Source: an uncultured Clostridia bacterium (lineage in GTDB: Bacteria; Bacillota; Clostridia; Christensenellales; Aristaeellaceae). From it: DNA of 52,468 nt. A model generated the notes under the pieces. That model did no database searches. It worked only from the letters and a program-made list of their open reading frames with translations, and was not told the origin of the DNA. Of the stretch, positions 1 through 52,468 are shown in pieces. Location: contig CAMFCQ010000009.1 of assembly GCA_945948915.1 (NCBI GenBank), positions 1-52,468 of the forward strand, written 5' to 3'. Every line of letters starts with the position of its first letter. The first letter of the stretch is position 1. Made by a program: the position numbers and the translations under genes.

Positions 1-290
1 CTCATCGTGCGATACTATCCATAACACTTGAAAAACTGGAATCCAGAAAAGCAAGTGAAGCAGGACACCTATGACGGTCTATTCCATATCCTTACTGAAA
101 AAGGTATATTGATCAACGTAGCAGCATAAAAAGATCTCATCTTTCCAACGAAATTCCCTATTTGTGGGCACAATTCCCTTCCGTTTTATTTTGCGCATTT
201 TGCACCCACCCAAATGAAAAATGCACCCAATTTCCGGGTGCCGTTTTATCTTGCGCTTTGTATCAAAATAAGCGTAGGAAGCCACAATTT

Positions 291-320
291 GTCCGAAAAC
301 TGCGGTTTTCGGACTTTTTT
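291..320 (+). terminator. Rho-independent terminator
   Basis: A perfect 10-bp stem (GTCCGAAAAC / GTTTTCGGAC) with a TGCG loop is followed directly by six T. The T tract fits the + strand only. It implies rightward transcription entering from the left edge or from a short gene in the first 290 bases. Confidence 0.75.
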
Positions 321-420
321 CTTGTCTAATTTTGCCCATTTTTCGTCCAAAAACCCAAAAACAAGGGCCTTTCAGCCCCTGATTGAGGCCTTTTGAAAGG
401 TAACAAATCAGACTAAAAGC

Positions 421-454
421 AAAGGAAGCCCAGGGAATTTCCTGGACTTCCTTT
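421..454. terminator. Long hairpin, possible bidirectional terminator
   Basis: A 14-bp inverted repeat (421-434 with 441-454, one mismatch) closes over the 6-base loop GAATTT. The outer pairs are AAA/TTT, so either strand ends in a short U run. No gene is assigned to either side. Confidence 0.5.
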
Positions 455-1085
455 ATACTTTTGTTGAGAGCTAGTTATTTGAAATAGACAGTGGTTTGAA
501 TATCGTTAGTTTCAGTCATAAAGGTGCTGGCATCATATGAAAAGATGATACAGTACATTCTGGATAATCAGGACCGCTTTTATAGGTTACTTGCTCTTGA
601 CGTACTATGGCATCTATAATTCCTCTGTTGCTCTTTCTCCTGCTGTTCAAAACGCTCGCCTTATTCCCGCTATCCACCCTTCCAAACACACTTTTCTTCG
701 TTCCCTCACTCGTTGGAGACTCTCCCTTCTTGTCTCCTTCTCCTCTGATCCTCTCCGTTGTTCTTGCGGTCACACTTTGGAGTTCTTATTCCTCAAACTC
801 AAAAAGACTACGCTTGACGATCTCCTTAGAAAGGTTTTGTCCTATCCCTAGAACTCTCTCTTCCTCTGGTCTTCGTCAAGCGCAGCCTTTTCCAATCAAC
901 ACAACTTCATAACAACCTCGTCGCGAATTCCCCAATTCGCTCTTTTGTTATTTAGTTTATTGAAACGTATCTGGATATTTAGGGTGGTGTATTTATTAGT
1001 TTTTACTTATTTTACCCATAAACGCAGATATATATATTTTTTTATATATATTTAATTCTTTATAGAAAGCAAAAGCAAACAAATA

Positions 1086-1115
1086 TTCGACAAAATAGAA
1101 TCGCTGATCTATAAT
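1086..1115 (+). promoter_or_regulatory. Candidate promoter of the serine hydrolase gene
   Basis: TTCGAC (1086-1091) and TATAAT (1110-1115) are 18 bases apart. The -10 is perfect and the -35 is weak. The start codon of the next gene is about 150 bases downstream. Confidence 0.4.
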
Positions 1116-1263
1116 GCCATTATCAAAGTGAACAAGTTTTTGATCAATTCTTCAGACATTTCTTGTTGGATTAATTTGTCATTCTGCAGTCCGGTCCGGA
1201 ACGGCTGCTTGTATGAGTCCCGTTGTGAACCCTGATCAACATAGCGAAAGGAGATCTAGCCCG

Positions 1264-2793
1264 ATGAAACGTTGTATCGCATTGTTATTCACCTTGATGA
1301 TGCTGCTCATCACCATGCCTGCTTTTGCAGCCGATTATGTCTACGAAGAACCAGTAAAGAGCACAAAACTGCCTCGTACGACTCCTGAAGAAAAGGGAAT
1401 TAGCTCCGAATACATTCTCAACACCATTGATGCGTTCAACCGGGAAGACATTGAAATCCATTCGATGCTCATAGCCGTCGGCAACGAAGTGATTTTCGAA
1501 GGCTATTATGCACCGTATACTCCGGAAGATCCGCACATCATGTTCTCGCTAACCAAGCTATTCACCAATGCCGCTGTCGGCGTGGCTGTGACTGACGGCG
1601 CGCTGAGTCTGGATGATTACGTCGTGGATGCCTTCCCGGAGTACGTGCCGGAAGACGCCAGCGAAAACCTCAAGAAAATGCAGCTTAAGCATTTGATCAC
1701 CATGACCAACGGTCACGGCAGAATGATCAGCGGCAGCGAGCTGCGTCCGATGAAGACCAGCTGGCTGGAGCACCTGATGGCGGAGCCCGTTGTTTATGAG
1801 CCGGGCACCTATTACCTCTACAACTCCGGCAGCAGTGTGCTGGCTTCTGGCATGGTACAGCGTGCGACCGGCATGACCTGTCACGAAGTGCTGCTCAAGA
1901 CAGGCTTTGCTGAACTGGGCATCGAGCATTTCACGTGGGATAAGGGGCCTGACGGCATCAACGCCGGTCATGGCGGCGTGAAGATTCCGGTAGAAGACAT
2001 CCTCAAGATTGGCGTCCTCTATCAGAATGGCGGCGTATGGAACGGCAAGCAGATTCTTTCCGAGGAATGGTGCCGTAAGGCAATCGGCTTTGAAAAGATC
2101 CTCGAGGATCAGGGTACGTACGCGTTCCACTGGACCGACCGTGAAAACGGCTGCTATACCGCGGGTGGCTCCTATGGACAGACCCTGCTCATCTGCCCCG
2201 AGCTCAATCTGACCATCGCCGTCACTGCCGGCACGAACAGCTCGATTCCGGCCGTGCTCTATAACGAGCTGATTGCTCCGACCCTGGCCGATGGCGAAAG
2301 CCGCAGCTATGATGGTGCATATGCGGCTGCGCTTGCGCGCAGAGCCTCCACACTCAGCCTGCTGACCACTCCGATTACTACAGCCTCCGAACTGGCGGAG
2401 AAGATCGATGACAAGGTGTTCGTCGCGGACGAAAATGCCGACGGCGTCAAGAGCATTACGCTTGACATCACCAAGGAATACATCGACTATACTATGGTGG
2501 ATGATCGCGGCACCCACACCATCCGCAACGGTGTTGGTTCTTGGATCCGCACTAACACCTCCATGACCAGCAACTATACGCATCATCAGTATCAGTATCC
2601 GATCGAGCCGGTCGTAGGCAATGCCGAGTGGCTGGACGACAATACCCTACAGCTAACCTGGCGCTGGCCTGAGCTTGCCTTCGTGGATACCGTGATCATT
2701 AAGGTGGCAGATGATGGTAGCACGCTCGCGATGACCCGTTCTGTGAACGTCAACTCCGGCGATCTGGTTCGTCCGGAAATCACCTTCCATTAA
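1264..2793 (+). CDS. Secreted beta-lactamase-family serine hydrolase
   Basis: Likely a serine hydrolase of the class C beta-lactamase / esterase fold (Pfam beta-lactamase family), exported from the cell; the substrate is unknown. The protein is 509 residues. The start at 1264 is preferred over an in-frame ATG at 1213 because AAAGGAG lies at 1247-1253 and a clear Sec signal peptide begins there (basic start, long hydrophobic core, Ala-Phe-Ala cleavage site near residue 22). The Ser-x-x-Lys motif is SLTK at residues 95-98, and a Tyr-x-Asn-type motif (YLYNSGS) and a Gly-rich strand (AGGSYGQ) follow in the expected order. The last ~170 residues form an extra domain as in other large members. The gene stands 140 bases before a second secreted hydrolase on the same strand. 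Its codon use is less GC-rich than that of genes further right. Confidence 0.8.
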   Translation: MKRCIALLFTLMMLLITMPAFAADYVYEEPVKSTKLPRTTPEEKGISSEYILNTIDAFNREDIEIHSMLIAVGNEVIFEGYYAPYTPEDPHIMFSLTKLFTNAAVGVAVTDGALSLDDYVVDAFPEYVPEDASENLKKMQLKHLITMTNGHGRMISGSELRPMKTSWLEHLMAEPVVYEPGTYYLYNSGSSVLASGMVQRATGMTCHEVLLKTGFAELGIEHFTWDKGPDGINAGHGGVKIPVEDILKIGVLYQNGGVWNGKQILSEEWCRKAIGFEKILEDQGTYAFHWTDRENGCYTAGGSYGQTLLICPELNLTIAVTAGTNSSIPAVLYNELIAPTLADGESRSYDGAYAAALARRASTLSLLTTPITTASELAEKIDDKVFVADENADGVKSITLDITKEYIDYTMVDDRGTHTIRNGVGSWIRTNTSMTSNYTHHQYQYPIEPVVGNAEWLDDNTLQLTWRWPELAFVDTVIIKVADDGSTLAMTRSVNVNSGDLVRPEITFH

Positions 2794-2830
2794 TCTCTCC
2801 TCGATAATCTCTCCTTCACTCTATCTCCTT

Positions 2831-2874
2831 GGCAAGGCGTTCGTCCTCCGTTTCTGGCGTCTTGCCCCCTCTTT
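2831..2874 (+). terminator. Weak terminator-like hairpin
   Basis: GGCAAGGCG (2831-2839) can pair with CGTCTTGCC (2858-2866) with one mismatch, followed by CCCTCTTTT. The loop is long (18 bases). It sits between two genes on the same strand and may only attenuate transcription. Confidence 0.3.
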
Positions 2875-2933
2875 TCGTTAAGCAATTGTACTGTAAAGAA
2901 AATTCGAAACTCAGGAATGCGAGGGATTCTGTT

Positions 2934-4586
2934 ATGAAAAAAAGTTGGATTCTGTTTGCTGTGAGTATTCTCCTTACTTTGACGCTGTGCATCGGACTTG
3001 CGGAGACGGTTCCGTTGGCTTCTGAAACGCAGATTGATCCCATCGTGGCTGCGGAAGCCCTTATCGGTCTTGAGATTCCCGTCGATCAGTTTAAGGAAAC
3101 GACCGGCGGTGGCAAGGTGGTATCTGCCGAGCTGAAAACCTCCGAATCCGATCCGGCAGTTCAGTATGTCGAGACCTTCGGCTACGTGTATCCTGTGGAT
3201 CCTACCGCGCCGAATATCGAGTGGCGTGTTCTGCTGCCTGTGAAGTGGAACGGACGCAGCGTACAGTTGGGCGGCGGTGCCAACAACGGCTCCATCCCGA
3301 AGCTTACCAGCACCACCTCCATGGGCCGCATTGTTGCGGTCGACGCAGGCTATGTGGTCTATGGCGACGACTCTGGCCATCAGTCTGAAAGCTCCATGGA
3401 CGCCAGCTTTGCCACCAATGCAGAATCTCTGGCAAACTATACCCGCCTGCATCTGATCAAGGCTCAGGACGCGATGAAGTTTGTGACCAAGGCTTTCTAT
3501 GGTCAGGAACCGGTGTTCAATTTCTTTGCCGGCAGCTCCACTGGCGGCCGCGAGGCGCTGGAATGTGCGATCAACTTTGGTCAGTACTATGACGGCATTT
3601 TCTGCAGCGAGCCTGCGTCCAACTACGTGTTGATCCGCATGTGGGGCGCAATCCTCTCTCAGGCCGTTTATGAGAGCTATGATGCCGAATCCTATCCGTA
3701 CTCCGACGGCTTCATTGACGAGGAAACGGTTAAGGCTATCCGCGAAGAAGCACTGGCAGCATATGATGGTCTGGATGGAATCGAAGATGGCATTGTCAGC
3801 AATATCTTTGCAGCGCGTGCTAACCGCGACGCATTCCTCAAGCAGATCACCGAAAAATTCAATCTGACCGAAGCACAGCTCAAGACCATTGACGTCTATG
3901 AGAACGGCTACACGCTCGATTACAAGATGGCCAATGGCATGAATTCTTACCATGGCTATTCCGCGCTGGAAGGCGGCATCATGGACCTGGGTCCGGATCC
4001 GGTGCCTCGCGAGCCTCTGGACACCGCCTATAACGTGCACCATGGTGACCGCGCCGACGGTGTGTTCAAGTACTTCATCACCAAGGATCCCACCTGGGTG
4101 CTGATCGACCACGATTACTATCACCCCGACGAGGAACTCTACGAGATGCTCATGGCAGCCTCTGAGGAATATGATGCAAATGCGGCCGAATTTGATGACT
4201 TCATCGCCAACAATGGCAAGATGATCTACTTCGCCGGTTGGGATGACATGTCCATGAGTCCGTGGCAGCTGATCCAGCAGTACAGAGGCTATGTTGACAA
4301 GTACGGACAGGAAACCGTCGATTCCTTCTGCAAGTTCTATATCATGCCTGGCGTTACCCATGGCAGAGGCATTGCAATGGATTATCTGACTTGGCTGGAT
4401 ATCTGGTGTTCTACCGGCGAATATCCGACCGAGACTCTGTACGCGACCATGACTGCAACCGGCGGCGAGATGCCCATGGCTGAATTCCCGGGCTGGGTTC
4501 AGTATGTCGAGGGCGATCCTCTGGCCGGAACCAGCTACACAGTCAGCGAAGAGATTCCTGAAGGTTTCTGGGGCGTATATGATTAA
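2934..4586 (+). CDS. Secreted tannase/feruloyl-esterase-like hydrolase
   Basis: A 550-residue protein of the tannase/feruloyl esterase family, expected to cleave ester bonds of plant phenolic or related esters outside the cell. The start at 2934 gives a typical signal peptide (MKKSWILF..., hydrophobic to residue ~22, cleavage near GLAE) and has GAGGG just upstream. The nucleophile motif is Gly-Ser-Ser-Thr-Gly-Gly-Arg with the catalytic Ser at 202; Asp437 (GWDD) and His476 (THGRG) complete the triad. The GGGANNGS motif around residue 120 is also typical. Known members carry a CS-D-HC arrangement in which cysteines next to the catalytic Ser and His form a disulfide; here both positions are non-cysteine (Ser201, Gly477). 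The family call is confident; the substrate is not known. Confidence 0.8.
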   Translation: MKKSWILFAVSILLTLTLCIGLAETVPLASETQIDPIVAAEALIGLEIPVDQFKETTGGGKVVSAELKTSESDPAVQYVETFGYVYPVDPTAPNIEWRVLLPVKWNGRSVQLGGGANNGSIPKLTSTTSMGRIVAVDAGYVVYGDDSGHQSESSMDASFATNAESLANYTRLHLIKAQDAMKFVTKAFYGQEPVFNFFAGSSTGGREALECAINFGQYYDGIFCSEPASNYVLIRMWGAILSQAVYESYDAESYPYSDGFIDEETVKAIREEALAAYDGLDGIEDGIVSNIFAARANRDAFLKQITEKFNLTEAQLKTIDVYENGYTLDYKMANGMNSYHGYSALEGGIMDLGPDPVPREPLDTAYNVHHGDRADGVFKYFITKDPTWVLIDHDYYHPDEELYEMLMAASEEYDANAAEFDDFIANNGKMIYFAGWDDMSMSPWQLIQQYRGYVDKYGQETVDSFCKFYIMPGVTHGRGIAMDYLTWLDIWCSTGEYPTETLYATMTATGGEMPMAEFPGWVQYVEGDPLAGTSYTVSEEIPEGFWGVYD

Positions 4587-4627
4587 GCTCTGATTGAAAA
4601 GCAAATACTGGTTCTGAAAAAGCGATA

Positions 4628-4656
4628 GGGGGAAGCAGAAATGCTTCCCCCCTTTT
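4628..4656 (+). terminator. Rho-independent terminator
   Basis: A 10-bp perfect stem (GGGGGAAGCA / TGCTTCCCCC) with a GAAA loop is followed by CTTTT. It ends the tannase-like gene and separates it from the oppositely oriented rha operon. Confidence 0.85.
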
Positions 4657-4771
4657 GTATTCTGATTGTCAAGTCCTGTACAGTACACCTTTTGCACAAA
4701 ACCTTTATCTATGCCTTCTGAATGTAGATTCGTTCAATTATCTCGTTCGGTCCCATCCTGCCGTGCGCCGC

Positions 4772-5089
4772 TCAGTCCAGCCTGAACACGGGTTCGAGCT
4801 TGGGCTGCGCGCCGGTGACCGGGTCCATCTCCAGCTCGAGGATGTCCTTCATATACTCGTTCCAGCGATCGACGATGGGGCTGCTTGCCTGCGTCTTCTC
4901 GGCGAAGGCGATGCCCTTCTCGCATTCGTAGTAGCCAAAGAGCTCCTCGCCGTTGGCGAAGATGGTGTAGTTGCAGATGCCGGCCTCCTTGAGCAGGGCC
5001 TTCATCTCCGGCCAGATCGCGTCGTGGCGGCGGATGTATTCGGCCTTGCAGCCGGGCTTGATGCGCCCCTTCCATGCCATGCGTTCCAT
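4772..5089 (-). CDS. rhaM: L-rhamnose mutarotase
   Basis: Interconverts the alpha and beta anomers of L-rhamnose so that the isomerase receives its preferred form. The protein is 105 residues, matching the family length. Two ATGs are close together; the inner one (5089) has AGGAGG with a 6-base spacer, whereas the outer one (5095) abuts the ribosome site. With the inner start, His22 (RRHDAIWPE) and Tyr41 (NYTIF) fall at the same numbers as the active-site residues of E. coli RhaM, which supports the choice. It is the last gene of the leftward operon RGAE-rhaB-rhaA-rhaD-rhaM; its start lies 11 bases after the rhaD stop. No clear terminator is seen beyond it on this strand. Confidence 0.93.
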   Translation of the reverse strand: MERMAWKGRIKPGCKAEYIRRHDAIWPEMKALLKEAGICNYTIFANGEELFGYYECEKGIAFAEKTQASSPIVDRWNEYMKDILELEMDPVTGAQPKLEPVFRLD

Positions 5090-5100
5090 ATGCATCCTCC

Positions 5101-5925
5101 TCAGTCAAGGAATTCCTCGCGCAGCTGCACGCCGAATTCCTTGGCAATCGCGCGCAGCTCGTCGTCCTTGATCGTCTGGCGGATGCCCTGTCCGCAGGAC
5201 ATGGCCAGCACGTAGATCTGCGCGGACTTCTCGATCGTGTGCATCAGGCCGAACGTGGTGTCAAAGTCCGGGCCGGAGACGAACAGGCCGTGATGCGCCC
5301 AGATTGCCGCCTCGTATTTCTTCATCTTCTCGCAGGTCGCCAGCGCGATGTCCGCGCCGCCCGGCACCATCCACGGCACCACGCCCACGCCGCCCGGGAA
5401 CACGACCGGGCACTCTGTCGCGCTCTTCCACAGCACGCGGGAGAATTCGCGGTCCGTCAGCTCGAGCACGTACGTCAGCGCAATGACGTTCGCCGGATGC
5501 GCGTGGTAGATCACGCGGCAGGCGCCGTTCGTCGCGGCAACGCGAACGGAGTGGTTCATGAAGTGGCTCGGGAATTCGCTGGTCGGGCGGCCGCCGTTCT
5601 TCAGGCCCCACACGATGCGGTAGCTGTCGCCCGCCTCGTTGATCTCCACGATGCACAGGCTGTCCTCGGGATCGAGGATCACGTTGCGGAAGAACTTGCC
5701 CGAGCCGGTGGAGATGAAGTACTCGCCGGCCAGGTTCGCGCCGGTCACGCCCATGTTCACCCACGGGCGCGGCTGCGCGTCAAAGAACGGCCGCATCTGT
5801 TCGACCTCTTCCTTCGTCAGGCGGTAGGTCACGTTGCCGCCGTTGCGCTCGTGCCAGCCCTGATGCCAGCCGTCGTCCGCCATGCGGATATAGCGCTTCA
5901 TCACCGAAATGTCAAGCATTCCCAT
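5101..5925 (-). CDS. rhaD: Rhamnulose-1-phosphate aldolase
   Basis: Zinc-dependent class II aldolase that splits L-rhamnulose 1-phosphate into DHAP and L-lactaldehyde in the cytoplasm. The 274-residue length is that of the E. coli enzyme. The catalytic Glu117 (TSEFPSH) and zinc ligands His141, His143 (HAHPANV) and His212 (AHHGLF) occur at the same residue numbers as in E. coli RhaD. The start at 5925 has GGAGG eight bases upstream; an ATG two codons in is less well placed. It follows rhaA by 26 bases in the leftward rha operon. Confidence 0.96.
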   Translation of the reverse strand: MGMLDISVMKRYIRMADDGWHQGWHERNGGNVTYRLTKEEVEQMRPFFDAQPRPWVNMGVTGANLAGEYFISTGSGKFFRNVILDPEDSLCIVEINEAGDSYRIVWGLKNGGRPTSEFPSHFMNHSVRVAATNGACRVIYHAHPANVIALTYVLELTDREFSRVLWKSATECPVVFPGGVGVVPWMVPGGADIALATCEKMKKYEAAIWAHHGLFVSGPDFDTTFGLMHTIEKSAQIYVLAMSCGQGIRQTIKDDELRAIAKEFGVQLREEFLD

Positions 5926-5951
5926 TGCTGTATCCTCCTTTGTACCCTGCT

Positions 5952-7217
5952 TTATTCCGTGCGCCCCAGGAGCACGTCCTTCTCATACTGCTGTACCTTG
6001 GGCAGCCACGCGCCGTCCTCCGGCACGCCGCAGGCCCTGCAGTACTCGGCCCAGATCTCGCCGAACGGCAGCGTCTTGAGTTCCTCCTGCGCGACCAGCA
6101 GCTCGGTGAAGCGGCCCTCATCCTGCAGCTTCTGCAGATAGGTGTGCGGGGTCGCCAGCGCCATGAGCAGCGCCTTCTGCACATTGCGGATGCCCACCGC
6201 CCAGGCGGCGACGCGGTTGATGGACGCGTCGAAGTAATCCAGCGCGATGTTCACGCTGCCCTCAAGGCCGCCGCAGCGCACGATCTCCTTGCAGATCTCC
6301 TGCGTCTCGTCATCCAGGCGCACGACGTGGTCGCTGTCCCAGCGGACGGGGCGGGTGACGTGCAGCGCAATCTCCGGGAAGAACGCCAGCAGCGCGGGGA
6401 TCTTGTCGGAGACGACCTCAGTGGGATGGTAGTGGCCGTTGTCCATCAGCGGGATGCACTTGTCCATGTTCATCGCGGCATAGGCCAGCGCGAACTCGCT
6501 GCTGCCCACGGTGTACGCCTCCACGCCGATGCCGAACACCTTGCTCTCGATGCAGGGCTTGACCTTTGCAAAGTCATACGGCTCGGAGAGGATCTCGTCG
6601 ATGGCCTCGCGGTAGCGCTTGCGCGGGCCGAGGCGGTCGGACGGGATGTCCTTGAAGCCGTCGCCGGTCCAGATGTTCATCACGCACGGCTGGCCCAGCT
6701 CCTCGGCCAGATAGCTGCTGATGCGGATGCTCGCCTTGCCGTGCTCGATCCAGAAGCGGCGCGTCTCCTCGTTCGGGGAGGACAGCGTCAGCGGATCGCA
6801 CTTGGGATGGGAGAAGAACGTGGGGTTGAAGTCCGCGCCGATGCCGCGGGACTTGCAGTAGTCCACCCACTTCCTGAAGTGCTTGGGCTCCAGCTTGTCG
6901 CGGTCCACCCAGCCGCCGTTCTCCTCGTCGAAGATGGCGTAGCTGGCGTGCAGGCTGATCTTCTTGGTGCCCGGGCACAGGGAGAGCACCACGTCAAAAT
7001 CAGCCATCAGCTCCTCCGGCGTGCGGGCGCGGCCCGGATAGTTGCCGGTGGTCTGGATGCCGCCGGTCAGCGGCTTGCTGGGATCGGTGTCAAAGCCGCG
7101 CACGTCGTCGCCCTGCCAGCAGTGGATGGACACCGGCACAGCCTTCAGTCTGGCAATCGCCGCGTCCACGTCCACGCCGAGCGCCTCATACCTGGCCTTC
7201 GCTTCCATGTAGCTCAT
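5952..7217 (-). CDS. rhaA: L-rhamnose isomerase
   Basis: Metal-dependent isomerase converting L-rhamnose to L-rhamnulose. The protein is 421 residues, the usual family length. Family blocks include IHCWQGDDV near the N-terminus, NPTFFSHP, the metal-site segment MDNGHYHPTEVVSDK and RWDSDHVV. An upstream TTG (7226) is in frame, but GGAGG abuts it; the ATG at 7217 has a 9-base spacer and is chosen. The gene begins one base after the rhaB stop codon, so the two are probably translationally coupled. Confidence 0.95.
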   Translation of the reverse strand: MSYMEAKARYEALGVDVDAAIARLKAVPVSIHCWQGDDVRGFDTDPSKPLTGGIQTTGNYPGRARTPEELMADFDVVLSLCPGTKKISLHASYAIFDEENGGWVDRDKLEPKHFRKWVDYCKSRGIGADFNPTFFSHPKCDPLTLSSPNEETRRFWIEHGKASIRISSYLAEELGQPCVMNIWTGDGFKDIPSDRLGPRKRYREAIDEILSEPYDFAKVKPCIESKVFGIGVEAYTVGSSEFALAYAAMNMDKCIPLMDNGHYHPTEVVSDKIPALLAFFPEIALHVTRPVRWDSDHVVRLDDETQEICKEIVRCGGLEGSVNIALDYFDASINRVAAWAVGIRNVQKALLMALATPHTYLQKLQDEGRFTELLVAQEELKTLPFGEIWAEYCRACGVPEDGAWLPKVQQYEKDVLLGRTE

Positions 7218-7218
7218 A

Positions 7219-8517
7219 TCATTCAACCTCCATTTGGATTTTCAGATTGCCCAGCGCCGTCGCCTCAATCGGCAGCGCGATCACCTGCTTGCCCGTCGCC
7301 GCCTGCGTCAGGCCGTTGAGGAAGGCGTTCTTCGCGCCGCCGCCGACGATGTACAGCTTGTCATAGCGCGCGCCCGTGTTGCCCTCCAGCTCCTCGAGCG
7401 CCCGCTTGTAGCTCAGCGCGAGGCTCCGGTACGCGCAGCGGAAGTAGTCTCCTGGAGCCTGCAGCGCGCCGCCCGTCGCCGCGTCAAACGCGGCCTTCAT
7501 GCTCCGGGGCGCGAGGAAGTCTGCTGCGTTCGCATCGACCACGGCCTCGCATGCGCTCGCCTCGGCCAGGCGCACCACGTCTGCAAACGGCATATCCGGG
7601 CACAGCTCCCTCTGCAGGCAGTTGACCAGCCACATGCCCATGATGTTCTTCTGATAGCGGTTGTAGCCCACGCCGCCCTCGTTGGAGTAGTTGGCCGCGC
7701 GGCTGGCCGCGTCCGTGATGGGCCTTGGCGTCTTCACGCCCAGCAGCGACCAGGTGCCCGAGGAGATATACGGGTGGCAGCCCTCCATCGGGATGCCCTC
7801 CACGGCAGAGCCGGTATCGTGCGTGGCGCACAGCACGACGGTGAGCTGGCCGCCGGCCTTCGCGGCGACGTCGGGCGCAAGCGGGCCCAGCACGGTGCCG
7901 GGCTTTGAGAGCCTGGGGAACAGCGCGCGCGGCAGGCCCAGCCGATCCGCAATCTCCAGATCAAACTCGCCCGTTTCGGCACACACCATGCCCATCGTCG
8001 TCGCGTTGGTGTACTCGCGCGCCTTGACGCCCGTGAGCCGGTACATCAGGTATTCCGGCATCATCAGCATGTCCGTCACGCCCGCCAGACGGCCGCGCTC
8101 AAGGTCGTCAAAGAGCTGGTAGATCGTGTTGAACGGCTGGAACTGGCAGCCCGTATGGGCGTAAAGCGTCTCAAACGGCACGATATCGTGCACCTTCGGA
8201 ATCACGGCCTCCGTCCTGGCGTCGCGGTAGGCATAGCAGGGCATGATTTCCTCCCCGCCCCGCAGCAGCACATAGTCAACGCCCCAGGTATCGATGGACA
8301 TCGCTTTGATATCGGGATAGGCGGCGACAGCCCTGCCGATGCCCTCCACCACATGCTTTAGCAGGCTCTCCACATCCCAGACGAGATGCCCATCCTGCTC
8401 CTTGACGCCGTTCGGGAAGCGATAGACCTCCTGCGTGCAGGTTTTTCCCTCTTCCCTCCAGCCGACGATATGCCTTCCGCTGGACGCGCCGATATCCACG
8501 GCGAGATAACGATCCAT
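7219..8517 (-). CDS. rhaB: Rhamnulokinase
   Basis: FGGY-family kinase that phosphorylates L-rhamnulose at O1 using ATP. The protein is 432 residues. It begins MDRYLAVDIGASSGRH, the phosphate-1 loop of the family, and contains TWGVDYVLL, CATHDTGSAV (substrate and phosphate-2 region) and the adenosine motif VGGGAKNAFLN near the C-terminus. An ORF extends 12 codons further upstream, but AGGAGG is placed nine bases before the ATG at 8517, where homologues also start. The gene is 51 bases downstream of the SGNH esterase gene, with no terminator between them, so both are probably in one operon. Confidence 0.95.
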   Translation of the reverse strand: MDRYLAVDIGASSGRHIVGWREEGKTCTQEVYRFPNGVKEQDGHLVWDVESLLKHVVEGIGRAVAAYPDIKAMSIDTWGVDYVLLRGGEEIMPCYAYRDARTEAVIPKVHDIVPFETLYAHTGCQFQPFNTIYQLFDDLERGRLAGVTDMLMMPEYLMYRLTGVKAREYTNATTMGMVCAETGEFDLEIADRLGLPRALFPRLSKPGTVLGPLAPDVAAKAGGQLTVVLCATHDTGSAVEGIPMEGCHPYISSGTWSLLGVKTPRPITDAASRAANYSNEGGVGYNRYQKNIMGMWLVNCLQRELCPDMPFADVVRLAEASACEAVVDANAADFLAPRSMKAAFDAATGGALQAPGDYFRCAYRSLALSYKRALEELEGNTGARYDKLYIVGGGAKNAFLNGLTQAATGKQVIALPIEATALGNLKIQMEVE

Positions 8518-8568
8518 TCCCTCATACCTCCTCAAGACAAACGATGCTTTCAAGCGTCACTTGCTTCA

Positions 8569-10011
8569 TCATATCCTCGCCCTGCGGCAGATGCGCGCCG
8601 CTTCCGCGCGCGTGATGACGGCCCCGCCGCCCTCGGGCATGCGCTCCGTGCTGCAGCGCATGCCGTAGCCCGTCCTGAGCACGCGCATGAATTCGCGTTC
8701 GGTCATCGCGCGGCGGCGGCGCAGCTTGCCGCCTTCCAGCATCTCTTCGGGAATCAGGCGGTGCTGCAGCGCGCAGCGCACGTCCTCCGTATAGCTCTCG
8801 CCCAGCGCAATGTCATCGGGCAGCGCCACGGGCGCGTTGTGGCTGAACAGGCCGCACGTCCGGTTCACCAGCTCCAGCGCTTCCATGCGCGTGAGCGGCG
8901 CGTCCGGCCGCTCCGCTTCAAAGCGCCGGTACAGCGCCTCCAGCCCCTCCGGCGGCAGGGCCTCGTCTCCCTGATTGCTGGCCGGCACGTCGTACGGCGG
9001 ACGCGGCGCCCATGCGCCAAGCGGCGCCGCGTCCGTCAGATTGAGGCGCGCAAGCTCGTCCGCGACAAAGCCTGCCGCGCGGTACGCGCCAAAGTCATTG
9101 GTGTGCGTGTAATCGCCGATGTGGAACAGCGTCTTCGCCGCGTCGCGCCCCGTATCCAGCAGCAGACCGCGCATGAACGCGTGCAGGTCGATCAGCGGCG
9201 CGCCGCAGCGCGCGGCGGCGTCCTTCATGGCCTGCGCAAAGGGCAGCAGCAGATCACAGTATTCCCGTGCGTTCCACCAGCTGTTTCTCGCCAACGGCGT
9301 GACCAGGACGACCTGCGCGCCCAGCGCGCGCAGCTGATGCACATAGGCATTCAGCGCCCGGGCAAAGCCGCCCTCCGCCGTCAGGTGCGGCCGCTTCTGG
9401 TCGTTGTGGCCAAACTGCATCAGCACCAGATCGCCCGGATGAAGCTGCGTCTTCATCAGATCGTACAGGCCTTCCGTGTGGAAGGTCTCTAACGTCAGGC
9501 CCGAGCGCGCGAAGTTGCCCACGCAAGCCGATTCCCCGAGGAACGCCGGGAGCATCTGCCCCCAGCCGCAGTACGTCGCGCCCGGCGCATACGGGCTGAG
9601 CGCGCCCTGATCCGTCACCGTCGAATCGCCCATCAGCAGCACGGCGCGCGCATCGCAGCTCTCCGCCTGCACGCCCGTCACCGTCACGCCCTCGCCAACG
9701 AGCACCAGCTCAATCCCGCAGGCGGGCGCCGGCTCGTCCGCGTTGTCGCTCAGCACCGGGTGCACCATGCACAGCGCCGTGACGGTTCTCTGCTCCCCGG
9801 CCCTCATCGCGCCGCGCCAGAGCAGCCTGCGCCCGCCAGAAAACAGAATGACTTCCTGCACATCATGCCGCGCGCTCAGGCGGACTGTCAGGCGATACCG
9901 CCCCTGCGGCGCATCAGCGCGCATGCAGACAGGCAGCGCATAGCCCTGCGCAGCATCGAATTCTCCCTGTACAAAACCCGCGCAGGGCACGCCGCAGCTT
10001 CTCCATTCCAT
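8569..10011 (-). CDS. Rhamnogalacturonan acetylesterase-like SGNH hydrolase
   Basis: Probably removes O-acetyl groups from RG-I oligosaccharides. The 480-residue protein has a small N-terminal beta domain, then an SGNH domain: block I LLMGDSTVTDQG with Ser130, block III QFGHNDQ, and the Asp/His block near DYTHTNDFGA, as in RhgT/YesT-type esterases. The last ~110 residues hold two TR-x-E segments (LTRMEALELV and ITRAEAARIC) resembling S-layer homology repeats. No signal peptide is seen from the start at 10011 (GGAGG, 7-base spacer), so it is probably intracellular, which is odd for SLH-like repeats. It leads the rha operon, so its substrate is very likely rhamnose-containing pectin fragments. 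Confidence 0.85.
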   Translation of the reverse strand: MEWRSCGVPCAGFVQGEFDAAQGYALPVCMRADAPQGRYRLTVRLSARHDVQEVILFSGGRRLLWRGAMRAGEQRTVTALCMVHPVLSDNADEPAPACGIELVLVGEGVTVTGVQAESCDARAVLLMGDSTVTDQGALSPYAPGATYCGWGQMLPAFLGESACVGNFARSGLTLETFHTEGLYDLMKTQLHPGDLVLMQFGHNDQKRPHLTAEGGFARALNAYVHQLRALGAQVVLVTPLARNSWWNAREYCDLLLPFAQAMKDAAARCGAPLIDLHAFMRGLLLDTGRDAAKTLFHIGDYTHTNDFGAYRAAGFVADELARLNLTDAAPLGAWAPRPPYDVPASNQGDEALPPEGLEALYRRFEAERPDAPLTRMEALELVNRTCGLFSHNAPVALPDDIALGESYTEDVRCALQHRLIPEEMLEGGKLRRRRAMTEREFMRVLRTGYGMRCSTERMPEGGGAVITRAEAARICRRARI

Positions 10012-10182
10012 GTGCCTTCCTCCATTGCGCATGCGCCCGCTTTGCACAAGCCCCTGCGCGCGTTTCCTTCATATGTTTGTTACGTTCCCCCGCAGCCGCG
10101 CGTTCCCCTGCTCTTCCGGCAAAAATTGGTTGAATTTGCACAGTTCTTGCTCGAAAATGTGCATTCCTGCCGCCCCATCAAT

Positions 10183-10211
10183 TTGAATTGAATCATGGGT
10201 TTTGATATAAT
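10183..10211 (+). promoter_or_regulatory. Promoter of the GH105-GH112 genes
   Basis: TTGAAT (10183-10188) and a perfect TATAAT (10206-10211) are 17 bases apart, 54 bases before the GH105 start. The region also contains a GCACA...TGTGC inverted repeat (about 10139-10162) that could bind a regulator of this locus. I could not place a convincing promoter for the divergent operon. Confidence 0.75.
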
Positions 10212-10264
10212 CATTTTAGCACAAAATCGACACATTTCAATCCGCTCAATCAGGAGGAATCACC

Positions 10265-11314
10265 ATGGCGAACATCACCTTTGACCGGGATCGCGTGCTG
10301 GGTGCCATCGACGCGATTGTCCGTCAGACCATGAACATGGATATGATGTGGGACTGGCCTTGCGGCGTCGCGTACCTGGGCATCTGCGAAGCGTACCGCG
10401 TCACCGGCAGGCAGGAATACCTCGATCTGCTCAAGGCGCGCGTGGACGAATACATCGAGCTGGGCCTGCCCACCTGGACGGTCAACACCTGCTCCATGGG
10501 CCACGCCATGCTCACGCTGTACGAGGTCACCGGCGATGAAAAGTACAAGAACATCGCGCTGAGCAAGCTCGACTATCTGCGCCATCAGGCGCTGCGCTTC
10601 GGCGACAGCGTGCTGCAGCACACCGTCTCCGACAAGAACGACTTCCCCGAGCAGTGCTGGGCGGACACACTGTTCATGGCGGCGTATTTCATGCTGCGCG
10701 CGGGCGTGATGTTTGGCGACCAGTCGCTCGTGGACGACGCGCTGAACCAGTACTACTGGCACATCCAGTACCTGCAGGACGAGAAGACCGGCCTGTGGTA
10801 CCACGGCTACAGCCATGTGAGCAAGACGCACCTGTCCGGCTTTTACTGGGGCCGCGCCAACGCCTGGGCCGCCTACACGATGAGTCAGGTCGGCCGCACG
10901 CTGCCGGAGTGCTATCTGTACCCCAAGTATCTGGAAATCGCCGGCTCGCTCGCCGAGCAGCTGGCCGCGCTCAAGCTGCTGCAGACGGGAAACGGCCTGT
11001 GGCGCACCATCCTTGACGACGAGGAGAGCTACGAGGAGGTTTCCGCCTCTGCCGGCATCGCCGCGGCGATGGTCATCAAGGGCAACCCGCTGCACCTGAA
11101 GTACATCAACAAGGCCGTCGAGGGGATTCTCAGCAACGTCACGCCCGAGGGCCGCGTGCAGAACGTCTCCGCCGGCACCGCCGTCATGCGCGACCGCGAG
11201 GGCTACATGAACATCCCGCGCAAGTGGACCCAGGGCTGGGGCCAAGGGCTCGCGCTGGCCTTCCTGGCCGCCGTGCTGGAGGCCGGCAGCCGAACCGTCG
11301 ATGGCGCGCTGTAA
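10265..11314 (+). CDS. GH105 unsaturated rhamnogalacturonyl hydrolase
   Basis: Expected to hydrolyse the delta-4,5-unsaturated galacturonyl residue from the non-reducing end of rhamnogalacturonan-lyase products, freeing rhamnose-ended sugars. The 349-residue protein has the alpha/alpha-barrel pattern of YteR/YesR: MMWDWPCGVAY early, WADTLFM with Asp134 at the place of the YteR catalytic Asp, and FYWGRANAW. No signal peptide is present, so it acts on imported oligosaccharides. The start has AGGAGG eight bases upstream. It is followed after 9 bases by the GH112 gene. Confidence 0.88.
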   Translation: MANITFDRDRVLGAIDAIVRQTMNMDMMWDWPCGVAYLGICEAYRVTGRQEYLDLLKARVDEYIELGLPTWTVNTCSMGHAMLTLYEVTGDEKYKNIALSKLDYLRHQALRFGDSVLQHTVSDKNDFPEQCWADTLFMAAYFMLRAGVMFGDQSLVDDALNQYYWHIQYLQDEKTGLWYHGYSHVSKTHLSGFYWGRANAWAAYTMSQVGRTLPECYLYPKYLEIAGSLAEQLAALKLLQTGNGLWRTILDDEESYEEVSASAGIAAAMVIKGNPLHLKYINKAVEGILSNVTPEGRVQNVSAGTAVMRDREGYMNIPRKWTQGWGQGLALAFLAAVLEAGSRTVDGAL

Positions 11315-11323
11315 GGAGGAGCT

Positions 11324-13465
11324 ATGAAACGAGCAGACTTTACCCTGCCCGGCGAGGCCGGCTATGAAGCGCTGACCCTGGAGCTGGCGAAAAAGTGGGG
11401 CGCGGACGTCATCCGCGACAGCGACGGCACGAAGCTCTCCCCGGAGATCACCGAAGCCGGCTACCGCATTTACTCCACCATCTGCATCATCCGCCAGCAC
11501 AACGCCTTTGCGGAAAAGCACCCGGACAGCCAGCAGCAGACGTTTTTGTGCTCCAAGGCTGTGACGGCCACGGGCGAGCGCGTCGTCATCACGCCGATGG
11601 ACGGCTATTTTTCCGAGCAGCTGGCGCTCAACGACACGCCCGACGCTCTGCGCTACATGCAGGTCATGGACCGCACGGAAAACCGTGAGGTGCCGCGCGC
11701 GCAGTGGACCTACACAGGCGGCGCCGTCACCATCACCGGCGCGCAGCCGTGGCACCAGTACACGGTCTCCTTCCTCGCCTGGCGCATCTGGGAAGAGATC
11801 AACATGTACAACCACACGACCAACAGCTGGACAAGCGAGCACCTGCGCCAGCTCGACCCGCGCCACCCCGCCGCCTGGCAGTACCTGCAGGACTGGATGG
11901 AGGACTGGTGCGTGCAAAACCCGCAGACCAACGTCGTGCGCCTGACCTCCCTGTTCTACAACTTCGTCTGGATCTGGGGCGACAGCCCGCGCAACCGCCA
12001 CCTGTTCACCGACTGGGCCAGCTACGACTTCACCGTCAGCCCGGCCGCGCTCGACGCGTTTGAGCAGAAGTACGGCTACGCGCTGACCGCTGAGGACTTT
12101 GTGTGCGGCGGCAAGCATCAGGTGACGCACATGCCGCCCACGCGCGCCAAGCTCGACTACATGGACTTCATTCAGGAATTCGTGGCCGACAAGGCGCGCG
12201 CGCTGGTGGACATCATCCATCGCCACGGCAAGCAGGCGTACGTCTTCTACGACGACAGCTGGGTCGGCATGGAGCCGTGCGGCAGGCGCTTTTCCTCCAT
12301 CGGCTTTGACGGCCTGATCAAGTGCGTCTTTTCCGGCTTTGAGTGCCGCCTGTGCGCCTGCGCCGACGTGCCCGTGCACGAGCTGCGCTTTCATCCGTAC
12401 CTGTTCCCGGTGGGCCTGGGCGGCCTGCCGACGTTCTCCGAGGGCGGCGCTCCCGCGCGGGACGCCCTGCGCTACTGGCGCAGCGTGCGCCGCGCGCTGC
12501 TGCGCGAGCCGGTGGACCGCATCGGCCTGGGCGGCTATCTGCACCTGACGCTCGGCTTCCCGGAGTTTAACGACACCATCGAGGCGATCTCCGACGAGTT
12601 CCGCCGCATCAAGGCGTTCCACGCCCACGGCAAGCCCTACGTCCTGCCCTGCCGCGTCGCCGTGCTGCACACCTGGGGCAGCCTGCGCTCCTGGACGCTC
12701 TCCGGCCACTTCCACGAGACGGACAAGCACGCGCTCATCCACATCAACGAGGCGCTCTCCGGCCTGCCGGTGGACGTGAAATTCATCAGCTTTGAGGATG
12801 TGAAGCGCGGCGCGCTGCATGATGTGGACGTCGTGATCAACGCAGGCCGCATGGGCGACGCATGGAGCGGCGGCGATGCCTGGAATGACCCGGCACTGGT
12901 CAGCGAGCTGACGCGCTTTGTCTACGAGGGCGGCGCGTTCATCGGCGTGAACGAGCCCTCCGCCGTGCCGGGCTATGACCGCACGCTGCGCATGGCGCAT
13001 GTGCTGGGCGTGGACATCGACAAGGGCGAACGCGTCTGCCACGGCCGCTGGCAGTTTGACGTGGACGGCGACGCGCCCATCGCGGTCTGCACCGAGGCGC
13101 TGGGTCACAACCCGAACGTGTACCTGACGGACGGCACCGCCCGCGTGCTCTGTGAAAAGGGCGGCGTGCCGCAGATGACCGTGCACGACTTCGGCCGCGG
13201 CAAGGGCGTGTACATGAGCCGCTTCACCGTCTCGCCCGAGAGCACGCGCATGCTGCTGGAAACGCTGCTGTACTGCTGCAATCTGCCGTTTGGCAGTGCG
13301 TACATCTCCGACAGCGCGCTGGTGGAGGCCGCATGGTATCCTTCCGACCGCGTGCTCGTCGCACTCAACAACGCCGAGGAGACGGTCAGCGCCAATATCC
13401 ACACCCCGGACGGCGACATCCCCGTGACGCTCGCGCCGCTGGAGACCCGGATGATTCAGCTGTAA
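11324..13465 (+). CDS. GH112 beta-galactoside phosphorylase, probably D-galactosyl-beta-1,4-L-rhamnose phosphorylase
   Basis: GH112 enzymes phosphorolyse beta-galactosides to alpha-Gal-1-P and the released acceptor. The 713-residue length and blocks such as WEEINMYNHTTN, TSLFYNFVWIWGDS, VFYDDSWVGMEP (Asp310/311, one being the expected general acid) and VGLGGLPTFSEGG match the family throughout. Members act on galacto-N-biose/lacto-N-biose or on galactosyl-1,4-rhamnose (described in Clostridium phytofermentans). The gene is co-transcribed with GH105 and lies opposite rhaBADM, so the rhamnose-type substrate from RG-I side chains is inferred. No signal peptide, as needed for a phosphorylase. It ends with no close terminator before the repeat element downstream. 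Confidence 0.88.
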   Translation: MKRADFTLPGEAGYEALTLELAKKWGADVIRDSDGTKLSPEITEAGYRIYSTICIIRQHNAFAEKHPDSQQQTFLCSKAVTATGERVVITPMDGYFSEQLALNDTPDALRYMQVMDRTENREVPRAQWTYTGGAVTITGAQPWHQYTVSFLAWRIWEEINMYNHTTNSWTSEHLRQLDPRHPAAWQYLQDWMEDWCVQNPQTNVVRLTSLFYNFVWIWGDSPRNRHLFTDWASYDFTVSPAALDAFEQKYGYALTAEDFVCGGKHQVTHMPPTRAKLDYMDFIQEFVADKARALVDIIHRHGKQAYVFYDDSWVGMEPCGRRFSSIGFDGLIKCVFSGFECRLCACADVPVHELRFHPYLFPVGLGGLPTFSEGGAPARDALRYWRSVRRALLREPVDRIGLGGYLHLTLGFPEFNDTIEAISDEFRRIKAFHAHGKPYVLPCRVAVLHTWGSLRSWTLSGHFHETDKHALIHINEALSGLPVDVKFISFEDVKRGALHDVDVVINAGRMGDAWSGGDAWNDPALVSELTRFVYEGGAFIGVNEPSAVPGYDRTLRMAHVLGVDIDKGERVCHGRWQFDVDGDAPIAVCTEALGHNPNVYLTDGTARVLCEKGGVPQMTVHDFGRGKGVYMSRFTVSPESTRMLLETLLYCCNLPFGSAYISDSALVEAAWYPSDRVLVALNNAEETVSANIHTPDGDIPVTLAPLETRMIQL

Positions 13466-13499
13466 AGTCCCTTCGCGGTCAGATGGTTTGGCATTTGTA

Positions 13500-13693
13500 A
13501 TACTCTTTTCTGATAGAGACGAGCAATAAACGCGAAGCGAAGAAGGGAGTCTGAGGGATGAAATCCCTCAGGCAGGTTTGGGCGGCAGCCCAACGTATCC
13601 CCACGTGGCGAAGCCATTCGGTCAAAGCAGTCAGGGAGCGAAGCGTTACCTGACGGGGCTTAGCACTTGGCTGTTTCTATTTGAAAACAGTAT
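13500..13693 (+). repeat. Modular hairpin repeat with terminal inverted repeats (copy 1)
   Basis: This 194-bp element has imperfect 21-base terminal inverted repeats beginning ATACT (13500-13520 and 13673-13693). Inside are the module CGCGAAGCGAAGAAGGG, a hairpin GAGGGATGAAATCCCTC, a hairpin GGGCGGCAGCCC and a hairpin around GTCAGG...CCTGAC. The same order occurs at 24250-24446. It fills the gap between the GH112 gene and the importer genes. No coding capacity is seen, so it resembles a MITE or a BIME-like intergenic element. Confidence 0.75.
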
Positions 13694-13760
13694 AAGGAGA
13701 CCACTCCCCTCTGTGCATCGGGCAAATCAGCGAAGCATCCAACGAAGAACAGCGTATAAA

Positions 13761-13786
13761 GGCCCCGCCGGAAATCCGGCGGGGCC
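13761..13786 (-). terminator. Terminator of the sugar importer operon
   Basis: A 12-bp perfect inverted repeat (GGCCCCGCCGGA / TCCGGCGGGGCC) sits 34 bases after the binding-protein stop codon. On the - strand it is followed by TTTATAC. Confidence 0.75.
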
Positions 13787-13820
13787 CTTGGTTATTCTCT
13801 GTTCAGGATAAGCGCACATC

Positions 13821-15446
13821 TTAGCGCTGCGGCAGCTTGGTGGTCTGGCCGGCCTCGTAGGCTTCCAGACGCTCGTCGATGATCTCCTGATAGCCGGCGT
13901 CCAGGTAATCCTGGCTCAGCTGCTCATAGAGCGCGTCGAACTCAGCCGGATCGCACTTGACCAGCTTCGCGAAGGCTTCCTGATACAGGCTCAGCAGGGA
14001 GGCGGTGTACTCGGACTCGGACTCGATCGCCACGGCGAAGACCGGATCGGAATACGCATTGCCCTTGGCCGCGATTTCCGCCAGCTCGTTGTAGTTGTCC
14101 AGCAGCGCCTGATAGAAGTCCTGCGGCAGGCCCTGCGGCGTGATGGCCGCGATGCTGTCCTCGATGGTGCCGACGACCTTGGAGGCGTGCACCAGGCAGG
14201 TCATGTCGATGTTCATGTTGTGGTTGAGCATCTCGGTGCCCGTGTAGTCGCCCACGACGACCGGCAGGCCGTTCTCACCCATGGTGTAGGTGACGCCCTC
14301 GACGCCGTTCTCCAGCACGAACAGGTTCTCCGGCTGGATCATCCACTCCATGAGCATCCAGGCAGCCTTGAGCTGATCCTCGGTCGCATAGGAGGAGAAG
14401 CCCACGATCATGCCGAACGGGTTGTCCGCGCGCAGCTGCGCATCCGGGACGACCTCGCCGTCCACCACGGCGTAGTTGCTCTCGATGGCCAGCTCGGCAT
14501 CCGGGTTGTTCTCAAAGAAAGCGGTCAGCCAGGACACGTTCGCGGACATGTAGCCGCCATAGCGGTAGGTCTTGCCGTTGATGAAGTCGGTCTGGGCCTG
14601 GTCGGTCGCGGCACCCTTGGAGTCCTTCTCCAGGTCAAACTCGGAGGAATACCAGCCCATGTGGTACTCGCTGTTCAGGCGCTTGAGCAGCTCCTTGGTC
14701 GGCTCCCAGGAGAGGGACGCGGTGCCCAGAGAGGAGTGCTGCGCCCACTCGGCCTCGTCCACCGGGATATCGCGGTAGGCGAAGTTCGTCACATACGCGC
14801 TGGTCGGGATGCCCAGGCCCAGCGGCGCCTGGTCGGTCAGGCCCGCGGCGATGATCTTGTTGATCGCGTCAACCTGCTCCTCGTAGCTCTTGGGCACGTG
14901 GTCATAGCCCACGGCACGCAGCCAGTCCATGCGCACGAAGTTCGCATAGGTGTAGGTGGTGTTGTAGTACGGACGCTCGGAGAGGACGAAGTAGGTCTCG
15001 CCGTTGATGTCCGTGTAGCCCAGCTGGTTGTTCTCGACCATCTTGCCGTAGTAGGTCGGCGCGACGGCGGCGAACGCCTCCAGGTCGATGGTCTGCATGG
15101 CTCCGTCGGTCGCCCACTGCGCAACCTTCGGATAGTCATACTCCATCATGATGGTCGGGGTCTCGCCGCCGGCGATCAGCAGGGAGTACTTGGTCATGAC
15201 GTCGCCGCGCGGGATGGCCACGTAGTTGACATCGATGTTGTACTTGTCGCCGAATTCCTTCTGGATGTACTGGGTCCAGTAGTTGTCATCGACGGCGGGA
15301 TAGCCGACCTTGGAGCGGTCGTACACCGGCACGGTGATGGTGACGGTCTCGGCGAACGGCTCCCAGGCGGGCACTTCGGCGGTCGCAGCGGCGATCATGG
15401 TCAGAGCCATCGTCAGCGCCAGCAGCAGAGTGAGCATCTTCTTCAT
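13821..15446 (-). CDS. Extracellular sugar-binding protein of an LplABC-type ABC importer
   Basis: Substrate-binding component for a carbohydrate ABC importer, 541 residues, of the large family 1 type (LipO/YtcQ-like). The start at 15446 gives MKKMLTLLLALTMALTM then an Ala-Thr-Ala cleavage site; GGAGG is 11 bases upstream. There is no lipobox cysteine, so the protein should be cut by signal peptidase I and released or held by other means. It is the last gene of a leftward three-gene operon after the two permeases. No ATPase gene is present, which is normal for this family because a shared MsmX-type ATPase is used. The sugar is probably an RG-I or rhamnose oligosaccharide, from location only. 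Confidence 0.87.
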   Translation of the reverse strand: MKKMLTLLLALTMALTMIAAATAEVPAWEPFAETVTITVPVYDRSKVGYPAVDDNYWTQYIQKEFGDKYNIDVNYVAIPRGDVMTKYSLLIAGGETPTIMMEYDYPKVAQWATDGAMQTIDLEAFAAVAPTYYGKMVENNQLGYTDINGETYFVLSERPYYNTTYTYANFVRMDWLRAVGYDHVPKSYEEQVDAINKIIAAGLTDQAPLGLGIPTSAYVTNFAYRDIPVDEAEWAQHSSLGTASLSWEPTKELLKRLNSEYHMGWYSSEFDLEKDSKGAATDQAQTDFINGKTYRYGGYMSANVSWLTAFFENNPDAELAIESNYAVVDGEVVPDAQLRADNPFGMIVGFSSYATEDQLKAAWMLMEWMIQPENLFVLENGVEGVTYTMGENGLPVVVGDYTGTEMLNHNMNIDMTCLVHASKVVGTIEDSIAAITPQGLPQDFYQALLDNYNELAEIAAKGNAYSDPVFAVAIESESEYTASLLSLYQEAFAKLVKCDPAEFDALYEQLSQDYLDAGYQEIIDERLEAYEAGQTTKLPQR

Positions 15447-15522
15447 ACGATACAAATCCTCCTTTTTGATTATGTATAGACAGATGGACACTGTCATTAT
15501 ACCGTTTTCAGTCGGGCTTTGC

Positions 15523-16428
15523 TCAGCCCTTCACCGCGCCGATCATCGCACCCTTGACAAAATACTTCTGCACGAAGGGATAGACCATGATGATCGGGAG
15601 CGTCGCGAACATGATCGTCGCGGCCTGCAGCACCTCCGGCGTGCTCTCCGCCGCGGCGGACTCCGCCAGGGAGATCGCGTCGTTGCCGGAGTTGAGCACC
15701 ATGTTGGAGAGCAGATACTGCAGCGGCTGCAGCGACTTGGCGGTGATGTAGTACTTGGCGTCAGCGTAGGCGTTCCAGCGGCCGACCGCGTAGAACAGCG
15801 ACAGCGTCGCCAGAATCGGCTTGGAGAGCGGAAGCACGATCTTGATCAGCGTCTGAATGTGGCTGGCGCCGTCGAGCTTGGCCGCCTCGTACAGGCTGTC
15901 GGGAATCGTGGAGGCGAGGAACGAGCGCATGATCAGCATGTTGTAGGGTGCAAAGCACAGCGGCAGCACCAGCACCCACATGGTGTTGAGCAGGCCCAGA
16001 TCCTTGTAAAGCAGATACTCCGGGATCAGGCCGGCGCTGAAGTACATCGTGAACATCAGGATGAACGCGAACACCGGACGGCCCTTCAGCCCGCGGATGG
16101 AGAGCGGGTACGCCGCGCAGATGGTGATGAACATGCCGATGACGGTGAACAGCAGCGTGACGATCACGGTGTAGACCATGGAGTGCGTCAGCTGGCCGTC
16201 CCTGAAGATGGAGACATACGCGTCAAAGTTCAGCCCCTTGGGCCACAGATACACGGACTTGGACATGACCGCCGTGTTGGAGGACACGCTCTTGGCGGTC
16301 ACATGGATGAACGGAAGAATACAGGTGAGCGAAAGCAGGAGAATGACAAAGGCGATGACCAGATCGCTCACGCGGATGCGGTTGACGCCGGCAAAGGCGG
16401 ACGTCTTCTTGACGGTTTTGGCCTGCAT
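15523..16428 (-). CDS. Sugar ABC importer permease (LplC/YtcP type)
   Basis: A 301-residue inner-membrane permease with about six hydrophobic segments. The cytoplasmic EAA loop, which contacts the ATPase, is visible as EAAKLDGASHIQTLIKIVLP. The N-terminus precedes the first membrane segment by about 20 residues, and the C-terminus FVKGAMIGAVKG is typical of YtcP/LplC. GGAGG precedes the ATG. It begins 18 bases after the stop of the partner permease and is followed after 76 bases by the binding protein. Confidence 0.92.
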   Translation of the reverse strand: MQAKTVKKTSAFAGVNRIRVSDLVIAFVILLLSLTCILPFIHVTAKSVSSNTAVMSKSVYLWPKGLNFDAYVSIFRDGQLTHSMVYTVIVTLLFTVIGMFITICAAYPLSIRGLKGRPVFAFILMFTMYFSAGLIPEYLLYKDLGLLNTMWVLVLPLCFAPYNMLIMRSFLASTIPDSLYEAAKLDGASHIQTLIKIVLPLSKPILATLSLFYAVGRWNAYADAKYYITAKSLQPLQYLLSNMVLNSGNDAISLAESAAAESTPEVLQAATIMFATLPIIMVYPFVQKYFVKGAMIGAVKG

Positions 16429-16446
16429 GGTATTCCCTCCTTCCGC

Positions 16447-17394
16447 TTAAAGCAATCCGTCTTCGCCAAGCTTCTTGGCGACCTTGTCAGAAGCCAGCAC
16501 CAGGATCAATCCGACCAGCGACTGGAACAGACCCACCGCCGTTGCGCGGGAGAAGTTGCCGCCCGCCAGACCCTTCTCATAGATGTAGATGGCCAGCTGA
16601 TACTGGAAGTCCTTGACCTGCACGTTGCCAAAGGCGTCCAGGCGCTCGAAGTTAGAGCCCATCACGCGGCCCAGGTTCATGATCAGCAGCGTGACCATCG
16701 TGCCGCGGATGCACGGCAGGGTGACGTTCCAGATCTTGCGCCAGCGGCCCGCGCCGTCGATGGTCGCCGCCTCGTAGAGTTCCGCGTCGATGCCGGTAAT
16801 CGCGGCGAGGTAGATGATGGAGCCCCAGCCCATGTTCTGCCAGACGCCGATGAGCAGGTAGGACACCGCCCAGTGCCATTTCTCAGTCAGGAACGGAATG
16901 CCCTTGTCGATGATGCCCAGGTTCATCAGCGCGACATTGACCAGGCCCGTCTCCGGCTTAAAGAGCGTGAGCATGACGGAGGCGATGATCGGCCAGGAGA
17001 GGAAATGCGGCAGATACAGGATGGTCTGGGAGACCTTCTTGTAGCGATCAAAGCGCAGCTCGTTGAGCAGCAGCGCCAGGATGATGGGCACCGGGAAGCC
17101 GACAATCAGGTCGAGGAAGTTGAAGATCAGCGAGTTGCGCAGCGCGGTGTGGAAGCTCTTGTCCTTGAAGACCTTTTCAAACGTCTCCAGGCCGACCCAC
17201 GGGCTGCCGGAAAAGCCCTTGGCAGGCTTGTAGTTCATGAACGCGATGCGCATGCCCGGATACGCCGCATACTTGAAGATGATGACGAAGGCAATCGGAA
17301 TCAGCAGCAGCGCATAGAGCTGCCAGTTGTTCCTGAGATACACTCCCATCTTTCCCGCGCGAAGATCGCGCCGCTCGACGCTCTTCTGAGCCAT
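16447..17394 (-). CDS. Sugar ABC importer permease (LplB/YteP type)
   Basis: A 315-residue permease, the first gene of the importer operon. It starts with a basic cytoplasmic stretch, then LYALLLIPIAFVIIFKYA as the first membrane segment, and carries the EAA loop YEAATIDGAGRWRKIWNVTLP. The upstream ORF extension is rejected because GGAGG lies seven bases before the ATG at 17394. It diverges from the araC-family gene across a 256-base regulatory region, so that regulator probably controls it. Confidence 0.92.
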   Translation of the reverse strand: MAQKSVERRDLRAGKMGVYLRNNWQLYALLLIPIAFVIIFKYAAYPGMRIAFMNYKPAKGFSGSPWVGLETFEKVFKDKSFHTALRNSLIFNFLDLIVGFPVPIILALLLNELRFDRYKKVSQTILYLPHFLSWPIIASVMLTLFKPETGLVNVALMNLGIIDKGIPFLTEKWHWAVSYLLIGVWQNMGWGSIIYLAAITGIDAELYEAATIDGAGRWRKIWNVTLPCIRGTMVTLLIMNLGRVMGSNFERLDAFGNVQVKDFQYQLAIYIYEKGLAGGNFSRATAVGLFQSLVGLILVLASDKVAKKLGEDGLL

Positions 17395-17456
17395 AAGGCA
17401 TCCTCCTATTTCACAACAAAGTACACAAGATTCCACGTTCGTTTTAAGCTAAAATT

Positions 17457-17462
17457 ATTATA
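17457..17462 (-). promoter_or_regulatory. -10 box of the importer operon promoter
   Basis: A perfect TATAAT on the - strand lies 63 bases before the LplB-type start. No good -35 hexamer is found at 16-18 bases, which would fit a promoter needing an AraC-type activator. Confidence 0.45.
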
Positions 17463-17541
17463 ACCCTTCAAAACCCGGCATTTCTACAATAAAGCAACCA
17501 TGAACCTCTCATTTTCGACCAATAACCTATCCATTCTGTGC

Positions 17542-17570
17542 TTTACCAGGCGGCATTTCGGTGCTATACT
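17542..17570 (+). promoter_or_regulatory. Promoter of the AraC-family gene
   Basis: TTTACC (17542-17547) and TATACT (17565-17570) are 17 bases apart, about 80 bases before the start codon. The -10 region closely resembles the one before the radical SAM gene (33716-33721). Confidence 0.6.
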
Positions 17571-17650
17571 GAGGATGTTCCATTGATTTTGTGCGATTTG
17601 GACACCATCATGGATAAATAGAGGATAAATGCGAGCAGGGGGAAGCAGAC

Positions 17651-18589
17651 ATGGCGCGCCCATTCAGGAACATCATCGAGTACCGCATCTACGAGCTGGA
17701 GCCCGACAAGCCGTTTTTGTGCCTGTCCGGCGAGGAGTGGCGCATCTCCGACGTGCTCAGCGACCGCCTCCACTTTCACAACTGCCTGGAAATCGGCTAC
17801 TGCTTCTCCGACAGCGGCTTCCTCGGGTTTGAAAACGACGTCACCGTCCCCTTTGCTGCGCGGGACATCTTTCTGATTCCGCGCTTTGTGCCGCATACCA
17901 CCTGCTCCGCACCCGGCTGCCGCAGCCGCTGGAACTATCTGTTCGTCGATCCGGATGTGCTCAGCCATCACTTCGGCGTGCGCCAGGGCGAGCAGCAGAG
18001 CTTGAGCGTGCTGCTGGGCAGCTATCTGCGCATCACCGCCGCCAGCCATCCCCGGCTGTACTTCATCTGCAAATGCCTGCTCGAGGAGGCGACCTCGCGC
18101 GGGGACGGCGATCAGTCGCTCTTCAATCTCTACTTTCTTACCCTCTATGCCGAGCTTCGCAGCCAGCTCAGCAGCCAGAGCCCGCAGCCGCTGACCAACA
18201 GCCGCGCCTTCATCCTCCGGCCTGCGCTGGAATACATCAACGACCACTATGTGGAGCCCTGCAGCGTGGACAAGCTGGCCAGCCTGTGTCACCTGAGCCA
18301 GACCCATTTCCGGCGTCTTTTTCTCTCCATCATGGGCACGACGCCCCTGCAGTACGTCATCCAGATCCGCATCCGTCAGGCCTGCATCCTGCTCAACACC
18401 ACCAGCGAGCCCATCACCTCCATCGCGCAGGCCGTGGGCATCACCTCCATCTCCAGCTTCAACCGGAACTTCCAGCAGGTCATGAACGTCACCCCGCAGC
18501 AGTACCGCCAGTCCGCCAAGCCCATCCGCGCCAGGCAGAAGTCCTGCATCCTGCCCTACAAGGGCTGGCTGGTACCCGAAAACCTGTGA
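17651..18589 (+). CDS. AraC-family transcriptional regulator
   Basis: A 312-residue DNA-binding regulator with an N-terminal cupin-like sensor domain (HFHNCLEIGYC near residue 40, typical of the arabinose-binding fold) and a C-terminal pair of helix-turn-helix motifs (residues ~200-300: VDKLASLCHLSQTHFRRLF and ITSIAQAVGITSISSFNRNF). It is divergent from the sugar importer operon and 14 bases upstream of the GH2 gene, so it probably senses an imported or intracellular sugar and activates both. AGGGGG lies about eight bases before the ATG. Confidence 0.92.
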   Translation: MARPFRNIIEYRIYELEPDKPFLCLSGEEWRISDVLSDRLHFHNCLEIGYCFSDSGFLGFENDVTVPFAARDIFLIPRFVPHTTCSAPGCRSRWNYLFVDPDVLSHHFGVRQGEQQSLSVLLGSYLRITAASHPRLYFICKCLLEEATSRGDGDQSLFNLYFLTLYAELRSQLSSQSPQPLTNSRAFILRPALEYINDHYVEPCSVDKLASLCHLSQTHFRRLFLSIMGTTPLQYVIQIRIRQACILLNTTSEPITSIAQAVGITSISSFNRNFQQVMNVTPQQYRQSAKPIRARQKSCILPYKGWLVPENL

Positions 18590-18603
18590 TGGAGGAGCCT
18601 GTC

Positions 18604-21375
18604 ATGAAAGCATTTGACCTGTCCGGCCCGTGGCGTTGCGAGACAAGCGAGGGCTGCGCGGCCGCGCATCTGCCCGGCACGCTCGATACCAACGGAATCG
18701 GCCATGCCGACCTCACCGCCGCGCCGTGGCACCCGGACGAAAACTGCAACGACGTGCTGGCCTCTGCCGGCGTCATCGCCACGCGCCTGACGCGCCGGCA
18801 CACCTATGAGGGTGCCGCCGTCTTCACCCGGGCGCTGTCGTTTGCGCCGCCCGCAGGCAAGCGCGTCTTTCTCTTCTGCGAGCGCACGCGCCGCCTGTCC
18901 CTGCGCGTCAACGGGCGGGACGTGCCGCATTTCCTGCCCGCGACGCTCTCCGCGCCGAATGTCTTTGAGATCACGGAGCTGCTGACCGGCCGCGATGAGC
19001 TGGCCCTCACCTGCGACAACCGCTATCCTGGCTGGCCGCACGACGATATCCTCTTCTCCAGCGCCGCGACGGACGAGACGCAGACCAACTGGAACGGCGT
19101 GCTCGGCGAATTCTGCCTGCGCGTGGAGGAGCCGGTGTTCATCCATGCGGTGCGGGTCTATCCGCGCGAAGACGTGCTGGATGTCTGTGTGGATATCTCC
19201 GCCGACCGCGCGTGGCAGGCCTCAGTCTGCGTGACCAGCGATGCGCTGGCCGCGCCTGAGACGGTGCAGGCACAGGGCGAGGCGGGCTTCTCCTGCGTCC
19301 GTCTGAGCGGCCTTCCGCTTATTGCCCTCGTGCGCCGCTGGGATGAGGGCGAAGGCCATCTGTATGCGCTGACCGCCTCGCTGGGAGATTCACAGAAGAC
19401 CGTTTCCTTCGGCGTGCGCACCTTTCGCGCACAGGACGGACGGCTGACACTCAACGGCCGCGCCATTTTCCTGCGCGGCGAAACCAACTGCGCCGTCTTC
19501 CCGGAGACCGGCCATCCGCCAATGGATGTGCCCGCCTGGCGGCAGATTCTGGCCGTCTACCAAAGCTACGGCGTGAACTGTGTGCGCTTCCACAGCCATT
19601 GCCCGCCGGAGGCCGCGTTCATCGCCGCAGACGAGACCGGCATGCTGATTCAGGCCGAGCTCTCGCACTGGAATCCCCGGCATGCCTTCTCCTCCCAGGA
19701 GAGCCGGGCGTATTACCGTGCGGAGCTTGAGGCCGTGCTGCGCGCATACGCCAATCACCCCTCGCTCGTCCTGCTGTCCCTGGGCAACGAGCTGCACATG
19801 GACGAGGACGGGCAGGCCTATGCTGACGCGCTGCTCGATTTCGCGCGCAGCCTCGATTCCACCCGGCTGTATACCGCCGGCTCCAACAATCACTACGGCG
19901 CCAAGGGCCCCAATCCCGCGGACGATTTCTATACCGCCTGCTGCTGCCGCGAGCACGCGCTGCGCGCGACCAGCTCGCCCATGGTCGGCTGGCTCAACGA
20001 GCGCTTGCCCGACCTGCGCACGGACTATGCCCCGGCCATGCAGGCTGTCCGGGCGTGCAGCGATCAGCCGGTGCTTTCCTTTGAGGTGGGCCAGTACGAG
20101 GTTCTGCCGGACTTTGACGAGCTGCAGGCCTTTCAGGGCGTGACGCGTCCGGACAATCTGTCGCTGATCCTGCGCCGGGTGGAGGCAGCGGGCCTGCTTC
20201 CCCGCTGGAAGGCCCGTGTCGCGGCGACAGGCGAGCTGGCCCTGCGTTGCTACCGCGCGGAGGTCGAGGCTGCGCTGCGCACCGAATCGCTCTCCGGCAT
20301 CTTCCTGCTGGGGCTTCAGGATTTCCCCGGGCAGGGCACGGCGCTGGTGGGCATGCTCAATAGCCACCTCTCGCCCAAGCCCTACGCCTTTGCGCAGCCG
20401 GAGCGCTTTGCCCGGTTCTTCACCGCCGTCCTGCCGCTGGTGCTGCTGCCCCGCCTGACCTACACCGCGGAGGAAACGCTTGAAGCCGACGTGCGCATCG
20501 CCAACTACGGCAGGCAGGCGCTTGCGGGTATTCCCACATGGACGCTTTCGGGCGAGGGGATTTGCCTGCGCGGCGCGCTTGCGCCGGCCCATGCCGCCTG
20601 CGGTGCCGTATCGGACCTGGGCAGAATCCGCGTGCCGCTTTGCGGCATCAAAACCGGCATGATGCCGGCTTCATCCCCGACGAAACCATGCAGCCCCTGT
20701 CGCTTTGCGACCGAGGCCGGAGCCATGCGGAAGGATTCACATCATAAAGCCGCGAAGCTGACGCTCACCGTCAGCCTCTGCGGCCATGAGAACAGCTATG
20801 ATCTCTGGGTCTACCCGGACACGCCCGCTGTATGCCCTGAAGATGTATACGAATGCCGGACGCTCGACACCCGCGCCCTCGCCGTGCTCCGTCAGGGCGG
20901 CAGGGTCTTCCTCGCGCCGGATTCCACGAAGGACGCGCTGCCCTATTCCATCCGCGGACAGTTCTCCACGGACTTCTGGTCCGTCGGCACGTTCCCCGCG
21001 CAGGAGGGCGGCATGGGCCAGCTCATCGACACGGCGCATCCTATCTTTGACGGCTTCCCCACGGACGCGCACACCGACTTTCAGTGGTGGCCAATGGCCT
21101 CCCGGCGCGCCGTGATGCTGCCCAAGGCGCTGCAAAGCATCCGGCCCATCGTCACCCTGATGGACAGCTATGCCTATCTGCGCCCGATGGCGCAGCTGTT
21201 TGAGTGCCGCTGCGGCGGGGGCAGGCTGCTGTTCTCCTCGCTGGGCCTGCACCAGATCACGCAGTATCCCGAGGCGCGGGCGCTGCTCGATTCCATCTAC
21301 CGCTATCTGGGCTCGGACGCCTTTGCGCCCGGGCAGGAGGCACCGGTTGAAGAGATACGCAAGCTTCTGGCGTGA
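18604..21375 (+). CDS. Glycoside hydrolase family 2 protein with an in-frame repeat insertion
   Basis: A 923-residue GH2-type glycosidase with no signal peptide, so cytoplasmic. An N-terminal jelly-roll sugar-binding domain (residues ~1-170) and an Ig-like domain precede the TIM barrel. The acid/base is Glu396 in LSLGNELHMD, and the likely nucleophile is Glu494 in LSFEVGQYEV. The start at 18604 has GGAGG with an 8-base spacer and follows the araC-type gene closely. At residues ~684-716 the sequence is interrupted by about 33 residues (TGMMPASSPTKPC...) encoded by a 98-bp repeat also found at 28566 and 52133. The flanking parts (IRVPLCG before, KLTLTVSLCG and NSYDLWVYP after) read as one continuous beta domain. 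The sugar specificity is not known; location suggests RG-I or galactan fragments. Confidence 0.87.
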   Translation: MKAFDLSGPWRCETSEGCAAAHLPGTLDTNGIGHADLTAAPWHPDENCNDVLASAGVIATRLTRRHTYEGAAVFTRALSFAPPAGKRVFLFCERTRRLSLRVNGRDVPHFLPATLSAPNVFEITELLTGRDELALTCDNRYPGWPHDDILFSSAATDETQTNWNGVLGEFCLRVEEPVFIHAVRVYPREDVLDVCVDISADRAWQASVCVTSDALAAPETVQAQGEAGFSCVRLSGLPLIALVRRWDEGEGHLYALTASLGDSQKTVSFGVRTFRAQDGRLTLNGRAIFLRGETNCAVFPETGHPPMDVPAWRQILAVYQSYGVNCVRFHSHCPPEAAFIAADETGMLIQAELSHWNPRHAFSSQESRAYYRAELEAVLRAYANHPSLVLLSLGNELHMDEDGQAYADALLDFARSLDSTRLYTAGSNNHYGAKGPNPADDFYTACCCREHALRATSSPMVGWLNERLPDLRTDYAPAMQAVRACSDQPVLSFEVGQYEVLPDFDELQAFQGVTRPDNLSLILRRVEAAGLLPRWKARVAATGELALRCYRAEVEAALRTESLSGIFLLGLQDFPGQGTALVGMLNSHLSPKPYAFAQPERFARFFTAVLPLVLLPRLTYTAEETLEADVRIANYGRQALAGIPTWTLSGEGICLRGALAPAHAACGAVSDLGRIRVPLCGIKTGMMPASSPTKPCSPCRFATEAGAMRKDSHHKAAKLTLTVSLCGHENSYDLWVYPDTPAVCPEDVYECRTLDTRALAVLRQGGRVFLAPDSTKDALPYSIRGQFSTDFWSVGTFPAQEGGMGQLIDTAHPIFDGFPTDAHTDFQWWPMASRRAVMLPKALQSIRPIVTLMDSYAYLRPMAQLFECRCGGGRLLFSSLGLHQITQYPEARALLDSIYRYLGSDAFAPGQEAPVEEIRKLLA
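20653..20750 (+). repeat. 98-bp palindrome-headed element inside the GH2 gene (copy A)
   Basis: It begins ACCGGCATGATGCCGG, a near-perfect palindrome, and ends TAAAGC. A gap-free hand alignment to copy B (28566-28663) gives about 75 identities in 98 bases. It is read in the frame of the host gene without a stop, giving TGMMPASSPTKPC followed by ATEAGAM. The host reading frame is intact on both sides. Confidence 0.85.
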
Positions 21376-21401
21376 GCGGCAGGAAAAATGCGCCTTGTCA
21401 A

Positions 21402-21455
21402 AAAAACCGTTTCAATTGCAGGCTGCTGCGCATCCTGCTCTGAAACGGTTTTTCT
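21402..21455 (+). terminator. Terminator of the GH2 gene, member of a repeat family
   Basis: AAAAACCGTTTCA (21402-21414) pairs with TGAAACGGTTTTT (21441-21453). A second inner stem forms from GCAGG and CCTGC. The interior is nearly identical to the reverse complement of 39216-39262, so this terminator is one copy of a repeated unit. Confidence 0.85.
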
Positions 21456-21470
21456 TATACAATAGGGGGA

Positions 21471-21545
21471 TGCGTTAGGGCTGCCGCCCTAAAACCTGCC
21501 TGAGGGATTTCATCCCTCAGACTCCCTTTTTCGCTGCGCGCGATG
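21471..21545 (-). repeat. Modular hairpin repeat (copy, reverse orientation)
   Basis: Contains, on the - strand, the order GAAG...GGGAGTCTGAGGGATGAAATCCCTCAGGC then TTTTAGGGCGGCAGCCCTAACGC. It has no terminal inverted repeats, so it is a partial copy. It lies between the convergent GH2 and D-cysteine desulfhydrase-like genes. Confidence 0.7.
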
Positions 21546-21559
21546 AAAAGCAGGCCGCT

Positions 21560-22507
21560 TTATACGCCCACCGCGAACAACCCGCCCGCGCCGCCGGAGT
21601 GCAAAAACAGCACGCGGTCCGCGGGCGTCAGTTTGCCCTCGCGCGCCATAGCGATCAGCCCGGCAAAGGCCTTGCCGGTGTACACCGGATCGAGGAACAG
21701 TCCCTCGTTCTCCGCCATCATCGCCACGGCAGCGTTGCCCTCCTGCGAGGGAATCGCGTAGCCGGGGCCGCAGAGGTCGCGCAGATCGAAATCCGCCGCG
21801 CTCACCTGCACGTCCGCGCCAAGCAGCGCCGCCGCCTCGCGCATCAGGCGTACCGTGATCTCCTCAAAGGGATCGGTGTCCACCATCATGCCGGTCACGC
21901 GCGTGCCGGGCAGATACAGCTTCGCGCCCAGCGCAAGGCCGGCCATCGTGCCGCCGCTGCCCTCCGCGCAGATGATGTGATCAAACTGCATGCCCTGGCC
22001 GCGGATCTCGCGTGCGCAGTCCACATAGCCCAGCGTGCCCAGCGCGTTGGAGCCGCCGCAGGGGATCTTGTAATACGGACGGCCCAGCGCCGCGCCCACG
22101 CGGTCCATCTCGGCGTAGATGTCCGCGTAGTCATTCGTGTCCATGAAGCGCACGTCCACGCCCATCAGGTGCTCGAGCAGCTGGTTGCCCTGCCGGGCGG
22201 TCACGCCGCGCTTTTTGAGGATCAGGATCGGCGTCATGCCCAGCCTGCGCGCCGCTGCGGCGGTCAGCATCGCGTGGTTGGACTGCGCGCCGCCGGTGGT
22301 AAAGACCACCTCGGCGCCCTGCTTCTTCGCCTGCGCCAGCAGATACTCCAGCTTGCGCACCTTGTTGCCGCCAAGGCCCAGGCCGGTCAGGTCGTCGCGC
22401 TTGACGTAGACCTGCGTGCCCAGGATGCGGCTGATGTTCTCAAGCTTCTGAATCGGCGTGGGAAATACACCGAGGGATACCCTGTCAAATTCCTGTGTCG
22501 TCTTCAT
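21560..22507 (-). CDS. D-cysteine desulfhydrase / ACC deaminase family PLP enzyme
   Basis: A 315-residue fold-type II PLP enzyme. Family members convert D-cysteine to pyruvate, sulfide and ammonia, or deaminate 1-aminocyclopropane-1-carboxylate. The PLP lysine is Lys49 in [14 protein letters not shown]; the phosphate-binding loop is [18 protein letters not shown] is the substrate loop. The sequence pattern fits D-cysteine desulfhydrase (DcyD) rather than true ACC deaminase, but the split is subtle. GGAGG precedes the ATG at 22507. It is monocistronic and divergent from the CoA-transferase gene. Confidence 0.85.
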
Positions 22508-22538
22508 CGCAAAGTGCCTCCTGTCTGCTTTCCTCCTA

Positions 22539-22566
22539 GTATAGCGTGTCCCGGCGCGGCGCGCAA
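22539..22566 (-). promoter_or_regulatory. Promoter of the D-cysteine desulfhydrase-like gene
   Basis: TTGCGC (22566-22561) and TATACT (22544-22539) are 16 bases apart on the - strand, about 30 bases before the start codon. Confidence 0.55.
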
Positions 22567-22591
22567 CCGCTGCCGCGCACGAAAAAAGAGA

Positions 22592-22620
22592 TTGCGTTCG
22601 CCGGACAAAGCCGATATAAT
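22592..22620 (+). promoter_or_regulatory. Promoter of the CoA-transferase gene
   Basis: TTGCGT (22592-22597) and TATAAT (22615-22620) are 17 bases apart, 57 bases before the start codon. Confidence 0.7.
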
Positions 22621-22676
22621 GGAAAGACAGTGTTCATTTTCTGAACGAATGATTATTATCCAAAGGCGGAATCACC

Positions 22677-24206
22677 ATGTATCGAATCATGACGGCGGAC
22701 GAAGCCATCAGCCTGATCCGCGACGGAGACTGCATCTGCGTCAATTCCTTTGTCGGCATTGAAAACCCGGTGGAGCTGCACGAGGCGCTCGGCCGCAGAT
22801 ATGAGAAGACCCACTCCCCCAAGCACCTGACGGTTGTCTCCAGCGCGGGCTTTGGCGTGTGGGACGAAAACCGCGCCGCGGAGGGCTACATCCGCGCCGG
22901 CGCCGTAGACCGCCTGATCTGCGGCCATTTCGGCTCGATGCCCAGCACCAAGAAGATCATTCTGGAAAACCGCTTCGAGGCGTACAATCTGCCGCTGGGC
23001 TGCATCTCCCATGCCATCCGCGCGCAGGCCGGCGGCATTCCCGGCGCGCTGTCCAAGGTCGGCCTGGACATCTTCGTCGATCCGCGCCGCGAGGGCCCGG
23101 GCATCAACCAGATTTCTACCGACAGCTCCTTTGTCAAGGTGGTGACGGTGGATAGCGAGGAGTTCCTCTACTACAAGCTCCCCAGGATCACCGTCGCGAT
23201 CATCAAGGGCACCGCCGCCGACCGCAAGGGCAACATCTCCTTTGACGACATGTACATGTCCGGCGACGCGCTCTCCATCTGCCAGGCGGCCAAATCCAAC
23301 AACGGCATCGTTATCGTCCAGGTGGACCGCATCGTGGACATGCCCTCCCGCCCGCGCAACGCCATCATCCCGGGCTGCCTCGTCGATGCGATCGTCGTGC
23401 AGGAGCCGGAGGCGCGCGACGAGGCCTTCACCGCGCTCACCGGCAGCTTTGAAATTCCGTTCGAGGCCTGGCACGGCTGGACCGAGAAGCTTGAGGCCGT
23501 GACCAGCGCCAGCCGCGAGCGCAGCACCGCCAGCCACATCATCGGCAGGCGCACCGCGCGCGAGCTGCGCCAGGAGGACATCGTCAACATCGGCATCGGC
23601 ATTCCGGAGATGATCTCCCAGTACGCCAAGCAGAACGGCATGCTCGACCACATCACGCTGACGGTGGAATCCGGCGGCATCGGCGGCTTCCCCGCCTCCG
23701 GCAAGGTGTTCGGCGCGATGATCGGCGCGGCCTCCGTCTACGACATGGCCAACCAGTTCGACCTGTACAACCACGGCGGTCTGGACATCTGCTTCATGGG
23801 CGCGCTGGAGGTGGACCGCTACGGCAACGTCAACGCCCACCGCGGCCCGGGCGCATACGCGGGCATCGGCGGCTTCGCCAACATCACCGCCCAGACCCCG
23901 ACGGTCGTCTTCTGTCTCACCTTCAACACAAAGGGCCTGAGCGTCGCGCAGGACGGCGAGATCGTCACCGTCGAGCGCAACGGCTCCGTGCCCAAGTTCG
24001 TGCAGACCGTGCGCTCCATCAGCTTCTCCGCGCGCAACGCCGTCCGTAACGGCCAGAAGGTGCTCTACATCACCGAGCGCTGCGTATTCATCCTCACCGC
24101 CCGCGGCCTCAAGCTGCTGGAGGTCTACCCCGGCGTGGACATCCAGCGGGACATCCTCGACCTTCTTCCCTTTGACGTGGAGCTGCCCGACAGCTATCAC
24201 AACTGA
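22677..24206 (+). CDS. Acyl-CoA:carboxylate CoA-transferase (family I)
   Basis: A 509-residue fused alpha/beta CoA-transferase of the propionate/acetate CoA-transferase (YdiF-like) type, moving CoA between short-chain acids. The alpha-type half contains NSFVGIENPVELHEAL in place of the usual glycine-rich start; the beta half carries NIGIGIPEM and the catalytic Glu331 in TVESGGIGG. The length and single-chain layout fit this group. The exact acids are not predictable. It is transcribed alone, between its own promoter and terminator. Confidence 0.87.
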   Translation: MYRIMTADEAISLIRDGDCICVNSFVGIENPVELHEALGRRYEKTHSPKHLTVVSSAGFGVWDENRAAEGYIRAGAVDRLICGHFGSMPSTKKIILENRFEAYNLPLGCISHAIRAQAGGIPGALSKVGLDIFVDPRREGPGINQISTDSSFVKVVTVDSEEFLYYKLPRITVAIIKGTAADRKGNISFDDMYMSGDALSICQAAKSNNGIVIVQVDRIVDMPSRPRNAIIPGCLVDAIVVQEPEARDEAFTALTGSFEIPFEAWHGWTEKLEAVTSASRERSTASHIIGRRTARELRQEDIVNIGIGIPEMISQYAKQNGMLDHITLTVESGGIGGFPASGKVFGAMIGAASVYDMANQFDLYNHGGLDICFMGALEVDRYGNVNAHRGPGAYAGIGGFANITAQTPTVVFCLTFNTKGLSVAQDGEIVTVERNGSVPKFVQTVRSISFSARNAVRNGQKVLYITERCVFILTARGLKLLEVYPGVDIQRDILDLLPFDVELPDSYHN

Positions 24207-24220
24207 TTTCTATTCTTCAT

Positions 24221-24246
24221 CCGCGGCGGACTGCCGCGGTTTTTTT
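24221..24246 (+). terminator. Terminator of the CoA-transferase gene
   Basis: A 7-bp stem CCGCGGC / GCCGCGG with a 5-base loop is followed by seven T. Confidence 0.85.
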
Positions 24247-24249
24247 GTT

Positions 24250-24446
24250 ATACTATTCTCAAATAGAAACGAGCTATAAGCGCGAAGCGAAGAAGGGGTC
24301 TGGGGACTGGTCCCCAGGCTAGGGGTTTGGGGGATGAAATCCCCCAACGTCTCCATATCGCGAAGCGATCAAAGAAAAGCAGTCAGGGAGCGAAGCGTTA
24401 CCTGACGGCCGGTTATTGCATGGCCGATTTTATTTGAGAGTAGTAT
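24250..24446 (+). repeat. Modular hairpin repeat with terminal inverted repeats (copy 2)
   Basis: A 197-bp element whose ends, ATACTATTCTCAAATAGAAAC and ATTTTATTTGAGAGTAGTAT, are inverted repeats. The interior holds CGCGAAGCGAAGAAGGGG, hairpins GGGGACTGGTCCCC and GGGGGATGAAATCCCCC, and GTCAGGGAGCGAAGCGTTACCTGAC. Order and ends match 13500-13693; the interior also matches 30060-30205 in reverse. No coding capacity. Confidence 0.78.
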
Positions 24447-24496
24447 TAAAATCCGAACGTTTTCCGAAATGCTGCCGAAAATAATCCCGAAATCTG

Positions 24497-24524
24497 TTGC
24501 TTTTATGGCTGATTTGGGTATAAT
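24497..24524 (+). promoter_or_regulatory. Promoter of the FbpABC-type importer operon
   Basis: TTGCTT (24497-24502) and TATAAT (24519-24524) are 16 bases apart, 86 bases before the binding-protein start. Confidence 0.65.
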
Positions 24525-24610
24525 GGGTTTGTTTTGTTCAGCATGTTCGCGCCCGCATCGCAGAGGATGCCGGCGCGAAACACAACAGAAAAAATTTGGA
24601 GGTTGTCACG

Positions 24611-25633
24611 ATGCGTAAACTGCTCTCTCTGGCGCTTGTTCTGGCGCTGGCGGTCGTCCTGCCGGTCGCCGCGTTCGCCGAAGGCTCCCTGGTCGTCTAC
24701 ACCCCGAACCCCGACGAGGAGATCACCTACATCCTCAACACCTTCGCTGAGAAGTACGACGTCGACGTCGAGCTTCAGTCCATGGGCACCGGCGTGTGCT
24801 ACACCCGTCTGGACAGCGAGAAGGCCAACCCGCAGGCCGACGTGATGTTCGGCGGCGTGGAGACCACCTGGACCCACGACTATCCGGATCTGTTCGAGAC
24901 CTATGTGGCCAATGGCAACGACAAGCTGCCCGCCGAGTACCAGAATCCGGACGGACTGATCACCTACTACATCCTGGGCGGCAGCTGCGTCATGATCGTC
25001 AACGACGAGCTTGAGGCGGAGCTGGGCATCGAGATCAAGACCTACGACGACCTGCTCAACCCGGCGCTCAAGGGCAAGATCGCCTGCGCCGATCCGGCGG
25101 CCTCCTCTTCCTCCTTCGCCCACCTGTGCAACATCCTGCTGGCCAAGGGCGACGGCGAGAATCCGTATGAGAGCGACGCGGCCTGGACCTATGTCGAGAG
25201 CCTCATCGGCCAGCTCGATCACAGCCTGACCAGCGGCTCCTCCGCCGTGTACAAGGGCGTGGGCAACGGCGAGTACGTCGTCGGCCTGTCCTATGAGATC
25301 GGCGTGGCCGGCTTCATCCGCAACGGCGCGCAGGGCGTGCACGCCGTGTACCCGACCGAGGGCGTCTGCTGGACGCCGGTCGGCTCCTCCATCGTCAAGG
25401 GCGCCAAGAACATGGACAACGCGAAGCTGTTCATGGACTGGCTGATCTCCGACGAGTGCCAGACCATCATGGCCGAGAAGACCGTCTGCCGCGGCGTGCG
25501 CACCGATCTGTTCCAGGCCACCGAGTACATGCCGTCCTTTGAGACTCTGAACCTCAAGCAGGAGGACGACGAGTACACCTCTGCCAACAAGCAGACCATC
25601 GTCGATCACTGGACCGAGCTGTGGACCAAGTAA
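24611..25633 (+). CDS. FbpA/PhnS-type ABC importer substrate-binding protein
   Basis: A 340-residue periplasmic-type binding protein of the group that carries Fe3+, 2-aminoethylphosphonate or sugar phosphates. The start at 24611 has GGAGG (8-base spacer) and gives a signal peptide ending Ala-Phe-Ala; no lipobox cysteine is present. The mature protein begins SLVVYTPNPDEEI, typical of the group. The Tyr-Tyr pair used for iron by FbpA is not evident near the C-terminus, so iron is not assured. A hairpin between this gene and the ATPase gene would keep its mRNA level higher than that of the membrane components. Confidence 0.82.
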   Translation: MRKLLSLALVLALAVVLPVAAFAEGSLVVYTPNPDEEITYILNTFAEKYDVDVELQSMGTGVCYTRLDSEKANPQADVMFGGVETTWTHDYPDLFETYVANGNDKLPAEYQNPDGLITYYILGGSCVMIVNDELEAELGIEIKTYDDLLNPALKGKIACADPAASSSSFAHLCNILLAKGDGENPYESDAAWTYVESLIGQLDHSLTSGSSAVYKGVGNGEYVVGLSYEIGVAGFIRNGAQGVHAVYPTEGVCWTPVGSSIVKGAKNMDNAKLFMDWLISDECQTIMAEKTVCRGVRTDLFQATEYMPSFETLNLKQEDDEYTSANKQTIVDHWTELWTK

Positions 25634-25694
25634 TCCGCTGACCCGGTCAACCTGCCCTGGCAAGGCCGGGCCTCTGCCGACCAGCCATCCAACA

Positions 25695-25730
25695 TCAACC
25701 AGAGAGGCTCGCTTCTCTGGTTGATTTTCT
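25695..25730 (+). terminator. Intra-operon attenuator/terminator hairpin
   Basis: An 11-bp perfect stem TCAACCAGAGA / TCTCTGGTTGA with an 8-base loop is followed by TTTTCTTC. It lies between the binding-protein and ATPase genes of one importer, so partial termination would give excess binding protein. Confidence 0.7.
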
Positions 25731-25779
25731 TCATTCAGCTTTTCTGACGAGCAATTTGCAAGAAGGAGACTGCATACCC

Positions 25780-26916
25780 ATGAGCGTCAATATCCGCATC
25801 GACCACGCCCGCAAGTGCTACGGCAGCAGCGTCATCATCGAGGACCTCTCCGTCCATATCCGCGAGGGCGAGTTCTTCACGCTGCTCGGCCCGTCCGGCT
25901 GCGGCAAGACCACCCTGCTGCGCATGATCGCCGGCTTCAACTCCATCGAGGGCGGCGATTTCTACTTCAACGACACCCGCATCAACGACATCGATCCCAG
26001 CAAGCGCCGCATCGGCATGGTCTTCCAGAACTACGCCATCTTCCCGCACCTGTCCGTCGCGGACAACGTCATGTTCGGCCTGAAGAACCAGCCCAGCAGG
26101 CTGCCCAAAGCGGAGATGAAGGCACAGGCCGAAAAGTTCATGCAGCTCATGCACATCGACGAGTACGCCGACCGCATGCCCGAGCGCCTGTCCGGCGGCC
26201 AGCAGCAGCGCGTCGCTCTGGCCCGCGCGCTGGTCATCCAGCCGGACGTGCTGCTGATGGACGAGCCTCTGTCCAACCTGGACGCGAAGCTGCGCGTGGA
26301 GATGCGCGAGACCATTCGCGAGATTCAGCGCAGCGTGGGCATCACCACCGTGTACGTCACGCACGACCAGGAGGAGGCCATGGCGGTTTCCGACCGCATC
26401 GCCGTCATGAACCTGGGCAAGATCCAGCAGATCGGCGCGCCCAAGGCGATCTACCAGCGCCCGGCGAACCTGTTCGTCGCCAGCTTCATCGGCCGCACCA
26501 ACCTGCTCCCGGGCGAGCTGCGCATCGCAGGCGGCAAGGCCGAGCTCACCGTCGGCGGCAGCTGCACCATGACCCTTAACAACCTGCTTGAAAGCGAGAT
26601 GCGCGACCAGAAGGTCGTCGTCTCCGTGCGTCCGGAGGAGTTCGTCATCGCCAGGGACGGCGAGGGCGTCGCCGCGACGGTCACGGGCAGCACGTTCCTG
26701 GGCCTGAACATGCACTACTTCCTGACGCTGGACACCGGCGAGCACGTGCAGGTCATCCAGGAGGCCGAGCTGGATTCCGTCCTGCCCGAGGGCAGCCGCG
26801 TGGTGCTGGGCATGAAGAAGCATAAGCTCAACATCTTCTGCGAGGACGGCAGCCGGAACCTGGTTCGCGGCGTGATCAACGACGCCGCCCCGGCGCAGCA
26901 GGAGGGCACCGTATGA
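25780..26916 (+). CDS. ABC importer ATP-binding protein (FbpC/PotA type)
   Basis: A 378-residue ATPase energising the importer encoded around it. Walker A is GPSGCGKTT (37-45), the signature LSGGQQQR begins at 137, Walker B is LLMDEP (158-163), and a TOBE-type regulatory domain occupies the last ~120 residues. The ATG at 25780 follows AAGGAG by 11 bases; an upstream TTG is in frame but lacks a ribosome site. The stop overlaps the permease start by four bases (ATGA). Confidence 0.93.
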   Translation: MSVNIRIDHARKCYGSSVIIEDLSVHIREGEFFTLLGPSGCGKTTLLRMIAGFNSIEGGDFYFNDTRINDIDPSKRRIGMVFQNYAIFPHLSVADNVMFGLKNQPSRLPKAEMKAQAEKFMQLMHIDEYADRMPERLSGGQQQRVALARALVIQPDVLLMDEPLSNLDAKLRVEMRETIREIQRSVGITTVYVTHDQEEAMAVSDRIAVMNLGKIQQIGAPKAIYQRPANLFVASFIGRTNLLPGELRIAGGKAELTVGGSCTMTLNNLLESEMRDQKVVVSVRPEEFVIARDGEGVAATVTGSTFLGLNMHYFLTLDTGEHVQVIQEAELDSVLPEGSRVVLGMKKHKLNIFCEDGSRNLVRGVINDAAPAQQEGTV

Positions 26917-28565
26917 AGCAGAAGCGTCCCATGGACGTCTGGCAGATCATCTCGTTTGTGATCCTCGGCCTGTACGCCCTGTTCCTCATCCTGCCGATGT
27001 TCCAGCTGCTGCGCAGCTCGGTCGTCGGCGCAGACGGGCAGTTCAGCCTGGAGTATTTCGTGGAGTTCTTCACCAAGGAATACTACTACGGCACGCTGCT
27101 CAACAGCTTCAAGGTCAGCGTGGCGGTCACGGCCGTCTCGCTCGTGCTGGGCATCCTCTTCGCGTATTTCTACAACCTGTTTGAGATGAAGGGCAAGGCC
27201 CTCCTGCATACGCTGGCCATCCTGTGCAGCATGTCCCCGCCCTTCATCGGCGCGTACAGCTGGATTCAGATGTTCGGCCGCGGCGGCATGTTCACCAAGC
27301 TGTTCAGCTCGCTGTTTGGCATCCGGTTCCCGGACATCTACGGCTTCACCGGCATCGTCATCGTCATCACCTGCCAGCTCTTCCCGCTGGTGTTCCTCTA
27401 CATCGCCGGCGCGCTGCGCAACATCGATAATTCGCTCATCGAGGCGGCGTCCGGCCTGGGCTGCTCAAGCCTGAAGCGCTTCTTCGTGGTCATCCTGCCG
27501 CTGTGCATGCCCACGATCCTCGCCGCCGCGCTGCTGGTGTTCATGCGCGCGTTCGCGGACTTCGCCACGCCGCTGCTCATCGGCAAGGGCTTCCAGACCT
27601 TCCCGGTGCTCATCTACAACCGCTACGTCGGCGAGACCTCGATGAACCACAACTTCGCCGCGGCGATCTCCGTCATCGGCATCGTGGTCACGGCAGCCAT
27701 CTTCCTGGTGCAGAAGTTCGCGACCACCCGCTTCAATTTCACCATGAACGCGCTGCACTCCATCGAGACGCACAAGCCCCGGCGCCTGACCAGCGTGCTC
27801 ATCCATTTCTATTGCTACGCCATCGTCGGCATCGCCATGCTGCCGCAGGTATTTGTCGCCTGGCAGTCCTTCCGCAGGTGCAAAGGCGGCGTGTTCCAGC
27901 CCGGCTACAGCCTGGACAGCTACCGCGACGCCTTCGGCAAGATCATGAAGCGCAGCCTGCCCAACACCTTCACCATCGGCCTGGCCGCGCTCGCGCTGGT
28001 CATCCTGCTGGCGATCCTCATCGCCTACCTGGTCGTGCGCCGCAGCAACGCGGTCAACAACGTGATCGACACGCTCTCCATGGTGCCCTACATCATCCCG
28101 GGCGCGGTCGTCGGCATTGCGCTGGTCATCACGTTCAACGACGGTCCGCTGGTCCTCACCGGCACCGCGGCGATCATGGTCATCGCGCTGATCATCCGCC
28201 GCCTGCCCTACACCATCCGCTCCTCCGTCGCGATTCTCCAGCAGATCCCCATGTCGATTGAGGAAGCCGCCATCTCCCTGGGCTGCTCCAAGCTCAAGGC
28301 GTTCTTCACCGTCACCGTGCCAATGATGACCAACGGCATCATGTCCGGCGCGATCATCAGCTGGATCACGATCATCACGGAGCTGTCCACCGCCATCATC
28401 CTCTACAGCGTGCGCACGGAGACCCTGACGCTGGCCATCTACACCAACGTGGTGCAGGGCAACGACGGCGTCGCCTCCGCGATTGCCACCATCCTGCTGG
28501 CGGTCACCACCGCGTCGCTGCTGCTGTTCATGAAGTTCTCCAAGACCAAGGAGATTTCGTTCTAA
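26913..28565 (+). CDS. ABC importer fused permease (FbpB type, two domains)
   Basis: A 550-residue membrane protein with two tandem permease halves of about six segments each, as in FbpB-type iron and phosphonate importers. EAA-like loops are visible in both halves: EAASGLGCSSLKRFFVVILP and EAAISLGCSKLKAFFTVTVP. Translation is coupled to the ATPase gene through the ATGA overlap. The stop codon is followed immediately by repeat copy B. Substrate not assigned. Confidence 0.92.
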   Translation: MKQKRPMDVWQIISFVILGLYALFLILPMFQLLRSSVVGADGQFSLEYFVEFFTKEYYYGTLLNSFKVSVAVTAVSLVLGILFAYFYNLFEMKGKALLHTLAILCSMSPPFIGAYSWIQMFGRGGMFTKLFSSLFGIRFPDIYGFTGIVIVITCQLFPLVFLYIAGALRNIDNSLIEAASGLGCSSLKRFFVVILPLCMPTILAAALLVFMRAFADFATPLLIGKGFQTFPVLIYNRYVGETSMNHNFAAAISVIGIVVTAAIFLVQKFATTRFNFTMNALHSIETHKPRRLTSVLIHFYCYAIVGIAMLPQVFVAWQSFRRCKGGVFQPGYSLDSYRDAFGKIMKRSLPNTFTIGLAALALVILLAILIAYLVVRRSNAVNNVIDTLSMVPYIIPGAVVGIALVITFNDGPLVLTGTAAIMVIALIIRRLPYTIRSSVAILQQIPMSIEEAAISLGCSKLKAFFTVTVPMMTNGIMSGAIISWITIITELSTAIILYSVRTETLTLAIYTNVVQGNDGVASAIATILLAVTTASLLLFMKFSKTKEISF

Positions 28566-28663
28566 ACCGGCATGATGCCGGCTGCATCACCGACGAAGTC
28601 ATGTAAGTCCAGTTGCTTTGTGCCCGAGGCCGAAGCTTTGCAGATGAACTTACAGAGTAAAGC
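28566..28663 (+). repeat. 98-bp palindrome-headed element (copy B)
   Basis: Begins ACCGGCATGATGCCGG directly after the permease stop codon and ends TAAAGC. About 75 of 98 bases match copy A without gaps. The same frame as in copy A is open here too (TGMMPAASPTKSC...), although it is not attached to a gene. It occupies most of the gap before the EIIC-like gene. Confidence 0.83.
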
Positions 28664-28680
28664 AAAGAAAGCGCACAACC

Positions 28681-29775
28681 ATGGATAAAATCAAAGCCTT
28701 TCTCGCCCGCAAGGGCATCGTCTGCTCCTTCAAGCAGTACGGCGTGGACGCGCTCGGTGCCATGGCGCAGGGCCTGTTCTGCACGCTGCTGGTGGGCACC
28801 ATCCTCAACACCCTCGGCCAGCAGCTGCATATCGGCTTTCTGACCGCGCCCATCGTCTCCGTCGGCACGGTCTCCTACACCGTCGGCGGCCTCGCCTCCG
28901 CGATGGTCGGCCCGGGCATCGCCGTGGCCATCGGCAGCGCGCTGCGCTGCCCGCCGCTGGTGCTCTACTCGCTCATCCCCGTGGGCTTTGCGGCCAACGC
29001 CATGGGCGGCGCAGGCGGCCCGCTGGCGGTCTACGCCGTCACCATCATTGCCGCGGAGCTGGGCAAGCTCGTCTCCAAGGAGACCCGTATCGACATCCTC
29101 GTCACGCCCTGTGTCACCGTCATTGCCGGCATCGCCGTCGCGCAGCTGATCGCCGCGCCCATTGGCACCGCCGCGCGCGCCGTGGGTCTGGCCATCATGT
29201 GGGCCACGGAGCTGCAGCCCTTCTTCATGGGCATGCTCGTCTCCGCGCTCATCGGCATCGCGCTCACCCTGCCCATCTCCTCCGCCGCAATCTGCGCGGC
29301 CTTCGGCCTCACCGGCCTGGCCGGCGGCGCCGCGGTGGCGGGCTGCTGCGCGCAGATGGTCGGCTTTGCCGTGATGAGCTTCAGGGAGAACCGATGGGGC
29401 GGCCTTGTGGCGCAGGGCGTGGGTACCAGCATGCTGCAGATGCCCAACATCCTCAAAAACCCCCGCATCTGGATCCCGCCGACGCTGGCCTCGATGATCA
29501 CCGGCCCGCTGGCCACCTGCGTCTTCCAGCTCCAGATGAACGGCTCGCCCGTCTCCTCCGGCATGGGCACCTGCGGCTTCGTCGGCCAGATCGGCGTGTA
29601 CACCGGCTGGGTCAGCGACATCGCCGCCGGCACGAAGGCCGCCATCACGCCGATGGACTGGATCGGCCTTATCCTCATCTGCTTCATCCTGCCCGCCGTG
29701 CTCAGCACGCTTTTCTGCCGCATCCTGGAAAAGCGCGGCTGGATCCGCGAGGGTGACATGAAGCTCGATCTGTAA
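28681..29775 (+). CDS. EIIC-like membrane protein (PTS_EIIC_2 / PfoR-type family)
   Basis: A 364-residue, very hydrophobic protein with about ten membrane segments, matching the family of stand-alone PTS EIIC-like proteins related to Clostridium PfoR. Typical parts are GMGTCGFVGQIGVY and NPRIWIPPTLAS. It has no EIIA or EIIB domain and no such gene is near, so a classical PTS role is doubtful; transport or sensing is possible. No good ribosome site precedes the ATG at 28681, perhaps because repeat copy B displaced the native leader. A strong terminator follows. Confidence 0.78.
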   Translation: MDKIKAFLARKGIVCSFKQYGVDALGAMAQGLFCTLLVGTILNTLGQQLHIGFLTAPIVSVGTVSYTVGGLASAMVGPGIAVAIGSALRCPPLVLYSLIPVGFAANAMGGAGGPLAVYAVTIIAAELGKLVSKETRIDILVTPCVTVIAGIAVAQLIAAPIGTAARAVGLAIMWATELQPFFMGMLVSALIGIALTLPISSAAICAAFGLTGLAGGAAVAGCCAQMVGFAVMSFRENRWGGLVAQGVGTSMLQMPNILKNPRIWIPPTLASMITGPLATCVFQLQMNGSPVSSGMGTCGFVGQIGVYTGWVSDIAAGTKAAITPMDWIGLILICFILPAVLSTLFCRILEKRGWIREGDMKLDL

Positions 29776-29788
29776 TCCTCCCTGACAG

Positions 29789-29816
29789 CGCGCGGATGAT
29801 CTCCGCGCGTTTTTTT
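29789..29816 (+). terminator. Terminator of the EIIC-like gene
   Basis: Stem CGCGCGGA / TCCGCGCG with a 5-base loop, then seven T. Confidence 0.88.
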
Positions 29817-29817
29817 G

Positions 29818-29979
29818 ATACTAATTCGCAGTTAAAATGCCTAATAGAGTGCATCAGATTTTTCGCTCTGACGAAGCCGAGTGAAGTGAGGCGTACTGGA
29901 GGTACGTTGAACGGAACAAGGCAAAGTCAGAGCGGAAAAGATGGTGCGCGGATTAGGCCATTTTAACAAGAATTAGTAT
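29818..29979. mobile_element. MITE-like element, 162 bp
   Basis: The ends are inverted repeats of about 28 bases: it opens ATACTAATTCGCAGTTAAAA and closes, on the other strand, ATACTAATTCTTGTTAAAAT, both followed by CCTAAT after one or two bases. An inner inverted repeat CGCTCTGAC / GTCAGAGCG surrounds GGCGTACTGGAGGTACGT. There is no ORF. It was presumably moved by a transposase coded elsewhere. No target duplication could be fixed. Confidence 0.75.
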
Positions 29980-30059
29980 GAAGCAGCAAAATGCTCCCAT
30001 CCGTCTGGCGGGTAGGAGCAATCTATTGGGTTTATGCTGTTGTTCAGTCAAATCAAGCT

Positions 30060-30205
30060 TTCAGAAAACCGCCGCCAGGTAACGCTTCGCTCCCTGACTG
30101 CTTTTCTTCTGACCGCTTCGCGATGGAGTACGTTGGGGGATTTCATCCCCCAAACCCCTGGCCTGGGGACCAGTCCCCAGACCCCTTCTTCGCTTCGCGC
30201 GGTTA
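30060..30205 (-). repeat. Modular hairpin repeat (copy, reverse orientation)
   Basis: Read on the - strand it follows the interior of 24250-24446 almost base for base: CGCGAAGCGAAGAAGGGG, GGGGACTGGTCCCC, GGGGGATGAAATCCCCC, then GTCAGGGAGCGAAGCGTTACCTG. The terminal inverted repeats are absent. It abuts the end of the PfkB kinase gene. Confidence 0.75.
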
Positions 30206-30211
30206 ACGTGC

Positions 30212-31144
30212 TCATTCCTCCACCTCGATGTCCAGCCCCAGCTCTTTGGGCAGGAAGCGCGGGCAGACGTTCTCGCTGGAAGTGATGACCGACGCGGCCA
30301 GCTGCGCGCCGATGCCGATCGCCTCCGGCAGGCTCTTGCCGTAGGTGAGGCCGATGGACACGCCCGCGCAGAATGCGTCACCCGCGCCGGTGGTATCCTT
30401 CACCTGCACGTCGATGGCCGGGCAGCAGCCCCTGGTGCCCTGCATGTCCGCATAGACCGCGCCCTCGCCGCCGAGGGTGACGACCATCGCCGGGATCTGC
30501 GCATGCACGACCTTCTCGGCCAGGATGTCGCGCATCTCCTCGCGGCTCTTGTCGCTGTAATCATCGAAGAAGAACATACCCGCCTCCTGCTTGTTGCAGA
30601 TGAAGCAGTCAAACTGCTTGAGGAAGTCGCGGCGCTCGGCCGCCAGGCTCATGTTGGAGACCAGCGCGAAGATCTTCCTGCCGTGCTTCTTGGCCAGCTC
30701 CAGCACCTTCTTGACCAGCGCCTTGTCCAGATCGACCTCCAGCACCACCGCGTCGGCACCTGAAAAGATCTCGTCGCCCTTCTCCTCCAGCAGATCGACC
30801 AGCGGCAGCATGTTCGGGCGCTTGGAGATGGAGCCCGCCACGTCGCCGTTGTTGTCAAACACGGCCAGCCAGGTGCCCATGCCGTCCGGGAGCGTCATCA
30901 CATAGTCGCAGTTGACCTTGTGATTTCTGAGCTTCTGCACCACAGCCGTGCCCATCGGCGTGTCGTCCACAATGCCCAGGTACGTCGGTCTGAGCTCCAC
31001 GTTGGCAATATCCTCCACCACGTTGCGCGCGACGCCGCCGTGGATGTACTCCACCCGGCCCACGTTGCGCCCGTTGGGAATGTAATTGTCCTGCGGAAAG
31101 CCCTTGATATCCACAAATGCCGCGCCGATCACCACGATGCCCAT
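30212..31144 (-). CDS. PfkB-family carbohydrate/nucleoside kinase
   Basis: A 310-residue ribokinase-type enzyme. The N-terminal GG motif is YIHGGVARNVVEDIA, and the C-terminal signature DTTGAGDAFCAGVSIGL carries the catalytic Asp of the GAGD anion hole. The start VVIGAAFVDIKG and overall layout resemble pseudouridine kinase (PsuK/YeiC), but no pseudouridine-5'-phosphate glycosidase gene is beside it, so the substrate stays open. GGAG lies nine bases before the ATG. It is expressed from its own promoter overlapping the end of the sirtuin gene. Confidence 0.85.
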   Translation of the reverse strand: MGIVVIGAAFVDIKGFPQDNYIPNGRNVGRVEYIHGGVARNVVEDIANVELRPTYLGIVDDTPMGTAVVQKLRNHKVNCDYVMTLPDGMGTWLAVFDNNGDVAGSISKRPNMLPLVDLLEEKGDEIFSGADAVVLEVDLDKALVKKVLELAKKHGRKIFALVSNMSLAAERRDFLKQFDCFICNKQEAGMFFFDDYSDKSREEMRDILAEKVVHAQIPAMVVTLGGEGAVYADMQGTRGCCPAIDVQVKDTTGAGDAFCAGVSIGLTYGKSLPEAIGIGAQLAASVITSSENVCPRFLPKELGLDIEVEE

Positions 31145-31195
31145 ATGGTCATGCTCCTTTGTGATGTGTTATTTCTGCACCGATATGCTGTGTCC

Positions 31196-31223
31196 ATCAT
31201 ACCACACTTTACACCGATTTCAA
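31196..31223 (-). promoter_or_regulatory. Promoter of the PfkB kinase gene
   Basis: TTGAAA (31223-31218) and TATGAT (31201-31196) are 16 bases apart on the - strand. The -35 overlaps the last codons of the sirtuin gene. Confidence 0.65.
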
Positions 31224-31960
31224 ATGCCCCTGACGCAAATCGCATCCATCACTTCCGCGATGTCGCCGCGCAGCACCAGATCGGCCCGGCTGTCCGCCTG
31301 CGTGATATCCCGGTTGATGATGACCATCTTCCGGCTGCCGCCGCGGAAATAGGCGAGCATCGAGGCCGCAGGCTCCACCGTCAGGCTCGTGCCCGCGACG
31401 AGCAGCAGGTCGCAGCGGGCGATTTCCCTGCACGCGCCGGTGCTCACATAGGGATCAAGCGCCTCGCCGTAGAGCACGACGGAGGGCTTCACCACGCCGC
31501 CGCAATCCCTGCATCTGGGCACGCCGTCGGCCTTAAGGATGTAATCAAGCCCATAGAGCCGTCCGCACTCGATGCAGCGGTTTTCATGTACGCTGCCGTG
31601 CAGCTCGTAGACATAGCGGTTGCCCGCCTGCCGGTGCAGGCCGTCGATGTTCTGCGTGATCAGACCGGCGAGCCTGCCCGCGCGCTCAAGTTCATAGAGC
31701 TTGCGGTGCGCGGCGTTGGGCTGCGCCTGCGGATGGAGCATGTGCTCGCGGTAAAACGCGTAGAACCGGTCGGGATGCAGATAGAAAAATGACTGGCTGA
31801 GCATCATCTCCGGCGTGAGATCGCCGTACCTGCGCCGGTACAGCCCGCCTTCCCCGGTGAAATCCGGGATGCCCGACGCCGTGCTCACGCCCGCACCGCC
31901 GAAGAACACGATGCGCTTTGCCCGGTCGATCATCGCCTGAAGCGCCAACATGCCGTCCAA
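31220..31960 (-). CDS. cobB: NAD-dependent protein deacylase (sirtuin)
   Basis: Removes acyl groups from protein lysines using NAD+. The 246-residue protein contains GAGVSTASGIPDF (NAD loop), TQNIDGLH, the catalytic His in ELHGS, and four zinc cysteines in CIECG and CRDCGG. The open frame extends far upstream, but the first plausible start is the TTG at 31960, preceded by AGGGAGGGGGG; an ATG at 31951 is a less well-spaced alternative. It diverges from the MATE gene. Confidence 0.9.
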   Translation of the reverse strand: MDGMLALQAMIDRAKRIVFFGGAGVSTASGIPDFTGEGGLYRRRYGDLTPEMMLSQSFFYLHPDRFYAFYREHMLHPQAQPNAAHRKLYELERAGRLAGLITQNIDGLHRQAGNRYVYELHGSVHENRCIECGRLYGLDYILKADGVPRCRDCGGVVKPSVVLYGEALDPYVSTGACREIARCDLLLVAGTSLTVEPAASMLAYFRGGSRKMVIINRDITQADSRADLVLRGDIAEVMDAICVRGI

Positions 31961-32038
31961 CGCCGTTCCCCCCTCCCTTGATGACATTATCCCACTCTGG
32001 GCCTCTTTTTTCAACCGCTGACCCGATCTTTCCGCATC

Positions 32039-32067
32039 TTGACAGGAAGGTTTGTCTACATTATGAT
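32039..32067 (+). promoter_or_regulatory. Promoter of the MATE gene
   Basis: A perfect TTGACA (32039-32044) and TATGAT (32062-32067) are 17 bases apart, 33 bases before the chosen ATG. Confidence 0.75.
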
Positions 32068-32099
32068 CTTGTATCATGTCTTTTGAAAGAAGGCTCACC

Positions 32100-33461
32100 A
32101 TGCAGAAGAATGACAATGCGTTTCTCGGAACGGAGCCGGTCGGCCGGCTGCTGCTCCGCCTTTCGCTGCCCACGGTCGCCGCGCAGCTGATCAACATGCT
32201 CTACAACATCGTGGACCGCATCTACATCGGCCATATGCCGGGCTCCGGCAATCTGGCGCTGACCGGCGTGGGCGTGTGCATGCCCATCATCCTGTTCGTC
32301 TCCGCGTTTGCCGCGCTCATCGGCGCGGGCGGCGCGCCGCGCGCATCCATCTTCATGGGACAGGGCGATCCGGACAGCGCTGAAAAGACGCTCGGCGGCT
32401 GCTTCTCCCTGCAGGTCATCGTCTCGCTGATCACGACCGCCGCGCTGCTGCTCTTCGCCAGGCCGATGCTCCTGGCCTTCGGCGCGAGCGAGAACACCAT
32501 TTCCTATGCCGCCGATTACATGAGCGTCTACGCGCTTGGCACGCTCTTCGTGCAGCTGACGCTGTCCATGAACGCCTACATCACCGCGCAGGGCTTTGCC
32601 AGAACCGGCATGCTCACCGTGCTCATCGGCGCGGTGCTCAACATCGTGCTCGACCCGCTGTTCATCTTCGTGCTGAACCTGGGCGTGCGCGGCGCGGCGC
32701 TGGCGACGATCCTCTCCCAGGGCGTGAGCTGCATCTGGGTCGTGTCGTTCCTGTGCTCAAAGAAGTCCGCCATCCGCATCCGGCGTGAAAATCTGCGCAT
32801 CCGGAAGAAGATCGTCCTGCCGTGCATTGCGCTGGGCGCGGCCCCGTTCATCATGCAGTCCAGCGAGAGCATCATCTCCGTGTGCTTCAATTCCTCGCTG
32901 CTGCGCTACGGCGGCGACGTTGCCGTCGGCGCGATGACGATCCTGACCAGCGTGATGCAGTTCGCGATGCTGCCGCTGCAGGGCCTTGCGCAGGGCGCGC
33001 AGCCGATCACCAGCTTCAACTTCGGCGCGCGCAACGTCAGCCGCGTGAAGCAGACCTTCCGCCTGCTGCTGACCGTCAGCCTGATCTACTCCATCTCCCT
33101 CTGGGCGCTGATCCAGCTCTTCCCGCAGGCGTTCGCGGGCCTGTTCACCTCCGATGCACAGCTGCTCGCCTTTTCCGCGAAGGCGCTGCGCGTCTACTGC
33201 GGCGCGCTGTTCATCTTCGGCATCCAGCTTGCCTGCCAGATGACCTTTGTCGCCATCGGCTATGCAAAGTCCTCGATCATCGTCGCCGTCATGCGCAAGT
33301 TCGTGCTGCTCCTGCCGCTGATCTTCCTGATGCCGCAGCTGGTCGCTGACAAGACCATGGGCGTCTACCTCGCCGAGCCGGTTGCCGATCTCCTCGCGGT
33401 CACCTTCACCGCGTTCCTGTTTGGCAGTCAGTTCAAAAAGGCGATTGCGAGCATCGAATGA
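32100..33461 (+). CDS. MATE-family efflux transporter
   Basis: A 453-residue cation-coupled exporter with about twelve membrane segments in two similar halves. Family features are LLLRLSLPTVAAQLINMLYN followed by VDRIYIG in segment 1, and GLAQGAQPITSFNFGARN in the second half. The ATG at 32100 is preferred over an in-frame ATG at 32076 since AGAAGG is 6 bases upstream. Substrate (drug or metabolite) cannot be told. It ends in a terminator flanked by modular repeats. Confidence 0.92.
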   Translation: MQKNDNAFLGTEPVGRLLLRLSLPTVAAQLINMLYNIVDRIYIGHMPGSGNLALTGVGVCMPIILFVSAFAALIGAGGAPRASIFMGQGDPDSAEKTLGGCFSLQVIVSLITTAALLLFARPMLLAFGASENTISYAADYMSVYALGTLFVQLTLSMNAYITAQGFARTGMLTVLIGAVLNIVLDPLFIFVLNLGVRGAALATILSQGVSCIWVVSFLCSKKSAIRIRRENLRIRKKIVLPCIALGAAPFIMQSSESIISVCFNSSLLRYGGDVAVGAMTILTSVMQFAMLPLQGLAQGAQPITSFNFGARNVSRVKQTFRLLLTVSLIYSISLWALIQLFPQAFAGLFTSDAQLLAFSAKALRVYCGALFIFGIQLACQMTFVAIGYAKSSIIVAVMRKFVLLLPLIFLMPQLVADKTMGVYLAEPVADLLAVTFTAFLFGSQFKKAIASIE

Positions 33462-33463
33462 GG

Positions 33464-33532
33464 AACGTTGGGCTGCCGCCCAAACCCGCCTGAGGGACAG
33501 TGTCCCTCAGACTCCCCTCTCCGCTTCGCGGC
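33464..33532 (-). repeat. Modular hairpin repeat (copy, reverse)
   Basis: On the - strand: CGCGAAGCGG...GAGGGGAGTCT, the hairpin GAGGGACACTGTCCCTC, then GGGCGGCAGCCCAACGTTC. The hairpin loop differs from other copies but the stem is kept. It directly follows the MATE stop codon. Confidence 0.68.
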
Positions 33533-33559
33533 GGCTTCAAGCCAGTGAATCTCAATCCC

Positions 33560-33590
33560 GGCGCAGGAAATATCCTGCGCCCGATTTTTT
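33560..33590 (+). terminator. Terminator of the MATE gene
   Basis: Stem GGCGCAGGA / TCCTGCGCC with loop AATA, then CGATTTTTT. It lies between two outward-facing modular repeats. Confidence 0.78.
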
Positions 33591-33609
33591 ACCCATCTTC
33601 TTCAAACCA

Positions 33610-33681
33610 GCGCGAAGCGAAGAAGGGGTTCGGGGACGATGTCCCCGAGCAGGTTTTAGGGCGGCAGCCCTAACGTCCCCC
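33610..33681 (+). repeat. Modular hairpin repeat (copy, forward)
   Basis: CGCGAAGCGAAGAAGGGGTT, hairpin CGGGGACGATGTCCCCG, then TTTTAGGGCGGCAGCCCTAACG. It pairs in opposite orientation with the copy at 33464-33532 around the MATE terminator. Confidence 0.7.
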
Positions 33682-33692
33682 GTTCTTCCCGA

Positions 33693-33721
33693 TTGCCCCG
33701 CGCGGCGTTTCGTGCTATACT
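33693..33721 (+). promoter_or_regulatory. Promoter of the radical SAM gene
   Basis: TTGCCC (33693-33698) and TATACT (33716-33721) are 17 bases apart, 42 bases before the start. Confidence 0.65.
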
Positions 33722-33762
33722 GAAGCATACGCTTACACCCTTTTGCAGGAGGATTTCATATC

Positions 33763-34887
33763 ATGAAGATATCCAAGAAGGACGCGCTGCTGTGGTTCGA
33801 GTTTTTCGCTTCTCTGCCCGAGGACGAGGAGCTGCTTCCCCGTCAGCAGGAGATCGCGCTGGCGACGTTTGCCCAGATCGAGGCCGCGGTGGACGCGCGC
33901 AACGAGCAGCTGATGCGCGGGATTCCGGGCCTGAAGACGCTCGGCGGGCGCACCTACTACGTCGGCGATGACAGCAGGTTTTCCAAGGGCTGCCGCTCCT
34001 GCCTGACCGGCACGGGCCTGTCCGCCATCCGCAAGACGAACAAATGCAACATCCAGTGCAAGTTCTGCTATAACTACGGCGAGCTCGACCGCATCCCGCC
34101 CATCGGCGAGGGCATGTGGCAGATCGGCGGCACCAGGTTCTACGAGAAGGACCTCGACCTGCTCCTGTCCATTCAGGACAAGCCCACCGGCGTCTCCTAT
34201 GTGTACCTCGAGCCGTTCATGGAGATTGAAAAGTATTACGGCGTCATCGCCAAATTCCATGCTGCGGGTATCCACCAGCACATGTACACCAACGGCCTGC
34301 TGTGCACGGAGGAGAACCTCCGGGCGCTGGGCGAGGCGGGCCTTGACGAGCTGCGCTTCAACCTCGGCGCGAGCGATTGCCACGACAAGGTGATCGAGAA
34401 CATCCGCATCGCCAAAAAGTACATCCCCTACGTCGGCATCGAAACGCCGATGACCCCGGAGTTCTACGAAGCGTTCATGAAGAAGAAGGAGCAGGTGCTC
34501 TCCACCGGGCTGGACTTCATGAACTGCGCGGAGCTGCACCTGAACCCCAACAACATCGGCAACTACGACGGCGAGAACCTGTACATCGCGCGCTTGGGCT
34601 ACATCTCCCCGATCTGGAGCCGCGAGATCACCTTCAAAATCATGAAGATGGCGGACGCGGAGAAGTGGCCCCTCGTCGTGCACGACTGCTCCAACCACAC
34701 CAAGTTTGCCCGCGGCCTGAACCTGCGCGGCAAGGAGGGCGGCTGCTTCGGCGCAAGCGACTACGTCTGCGAGTTCCCGACAATGCCCTACGCGGCGTTC
34801 CTGCCCGTGCTGTGCGACGATTCCTTCCCGTTCCTGACAGAAGAGCCGCTGCCCTACGGTTATAATCCGGGGGATATCGTGCTGTAA
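33763..34887 (+). CDS. Radical SAM protein of unknown function
   Basis: A 374-residue enzyme with the radical SAM cluster motif Cys95-x3-Cys99-x2-Cys102 (CNIQCKFC), so it binds a 4Fe-4S cluster and S-adenosylmethionine. The SAM barrel follows (YVYLEPFMEIEKY, TNGLLCTEENL, LRFNLGASD). Two more cysteines precede the motif (Cys77, Cys80) and three lie in the C-terminal part (HDCSNHTKF, GGCFGASDYVC), which could hold an extra metal site. The N-terminal ~60 residues are helical. GGAGG precedes the ATG at 33763. It is monocistronic, with no partner peptide or clear pathway neighbour, so the reaction is unknown. Confidence 0.85.
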   Translation: MKISKKDALLWFEFFASLPEDEELLPRQQEIALATFAQIEAAVDARNEQLMRGIPGLKTLGGRTYYVGDDSRFSKGCRSCLTGTGLSAIRKTNKCNIQCKFCYNYGELDRIPPIGEGMWQIGGTRFYEKDLDLLLSIQDKPTGVSYVYLEPFMEIEKYYGVIAKFHAAGIHQHMYTNGLLCTEENLRALGEAGLDELRFNLGASDCHDKVIENIRIAKKYIPYVGIETPMTPEFYEAFMKKKEQVLSTGLDFMNCAELHLNPNNIGNYDGENLYIARLGYISPIWSREITFKIMKMADAEKWPLVVHDCSNHTKFARGLNLRGKEGGCFGASDYVCEFPTMPYAAFLPVLCDDSFPFLTEEPLPYGYNPGDIVL

Positions 34888-34970
34888 ACCGCGCGTCCAA
34901 ATCTCCCGCCTATAGAGAAGCACCGGAGCATATTGGACTGTATCCCGATAAATAGACAATGAAAAAAGAG

Positions 34971-35006
34971 ACCTCCTGTTGTAGAATAAAAGCTACGACA
35001 GGAGGT
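34971..35006 (+). promoter_or_regulatory. Hairpin that buries the ribosome site of an insertion-sequence relic
   Basis: ACCTCCTGTTGTAG (34971-34984) pairs with CTACGACAGGAGGT (34993-35006), 14 bp with one G-U pair and an 8-base loop. The AGGAGG (35000-35005) eight bases before the ATG at 35014 is inside the stem. Such hairpins near IS ends limit transposase translation from outside transcripts. Confidence 0.65.
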
Positions 35007-35013
35007 TATCTGT

Positions 35014-35068
35014 ATGGCAAGAAAGTATGCCTTTCGGCAGGATACGCCAGAATATGCTGTTGTCTGCG
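35014..35068 (+). pseudogene. Truncated 5' end of a transposase-like ORF
   Basis: An ATG with a well-placed AGGAGG opens MARKYAFRQDTPEYAVV, then the sequence runs straight into the 3' end of the oppositely oriented NifX-like gene. The further reading frame is only the antisense of that gene. The upstream hairpin and the abrupt end suggest the left end of an insertion sequence, the rest lost by deletion. The IS family is not identified. Confidence 0.45.
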
Positions 35069-35476
35069 TCAATGGCAGCTGCACGCGTGATCCTCGCCGC
35101 CGCAGCCATGCTCACCGCAGGCGTGATCCGCACCGTGGTGCTCGTGATGGCTGCAGTTGGGTGCGTCGCTCGCCTCGAGTGTGCCCGCCAGCAGCGCCTC
35201 CACCGCCGCGTCCGCATCACCCTGCACGCCGCCGTGGATCCTGATACCGAAGCTCCTCAGCGCCGTCTGCGCGCCGCCGCCGATGCCGCCGCAGATCAGA
35301 TCGTCCACACCGTTCATCATCAGGAAGCCCGCCAGCAGGCTGTGGCCGCTGCCGGTGGCGTCGATCACCCTGCTGGAGACGACCTTGCCGTCCTCCGCCT
35401 CATAGAGCTTGAACGTGGCGCAATGGCCGAAGTGCTGGAAAATCTGTCCGTTGTCGTAGGTCACTGCAATCTTCAT
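35069..35476 (-). CDS. NifX/NifB-type iron-molybdenum cofactor-binding domain protein with metal-rich tail
   Basis: A 135-residue protein with a dinitrogenase FeMo-cofactor domain (residues ~1-105; MKIAVTYDNGQIFQHFGHC at the start, ICGGIGGGAQ in the middle). Stand-alone members are common in anaerobes without nitrogenase and probably handle iron-sulfur or other metal clusters. The last ~28 residues are very rich in His and Cys (HHEHHG, CGEHGCGG, HACSCH), a likely metal-binding tail. GGAGG lies eight bases before the ATG at 35476. Its 3' end abuts an insertion-sequence relic. Confidence 0.87.
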   Translation of the reverse strand: MKIAVTYDNGQIFQHFGHCATFKLYEAEDGKVVSSRVIDATGSGHSLLAGFLMMNGVDDLICGGIGGGAQTALRSFGIRIHGGVQGDADAAVEALLAGTLEASDAPNCSHHEHHGADHACGEHGCGGEDHACSCH

Positions 35477-35549
35477 CGAAAAAACCTCCTGCATTCGTCG
35501 TTATAACCCTGTATCTTTCGCCATAAACCGCGGAATTCCTCCGCACGCG

Positions 35550-35578
35550 TTGCAAAATCCCGGCAGTACCCTTATAAT
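35550..35578 (+). promoter_or_regulatory. Promoter of the heterodimeric ABC exporter
   Basis: TTGCAA (35550-35555) and TATAAT (35573-35578) are 17 bases apart, 56 bases before the TTG start. Confidence 0.72.
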
Positions 35579-35633
35579 AGAGATGTTTTGGACGGTTTTT
35601 CCGTAAGCATTTCCACAAAGCAGGTGATCGTTT

Positions 35634-37367
35634 TTGAAGAAACTCCTCGTCTATATCAAGGGCTACGGCCGCGAGTGCGTGCTCGGCCCGCTGTTCAAGC
35701 TGCTGGAGGCGTCGTTTGAGCTCATCATCCCGCTGATCGTGGCGAGCATCATCGACCGCGGCATCGCCGCAGGCGACCGCGCGCACGTCGTCAGGATGGT
35801 CGCGTGCATGGCGGCGCTGGGTCTGGTGGGCCTGCTGGCCGCGGTGACGGCGCAGTTCTTCGCTGCCAAGGCCGCCATCGGCTTTTCCACCCGGCTGCGC
35901 CATGTGCTCATGGCGCACATCCAGACGCTTTCCTACACGGAGCTGGATACGCTGGGCACCTCCACGCTCATCACACGCATGACCAGCGATGTCAATCAGG
36001 TGCAGTCCGGCGTCAACATGTGTCTGCGCCTGCTGCTGCGCTCCCCGTTCGTGGTCTTCGGCGCGATGGTGATGGCGTTTACGATCGACGTACGCTGCGC
36101 GCTGATCTTCGTGGCCGTCATCGCCGTGCTCTGCGCGATCGTCTTCTCGATCATGCTGATCACCATCCCCCGGTATCGCGCCGTGCAGGGCCAGCTGGAC
36201 AGCGTCACCGCCGCCACGCGCGAGAACCTGAACGGCGTGCGCGTGCTGCGCGCCTTCTGCAAGGAGGACGCGGAGACCGAAAAGTTTGAGCGGCGCAACC
36301 AGCTGCTCACCCGTATGCAGCTGGCCGTGGGCCGAATCTCCGCCAGCATGAATCCGCTGACCTACGTGGTCATCAACGCGGCGGTCATCGCGCTGATCTA
36401 CAGCGGCGCGCTGCGCGTTGACATGGGCACGCTCTCGCAGGGCGAGGTCATCGCGCTGTACAACTACATGAGCCAGATCCTCGTGGAGCTGGTGAAGATG
36501 GCCAACCTCATCATCCTGCTCACCAAGGCCTGGGCCTGCGGCGACCGCATCAGCGCGGTGCTTGACGTGCAGTCCTCCCAGCTGAGCGGCGACAGGGAAT
36601 TTGACGAAGCCCGTCGCGGCAGCGTCTCATTTGAGGATGTGTCCGTGCACTACAAGGACGCCGGCGCGGACGCGCTGGAGCACATCTCCTTCTGCGCCCG
36701 GCCCGGCGAAACCATCGGCGTCATCGGCGGCACGGGCAGCGGCAAGAGCACGCTCATCAGCCTCATCCCGCGCTTCTACGACGCGACAAGCGGCCGTGTG
36801 TGCGTGGGCGGCGTCGACGTGCGCGAGCTGAAGAAGGAAACGCTGCGCGACGCCGTTGCCGTCGTGCCGCAGAAGGCCGTGCTCTTCAAGGGCACCATCC
36901 GCTCCAACCTGCTCTGGGGCAACGAGAACGCCACCGAGCAGGAGCTGCTGGACGCGCTTTCCACCGCGCAGGCGCTGGACGTGGTGAACGCCAAGCCCGG
37001 CAGGCTCGACGAGCCGGTAGAGCAGGGCGGCCGCAACTTCTCCGGCGGCCAGCGCCAGCGCCTGACGATCGCGCGCGCGCTGGTCAAGAAGCCCGACATC
37101 CTGATCCTCGACGACAGCGCCTCCGCGCTCGACTACGCGACTGACGCCAGCCTGCGCCGCGCCATCCGGCAGATGGACAACCGCCCGACGACGTTCATCG
37201 TCTCCCAGCGCGCGTCCTCCGTGCGCTTCGCGGACCAGATCATTGTGCTGGACGACGGCAGCGTCGCCGGCATCGGCACGCACGATGCGCTGCTTGCAGG
37301 CTGTCCGGTCTATCAGGAAATCTACGCGTCCCAGTACGGCAGGGAGGAGGCGGTGCAGCATGGCTAA
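35634..37367 (+). CDS. ABC exporter subunit with degenerate ATP site (TM287/BmrC type)
   Basis: A 577-residue half-transporter: about six membrane segments (residues ~15-310) then an ATPase domain. Walker A is GGTGSGKST and the signature is FSGGQRQR. In Walker B (LILDDSASALD) the residue after Asp493 is Asp494 instead of the catalytic Glu, the mark of the weak site in heterodimeric exporters. It begins at a TTG with AGGTGA upstream; the sequence from there (MKKLLVYIKGYGRE) is typical. The stop overlaps the second subunit's ATG by 8 bases. Substrates of such pairs are often drugs or lipids, not predictable here. Confidence 0.9.
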   Translation: MKKLLVYIKGYGRECVLGPLFKLLEASFELIIPLIVASIIDRGIAAGDRAHVVRMVACMAALGLVGLLAAVTAQFFAAKAAIGFSTRLRHVLMAHIQTLSYTELDTLGTSTLITRMTSDVNQVQSGVNMCLRLLLRSPFVVFGAMVMAFTIDVRCALIFVAVIAVLCAIVFSIMLITIPRYRAVQGQLDSVTAATRENLNGVRVLRAFCKEDAETEKFERRNQLLTRMQLAVGRISASMNPLTYVVINAAVIALIYSGALRVDMGTLSQGEVIALYNYMSQILVELVKMANLIILLTKAWACGDRISAVLDVQSSQLSGDREFDEARRGSVSFEDVSVHYKDAGADALEHISFCARPGETIGVIGGTGSGKSTLISLIPRFYDATSGRVCVGGVDVRELKKETLRDAVAVVPQKAVLFKGTIRSNLLWGNENATEQELLDALSTAQALDVVNAKPGRLDEPVEQGGRNFSGGQRQRLTIARALVKKPDILILDDSASALDYATDASLRRAIRQMDNRPTTFIVSQRASSVRFADQIIVLDDGSVAGIGTHDALLAGCPVYQEIYASQYGREEAVQHG

Positions 37368-39120
37368 GAAGAACACTGGCAACGCCGAACAGCGCGCCGT
37401 GCTCGCGCGCGTGATGCGCTACATCCGTCCGCATCTGCCCAAGCTTCTGGCTTCGCTGCTGCTCTCGCTCATCGTTGTGGTGCTGACGCTGAATCTGCCC
37501 ATCCTGGTCGGCCGCGCGATTGACTGCATCGTCGGCGCGGGCCAGGTCGATTTCGGTGCGCTCGCGCGGGTACTGCAGACCCTCGCCGTGTGCATCGTGC
37601 TGACCGCCGCGGCCCAGTGGCTGCAGAGCGACCTCAACAACCGCGTGACCTATGCCACCGTGCGCGACATCCGCCGCGACGCGTTCGCGCGCATCCAGCA
37701 GCTGCCGCTGTCCTATCTGGACAGCCACCCGACCGGCGACGTGGTCAGCCGCATGATCGCGGATGTCGATACCTTTGCCGACGGCCTGCTCATGGGCTTC
37801 ACCCAGCTGTTTACCGGCGTCATGACGATTGCGGGCACGCTGGTCTTCATGTTTGCGCTCAGCCCTGCCATCACGCTGGCCGTCGTGGTCATCACCCCTG
37901 TCTCCCTGCTGGTGGCCAGCTTCATCGCCAAGTCTACGCACGACATGTTCGTCCTGCAGTCGAAGACCCGCGGCGAGCAGACTGCGCTCATCGACGAGGC
38001 GATTCTGGAGCAGAAGCTGGTGCAGGCGTTCGGCCGCGAGGACGCGACGCTCGCGCAGTTTGACGAGATCAACGAGCTCCTGCGCGCCTGTTCGCTGCGC
38101 GCGGTGTTCTTCTCCTCGCTCACCAATCCCTGCACGCGCTTCGTCAATTCGCTGGTCTATGCGGTCGTCGCGCTCTTCGGCGCGCTGTCCGCCATCTCCG
38201 GCACGCTGTCCGTCGGCATGCTCTCCTCCTTCCTGTCCTACGCCAACCAGTACACCAAGCCGTTCAACGAGATTTCCGGCGTCATCACCGAGCTGCAAAA
38301 CGCGCTCGCCTGCGCGGGCCGTATCTTCGCGCTCATCGACGAGCCGGCGCAGTCGCCCGAGCCCGAAAGCCCCGAGGCGCTGGGCAGCGTGCGCGGCGAG
38401 GTCTCCCTGTCTGACGTGTGCTTCTCCTACACGCCGGAGCGGAAGCTCATCGAGCACTTCTCCCTGAACGTCAGGCCCGGTCAGCGCGTGGCCATCGTCG
38501 GCCCGACGGGCTGCGGCAAGACCACGATGATCAACCTGCTGATGCGCTTTTATGACGTGGATGCCGGCGCCATCCGCGTGGACGGCCATGAGACGCGCCG
38601 CGTCACGCGCAGCGACCTGCGCAAGAGCATCGGCATGGTGCTGCAGGATACCTGGCTGTGCGCCGGCACGATCCGCGACAACATCGCCATGGGCAGGCCG
38701 GACGCCACGGACGAGGAGATCATCGCCGCCGCAAAGGCCGCGCACGCGCACGGCTTCATCCGCCGCCTGCCCGAGGGCTACCGCACGGTCATCACCGAGA
38801 ACGGCGGCGGCCTCTCCCAGGGCCAGAAGCAGCTGCTGTGCATCGCGCGTGTCATGCTCTGCCTGCCGCCAATGCTGATCCTTGATGAGGCGACCTCCTC
38901 CATCGACACGCGCACGGAGCTGAAGATTCAGGACGCGTTCGCCACGATGATGCAGGGCCGCACGTCCTTCATCGTCGCCCACCGCCTCTCCACCATCAAG
39001 AGCGCGGACGTGATCCTCGTCATGCGCGAGGGCAGGGTCGTTGAGCAGGGCACGCACGAGGAGCTGCTGGCCCAGGGCGGTTTCTACGCCGAGCTGCATC
39101 AGGCACAGTACGCGAACTGA
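37360..39120 (+). CDS. ABC exporter subunit with catalytic ATP site (TM288/BmrD type)
   Basis: A 586-residue partner of the preceding subunit. Walker A is GPTGCGKTT; the signature is LSQGQKQLL; Walker B is LILDEATSS with Asp509 and catalytic Glu510, followed by the switch His in IVAHRLS. This pattern complements the partner's Asp-for-Glu change, so the two should form one heterodimer with one active and one degenerate site. GGAGG is nine bases before the ATG at 37360, and the genes overlap. Confidence 0.92.
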   Translation: MAKKNTGNAEQRAVLARVMRYIRPHLPKLLASLLLSLIVVVLTLNLPILVGRAIDCIVGAGQVDFGALARVLQTLAVCIVLTAAAQWLQSDLNNRVTYATVRDIRRDAFARIQQLPLSYLDSHPTGDVVSRMIADVDTFADGLLMGFTQLFTGVMTIAGTLVFMFALSPAITLAVVVITPVSLLVASFIAKSTHDMFVLQSKTRGEQTALIDEAILEQKLVQAFGREDATLAQFDEINELLRACSLRAVFFSSLTNPCTRFVNSLVYAVVALFGALSAISGTLSVGMLSSFLSYANQYTKPFNEISGVITELQNALACAGRIFALIDEPAQSPEPESPEALGSVRGEVSLSDVCFSYTPERKLIEHFSLNVRPGQRVAIVGPTGCGKTTMINLLMRFYDVDAGAIRVDGHETRRVTRSDLRKSIGMVLQDTWLCAGTIRDNIAMGRPDATDEEIIAAAKAAHAHGFIRRLPEGYRTVITENGGGLSQGQKQLLCIARVMLCLPPMLILDEATSSIDTRTELKIQDAFATMMQGRTSFIVAHRLSTIKSADVILVMREGRVVEQGTHEELLAQGGFYAELHQAQYAN

Positions 39121-39125
39121 GCTTC

Positions 39126-39205
39126 CCGCCGCGAAGCGAAGAAGGGAGTCTGAGGGATGAAATCCCTCAGGCAGGGGCATGGGGCAAGGCCCCCATCGTT
39201 CCCCA
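39126..39205 (+). repeat. Modular hairpin repeat (copy, forward)
   Basis: CGCGAAGCGAAGAAGGGAG, hairpin TGAGGGATGAAATCCCTCA, then hairpin GGGGCAAGGCCCC. It is the left flank of a composite structure with the palindrome at 39216-39376 and a reverse copy at 39385-39460. Confidence 0.7.
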
Positions 39206-39215
39206 TAAAGCAAAG

Positions 39216-39376
39216 AAAAACGTAGTTTCAGAGCAGGCTGCGCAGCAGCCTACGATTGAAACGGGGCTGATCCACAAAGCTAAGGTTTATTCAAGTTCAT
39301 TCTGAATTCCTGCTTTGTGAATCAGCACCGTCTCAATCGCAGAAGGCTATGCCTTCTGCTCTGAGACTACGTTTTT
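39216..39376. repeat. 161-bp nested palindrome made of two head-to-head terminator-like units
   Basis: AAAAACGTAGTTTCAGAGCA (39216-39235) pairs with 39357-39376; 39253-39280 pairs with 39312-39339 with three mismatches; each arm holds its own small hairpin (39236-39250 and 39340-39358). Each arm resembles the terminator unit at 21402-21455. In the convergent gap after the ABC exporter it can stop transcription from both sides. Confidence 0.75.
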
Positions 39377-39384
39377 TTCATAGG

Positions 39385-39460
39385 ACGGGATACGTTGGGC
39401 TGCCGCCCAAACCTGCTTGGGGATTTCATCCCCAAACCCCTTCTTCGCTTCGCGCATAGC
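39385..39460 (-). repeat. Modular hairpin repeat (copy, reverse)
   Basis: On the - strand: GCGCGAAGCGAAGAAGGGGT, hairpin GGGGATGAAATCCCC, then GGGCGGCAGCCCAACGTATCCC. With 39126-39205 it forms an outer inverted repeat around the palindrome. Confidence 0.7.
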
Positions 39461-39497
39461 ATCCCATCTGTTTCATCAAGAACAGCATTGGCCCCCG

Positions 39498-40163
39498 TCA
39501 CGCCCGGTACTTCTTCCAGTTGATGACCAGCGAGTACGCGACAGGCAGGCCAATCACCGCCGCGATCGTCGCGACAGGGATCATCGGCCCGGAGCCGATC
39601 AGTCCGCAGACGATCATCAGCAGCCCGCAGAGCACCCAGACCGGCGCGGCAAAACGGTGCGTCCTGTTCCAGATCTCCTCGTCCGCCAGCGTCCACGGCA
39701 GGCGAATGCCGGTGGTATTGCTGCGCCGCATCTTCGGCATGTAATTGCCCACCAGCGCGAAGATCACGCCGACGAACACCCAGACGATCCGGTCGATGGC
39801 AAACGGCGCGCCCAGCGCATAGCCGTAGCACAGCACCGTCACCAGCAGAGAGACCGCCGGCACGATCAGCAGCAGAAGGCGCCGTACCTTTGGACTGAGA
39901 TGATCCACCCGGTTGCCCGGCATACAGCTGATCAGCAGGCACATCCAGTGCAGCCCCAGCAGCAGCAGCGGCATGCCGAACACGGCAAACGGTTTGCTGG
40001 AAAAGCCGTCCGGCTCATTGCTGAAATTGAAATGCGTCGCCATCGGGTCGGGCAGGCGATCCCAAAGCAGCACGCCCACCAGCATCTGCAGCAGGATGAT
40101 AGCGCTGGTCAGCACGAGCAGCATTTTGTGCTCCCGCCACACGGTCTTCAGATTCGTTTTCAT
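39498..40163 (-). CDS. sdpI: SdpI-family membrane protein
   Basis: A 221-residue membrane protein with six or so hydrophobic segments. The N-terminal DUF1648 part has DRLPDPMATHFNFSNEPDGF, and the C-terminal SdpI part has LGNYMPKMRRSNTTGIRLPW and WNRTHRFA, both standard. In Bacillus subtilis SdpI gives immunity to the SdpC toxin and, when bound to it, recruits the repressor SdpR to the membrane. It starts 3 bases after the sdpR stop codon, so they form one operon. No sdpC-like toxin gene is in the window. Confidence 0.88.
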   Translation of the reverse strand: MKTNLKTVWREHKMLLVLTSAIILLQMLVGVLLWDRLPDPMATHFNFSNEPDGFSSKPFAVFGMPLLLLGLHWMCLLISCMPGNRVDHLSPKVRRLLLLIVPAVSLLVTVLCYGYALGAPFAIDRIVWVFVGVIFALVGNYMPKMRRSNTTGIRLPWTLADEEIWNRTHRFAAPVWVLCGLLMIVCGLIGSGPMIPVATIAAVIGLPVAYSLVINWKKYRA

Positions 40164-40166
40164 GCC

Positions 40167-40430
40167 TCATTCCCCCTTCAGTTGAGACAGCCAGAGCATG
40201 ACCTCCTCCACCACGGAGGTGTTCAGCTCGTAATAGATAAAGTTCTTCTCCCGCGCTTCAAACACGAGATCCGCCTTTTTCAGCACGTTCAGATGGTAGG
40301 AGATCGTCGCACCCGTCATGTCGAAGTGGCTGCCGATCTCCCCGGCGGACAGCCGCCCCTTGCGCAGCAGCAGCAGGATCTCCCGCCGCGCAGGGTCCGA
40401 AAGCGCCTTGAATGTCTCCGCAAACCCCAT
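40167..40430 (-). CDS. sdpR: ArsR/SdpR-type autorepressor
   Basis: An 87-residue winged-helix repressor of the SdpR branch of the ArsR family. The recognition region is MTGATISYHLNVLKKADLV, and FKALSDPARREILLLL is the typical N-terminal helix. No metal-binding Cys pair is present. AGGAGG precedes the ATG at 40430. Two nearly identical 20-bp palindromes bracket its promoter, which indicates autorepression of sdpR-sdpI, relieved when SdpI sequesters SdpR. Confidence 0.9.
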   Translation of the reverse strand: MGFAETFKALSDPARREILLLLRKGRLSAGEIGSHFDMTGATISYHLNVLKKADLVFEAREKNFIYYELNTSVVEEVMLWLSQLKGE

Positions 40431-40452
40431 TTGCCGCGCCTCCTTTCAAAGT

Positions 40453-40472
40453 ATTTCGAAGATCTTCTAAAT
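40453..40472. promoter_or_regulatory. Operator 2 of sdpR (over the transcription start)
   Basis: ATTTCGAAGATCTTCTAAAT, a palindrome with one mismatched pair. It matches the pattern ATTTAGAA-N4-TTCTAAAT of operator 1 at all but one arm base and lies just downstream of the -10 box. Confidence 0.8.
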
Positions 40473-40474
40473 GC

Positions 40475-40503
40475 ATTATACGATGGCTCAGCATCCCTGT
40501 CAA
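40475..40503 (-). promoter_or_regulatory. Consensus promoter of sdpR-sdpI
   Basis: Perfect TTGACA (40503-40498) and perfect TATAAT (40480-40475) with a 17-base spacer on the - strand. It is flanked by two operators, so high basal strength under tight repression is expected. Confidence 0.9.
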
Positions 40504-40508
40504 CAGGT

Positions 40509-40528
40509 ATTTAGAATATTTTCTAAAT
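40509..40528. promoter_or_regulatory. Operator 1 of sdpR (upstream of the -35)
   Basis: ATTTAGAATATTTTCTAAAT has 8-bp perfect arms and a 4-base spacer. Its centre is 56 bp from that of operator 2. Confidence 0.8.
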
Positions 40529-40540
40529 TCTTTTCAAGCA

Positions 40541-40571
40541 AATGCGCCCTCCCCGACAGGGAAGGCGCATT
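40541..40571 (-). terminator. Terminator of the hprK operon
   Basis: AATGCGCC (40541-40548) pairs with GGCGCATT (40564-40571), with further CCC/GGG pairing inside. On the - strand it is followed by TGCTTG. It isolates the hprK operon from the sdpR promoter. Confidence 0.6.
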
Positions 40572-40581
40572 GTATGTTGCT

Positions 40582-41352
40582 TTATTCGCAGAGCACCCTT
40601 GCCGCATCCTGCATCAGGCGCTCATACGCCGGCACGTCCACATGCTCGCCGACGAAGCACACGACCAGCGGCTGCTCCGCAAAGATGACGCCCACGTCGT
40701 GCGTCACGCCGGTATCCTCGCCGGTCTTGTGCGCAATGCGGATGCCGCGCGCGTGCAGATCAAACGGCAGCTTGCCGTTCAGACGCTGATCGAGCAGGAT
40801 GTCCATCATCGCGTCGCTGGCCTCGGGCGAAACGATCTCTCCCCGCCAAAGCTTCTCCAGCAGCATGCCCATCTCGCCGGCGGTGATGCTGTTTTCCAGG
40901 CCGCGGCGGGCAGCTTCGCTGTCAAAGAGCAAGCGGCGCAGGGTTGTCCTCTCGCAGCCCAGGGCGCGCAGGGTCGCGTTGACGCGCCCGATGCCCAGGC
41001 GGCGAATCAGGATGTTGGTCGCGGTGTTGTCGCTGACGATGATCATGAGCCTGACCAGATCCAGCAGCGTCATCTCGATGCCCGTGTGCATCGCCTTGAG
41101 CGTGCCGCAGGAGGGCATGCGCTCCGTATCGGCCAGCGCGTGGATTTCGTCAAGATGCAGTTCGCCCGCCGCCTGCGCGCGGAAGGCCTCGATCATCACC
41201 GGAATCTTGATGACGCTCGCCGCCACGACGGGCTTCTCCGCGCCGCGCGCAAACGTCTCGCCGGTGACAAGGTTCTTTACATACACGCCCGTATCGCCGC
41301 CAAGCGCTTCAAGCTGCGGCGCGATCCATGCGCCGAATTCGGAAATCGTCAT
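40582..41352 (-). CDS. Class A beta-lactamase-like serine hydrolase
   Basis: A 256-residue protein with the three penicillin-recognising motifs: Ser46-Val-Ile-Lys49, Ser107-Asp-Asn109 and Lys209-Thr-Gly211. The usual omega-loop Glu-x-x-x-Asn of true class A enzymes is not seen; Glu153-Asn154 (GLENSITAGE) is the nearest candidate. There is no signal peptide, so it is probably cytoplasmic and may act on another ester or amide rather than on antibiotics. It follows the ROK kinase gene by three bases, as the third gene of the hprK operon. Confidence 0.82.
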   Translation of the reverse strand: MTISEFGAWIAPQLEALGGDTGVYVKNLVTGETFARGAEKPVVAASVIKIPVMIEAFRAQAAGELHLDEIHALADTERMPSCGTLKAMHTGIEMTLLDLVRLMIIVSDNTATNILIRRLGIGRVNATLRALGCERTTLRRLLFDSEAARRGLENSITAGEMGMLLEKLWRGEIVSPEASDAMMDILLDQRLNGKLPFDLHARGIRIAHKTGEDTGVTHDVGVIFAEQPLVVCFVGEHVDVPAYERLMQDAARVLCE

Positions 41353-41355
41353 CGT

Positions 41356-42300
41356 TTACCTGCCCAGCATGGCCGCGCCGATGATGCCCGCGTCGTTGCC
41401 CAGCTGGGCCAGCTCAATGCGTGCGTACGGCATGGTCTTGAAGAACACCATCGGCTTGACCGCCTCGCGCACCGCGTTGAGCAGGAATTCGCCCGCCGCG
41501 CTCACGCCGCCGCCCAGCACGATGACCTCCGGGTCAATCATGTTGATGATGTTGATGATGCCCACCGCCAGGCCGTAGACATAGCCGTCAAACACGGTCT
41601 TCGCGGTCTCGTCGCCCGCCTTGGCCGCATCGATGACGATCTTGGCGTTGATCTTCTCCGGATCGCCGCCGCAGGCTGCCATCATGCTGCTCTCCGGATG
41701 CTCCGCCACGGCCTTGCGCGCCTCGCGGATGATCGCGGTGGCGGAGGCGTAGCGCTCAAAGCAGCCGTAGTTGCCGCAGGTGCACAGTTCGCCGCCCATC
41801 CTGATCATCATGTGGCCGATCTCGGAGCCGCAGCCGTGCGCGCCGGAGTACGGCTTGCCGTCGATGATGATGCCGCCGCCCACGCCGGTGCCCAGCGTCA
41901 GGAACACGCAGTCCTTGATGCCCGCGCTCACGCCCGCGACGGATTCCGCCAGGCCGGCGACGGTCGCGTCGTTGTCGCCGAAAACGGGCGTATCCAGATG
42001 CTTTTTCATCTCCGCGACGAACGGGATGTCATGCCAGCCCAGGTTCGTGCAGAACGGAATCATGCCGGTCCTGTTGTCAAACAGGCCGGGCACGCCCACG
42101 CCGATGGACTTGATCTCGCTCATGGCGATGCCCGCGTCCGCAGCGACCTTTTTGCACAGCGCCGCCATGTCCGCGATGATCTCCTGATACGGGCGCTCAA
42201 TGCCGGTGGGCATGGCGTCCTTGTGCACAATCCTGCCGTCCTCCGTGACGATGCCCGCCTTAAACGTCGTGCCTCCAACATCCAGACCGATATAGTACAT
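41356..42300 (-). CDS. glcK: ROK-family glucokinase
   Basis: A 314-residue sugar kinase of the ROK family, most like bacterial glucokinase. The phosphate loop is DVGGTTFKAG (7-16), the catalytic Asp111 lies in FGDNDATVAG, and the zinc site is His163 with Cys173, Cys175 and Cys180 (CTCGNYGC). Sugar-contacting E160 is in GCGSEIGHMM. It lies 26 bases after hprK, linking glucose phosphorylation and catabolite control. Glucose is the likely but not certain substrate. Confidence 0.88.
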   Translation of the reverse strand: MYYIGLDVGGTTFKAGIVTEDGRIVHKDAMPTGIERPYQEIIADMAALCKKVAADAGIAMSEIKSIGVGVPGLFDNRTGMIPFCTNLGWHDIPFVAEMKKHLDTPVFGDNDATVAGLAESVAGVSAGIKDCVFLTLGTGVGGGIIIDGKPYSGAHGCGSEIGHMMIRMGGELCTCGNYGCFERYASATAIIREARKAVAEHPESSMMAACGGDPEKINAKIVIDAAKAGDETAKTVFDGYVYGLAVGIINIINMIDPEVIVLGGGVSAAGEFLLNAVREAVKPMVFFKTMPYARIELAQLGNDAGIIGAAMLGR

Positions 42301-42326
42301 GGTTCTTCATCCTTTCAAAAGGTTGT

Positions 42327-43262
42327 TCACTTGTCTTCTTCGCCGCGCGCGTTCTTCACACCGTACATTTCGCCCAGACGGCGGTCCAGCTCGCTGACCG
42401 CGTTGTAGCCCTCGTTCTTCAGGCGCCAGTTGCGGGCGGCGATCTCCACGATCATCGCCAGGTTGCGGCCCGAGCGCACCGGCACGTTGATCAGCGGCAC
42501 GGGCACGCCCAGGATATCCATCGTCTGCTCCTTGTTGCCCAGGCGGTCGTAATCCTTGCCCGGCGACCAGAACTCCAGATGGATCACCATGTCGATCGTC
42601 TTGCGGCGCATGACCGCGCCGATGCCGAAGATGAGCTTGATGTCCACGATGCCGATGCCGCGCAGCTCCATGAAGTCGCGCACGATCTCCGGCGACTCGC
42701 CGCGCAGCTTGTGGCCCACGCGCGCGATATCGACCACGTCGTCCGCCACCAGCAGATGGCCGCGCTTGATCAGCTCCAGCGCGCATTCGCTCTTGCCCAC
42801 GCCGCTCTCGCCGGTGATCAGCACGCCCACGCCGAACACGTCCAACAGCACGCCGTGCTGCGTGACGCGCGGCGCCAGCACCTCGGCCAGATAAGTGATG
42901 GCCTTGCTGGTGAACACGCTCGTTTCCGCCTGCGTGCGGTAGATCGGCACCTCGTGCGCCCGCGCCTGCTCAAGCAGCGCGTCCGGGCAATCCATACCCC
43001 GCGCGATGATGATGCAGGGAATCTTGTAGGAGAAATAGCGCTCCAGACGCTCCCTGCGCACCTCCTCGGACAGGCTCATCAGATAGGCCATCTCCGTCTT
43101 GCCGATGACCTGCGGGCGCGCGAAGGCGAACACCTCAAAGTAGCCCGCAAATTGAATGCCCGGGCGGCAGACGTCCGCCACGCCGATCTTCAGGCTGCGC
43201 TCTGTTGACGGATTGAGCACCTCCAGCTCCAGCGCCTTGACAAAACTCTGCTGGGAAAGCAT
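42327..43262 (-). CDS. hprK: HPr kinase/phosphorylase
   Basis: Phosphorylates HPr of the PTS on serine and removes that phosphate, the central switch of carbon catabolite control in Bacillota. The 311-residue length is standard. Walker A is GESGVGKS (151-158), and the HprK signature around LRGIGIVDIKLIFG follows. The N-terminal half has the usual regulatory fold. GGAGG lies upstream of the ATG at 43262. It heads an operon with the ROK kinase and the beta-lactamase-like gene. Confidence 0.96.
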   Translation of the reverse strand: MLSQQSFVKALELEVLNPSTERSLKIGVADVCRPGIQFAGYFEVFAFARPQVIGKTEMAYLMSLSEEVRRERLERYFSYKIPCIIIARGMDCPDALLEQARAHEVPIYRTQAETSVFTSKAITYLAEVLAPRVTQHGVLLDVFGVGVLITGESGVGKSECALELIKRGHLLVADDVVDIARVGHKLRGESPEIVRDFMELRGIGIVDIKLIFGIGAVMRRKTIDMVIHLEFWSPGKDYDRLGNKEQTMDILGVPVPLINVPVRSGRNLAMIVEIAARNWRLKNEGYNAVSELDRRLGEMYGVKNARGEEDK

Positions 43263-43299
43263 TGCGTGATCCCTCCGCTTTCTGTACTTGGATGGGTCT

Positions 43300-43328
43300 A
43301 TTATAGCCGATTTCGCTGCGCATGGCTA
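43300..43328 (-). promoter_or_regulatory. Promoter of the hprK operon
   Basis: TAGCCA (43328-43323) and a perfect TATAAT (43305-43300) are 17 bases apart on the - strand, 38 bases before the hprK start. Confidence 0.55.
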
Positions 43329-43362
43329 TACCTGCCAGGCGCAGATTTTCTGCAAACCCCGC

Positions 43363-44784
43363 TTAATCGTGAAATGCCAGCCCCAGGAACGCCGCCATGA
43401 CGCGCACCAGCTCCCGGGCGCGCGCCCTGGTGGGCATCTCCGCAAAGATGCGCACGCGCGGCTCCGTGCCGGAGAAGCGGGCGATGATCCAGCCCTCCTC
43501 AAAAACCACCTTGCAGCCGTCCAGATAGCTCACATGGCTGACGCTCAGGCCAAAGTCCGGCAGCAGCCTCTTCTCCATCAGCGTCCGGTGAATCTCCGCT
43601 TTGCTTCTCTCAGTCAGCGCCCAGTCGTATTCCGCCATGTACAGCGCGCCGAAGCGGTCGTTCAGCTCGCGCAGCAGCTCGGAGAGCGGCTTGCGCGTCA
43701 CGGAGATCATCTCCACCAGCAGCGACGCGGCATACAGGCCGTCCTTGCCGCTGATGTGGCCGCGCACCGTCAGGCCTCCGGAGGATTCGCCGCCGATGAG
43801 CGCGTCGTGCGCATTCATGGCCGCGGAGATGTGCTTGAAGCCCACCGGCACCTCGATGCATGGTTCGCCGAAGGCCGCCGCCACGCGGTCAAGCAGGTGC
43901 GTCGTGGCGATGTTGCGCACCGCCGCGCCCCTCCAGCCCTTGTACTTGAGCAAATAGTAGTACAGCAGCACGAGCACGTCGTTGGCGGAGACATACCGCC
44001 CCTGCTCGTCAATGATGCCCAGGCGGTCCGCATCGCCGTCGGTGGCGATGCCCAGATCCGCGTGATGATCCGCCACGGCGCCCTGCAGGTCGCGCAGCGT
44101 ATCGGGATTCGGCGCGGGCAGGTGGCCGCCGAAGAACGCGTCGTGGCGGTCGTTGATCACGTCCACGTCGCAGCGCGCGGTGAAGAGGATGGTCATCAGG
44201 CCCGTGAGGCTCACGCCGTACATCGGGTCGAGCACCACGCGCGGCCTGCGCGCGCGGATGGCGTCCATGTCGATCTTCGCCATGATGGAATCGAGGTACG
44301 CATCGCGCGGATCGATAAACTGCACGCAGCCCGCGCTCAGCGCGTCCTCGAACGTCATCGAGCGGATGTCCGCCTCATCAAGCGCGTTCGCCTCCTCGGC
44401 CAGCGGCGCCGTCACATCCTCGGTCGCGTCGCGGCCCCCGCGGGTGAAGAGCTTGATGCCGTTGTAGACAGCCGGGTTATGGCTGGCCGTCACGGCCGCG
44501 CCGTAGGGCAGGTTCATGTGCTTGACGGTGAACATGATCTGCGGCGTCGGCGCGGCGAGGTTGACAAAATACAGCTTCACGCCCTCCACCGCCATCACCT
44601 CGGAAAACCAGATCGCGCTCTCCCGGCTGAGAAAGCGGCGGTCATAGCCGATGCAGAAGCCCTCGCCTGCCACGCCCTCGCGCTTCATGCGCCGCGCCAC
44701 CGCGCACGCCACGCGCCGGATATTCGCCCTGGTAAAGCCGTCGCCGATCACCGCGCGCCAGCCGCCCGTACCAAACTGAATCAT
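43363..44784 (-). CDS. Phosphohexomutase (phosphoglucomutase/phosphomannomutase family)
   Basis: A 473-residue alpha-D-phosphohexomutase that shifts phosphate between C1 and C6 of a hexose. The phosphoserine is Ser101 in VTASHNP; the metal loop is DGDADRLG; the sugar loop is GGESSGG; the phosphate-binding loop is FSGTEPRVRI. The start at 44784 (MIQFGTGGWRAVIG) has GGAGG eight bases upstream, and the 20-codon upstream extension is rejected. It could feed glucose or mannose phosphates; it would also be useful downstream of Gal-1-P metabolism, though no Leloir genes are seen here. Confidence 0.9.
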   Translation of the reverse strand: MIQFGTGGWRAVIGDGFTRANIRRVACAVARRMKREGVAGEGFCIGYDRRFLSRESAIWFSEVMAVEGVKLYFVNLAAPTPQIMFTVKHMNLPYGAAVTASHNPAVYNGIKLFTRGGRDATEDVTAPLAEEANALDEADIRSMTFEDALSAGCVQFIDPRDAYLDSIMAKIDMDAIRARRPRVVLDPMYGVSLTGLMTILFTARCDVDVINDRHDAFFGGHLPAPNPDTLRDLQGAVADHHADLGIATDGDADRLGIIDEQGRYVSANDVLVLLYYYLLKYKGWRGAAVRNIATTHLLDRVAAAFGEPCIEVPVGFKHISAAMNAHDALIGGESSGGLTVRGHISGKDGLYAASLLVEMISVTRKPLSELLRELNDRFGALYMAEYDWALTERSKAEIHRTLMEKRLLPDFGLSVSHVSYLDGCKVVFEEGWIIARFSGTEPRVRIFAEMPTRARARELVRVMAAFLGLAFHD

Positions 44785-44834
44785 ACGCCGTGCCTCCTTG
44801 TCCCGCGCAACATCCAGTGTCTTTTGCTGGCACC

Positions 44835-44863
44835 ATTTTATCAAATCAGTACGAATTTGGAAA
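44835..44863 (-). promoter_or_regulatory. Promoter of the phosphohexomutase gene
   Basis: TTTCCA (44863-44858) and TAAAAT (44840-44835) are 17 bases apart on the - strand. Confidence 0.45.
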
Positions 44864-44910
44864 GGCAGATTGTGGCGATTTATTGTCTTTTCTTGTCAAA
44901 TAGAGGAAAA

Positions 44911-44937
44911 GCGGGAAGCCTGTGTCAGGTCTCCCGC
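44911..44937 (-). terminator. Terminator of the dehydrogenase gene
   Basis: On the - strand, GCGGGA and TCCCGC with inner CCTG/CAGG pairing form a hairpin followed by TTTTCC, 11 bases after the stop codon. Confidence 0.75.
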
Positions 44938-44947
44938 CGTCCTGTGA

Positions 44948-45916
44948 TCAGGCCTTCAGATACTGTCCGTTCACGATATCCTTGTCCGAGTTGAGCGGCA
45001 GGCCCTGATCAAACTTCACGATGTTGGCGTAGACGTAGTTCACCATGTTGATGTGGTTGTCCTTCGTATTGCCGCCCGCGTGCGCGCTGGCTACGACGTT
45101 GTCAAGCGTCAGCAGCGGATGATCCTTGGGCAGCGGCTCCTTCTCGTAGGTATCCAGGCCCGCCAGCGCAATCCGGCCGGTCGTCAGCGCCCGAACCAGC
45201 GCATCCTCGTCCACAATCGGGCCGCGCGCCGTGTTGATGAGCATGCAGGTGGGCTTCATTTTCGCGAATTCCGCGTCGCCGATCAGGCCGCGCGTGGTCT
45301 CGTCGAGCGGACAGTGGATCGTGAAGATGTCGCTTTCAGAAAGCAGCGTATCCATGTCCACGAACCGGTAACCGTACTTCTCCTCCTGCTCGATCATGCG
45401 CACGATGTCGTAGTAGATCACGTTCGCGCCGAATGCGGACACCAGCGCCGCTACCTTCTTGCCGATGTGGCCCAGACCTAGAATGCCGACGGTCTTGCCG
45501 CGGATCATGAACGAGCGGTCAAAGTACTCCGTGCGCGGCCAGTGCCCTCTGCGCAGGTCGCGGTTGATCTGCAGCAGGTTGCGGTAGCCCGCCAGCATCA
45601 GCATAATCGCCAGCTCCGCGACGATGCCGGAATTCACGCCCGGGCAGGTGGCGATCGGGATGCCGCGTTCGCCCCATGCCTTCAGGTCCACATGGTCAAA
45701 GCCCGCGCCCCAGCGCTGCCAGAAGCGGACGCGGGGCGTGTGGTTGATGATGTCCGGATCGATGTCAAGGCGCGAGATCAGGTACTCGCACTCCGCCAGA
45801 TTGCCGTACGCCTCGGGGCTGAGCGCGTCAACCAGCTCAAAGCCCTCCGGGACATTCTGATGCAGCGCGTCGTACGCGCCGGGGAAATAGATGCCGACCA
45901 GGCCGATCTTCTTCAT
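44948..45916 (-). CDS. D-isomer-specific 2-hydroxyacid dehydrogenase
   Basis: A 322-residue NAD(P)-dependent enzyme reducing a 2-keto acid to a D-2-hydroxy acid or the reverse. The Rossmann motif is GLGHIG (147-152) with Asp170 at the end of beta-2 indicating NAD; the catalytic triad is Arg231 (NTARGPIVDE), Glu260 and His279 (SAHAGGNT). The ATG at 45916 follows GGAGAG; an upstream GTG is in frame but lies inside the ribosome site. It is downstream of the TAXI-TRAP genes, so its substrate may be the acid they import; a terminator between them makes this tentative. Confidence 0.9.
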   Translation of the reverse strand: MKKIGLVGIYFPGAYDALHQNVPEGFELVDALSPEAYGNLAECEYLISRLDIDPDIINHTPRVRFWQRWGAGFDHVDLKAWGERGIPIATCPGVNSGIVAELAIMLMLAGYRNLLQINRDLRRGHWPRTEYFDRSFMIRGKTVGILGLGHIGKKVAALVSAFGANVIYYDIVRMIEQEEKYGYRFVDMDTLLSESDIFTIHCPLDETTRGLIGDAEFAKMKPTCMLINTARGPIVDEDALVRALTTGRIALAGLDTYEKEPLPKDHPLLTLDNVVASAHAGGNTKDNHINMVNYVYANIVKFDQGLPLNSDKDIVNGQYLKA

Positions 45917-45956
45917 GATGCTCTCCACTTTCTGAATGATGGCAAGCTGCTCAAAA

Positions 45957-45977
45957 CCCCACCGCAGAGCGGCGGGG
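45957..45977 (-). terminator. Terminator after the TAXI binding-protein gene
   Basis: On the - strand CCCCGCCGC and GCGGTGGGG close over TCT, followed by TTTTGAG, 23 bases after the stop codon. Confidence 0.75.
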
Positions 45978-45999
45978 CGTTGTGTGTTCAGCTGTGTTC

Positions 46000-46947
46000 T
46001 TACTCCATGATGCCGATTTCACGGTAGTAGCGCGCGGCGCCCTCGTGGATGGCGACGCCGGCCACATCGTTGCAGGCCTCCTTCGGGTTGGCCTTCTTAA
46101 GCGCGGCATGGGTCTCGGTCAGGTAATCCCAGTTCTCCCAGAAGACCTTGGTCATCTGATAGACGGTTTCCTCATCGACGTCGGCGGTGACGAACAGCGT
46201 CAGCTTGACGCCGGAGGTCGCGACAGCCTCGTCCTGGCCGGCGTAGGTGCCAGCCGGGATCTCGCAGGCGGCGTACCACGGATAGTCGGCCTTCAGGACC
46301 TCGACCTGCTCCGCGGTGATCGGCATGATCTTGGAATCGGTGGTGGTCATGATCTGGGTGACGGCGGAGTTCGGCGTACCGGCCATGATCCACACGCCGT
46401 CCAGCAGCTTGTTGCTGATCGCGTCGGCGGCGGCGGAGGTATCCATGTACTCGGCCTTGATGTCATCGAGCGTCTTGCCGATGGAGCCCAGGTGGACAGT
46501 CGCCTCATCCACGGTGGTGGAGCCGGCCGCGCCGATGGAGATCTTCTTGCCGAGCAGATCCTCGAGGCGCTCGATACCGGAGGCCTTGGTCACAACGACC
46601 TGGTTCGGGTTGATGTACAGGCCCGCGAAGATGCGCAGGTTCTCGTTGGCATAGCCCTCGAAGGAGGCGAGGCCCTCCTGCGCCTGGTACACGAGGTTCG
46701 CGTTGGCGATGCCAATCTGGGCTTCGCCGTCATACGCCTGGTTCAGGTTGTCGATGCCGCCGCCGGACGGGGTGGCCACGGCGCGCATGCCCTCGATATT
46801 GTCGTTCCACAGCTGGCAGACGGTCGCGCTGATCGGGTAGAACGTGGATGCGGTGCCCGCAGTCACGAAGTTGATGTCCGCCGCCATCGCGCAGGAGGCG
46901 CTCAGCAGCAGGGACAGGCACAGGACGGTTGCAAGGGTCTTTTTCAT
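46000..46947 (-). CDS. TAXI-family TRAP transporter substrate-binding protein
   Basis: A 315-residue binding protein of the TAXI type, capturing a small organic acid for the fused TRAP permease coded just upstream. It starts MKKTLATVLCLSLLL with an Ala-Met-Ala cleavage site (residue ~22). A Cys at residue ~19 (SASC) is not in a proper lipobox. The mature start INFVTAGTASTFYPI is typical, and QIGIANANLVYQA is the ligand loop. AGGAG lies seven bases before the ATG at 46947. Ligands of this family include glutamate and C4-dicarboxylates; none can be chosen here. Confidence 0.92.
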   Translation of the reverse strand: MKKTLATVLCLSLLLSASCAMAADINFVTAGTASTFYPISATVCQLWNDNIEGMRAVATPSGGGIDNLNQAYDGEAQIGIANANLVYQAQEGLASFEGYANENLRIFAGLYINPNQVVVTKASGIERLEDLLGKKISIGAAGSTTVDEATVHLGSIGKTLDDIKAEYMDTSAAADAISNKLLDGVWIMAGTPNSAVTQIMTTTDSKIMPITAEQVEVLKADYPWYAACEIPAGTYAGQDEAVATSGVKLTLFVTADVDEETVYQMTKVFWENWDYLTETHAALKKANPKEACNDVAGVAIHEGAARYYREIGIME

Positions 46948-47020
46948 GGGAATTCTCCTCTCCAATCGTAGGGGTTTATTTCGGATGCAGCGCGCACCGG
47001 CCCTGCATCAATCAACTGGA

Positions 47021-49018
47021 TTACGCCGCCTCCGCGATGGGGCTCGCCTTGGCGAGCAGCAGCCTGTCAGCGGCCGCCTCCGCCGCGATGAGCACAAGGG
47101 CGATAACGTCGGTCGTCAGCGACGGGTTGACAAAGAGCAGGCCGCCCACGATCAGCATGGCGCGGCAAACCACGCGCAGCGCCGTCACCGCTTTGCTGTA
47201 TTTGGGAATCGGCATGCCCGCCAGGCCGGACGCCAGCGCCAGCACGCCCGCCGACGAGGTGGCAAACGCGCGCAGGGTTTCCGTCAGCGCGACACCCTCG
47301 GTGCTGCCGTAGAGGAGCACCGGGTTATTCAGGAAGAAGAACGGCAGGATAAAGCCCGCAACGCCCAGCTTCATGGCGATCAGCGAGGTTTTGGTCATGT
47401 TGCTGTCCGCAATGCCGGCGGCGACATAGGAGCTCATCGCGACCGGCGGCGTGATGTTCGAGAGGCACGCGTAGATGAGGCAGAACATGTTGGCCGCCAT
47501 CTCGGTCGCGCCCGTGGCGCGCAGCACCGGCACCGCCACGACGTACACGATGACGTACGCCGCCACGCCTGGCACGCCCATGCCCAGGATGGTGGACATG
47601 ACCATGACCATCAGGCCGCCCAGGAACAGCTGCCCCTCGCCCACGACCTTGAGGATCAGGTTGCCGAAGTTGAGGCCCAGGCTGGTCATGTTGACCGAGC
47701 CGATGATCACGCCGATGATGATGCAGCTCACGCCCACGCCGATGGCGCTGCGGCTGCCTTCCACCGTCGCCCTGAGGATGGCCGGCAGGTTCATGCGCGT
47801 TTCCCTGCGCAGCCAGGACACCGGGATGGTGACAAAGATGGCCGCGATGGCCGCGAACAGCGGCGTATAGCCCATGAACATGAGCGCCAGCAGCACGATG
47901 AGCGGGATGAGCAGGTGGCCGCGCTCCCGGAGCACCCTGCCCGCTGCCGGGATGTTCTCCGGGGACAGGCCGGACAGGCCCAGGCGCTTGGCCTCCAGAT
48001 GCACGGAGTAGATCAGCGCGAGGTAATACAGGAACGCCGGAATCGCCGCCGCCAGCATGACCTTCATGTAGCTGACCGCCATGAACTCCGCCATGACGAA
48101 GCCGACCGCGCCCATGATCGGCGGGGTGAACTGGCCGCCGGTCGAGGCGACGGCCTCCACCGCCGCGGCGAAGTCCTTCTTGTAGCCCGTCTTCTTCATC
48201 AGCGGGATGGTGATGGTGCCGGTGGTCGCCACGTTGGCGATGGCCGAGCCGTTGATCATGCCCATCAGCGCGGAGGCGATGACCGCCACCTTCGCCGGGC
48301 CGCCCGGGGAGCGGCCCACCAGCGTGAGCGCGATGTCGTTGATGAACTGGGAAAAGCCGGAATGCTTGAGGAAGGATCCAAAGAGCACGAACACGAAGAT
48401 GTACGTCGCGGAGACGCCCGCGCCCGTGCCGAGGATGCCGTTGGTATCCCACACCAGCGCCTTGATGACGCGCTTGAGCGTGAAGGCGCTCGTGCCGAAC
48501 GTGCCGGGGATGTAGCGGCCCCAGACCGCGAAGTACGACAGGAAGACAAGCGCGATGATCGCCAGGTTGCCGCTGGCGCGCCGGGCCGCCTCGAAGACGA
48601 CCAGCAGGCAGATCACGCCGATCATCACGTCCGTGTCGTTCAGCCTGCCCGTCTTGGCCAGCGCGTCATAGCGCCACAGGATATAGCCGAAGCAGGCGAC
48701 CGCTGCCGCAATCAGCGCGATATCCCACACGGGGATCATCCTTCTGCGGCGGCGCTCCCTTTTGTACGTCGGGTAGAGCATGAGCGCCAGCGGCAGCAGG
48801 AACATGATGTGCGCCGTGCGCAGCTTCACCGCGCCGAGCGTGCCGAAGGTGTTGGCCCAGAGCTGGAAAACCGCCCAGACCACGAGCACCGCGGTAAACA
48901 CTTTGTTGAGCGTTCCCTCAAAGATGCGCGTGCGGCTCTCCGCGTCCTTGTCCGCCATGAGCTGCTGCGCCTTTTTATCCAGCAGATTATCTTTTTCATT
49001 CCTCTTGGGTTGAGCCAT
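47021..49018 (-). CDS. TRAP transporter fused permease (DctQM)
   Basis: A 665-residue membrane protein joining the small (DctQ-like) and large (DctM-like) TRAP subunits, as always seen with TAXI binding proteins. It has well over a dozen hydrophobic segments. Family marks include GSFLKHSGFSQFINDIALTL, GMINGSAIANVATTG, GQFTPPIMGAVGF and MGVPGVAAYVIVYV. The N-terminal ~60 residues are charged and cytoplasmic. GGAGG precedes the ATG. It is first in the leftward operon, 73 bases ahead of the binding-protein gene. Confidence 0.94.
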   Translation of the reverse strand: MAQPKRNEKDNLLDKKAQQLMADKDAESRTRIFEGTLNKVFTAVLVVWAVFQLWANTFGTLGAVKLRTAHIMFLLPLALMLYPTYKRERRRRRMIPVWDIALIAAAVACFGYILWRYDALAKTGRLNDTDVMIGVICLLVVFEAARRASGNLAIIALVFLSYFAVWGRYIPGTFGTSAFTLKRVIKALVWDTNGILGTGAGVSATYIFVFVLFGSFLKHSGFSQFINDIALTLVGRSPGGPAKVAVIASALMGMINGSAIANVATTGTITIPLMKKTGYKKDFAAAVEAVASTGGQFTPPIMGAVGFVMAEFMAVSYMKVMLAAAIPAFLYYLALIYSVHLEAKRLGLSGLSPENIPAAGRVLRERGHLLIPLIVLLALMFMGYTPLFAAIAAIFVTIPVSWLRRETRMNLPAILRATVEGSRSAIGVGVSCIIIGVIIGSVNMTSLGLNFGNLILKVVGEGQLFLGGLMVMVMSTILGMGVPGVAAYVIVYVVAVPVLRATGATEMAANMFCLIYACLSNITPPVAMSSYVAAGIADSNMTKTSLIAMKLGVAGFILPFFFLNNPVLLYGSTEGVALTETLRAFATSSAGVLALASGLAGMPIPKYSKAVTALRVVCRAMLIVGGLLFVNPSLTTDVIALVLIAAEAAADRLLLAKASPIAEAA

Positions 49019-49072
49019 CTGTGTTTCCTCCGGGATGATTCTTCTCGTCGGTCAATCGTCCGTAACGGCACA

Positions 49073-49102
49073 AGTGTAGCACGACATTCAACAAGCTGTC
49101 AA
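49073..49102 (-). promoter_or_regulatory. Promoter of the TAXI-TRAP operon
   Basis: Perfect TTGACA (49102-49097) and TACACT (49078-49073) are 18 bases apart on the - strand, 54 bases before the permease start. Confidence 0.7.
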
Positions 49103-49163
49103 CATGGATACTGTGCATTTCGTTAAAAAACATGAAATTTTCCAGCGTCCCGATTTCATCAGA

Positions 49164-49189
49164 AAAGCCGCCTCCGAAGAAGCGGCTTT
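49164..49189 (-). terminator. Terminator-like hairpin after the peptidoglycan-binding gene
   Basis: AAAGCCGC (49164-49171) pairs with GCGGCTTT (49182-49189); on the - strand TTCTG follows. A second hairpin CTCCCTCTTGAGGGAG (49242-49257) lies right at the stop codon. Confidence 0.5.
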
Positions 49190-49259
49190 GACGCCTTCCG
49201 CCATCCTCCGGATGGTGAAAAGCTGCATTCGTTTTTCCAGGGCTCCCTCTTGAGGGAGT

Positions 49260-50177
49260 TTACCGATGAATCACCGGCACCTCGCCCACCAGCAGGCAGC
49301 TGAGATCGAGCTTCCCGAGCAGCTCCGCCGTGACGTAGGCCTCCTCGCCATAGACGTACACGCGGCAGTCTTCGTCCATCAGGAAGATCACGCCGTCCAC
49401 AGAGCCCATCGCGTCCTCGCACAGGCCGTCCGTTCCGCCGGTCATCAGCGCAATCTCATGGCCGCCTGTCAGGCTGGTCAGCTGCCAGCTGCCGGCGGCA
49501 TACTGGCTCTCATAGCCCATATGGCCCAGCACACCGCACAGCGGGTAGAGCAGTGTCCCGTCCTCCGCCGTGCCTACAAAAAGCGTCGTCGGCTCGTCGT
49601 CCACATACAGCTCCATCTGTGCAAGGGCAAACGGCGCGCCGGTCGCGTCGGGCGTGGGCGTGGGCACCGGCGTGGGCACGGGTGTGGGCGTCGGAACCGG
49701 CGTGGGCGTCGGCGTGGGAGTCGGGCTCGGCGTCGGCGTCGGCTTTACAATCGCGTCCTCCGCGAACAACCTTTCAATCGTCGCCGGGCCGACCTTGCCG
49801 TCGATCTTCTCCAGCTTGTGCGCGCGCTGGAAGCCGTACACCGCCGTGCGCGTGCCCAGGCCGAACACGCCGTCGATGTCGCCCAGGTAGTAGCCCAGCT
49901 GATAGAGCCTGCGCTGCATCAGCTTCACGTCCTCGCCCTCCATGCCGCGCCAGAGGATGCGCCCGCCCAGTCCGGCGGCGGCGATCTCCTCCTGCGTGAT
50001 CGGCGCAAACAGGTCGATCTCCTCCGCCTGCGGGGCCTGCGAGGCCTGCGGGGCCTGCGTCGGCTCAGCCGTCGGCGCGGGCGTATCCTTCACCTGCACG
50101 CCCAGCATGTTCTCCGCCAGCGCGCAGGCCGGCAGCAGCAGCGCCAGCAGCGCGGCCGCCGCGAATCGTTTCGTCAT
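49260..50177 (-). CDS. Secreted peptidoglycan-binding protein with Pro-Thr linker
   Basis: A 305-residue exported cell-wall-associated protein. Signal peptide: residues 1-21 (LLALLLPACALA); the Cys near residue 18 could be a weak lipobox. A peptidoglycan_binding_1 domain lies at about 60-120 (GEDVKLMQRRLYQLGYY, DGVFGLGTRTAVYGFQ). A low-complexity linker of Pro-Thr-Pro-Val repeats (~128-160) leads to a C-terminal domain with the pattern of copper-amine-oxidase N-terminal-like wall domains (LYVDDEPTTLFV, LYPLCGVLGHMGYES). The ATG at 50177 is preferred to a GTG one codon upstream. It follows the HAD gene by 37 bases on the same strand. Confidence 0.83.
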   Translation of the reverse strand: MTKRFAAAALLALLLPACALAENMLGVQVKDTPAPTAEPTQAPQASQAPQAEEIDLFAPITQEEIAAAGLGGRILWRGMEGEDVKLMQRRLYQLGYYLGDIDGVFGLGTRTAVYGFQRAHKLEKIDGKVGPATIERLFAEDAIVKPTPTPSPTPTPTPTPVPTPTPVPTPVPTPTPDATGAPFALAQMELYVDDEPTTLFVGTAEDGTLLYPLCGVLGHMGYESQYAAGSWQLTSLTGGHEIALMTGGTDGLCEDAMGSVDGVIFLMDEDCRVYVYGEEAYVTAELLGKLDLSCLLVGEVPVIHR

Positions 50178-50214
50178 CACACGTTCCCTCCAGAGCTTTC
50201 TTTGTTGCTATATC

Positions 50215-50862
50215 TTATAGAAAGAAACGATCCATCATGCCGTTTTCATGCATGTGAAAGCCATGCATGCCGAATTGATTCGCGCCCTCGATATTGCACA
50301 GCGTGTCGTCGATGAACACCGCGCGCGCCGGATCGATCCCGTAGCGGTCGCACAGCAGCTGATAAATCTCGCGCTCCGGCTTGATCACATGCTCGTAGCA
50401 GGAGATGATCCCGCCGTCGAACAGATCGCCGAAGTGATCCGCGAACTTGACGCGCAGGCGCTCATAGCCCTGCCGGGGATAGTTGGAGAGCAGGTAGAGC
50501 TTCTTGCCCGCGCGCCTGCAGCGGCGCGCTGCGCGCCAGCCCTCCTCGATCGGAGTCTTGAGCTCAATCCAGCCCTCCAGCGCGTGCAGATAGTCCTCCG
50601 TCCTGCCGCCGGCCTCCTCATGCAGCCGCTGCGCCGCCTCCTGATAGGTCATCGTGCCGCGGTCAAAGCACGGCCAGTACGGCCCCTTGTAGACATGGCG
50701 GAGCATGTGCTGCTGCATCGCCTCGTCGCCCGGAAAGAGCTGCTGCAGAAAGTCGTCCGGCGCGAACCTGATGAGGATGTTGCCGATGTCAAACACCACC
50801 GCGTCCACCTTGTGCCAGGGCATCGTCTCGTAGACGAGATCAAAGCGCGTTCCTTCGTTCAT
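50215..50862 (-). CDS. HAD-superfamily hydrolase (YihX-like)
   Basis: A 215-residue haloacid-dehalogenase-fold phosphatase. Motif I is VVFDIGNIL with nucleophile Asp25; motif II is YLLSNYP; motif III Lys is in HVIKPEREIY; motif IV is FIDDTLCNIEGA. The FDIGN form is that of YihX-type enzymes acting on sugar 1-phosphates, but specificity is not assured. The start at 50862 follows GGGAGG by seven bases; the open frame upstream is rejected. Confidence 0.88.
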   Translation of the reverse strand: MNEGTRFDLVYETMPWHKVDAVVFDIGNILIRFAPDDFLQQLFPGDEAMQQHMLRHVYKGPYWPCFDRGTMTYQEAAQRLHEEAGGRTEDYLHALEGWIELKTPIEEGWRAARRCRRAGKKLYLLSNYPRQGYERLRVKFADHFGDLFDGGIISCYEHVIKPEREIYQLLCDRYGIDPARAVFIDDTLCNIEGANQFGMHGFHMHENGMMDRFFL

Positions 50863-50973
50863 GCGGATTCCTCCCGGTTGCTTTCGTTTTAATCTGTATA
50901 TCATTCGTCCTTTTTCGGGCTTTTCCTTCTTGATCCTTTTTCCTGTTCCCATGTATAAGCCGCTTTTTCATGC

Positions 50974-51066
50974 ACGAAGCGAACATGGGTCAAGGGGCGT
51001 AGTCCCTTGCGGGGTTTGGGGCAGCGCCCCAAGCCGGTCTTAGGGCGGCAGCCCTAGCGTCTCCCC
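50974..51066 (+). repeat. Modular hairpin repeat (divergent copy)
   Basis: CGAAGCGAACATGGGTCAA, then hairpins AAGGGGCGTAGTCCCTT, TGGGGCAGCGCCCCA and TAGGGCGGCAGCCCTA in a row. The start is weaker than in other copies but the last hairpin is identical. It fills the gap between the HAD and LysR genes. Confidence 0.62.
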
Positions 51067-51068
51067 CC

Positions 51069-51989
51069 TCACGCCGGAACAGTCTGCATATCGCCCACGA
51101 TCCTGTGCAGCACATCCAGATACTCCTGCCCCAGCGGCGTCGGCCGGTAATCCCTGTGGGTGATGACGCCGATGCGGATGACCTCGTCCACCTGAAGCGG
51201 GATGGAGATGATGTCCTCGCCGCGCAGGTAGGACGGGCAGATGCCCGAGGAGATCGTATAGCCGTCCGTGCCGACCATCAGGTCGATGATCGTGCCCTTG
51301 TCCGTCACCTTGACGCTGCGGTCGTGGTTGAGCGTGGAGAGGATCTCCTCAGAAAAGTAAAAGGCGTTCTGGTCGCCCTGCTCATAGGTCAGGCACGGCA
51401 GGTCCACCAGATCGGCCATGGAGACGCTTGTCCTGCCTGCGAGCGGGTTGTTGCGGCCCACGAAGATGTGCGGCCGGGCGGCAAAGAGCTCGGAGAAGAC
51501 CAGGTTCGCCTCGCGCAGCGTCTTGCTGATGACGGCCTCGTTGAACGCGCTCATATAGATCACGCCCATCTCGCTGCGCAGGTTCTTGACATCCATGATC
51601 GTGTCGTAGGTCTTGCCCTCGCGCAGGGTGAACTCGTATGTCTGATCGCTGTGGGCGCGCACCAGCTCGATGAACGCGCTGGAGGTGAACGAGTAATGCT
51701 GCGTGGAGACCGAGAAGCGCTGGCGCACCTCCTGATGCGCGATGTACTTTTCCTCAATCAGCGCGGCCTGCTGCACCACCTGGCGCGCATAGCCCAGAAA
51801 CTCCGTGCCCTCGGGCGTGAGCAGGATGCCGCGGGACTTGCGCACAAAGATGGTCGTGGCGATCTCCTCCTCCAGCTCGCGGATGGCCGCGGACAGGCTG
51901 GGCTGGGCGATAAACAGCGATTTCGCCGCCTCGGTGATCGATCCCTTTTCCGCCACCTCGATGACGTATTTGAGCTGCTGAAGCGTCAT
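51069..51989 (-). CDS. LysR-family transcriptional regulator
   Basis: A 306-residue regulator with an N-terminal winged helix (residues 1-60: LQQLKYVIEVAEKGSITEAA, AQPSLSAAIRELEEEI) and a two-lobed effector domain. The ATG at 51989 has GGGAGG eight bases upstream. It is divergent from the MetN-like ATPase gene, with an ATAG-N7-CTAT box between, so it probably controls that importer; sulfur or methionine supply is a plausible signal but is inferred only from the MetN-like neighbour. Confidence 0.92.
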   Translation of the reverse strand: MTLQQLKYVIEVAEKGSITEAAKSLFIAQPSLSAAIRELEEEIATTIFVRKSRGILLTPEGTEFLGYARQVVQQAALIEEKYIAHQEVRQRFSVSTQHYSFTSSAFIELVRAHSDQTYEFTLREGKTYDTIMDVKNLRSEMGVIYMSAFNEAVISKTLREANLVFSELFAARPHIFVGRNNPLAGRTSVSMADLVDLPCLTYEQGDQNAFYFSEEILSTLNHDRSVKVTDKGTIIDLMVGTDGYTISSGICPSYLRGEDIISIPLQVDEVIRIGVITHRDYRPTPLGQEYLDVLHRIVGDMQTVPA

Positions 51990-52018
51990 GCGCGATCCCT
52001 CCCTGTTCATAGGCCTTC

Positions 52019-52047
52019 ATTATAGCACATCGCGCGCCCCAGTTCAA
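52019..52047 (-). promoter_or_regulatory. Promoter of the lysR gene
   Basis: TTGAAC (52047-52042) and TATAAT (52024-52019) are 17 bases apart on the - strand, 29 bases before the start codon. Confidence 0.75.
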
Positions 52048-52055
52048 TCTTTATC

Positions 52056-52070
52056 ATAGTCTTTCCCTAT
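52056..52070. promoter_or_regulatory. Candidate LysR-type binding box
   Basis: ATAGTCTTTCCCTAT fits the T-N11-A dyad of LysR regulators and lies between the two divergent promoters. A related CTATGCATAAG dyad lies at 52098-52108, inside the rightward promoter spacer. Confidence 0.5.
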
Positions 52071-52093
52071 GCCGCACCATATTTTAATCATGT

Positions 52094-52122
52094 TTGCCTA
52101 TGCATAAGAAATGCGCTATAAT
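52094..52122 (+). promoter_or_regulatory. Promoter of the MetN-like ABC importer
   Basis: TTGCCT (52094-52099) and TATAAT (52117-52122) are 17 bases apart. The ~190-base leader that follows is largely made of repeat copies C1 and C2. Confidence 0.7.
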
Positions 52123-52132
52123 ACCCCATGTC

Positions 52133-52228
52133 ACCGGCATGATGCCGGCCCCACTTCCGACAAAGCGCTGTGCATCACGAGGCCACTCAGCCCGAGGCCG
52201 GTGCTTGACAGAAGGAACTCCATCGCAG
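52133..52228 (+). repeat. Palindrome-headed element (copy C1)
   Basis: Begins ACCGGCATGATGCCGG, keeps CCGAC near position 30 and CCCGAGGCCGGTGCTT in the middle, 96 bases long. The frame used in the GH2 copy is open here ([13 protein letters not shown]...). It lies in the 5' leader of the MetN-like gene. Confidence 0.72.
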
Positions 52229-52275
52229 ACCGGCATGATGCCGGCCCCACCTCCGACAAATCTTACAGCAAAAGA
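52229..52275 (+). repeat. Palindrome-headed element, internally deleted (copy C2)
   Basis: The first ~32 bases repeat the element head (ACCGGCATGATGCCGG, CCGACAAA) and are joined to an end-like CTTACAGCAAAAG. It follows C1 directly, so the pair looks like a tandem copy that lost its middle. Confidence 0.65.
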
Positions 52276-52308
52276 ACCGGCTTCAGCCGTCGAAAGGAGA
52301 GGCGCATC

Positions 52309-52468
52309 TTGGCGCTCATCGAACTCAGGCACCTGACAAAGACGTTCAGGGGCAAGACCCAGACCGTGGACGCCCTCAAGGACATCAACCTTCAGATCAA
52401 CCAGGGCGACATCTACGGCATCATCGGCATGTCCGGCGCGGGCAAATCGACGCTCGTGCGCTGCATCA
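52309..52468 (+). CDS. MetN-like ABC importer ATP-binding protein (start only)
   Basis: The first 53 residues of an ATPase, cut by the window end. The TTG at 52309 follows AAGGAG by nine bases. The sequence [10 protein letters not shown], an interstrand VDALKDINL and the Walker A region [16 protein letters not shown] match MetN of methionine importers, where [10 protein letters not shown] is typical. The permease and binding-protein genes, if present, lie to the right. Divergence from a LysR gene suggests joint control. Methionine as substrate is inferred from the N-terminus only. Confidence 0.8.

Follow-up and report, generated by a model that had tools for sequence, protein, structure and literature searches.

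A 95-bp repeat that lies in a glycoside hydrolase gene, between genes and directly after stop codons in an uncultured Clostridia bacterium (Aristaeellaceae) is interpreted here as a short, non-autonomous mobile DNA element, which occurs mainly in one genus of gut Clostridia, is partly structured and inserts 3' of YAA or YAAA, stop codons included, and which would be moved in trans by an enzyme of the HUH type. We give this reading a probability of roughly 0.7. The repeat forms a family, its presence or absence changes the length of four sites by exact multiples of 95 bp, it has a preferred target, it is nearly absent from genes, and its copies carry no coding constraint.

The repeat family and its distribution

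The window, that is, the whole stretch of DNA that was analysed, is contig CAMFCQ010000009.1 of assembly GCA_945948915.1 (52,468 nt). On its plus strand ACCGGCATGATGCCGG starts at positions 20653, 28566, 52133 and 52229, and the four copies reported in the initial annotation are all present there. A search with the 15-base core, in which up to two mismatches were allowed, gave 11 matches in the window (the four copy sites on both strands and three others), against 0.52 expected and a maximum of 3 in 100 shuffles.

Copy A (20653..20747, plus strand) is a full unit of 95 bp located inside a GH2-family gene. Copy B (28566..28660, plus strand), also a full unit, directly follows the stop codon TAA of an ABC-type permease gene (26913..28565, plus strand; gene call, PF00528), and a PTS EIIC gene (28681..29775, plus strand; gene call, PF13303) begins 20 bases past it. 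Copy C (52133..52228, plus strand), which has 96 bp, is located between a LysR gene on the minus strand and the next plus-strand gene, and the truncated copy D (52229..52271, plus strand) follows it head to tail; in the relative G011 the site of these two copies holds 43 other bases. Copies A and B are 77% identical across 98 bases, which agrees with the match of about 75 of 98 bases noted earlier. The repeat described initially as a 98-bp element is real, but its unit is 95 bp, and the longer figure takes in three flanking bases: the length is exactly 95 bp in 140 of 172 distinct full copies, variants of 94 and 96 bp exist, and head-to-tail arrays have a period of 95 bp, as in C30:15386-15765, which consists of four units, two of them identical.

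With the DNA of copy A as query, the genome of this bacterium yielded 43 matches at E ≤ 10. Twenty-three of its own copies, which are themselves among the matches counted, were used to build a covariance model, and this returned 93 at E ≤ 1 and 69 at E < 1e-3. When the model was run over 60 genomes, with stricter filters and no more than 70 candidates per genome scored, so that the counts are lower bounds, 17 genomes had matches at E ≤ 0.01: at least 16 of 29 in the genus (this genome included), at least one of seven in other genera of the family, and, outside the family, none of 24. Among named genomes a pattern scan found 74 stretches, all of them in metagenome-assembled genomes of Clostridia or Clostridiales or in Candidatus Ventricola intestinavium, and in IMG/VR a copy is present on one contig, where it likewise stands directly after a stop codon. 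Collections of plasmid and phage records, queried with one copy, gave no match at E ≤ 1e-3. In Rfam 15 there was no match for the window at the gathering score and none at E ≤ 1 for loci L002, L009 and L010, and a known RNA family was therefore rejected as an identity for the repeat. Among the titles listed by searches of open-access papers for this kind of repeat, none describes the element. The repeat is apparently an undescribed mobile element that is mostly restricted to one genus.

Insertion sites and stop codons

The two bases 5' of the element are AA in 130 of the 172 full copies and TA in 19. Gene context was determined for 136 copies, each the first of its array, from this genome and its relatives, using an iteratively trained codon model of this genome; the copies of relatives were gathered largely by an intact-head pattern or by best score and therefore lean towards young ones. 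Ninety-eight copies are intergenic, 28 stand exactly at the stop codon of an upstream gene on the same strand, nine are read into by an upstream gene whose frame stops inside the element or just after it, and one, in the GH2 gene, is inside a gene. For 26 of the 28 copies at stop codons a downstream gene was called, and in 22 of these it is on the same strand; several copies end immediately before a ribosome-binding site. The flanking genes vary from site to site. Judging from their C-terminal sequences, we take the genes that end at copies in this genome to include those for triosephosphate isomerase, DnaK, PNPase, TyrS and RNase J. The reading frames of tpiA and dnaK end at the same residue in those close relatives compared that lack the element there.

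In 44 background loci (817 kb) YAA occurs at 311 stop codons, at 5737 intergenic sites and at 16873 sites in genes, so genes hold 73.6% of the YAA sites, yet only one copy in 136. Of the copies at YAA, 13 of 55 (24%) are at stop codons, compared with 5.1% of the stop-plus-intergenic YAA sites. Moreover, 15 of the 28 copies at stop codons split the codon (TA-A or TG-A), and the first A of the element restores it; the TA-A configuration was seen 13 times at stops and four times elsewhere. The YAA target rule does not predict these 15 copies, and they hint at a targeting rule beyond the YAA motif. One possible, though rather unlikely, explanation is a novel type of non-autonomous element with stop codons as its homing site: it would insert at or inside the stop and restore it, its 95-base spacer would harm neither gene, and it would be moved by machinery outside the Y1, Y2 and IS110 enzymes of this genome.

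The reading of the repeat as a mobile element that targets YAA is informed further by a comparison of occupied and empty sites, for which 63 arrays of this genome (67 copies) were set against 955,516 bases of G011, whose genome is about 3.1 Mb. Both flanks could be aligned in 21 rows, which represent 20 distinct sites, L068 and L077 being the members of a single tandem pair, with a mean flank identity of 87.9% (about 95% at the tpiA locus). At 19 of the 20 sites there is no clear copy in G011, and one site, L236, is filled in both genomes; at L270 G011 has a marginal match in antisense orientation (E 0.04). The difference is exactly 95 or 190 bp at four sites, namely the tpiA stop, L067, L068 with L077 (190 bp) and L272. 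At the tpiA stop the junction reads TAA^GAAGGAG in this genome and TAA^GAGGGAG in G011. At the remaining alignable sites the spacer sequence has been replaced rather than cleanly interrupted by an insertion, so that gain and loss look alike there. The same holds for the tandem pair, since the similarity of L068 to L077 is, by eye, only roughly 75% and both are nevertheless absent from G011, which makes gain indistinguishable from precise loss. In the reverse direction, as the comparison covered only part of this genome, no more than one of 17 arrays of G011 could be aligned, and this was again L236. Over 47 tpiA and dnaK loci the model gave clear copies in the two loci of this genome only; weak matches upstream of tpiA (G010, E 2.6e-6; G007, E 1.9e-4; G028, E 0.02) may represent an older shared copy, and G028 has another weak match just past the tpiA stop (E 0.016).

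Structure, tails and possible mobilization

Helix 1 forms the left end of the element (CCGGC-ATGAT-GCCGG; 28567..28581, plus strand, in copy B) and has the same letters in copies A, C and D; being nearly invariant, it proves little. A second hairpin near the right end is probable. Its left arm in copy B is TGTAAGTCC (28602..28610, plus strand), and its right arm is GAACTTACA (28646..28654, plus strand; consensus GGAyTTACA), which is followed by the tail GAGTAA. Helix 2 pairs columns 37-45 with columns 82-90 of the alignment, and 12 cells are changed on both sides, a number reached in 2 of 500 shuffles, while the covariation score of the whole structure was reached in 1 of 500. Two of five measures do no better than the shuffles (43 of 500 for pairs changed at both positions, 136 of 500 for additional pair types). 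In 70 non-redundant copies, corrected mutual information is highest, among the pairs examined, for pair 42-84 of helix 2, pair 10-18, which lies outside both helices, is nearly as strong, and no helix-2 pair besides 42-84 is among the 40 strongest couplings. RNAalifold predicted helix 1 only, on 25 as well as on 70 copies, and single copies are not unusually stable (folding z of -0.37, -1.79 and -1.47 for A, B and C). No terminal inverted repeats were seen in the alignment by eye, where the ends are ACCGG and GAGTAA or TAACAA.

The partial covariation of helix 2, the 28 copies at stop codons with a same-strand gene next in 22 of 26 cases, and the copies that end right at a ribosome-binding site would all suit an intercistronic cis-regulatory or mRNA-stabilising RNA, i.e. 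a structured spacer kept for, e.g., translation coupling or 3'-end protection. We consider this quite unlikely. Such a spacer is hard to reconcile with the 19 of 20 alignable sites at which G011 has no clear copy, with neighbours that differ at each site, with the missing Rfam match, or with the orientation of intergenic copies away from stops for which both neighbours were called, where 36 run with and 28 against their co-directional neighbours and 32 lie between genes on opposite strands.

If the repeat is instead a mobile element, as we prefer to read it, it would be defined by the near-invariant left-end hairpin (ACCGGC-ATGAT-GCCGG), the probable right hairpin and a tail with TAA or CAA as its last bases. 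Insertion would occur immediately 3' of a short, tail-like target (YAA or YAAA), each event adding 95 bp with no clear target duplication, and insertion behind the tail of a resident copy would generate head-to-tail arrays with their 95-bp period. TAA stop codons could serve as targets at which the upstream protein is left intact, and, these targets being harmless, many copies would come to separate a stop from the gene that follows; insertions in genes would almost always be lost. Transposition rather than loss would then account for the presence/absence differences, and the mover may have been an HUH-type (single-strand) transposase acting in trans, which is now absent or was not assembled.

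A single-strand mechanism of the HUH type fits the element, and among the systems compared the element appears to work most like the IS200/IS605 family. Members of that family typically have no inverted repeats and make no target duplication, and in the element, too, there are no terminal inverted repeats and no clear target duplication. According to PMC6006769, the transposases of IS200/IS605 elements recognize hairpins close to either end; on the left the element is flanked by a tetranucleotide target, to which the last bases on the right correspond in function. The element may share the hairpins near its ends, of which helix 1 is clear and helix 2 is supported in part, and probably also the insertion without duplication beside a short fixed target that its tail matches: the differences of exactly 95 or 190 bp and the tails of the subfamilies favour this, and the 15 copies within stop codons break the YAA rule. 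It differs in that its left hairpin is at the very end, which leaves no room for an internal guide, in that its target is YAA and not a tetranucleotide, in its head-to-tail arrays, and in a host genome without a Y1 hit. No guide sequence pairing with the cleavage site was evident by eye.

The search for an enzyme covered three families, Y1 (PF01797), Y2 (PF04986) and IS110 (PF02371), none of which gave a hit in this draft genome, which is 88.7% complete; these three were rejected as mobilisers for this genome. Within the genus, Y1 occurs in 15 of 29 genomes, Y2 in three and IS110 in seven. Y1 is present in 8 of 13 genomes of the genus without the element and absent from 8 of 13 with at least 14 copies, and therefore it does not track the element; all of these genomes are drafts, which makes the absence of an enzyme provisional. 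Matches to the left and right halves of the element were also paired as a search for an autonomous partner, and by eye no obvious element with a gene enclosed by the two halves was found in loci of mostly up to about 8 kb.

The hairpin, the intergenic and genus-restricted occurrence, the high copy number and the arrays also bring to mind an element of the REP type, with a REP-associated tyrosine transposase (RAYT, TnpA-REP) as its mover. In PMC6006769 REPs are intergenic, palindromic repeats of many copies, isolated or clustered, with a GT[AG]G foot, and the element shares all of these features of REPs and BIMEs except the foot. Other palindromes accompany a RAYT-like gene in the same genus, but the protein is found in three of 29 genomes (G003, G009 and G020) and not in this one, and the palindromes beside its gene are, by reading, of the GTAG type, unlike the 95-bp element, whose foot is mostly YAAA or TAA and not GTAG or GTGG and whose unit is longer. 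This origin is therefore very unlikely.

The tails provide a further argument. Among singletons whose tail is GAG plus three bases (n=50) the upstream triplet is TAA in 23; among those with TAA plus three bases (n=39), CAA precedes 15 and AAA 12. In 44 of 50 T/C cases the upstream and tail letters agree (TAA with TAA 24, CAA with CAA 20, crossed 6). This agreement, which subfamily tails can also explain, could be expected of a DDE-type MITE that duplicates a YAA target of 3 bp, as could a net gain of 95 bp, i.e. 92+3, and the changed tail of L067 is compatible with such a duplication. On the other hand, the tail follows the subfamily when the target differs: CAA is kept after GAA (L068/L077), and TAA is kept after CTA or GTA, which speaks against target duplication. 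Considering also that terminal inverted repeats are missing, we regard a DDE-type MITE as highly unlikely. Sites with TAA on both sides are uninformative on duplication. In more general terms, the element resembles MITEs, BOX, ERIC and RUP in being a short, non-autonomous intergenic repeat of many copies, and it differs from them by having no terminal inverted repeats or clear target duplication and by sitting on stop codons. BOX, ERIC and RUP are named in PMC10969869.

Copy A in the GH2 gene and coding capacity

The GH2-family gene that carries copy A (18604..21375, plus strand; gene call) belongs to a longer open reading frame, 18073-21375, with a PF02836 match at E 1.6e-9, and copy A reads in frame there as TGMMPASSPTKPCSPCRFATEAGAMRKDSHH(K), about residues 684-715 of the protein. 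Matches to the query ORF exist in 15 of the 29 genomes, and nine loci among these were inspected. Copy A is absent from all nine homologues, which are continuous through the insertion point in the alignment; in two of them (L192 and L193) the wider match contains stop codons. Compared with its nearest homologues, L187 and L188, which are 66-67% identical to it over the aligned length, the protein of the window is longer by 31 residues (93 bp) at the insert, as counted on the alignment. An in-frame addition of about 33 residues had been proposed for this site. The in-frame insertion stands, because the homologues lack the corresponding stretch, and its size is corrected to about 31 residues. 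As copy A has 95 bp and no internal indels and the net gain is 93 bp, a small compensating indel presumably accompanied the insertion. The copy would have survived because this net change in length is divisible by three, and it resembles a rare accident that happened to stay in frame more than a protein-coding element.

A clean insertion of 95 bp, which is not a multiple of three, shifts the frame, and this bears on the claim, made when the repeat was first noticed, that it is a Rickettsia-like palindromic element. With Rickettsia palindromic elements it shares a length of roughly 100-150 bp, a palindromic part and one copy that is in frame in a protein gene. Nearly half of the copies of the Rickettsia elements are located in ORFs, and each encodes a conserved peptide (PMC10969869); here it is one of 136, with nine more that are read into, and no coding constraint. 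The single open frame with the peptide T-G-M-M-P-A-x-x-P-T, read from the sequence, is indeed common to all four copies of the window, but family-wide no more than 69 of the 172 full copies are free of stops in this frame (frame 1). Among the 140 copies of 95 bp, 60 have TGA at codon 12, and 59 are stop-free in frame 1 compared with 67 +/- 4 after column shuffling, i.e. there is no excess. In 99 nearest-neighbour pairs frame 1 has a pN/pS of 0.77, which falls within the 0.71-0.83 spanned by the five remaining frames, and its third positions vary slightly more (permutation p 0.10). It is thus extremely unlikely that the repeat spreads inside ORFs and is retained through translation in one frame, for which the in-frame copy that nine GH2 homologues lack, the open frames of the window copies and the third positions could be cited: at the level of the family this is rejected by the near absence from genes, the missing constraint on frame 1 and a unit of 95 bp with variants of 94 and 96.

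Copy A is therefore a cautionary case, since one copy in frame is no proof that a repeat codes for protein. What makes the repeat worth keeping in view is its unusual attraction to stop codons, by the use of which its insertion rule appears to avoid damage. Identifying the mobilising enzyme would reveal how so small a DNA element can reach about 70 intergenic copies, among them those at conserved genes of operons, e.g. tpiA and dnaK.

Other palindromic repeats and a RAYT-like gene

The spacers of the window hold at least one additional family of intergenic palindromic repeats (GCGCGAAGCGAAGAAGGG... and GGGCGGCAGCCC...) besides the 95-bp element. These further palindromes are located at 13531-13661, 21407-21540, 24279-24449, 30031-30200, 33465-33675 and 39126-39455, and complementarity of their arms between spacers reaches 99%.

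GTAG-type palindromes adjoin a RAYT-like (Y1) gene in G003 (L218:1303-1893) and at the equivalent loci of G009 (L228) and G020 (L219). The gene itself contains one such palindrome in frame, which reads CRGGALLLP in L218 and L228; the palindrome DNA is also present in L219, but there it is followed by a TAG stop.

Shortened and solitary copies

Short variants of the 95-bp element, in which the left 41 bases are kept and end with TAA, are found in L128, L175 and L176, where they are followed by a 17-base segment like TACTGTTCTGCRTTAAA and then by a full copy. Elsewhere in that MAG, further copies of the element also have a similar segment on their 5' side. On an 8.6 kb IMG/VR contig, a single copy (L425:4584-4677) has a stop codon immediately 5' and is flanked by two predicted genes.

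Presence and absence among relatives

The tandem copies L068 and L077 (source genome G000, C3:24773-24962) are clearly unlike each other, and both are absent, exactly to the base, from the relative G011; this difference reflects either two insertions or precise loss. Upstream of tpiA, diverged copies occupy a similar position in three species (L283:1331-1419 in G007, L286:1229-1318 in G028 and L288:1337-1428 in G010), and these perhaps represent a single old insertion that is shared.
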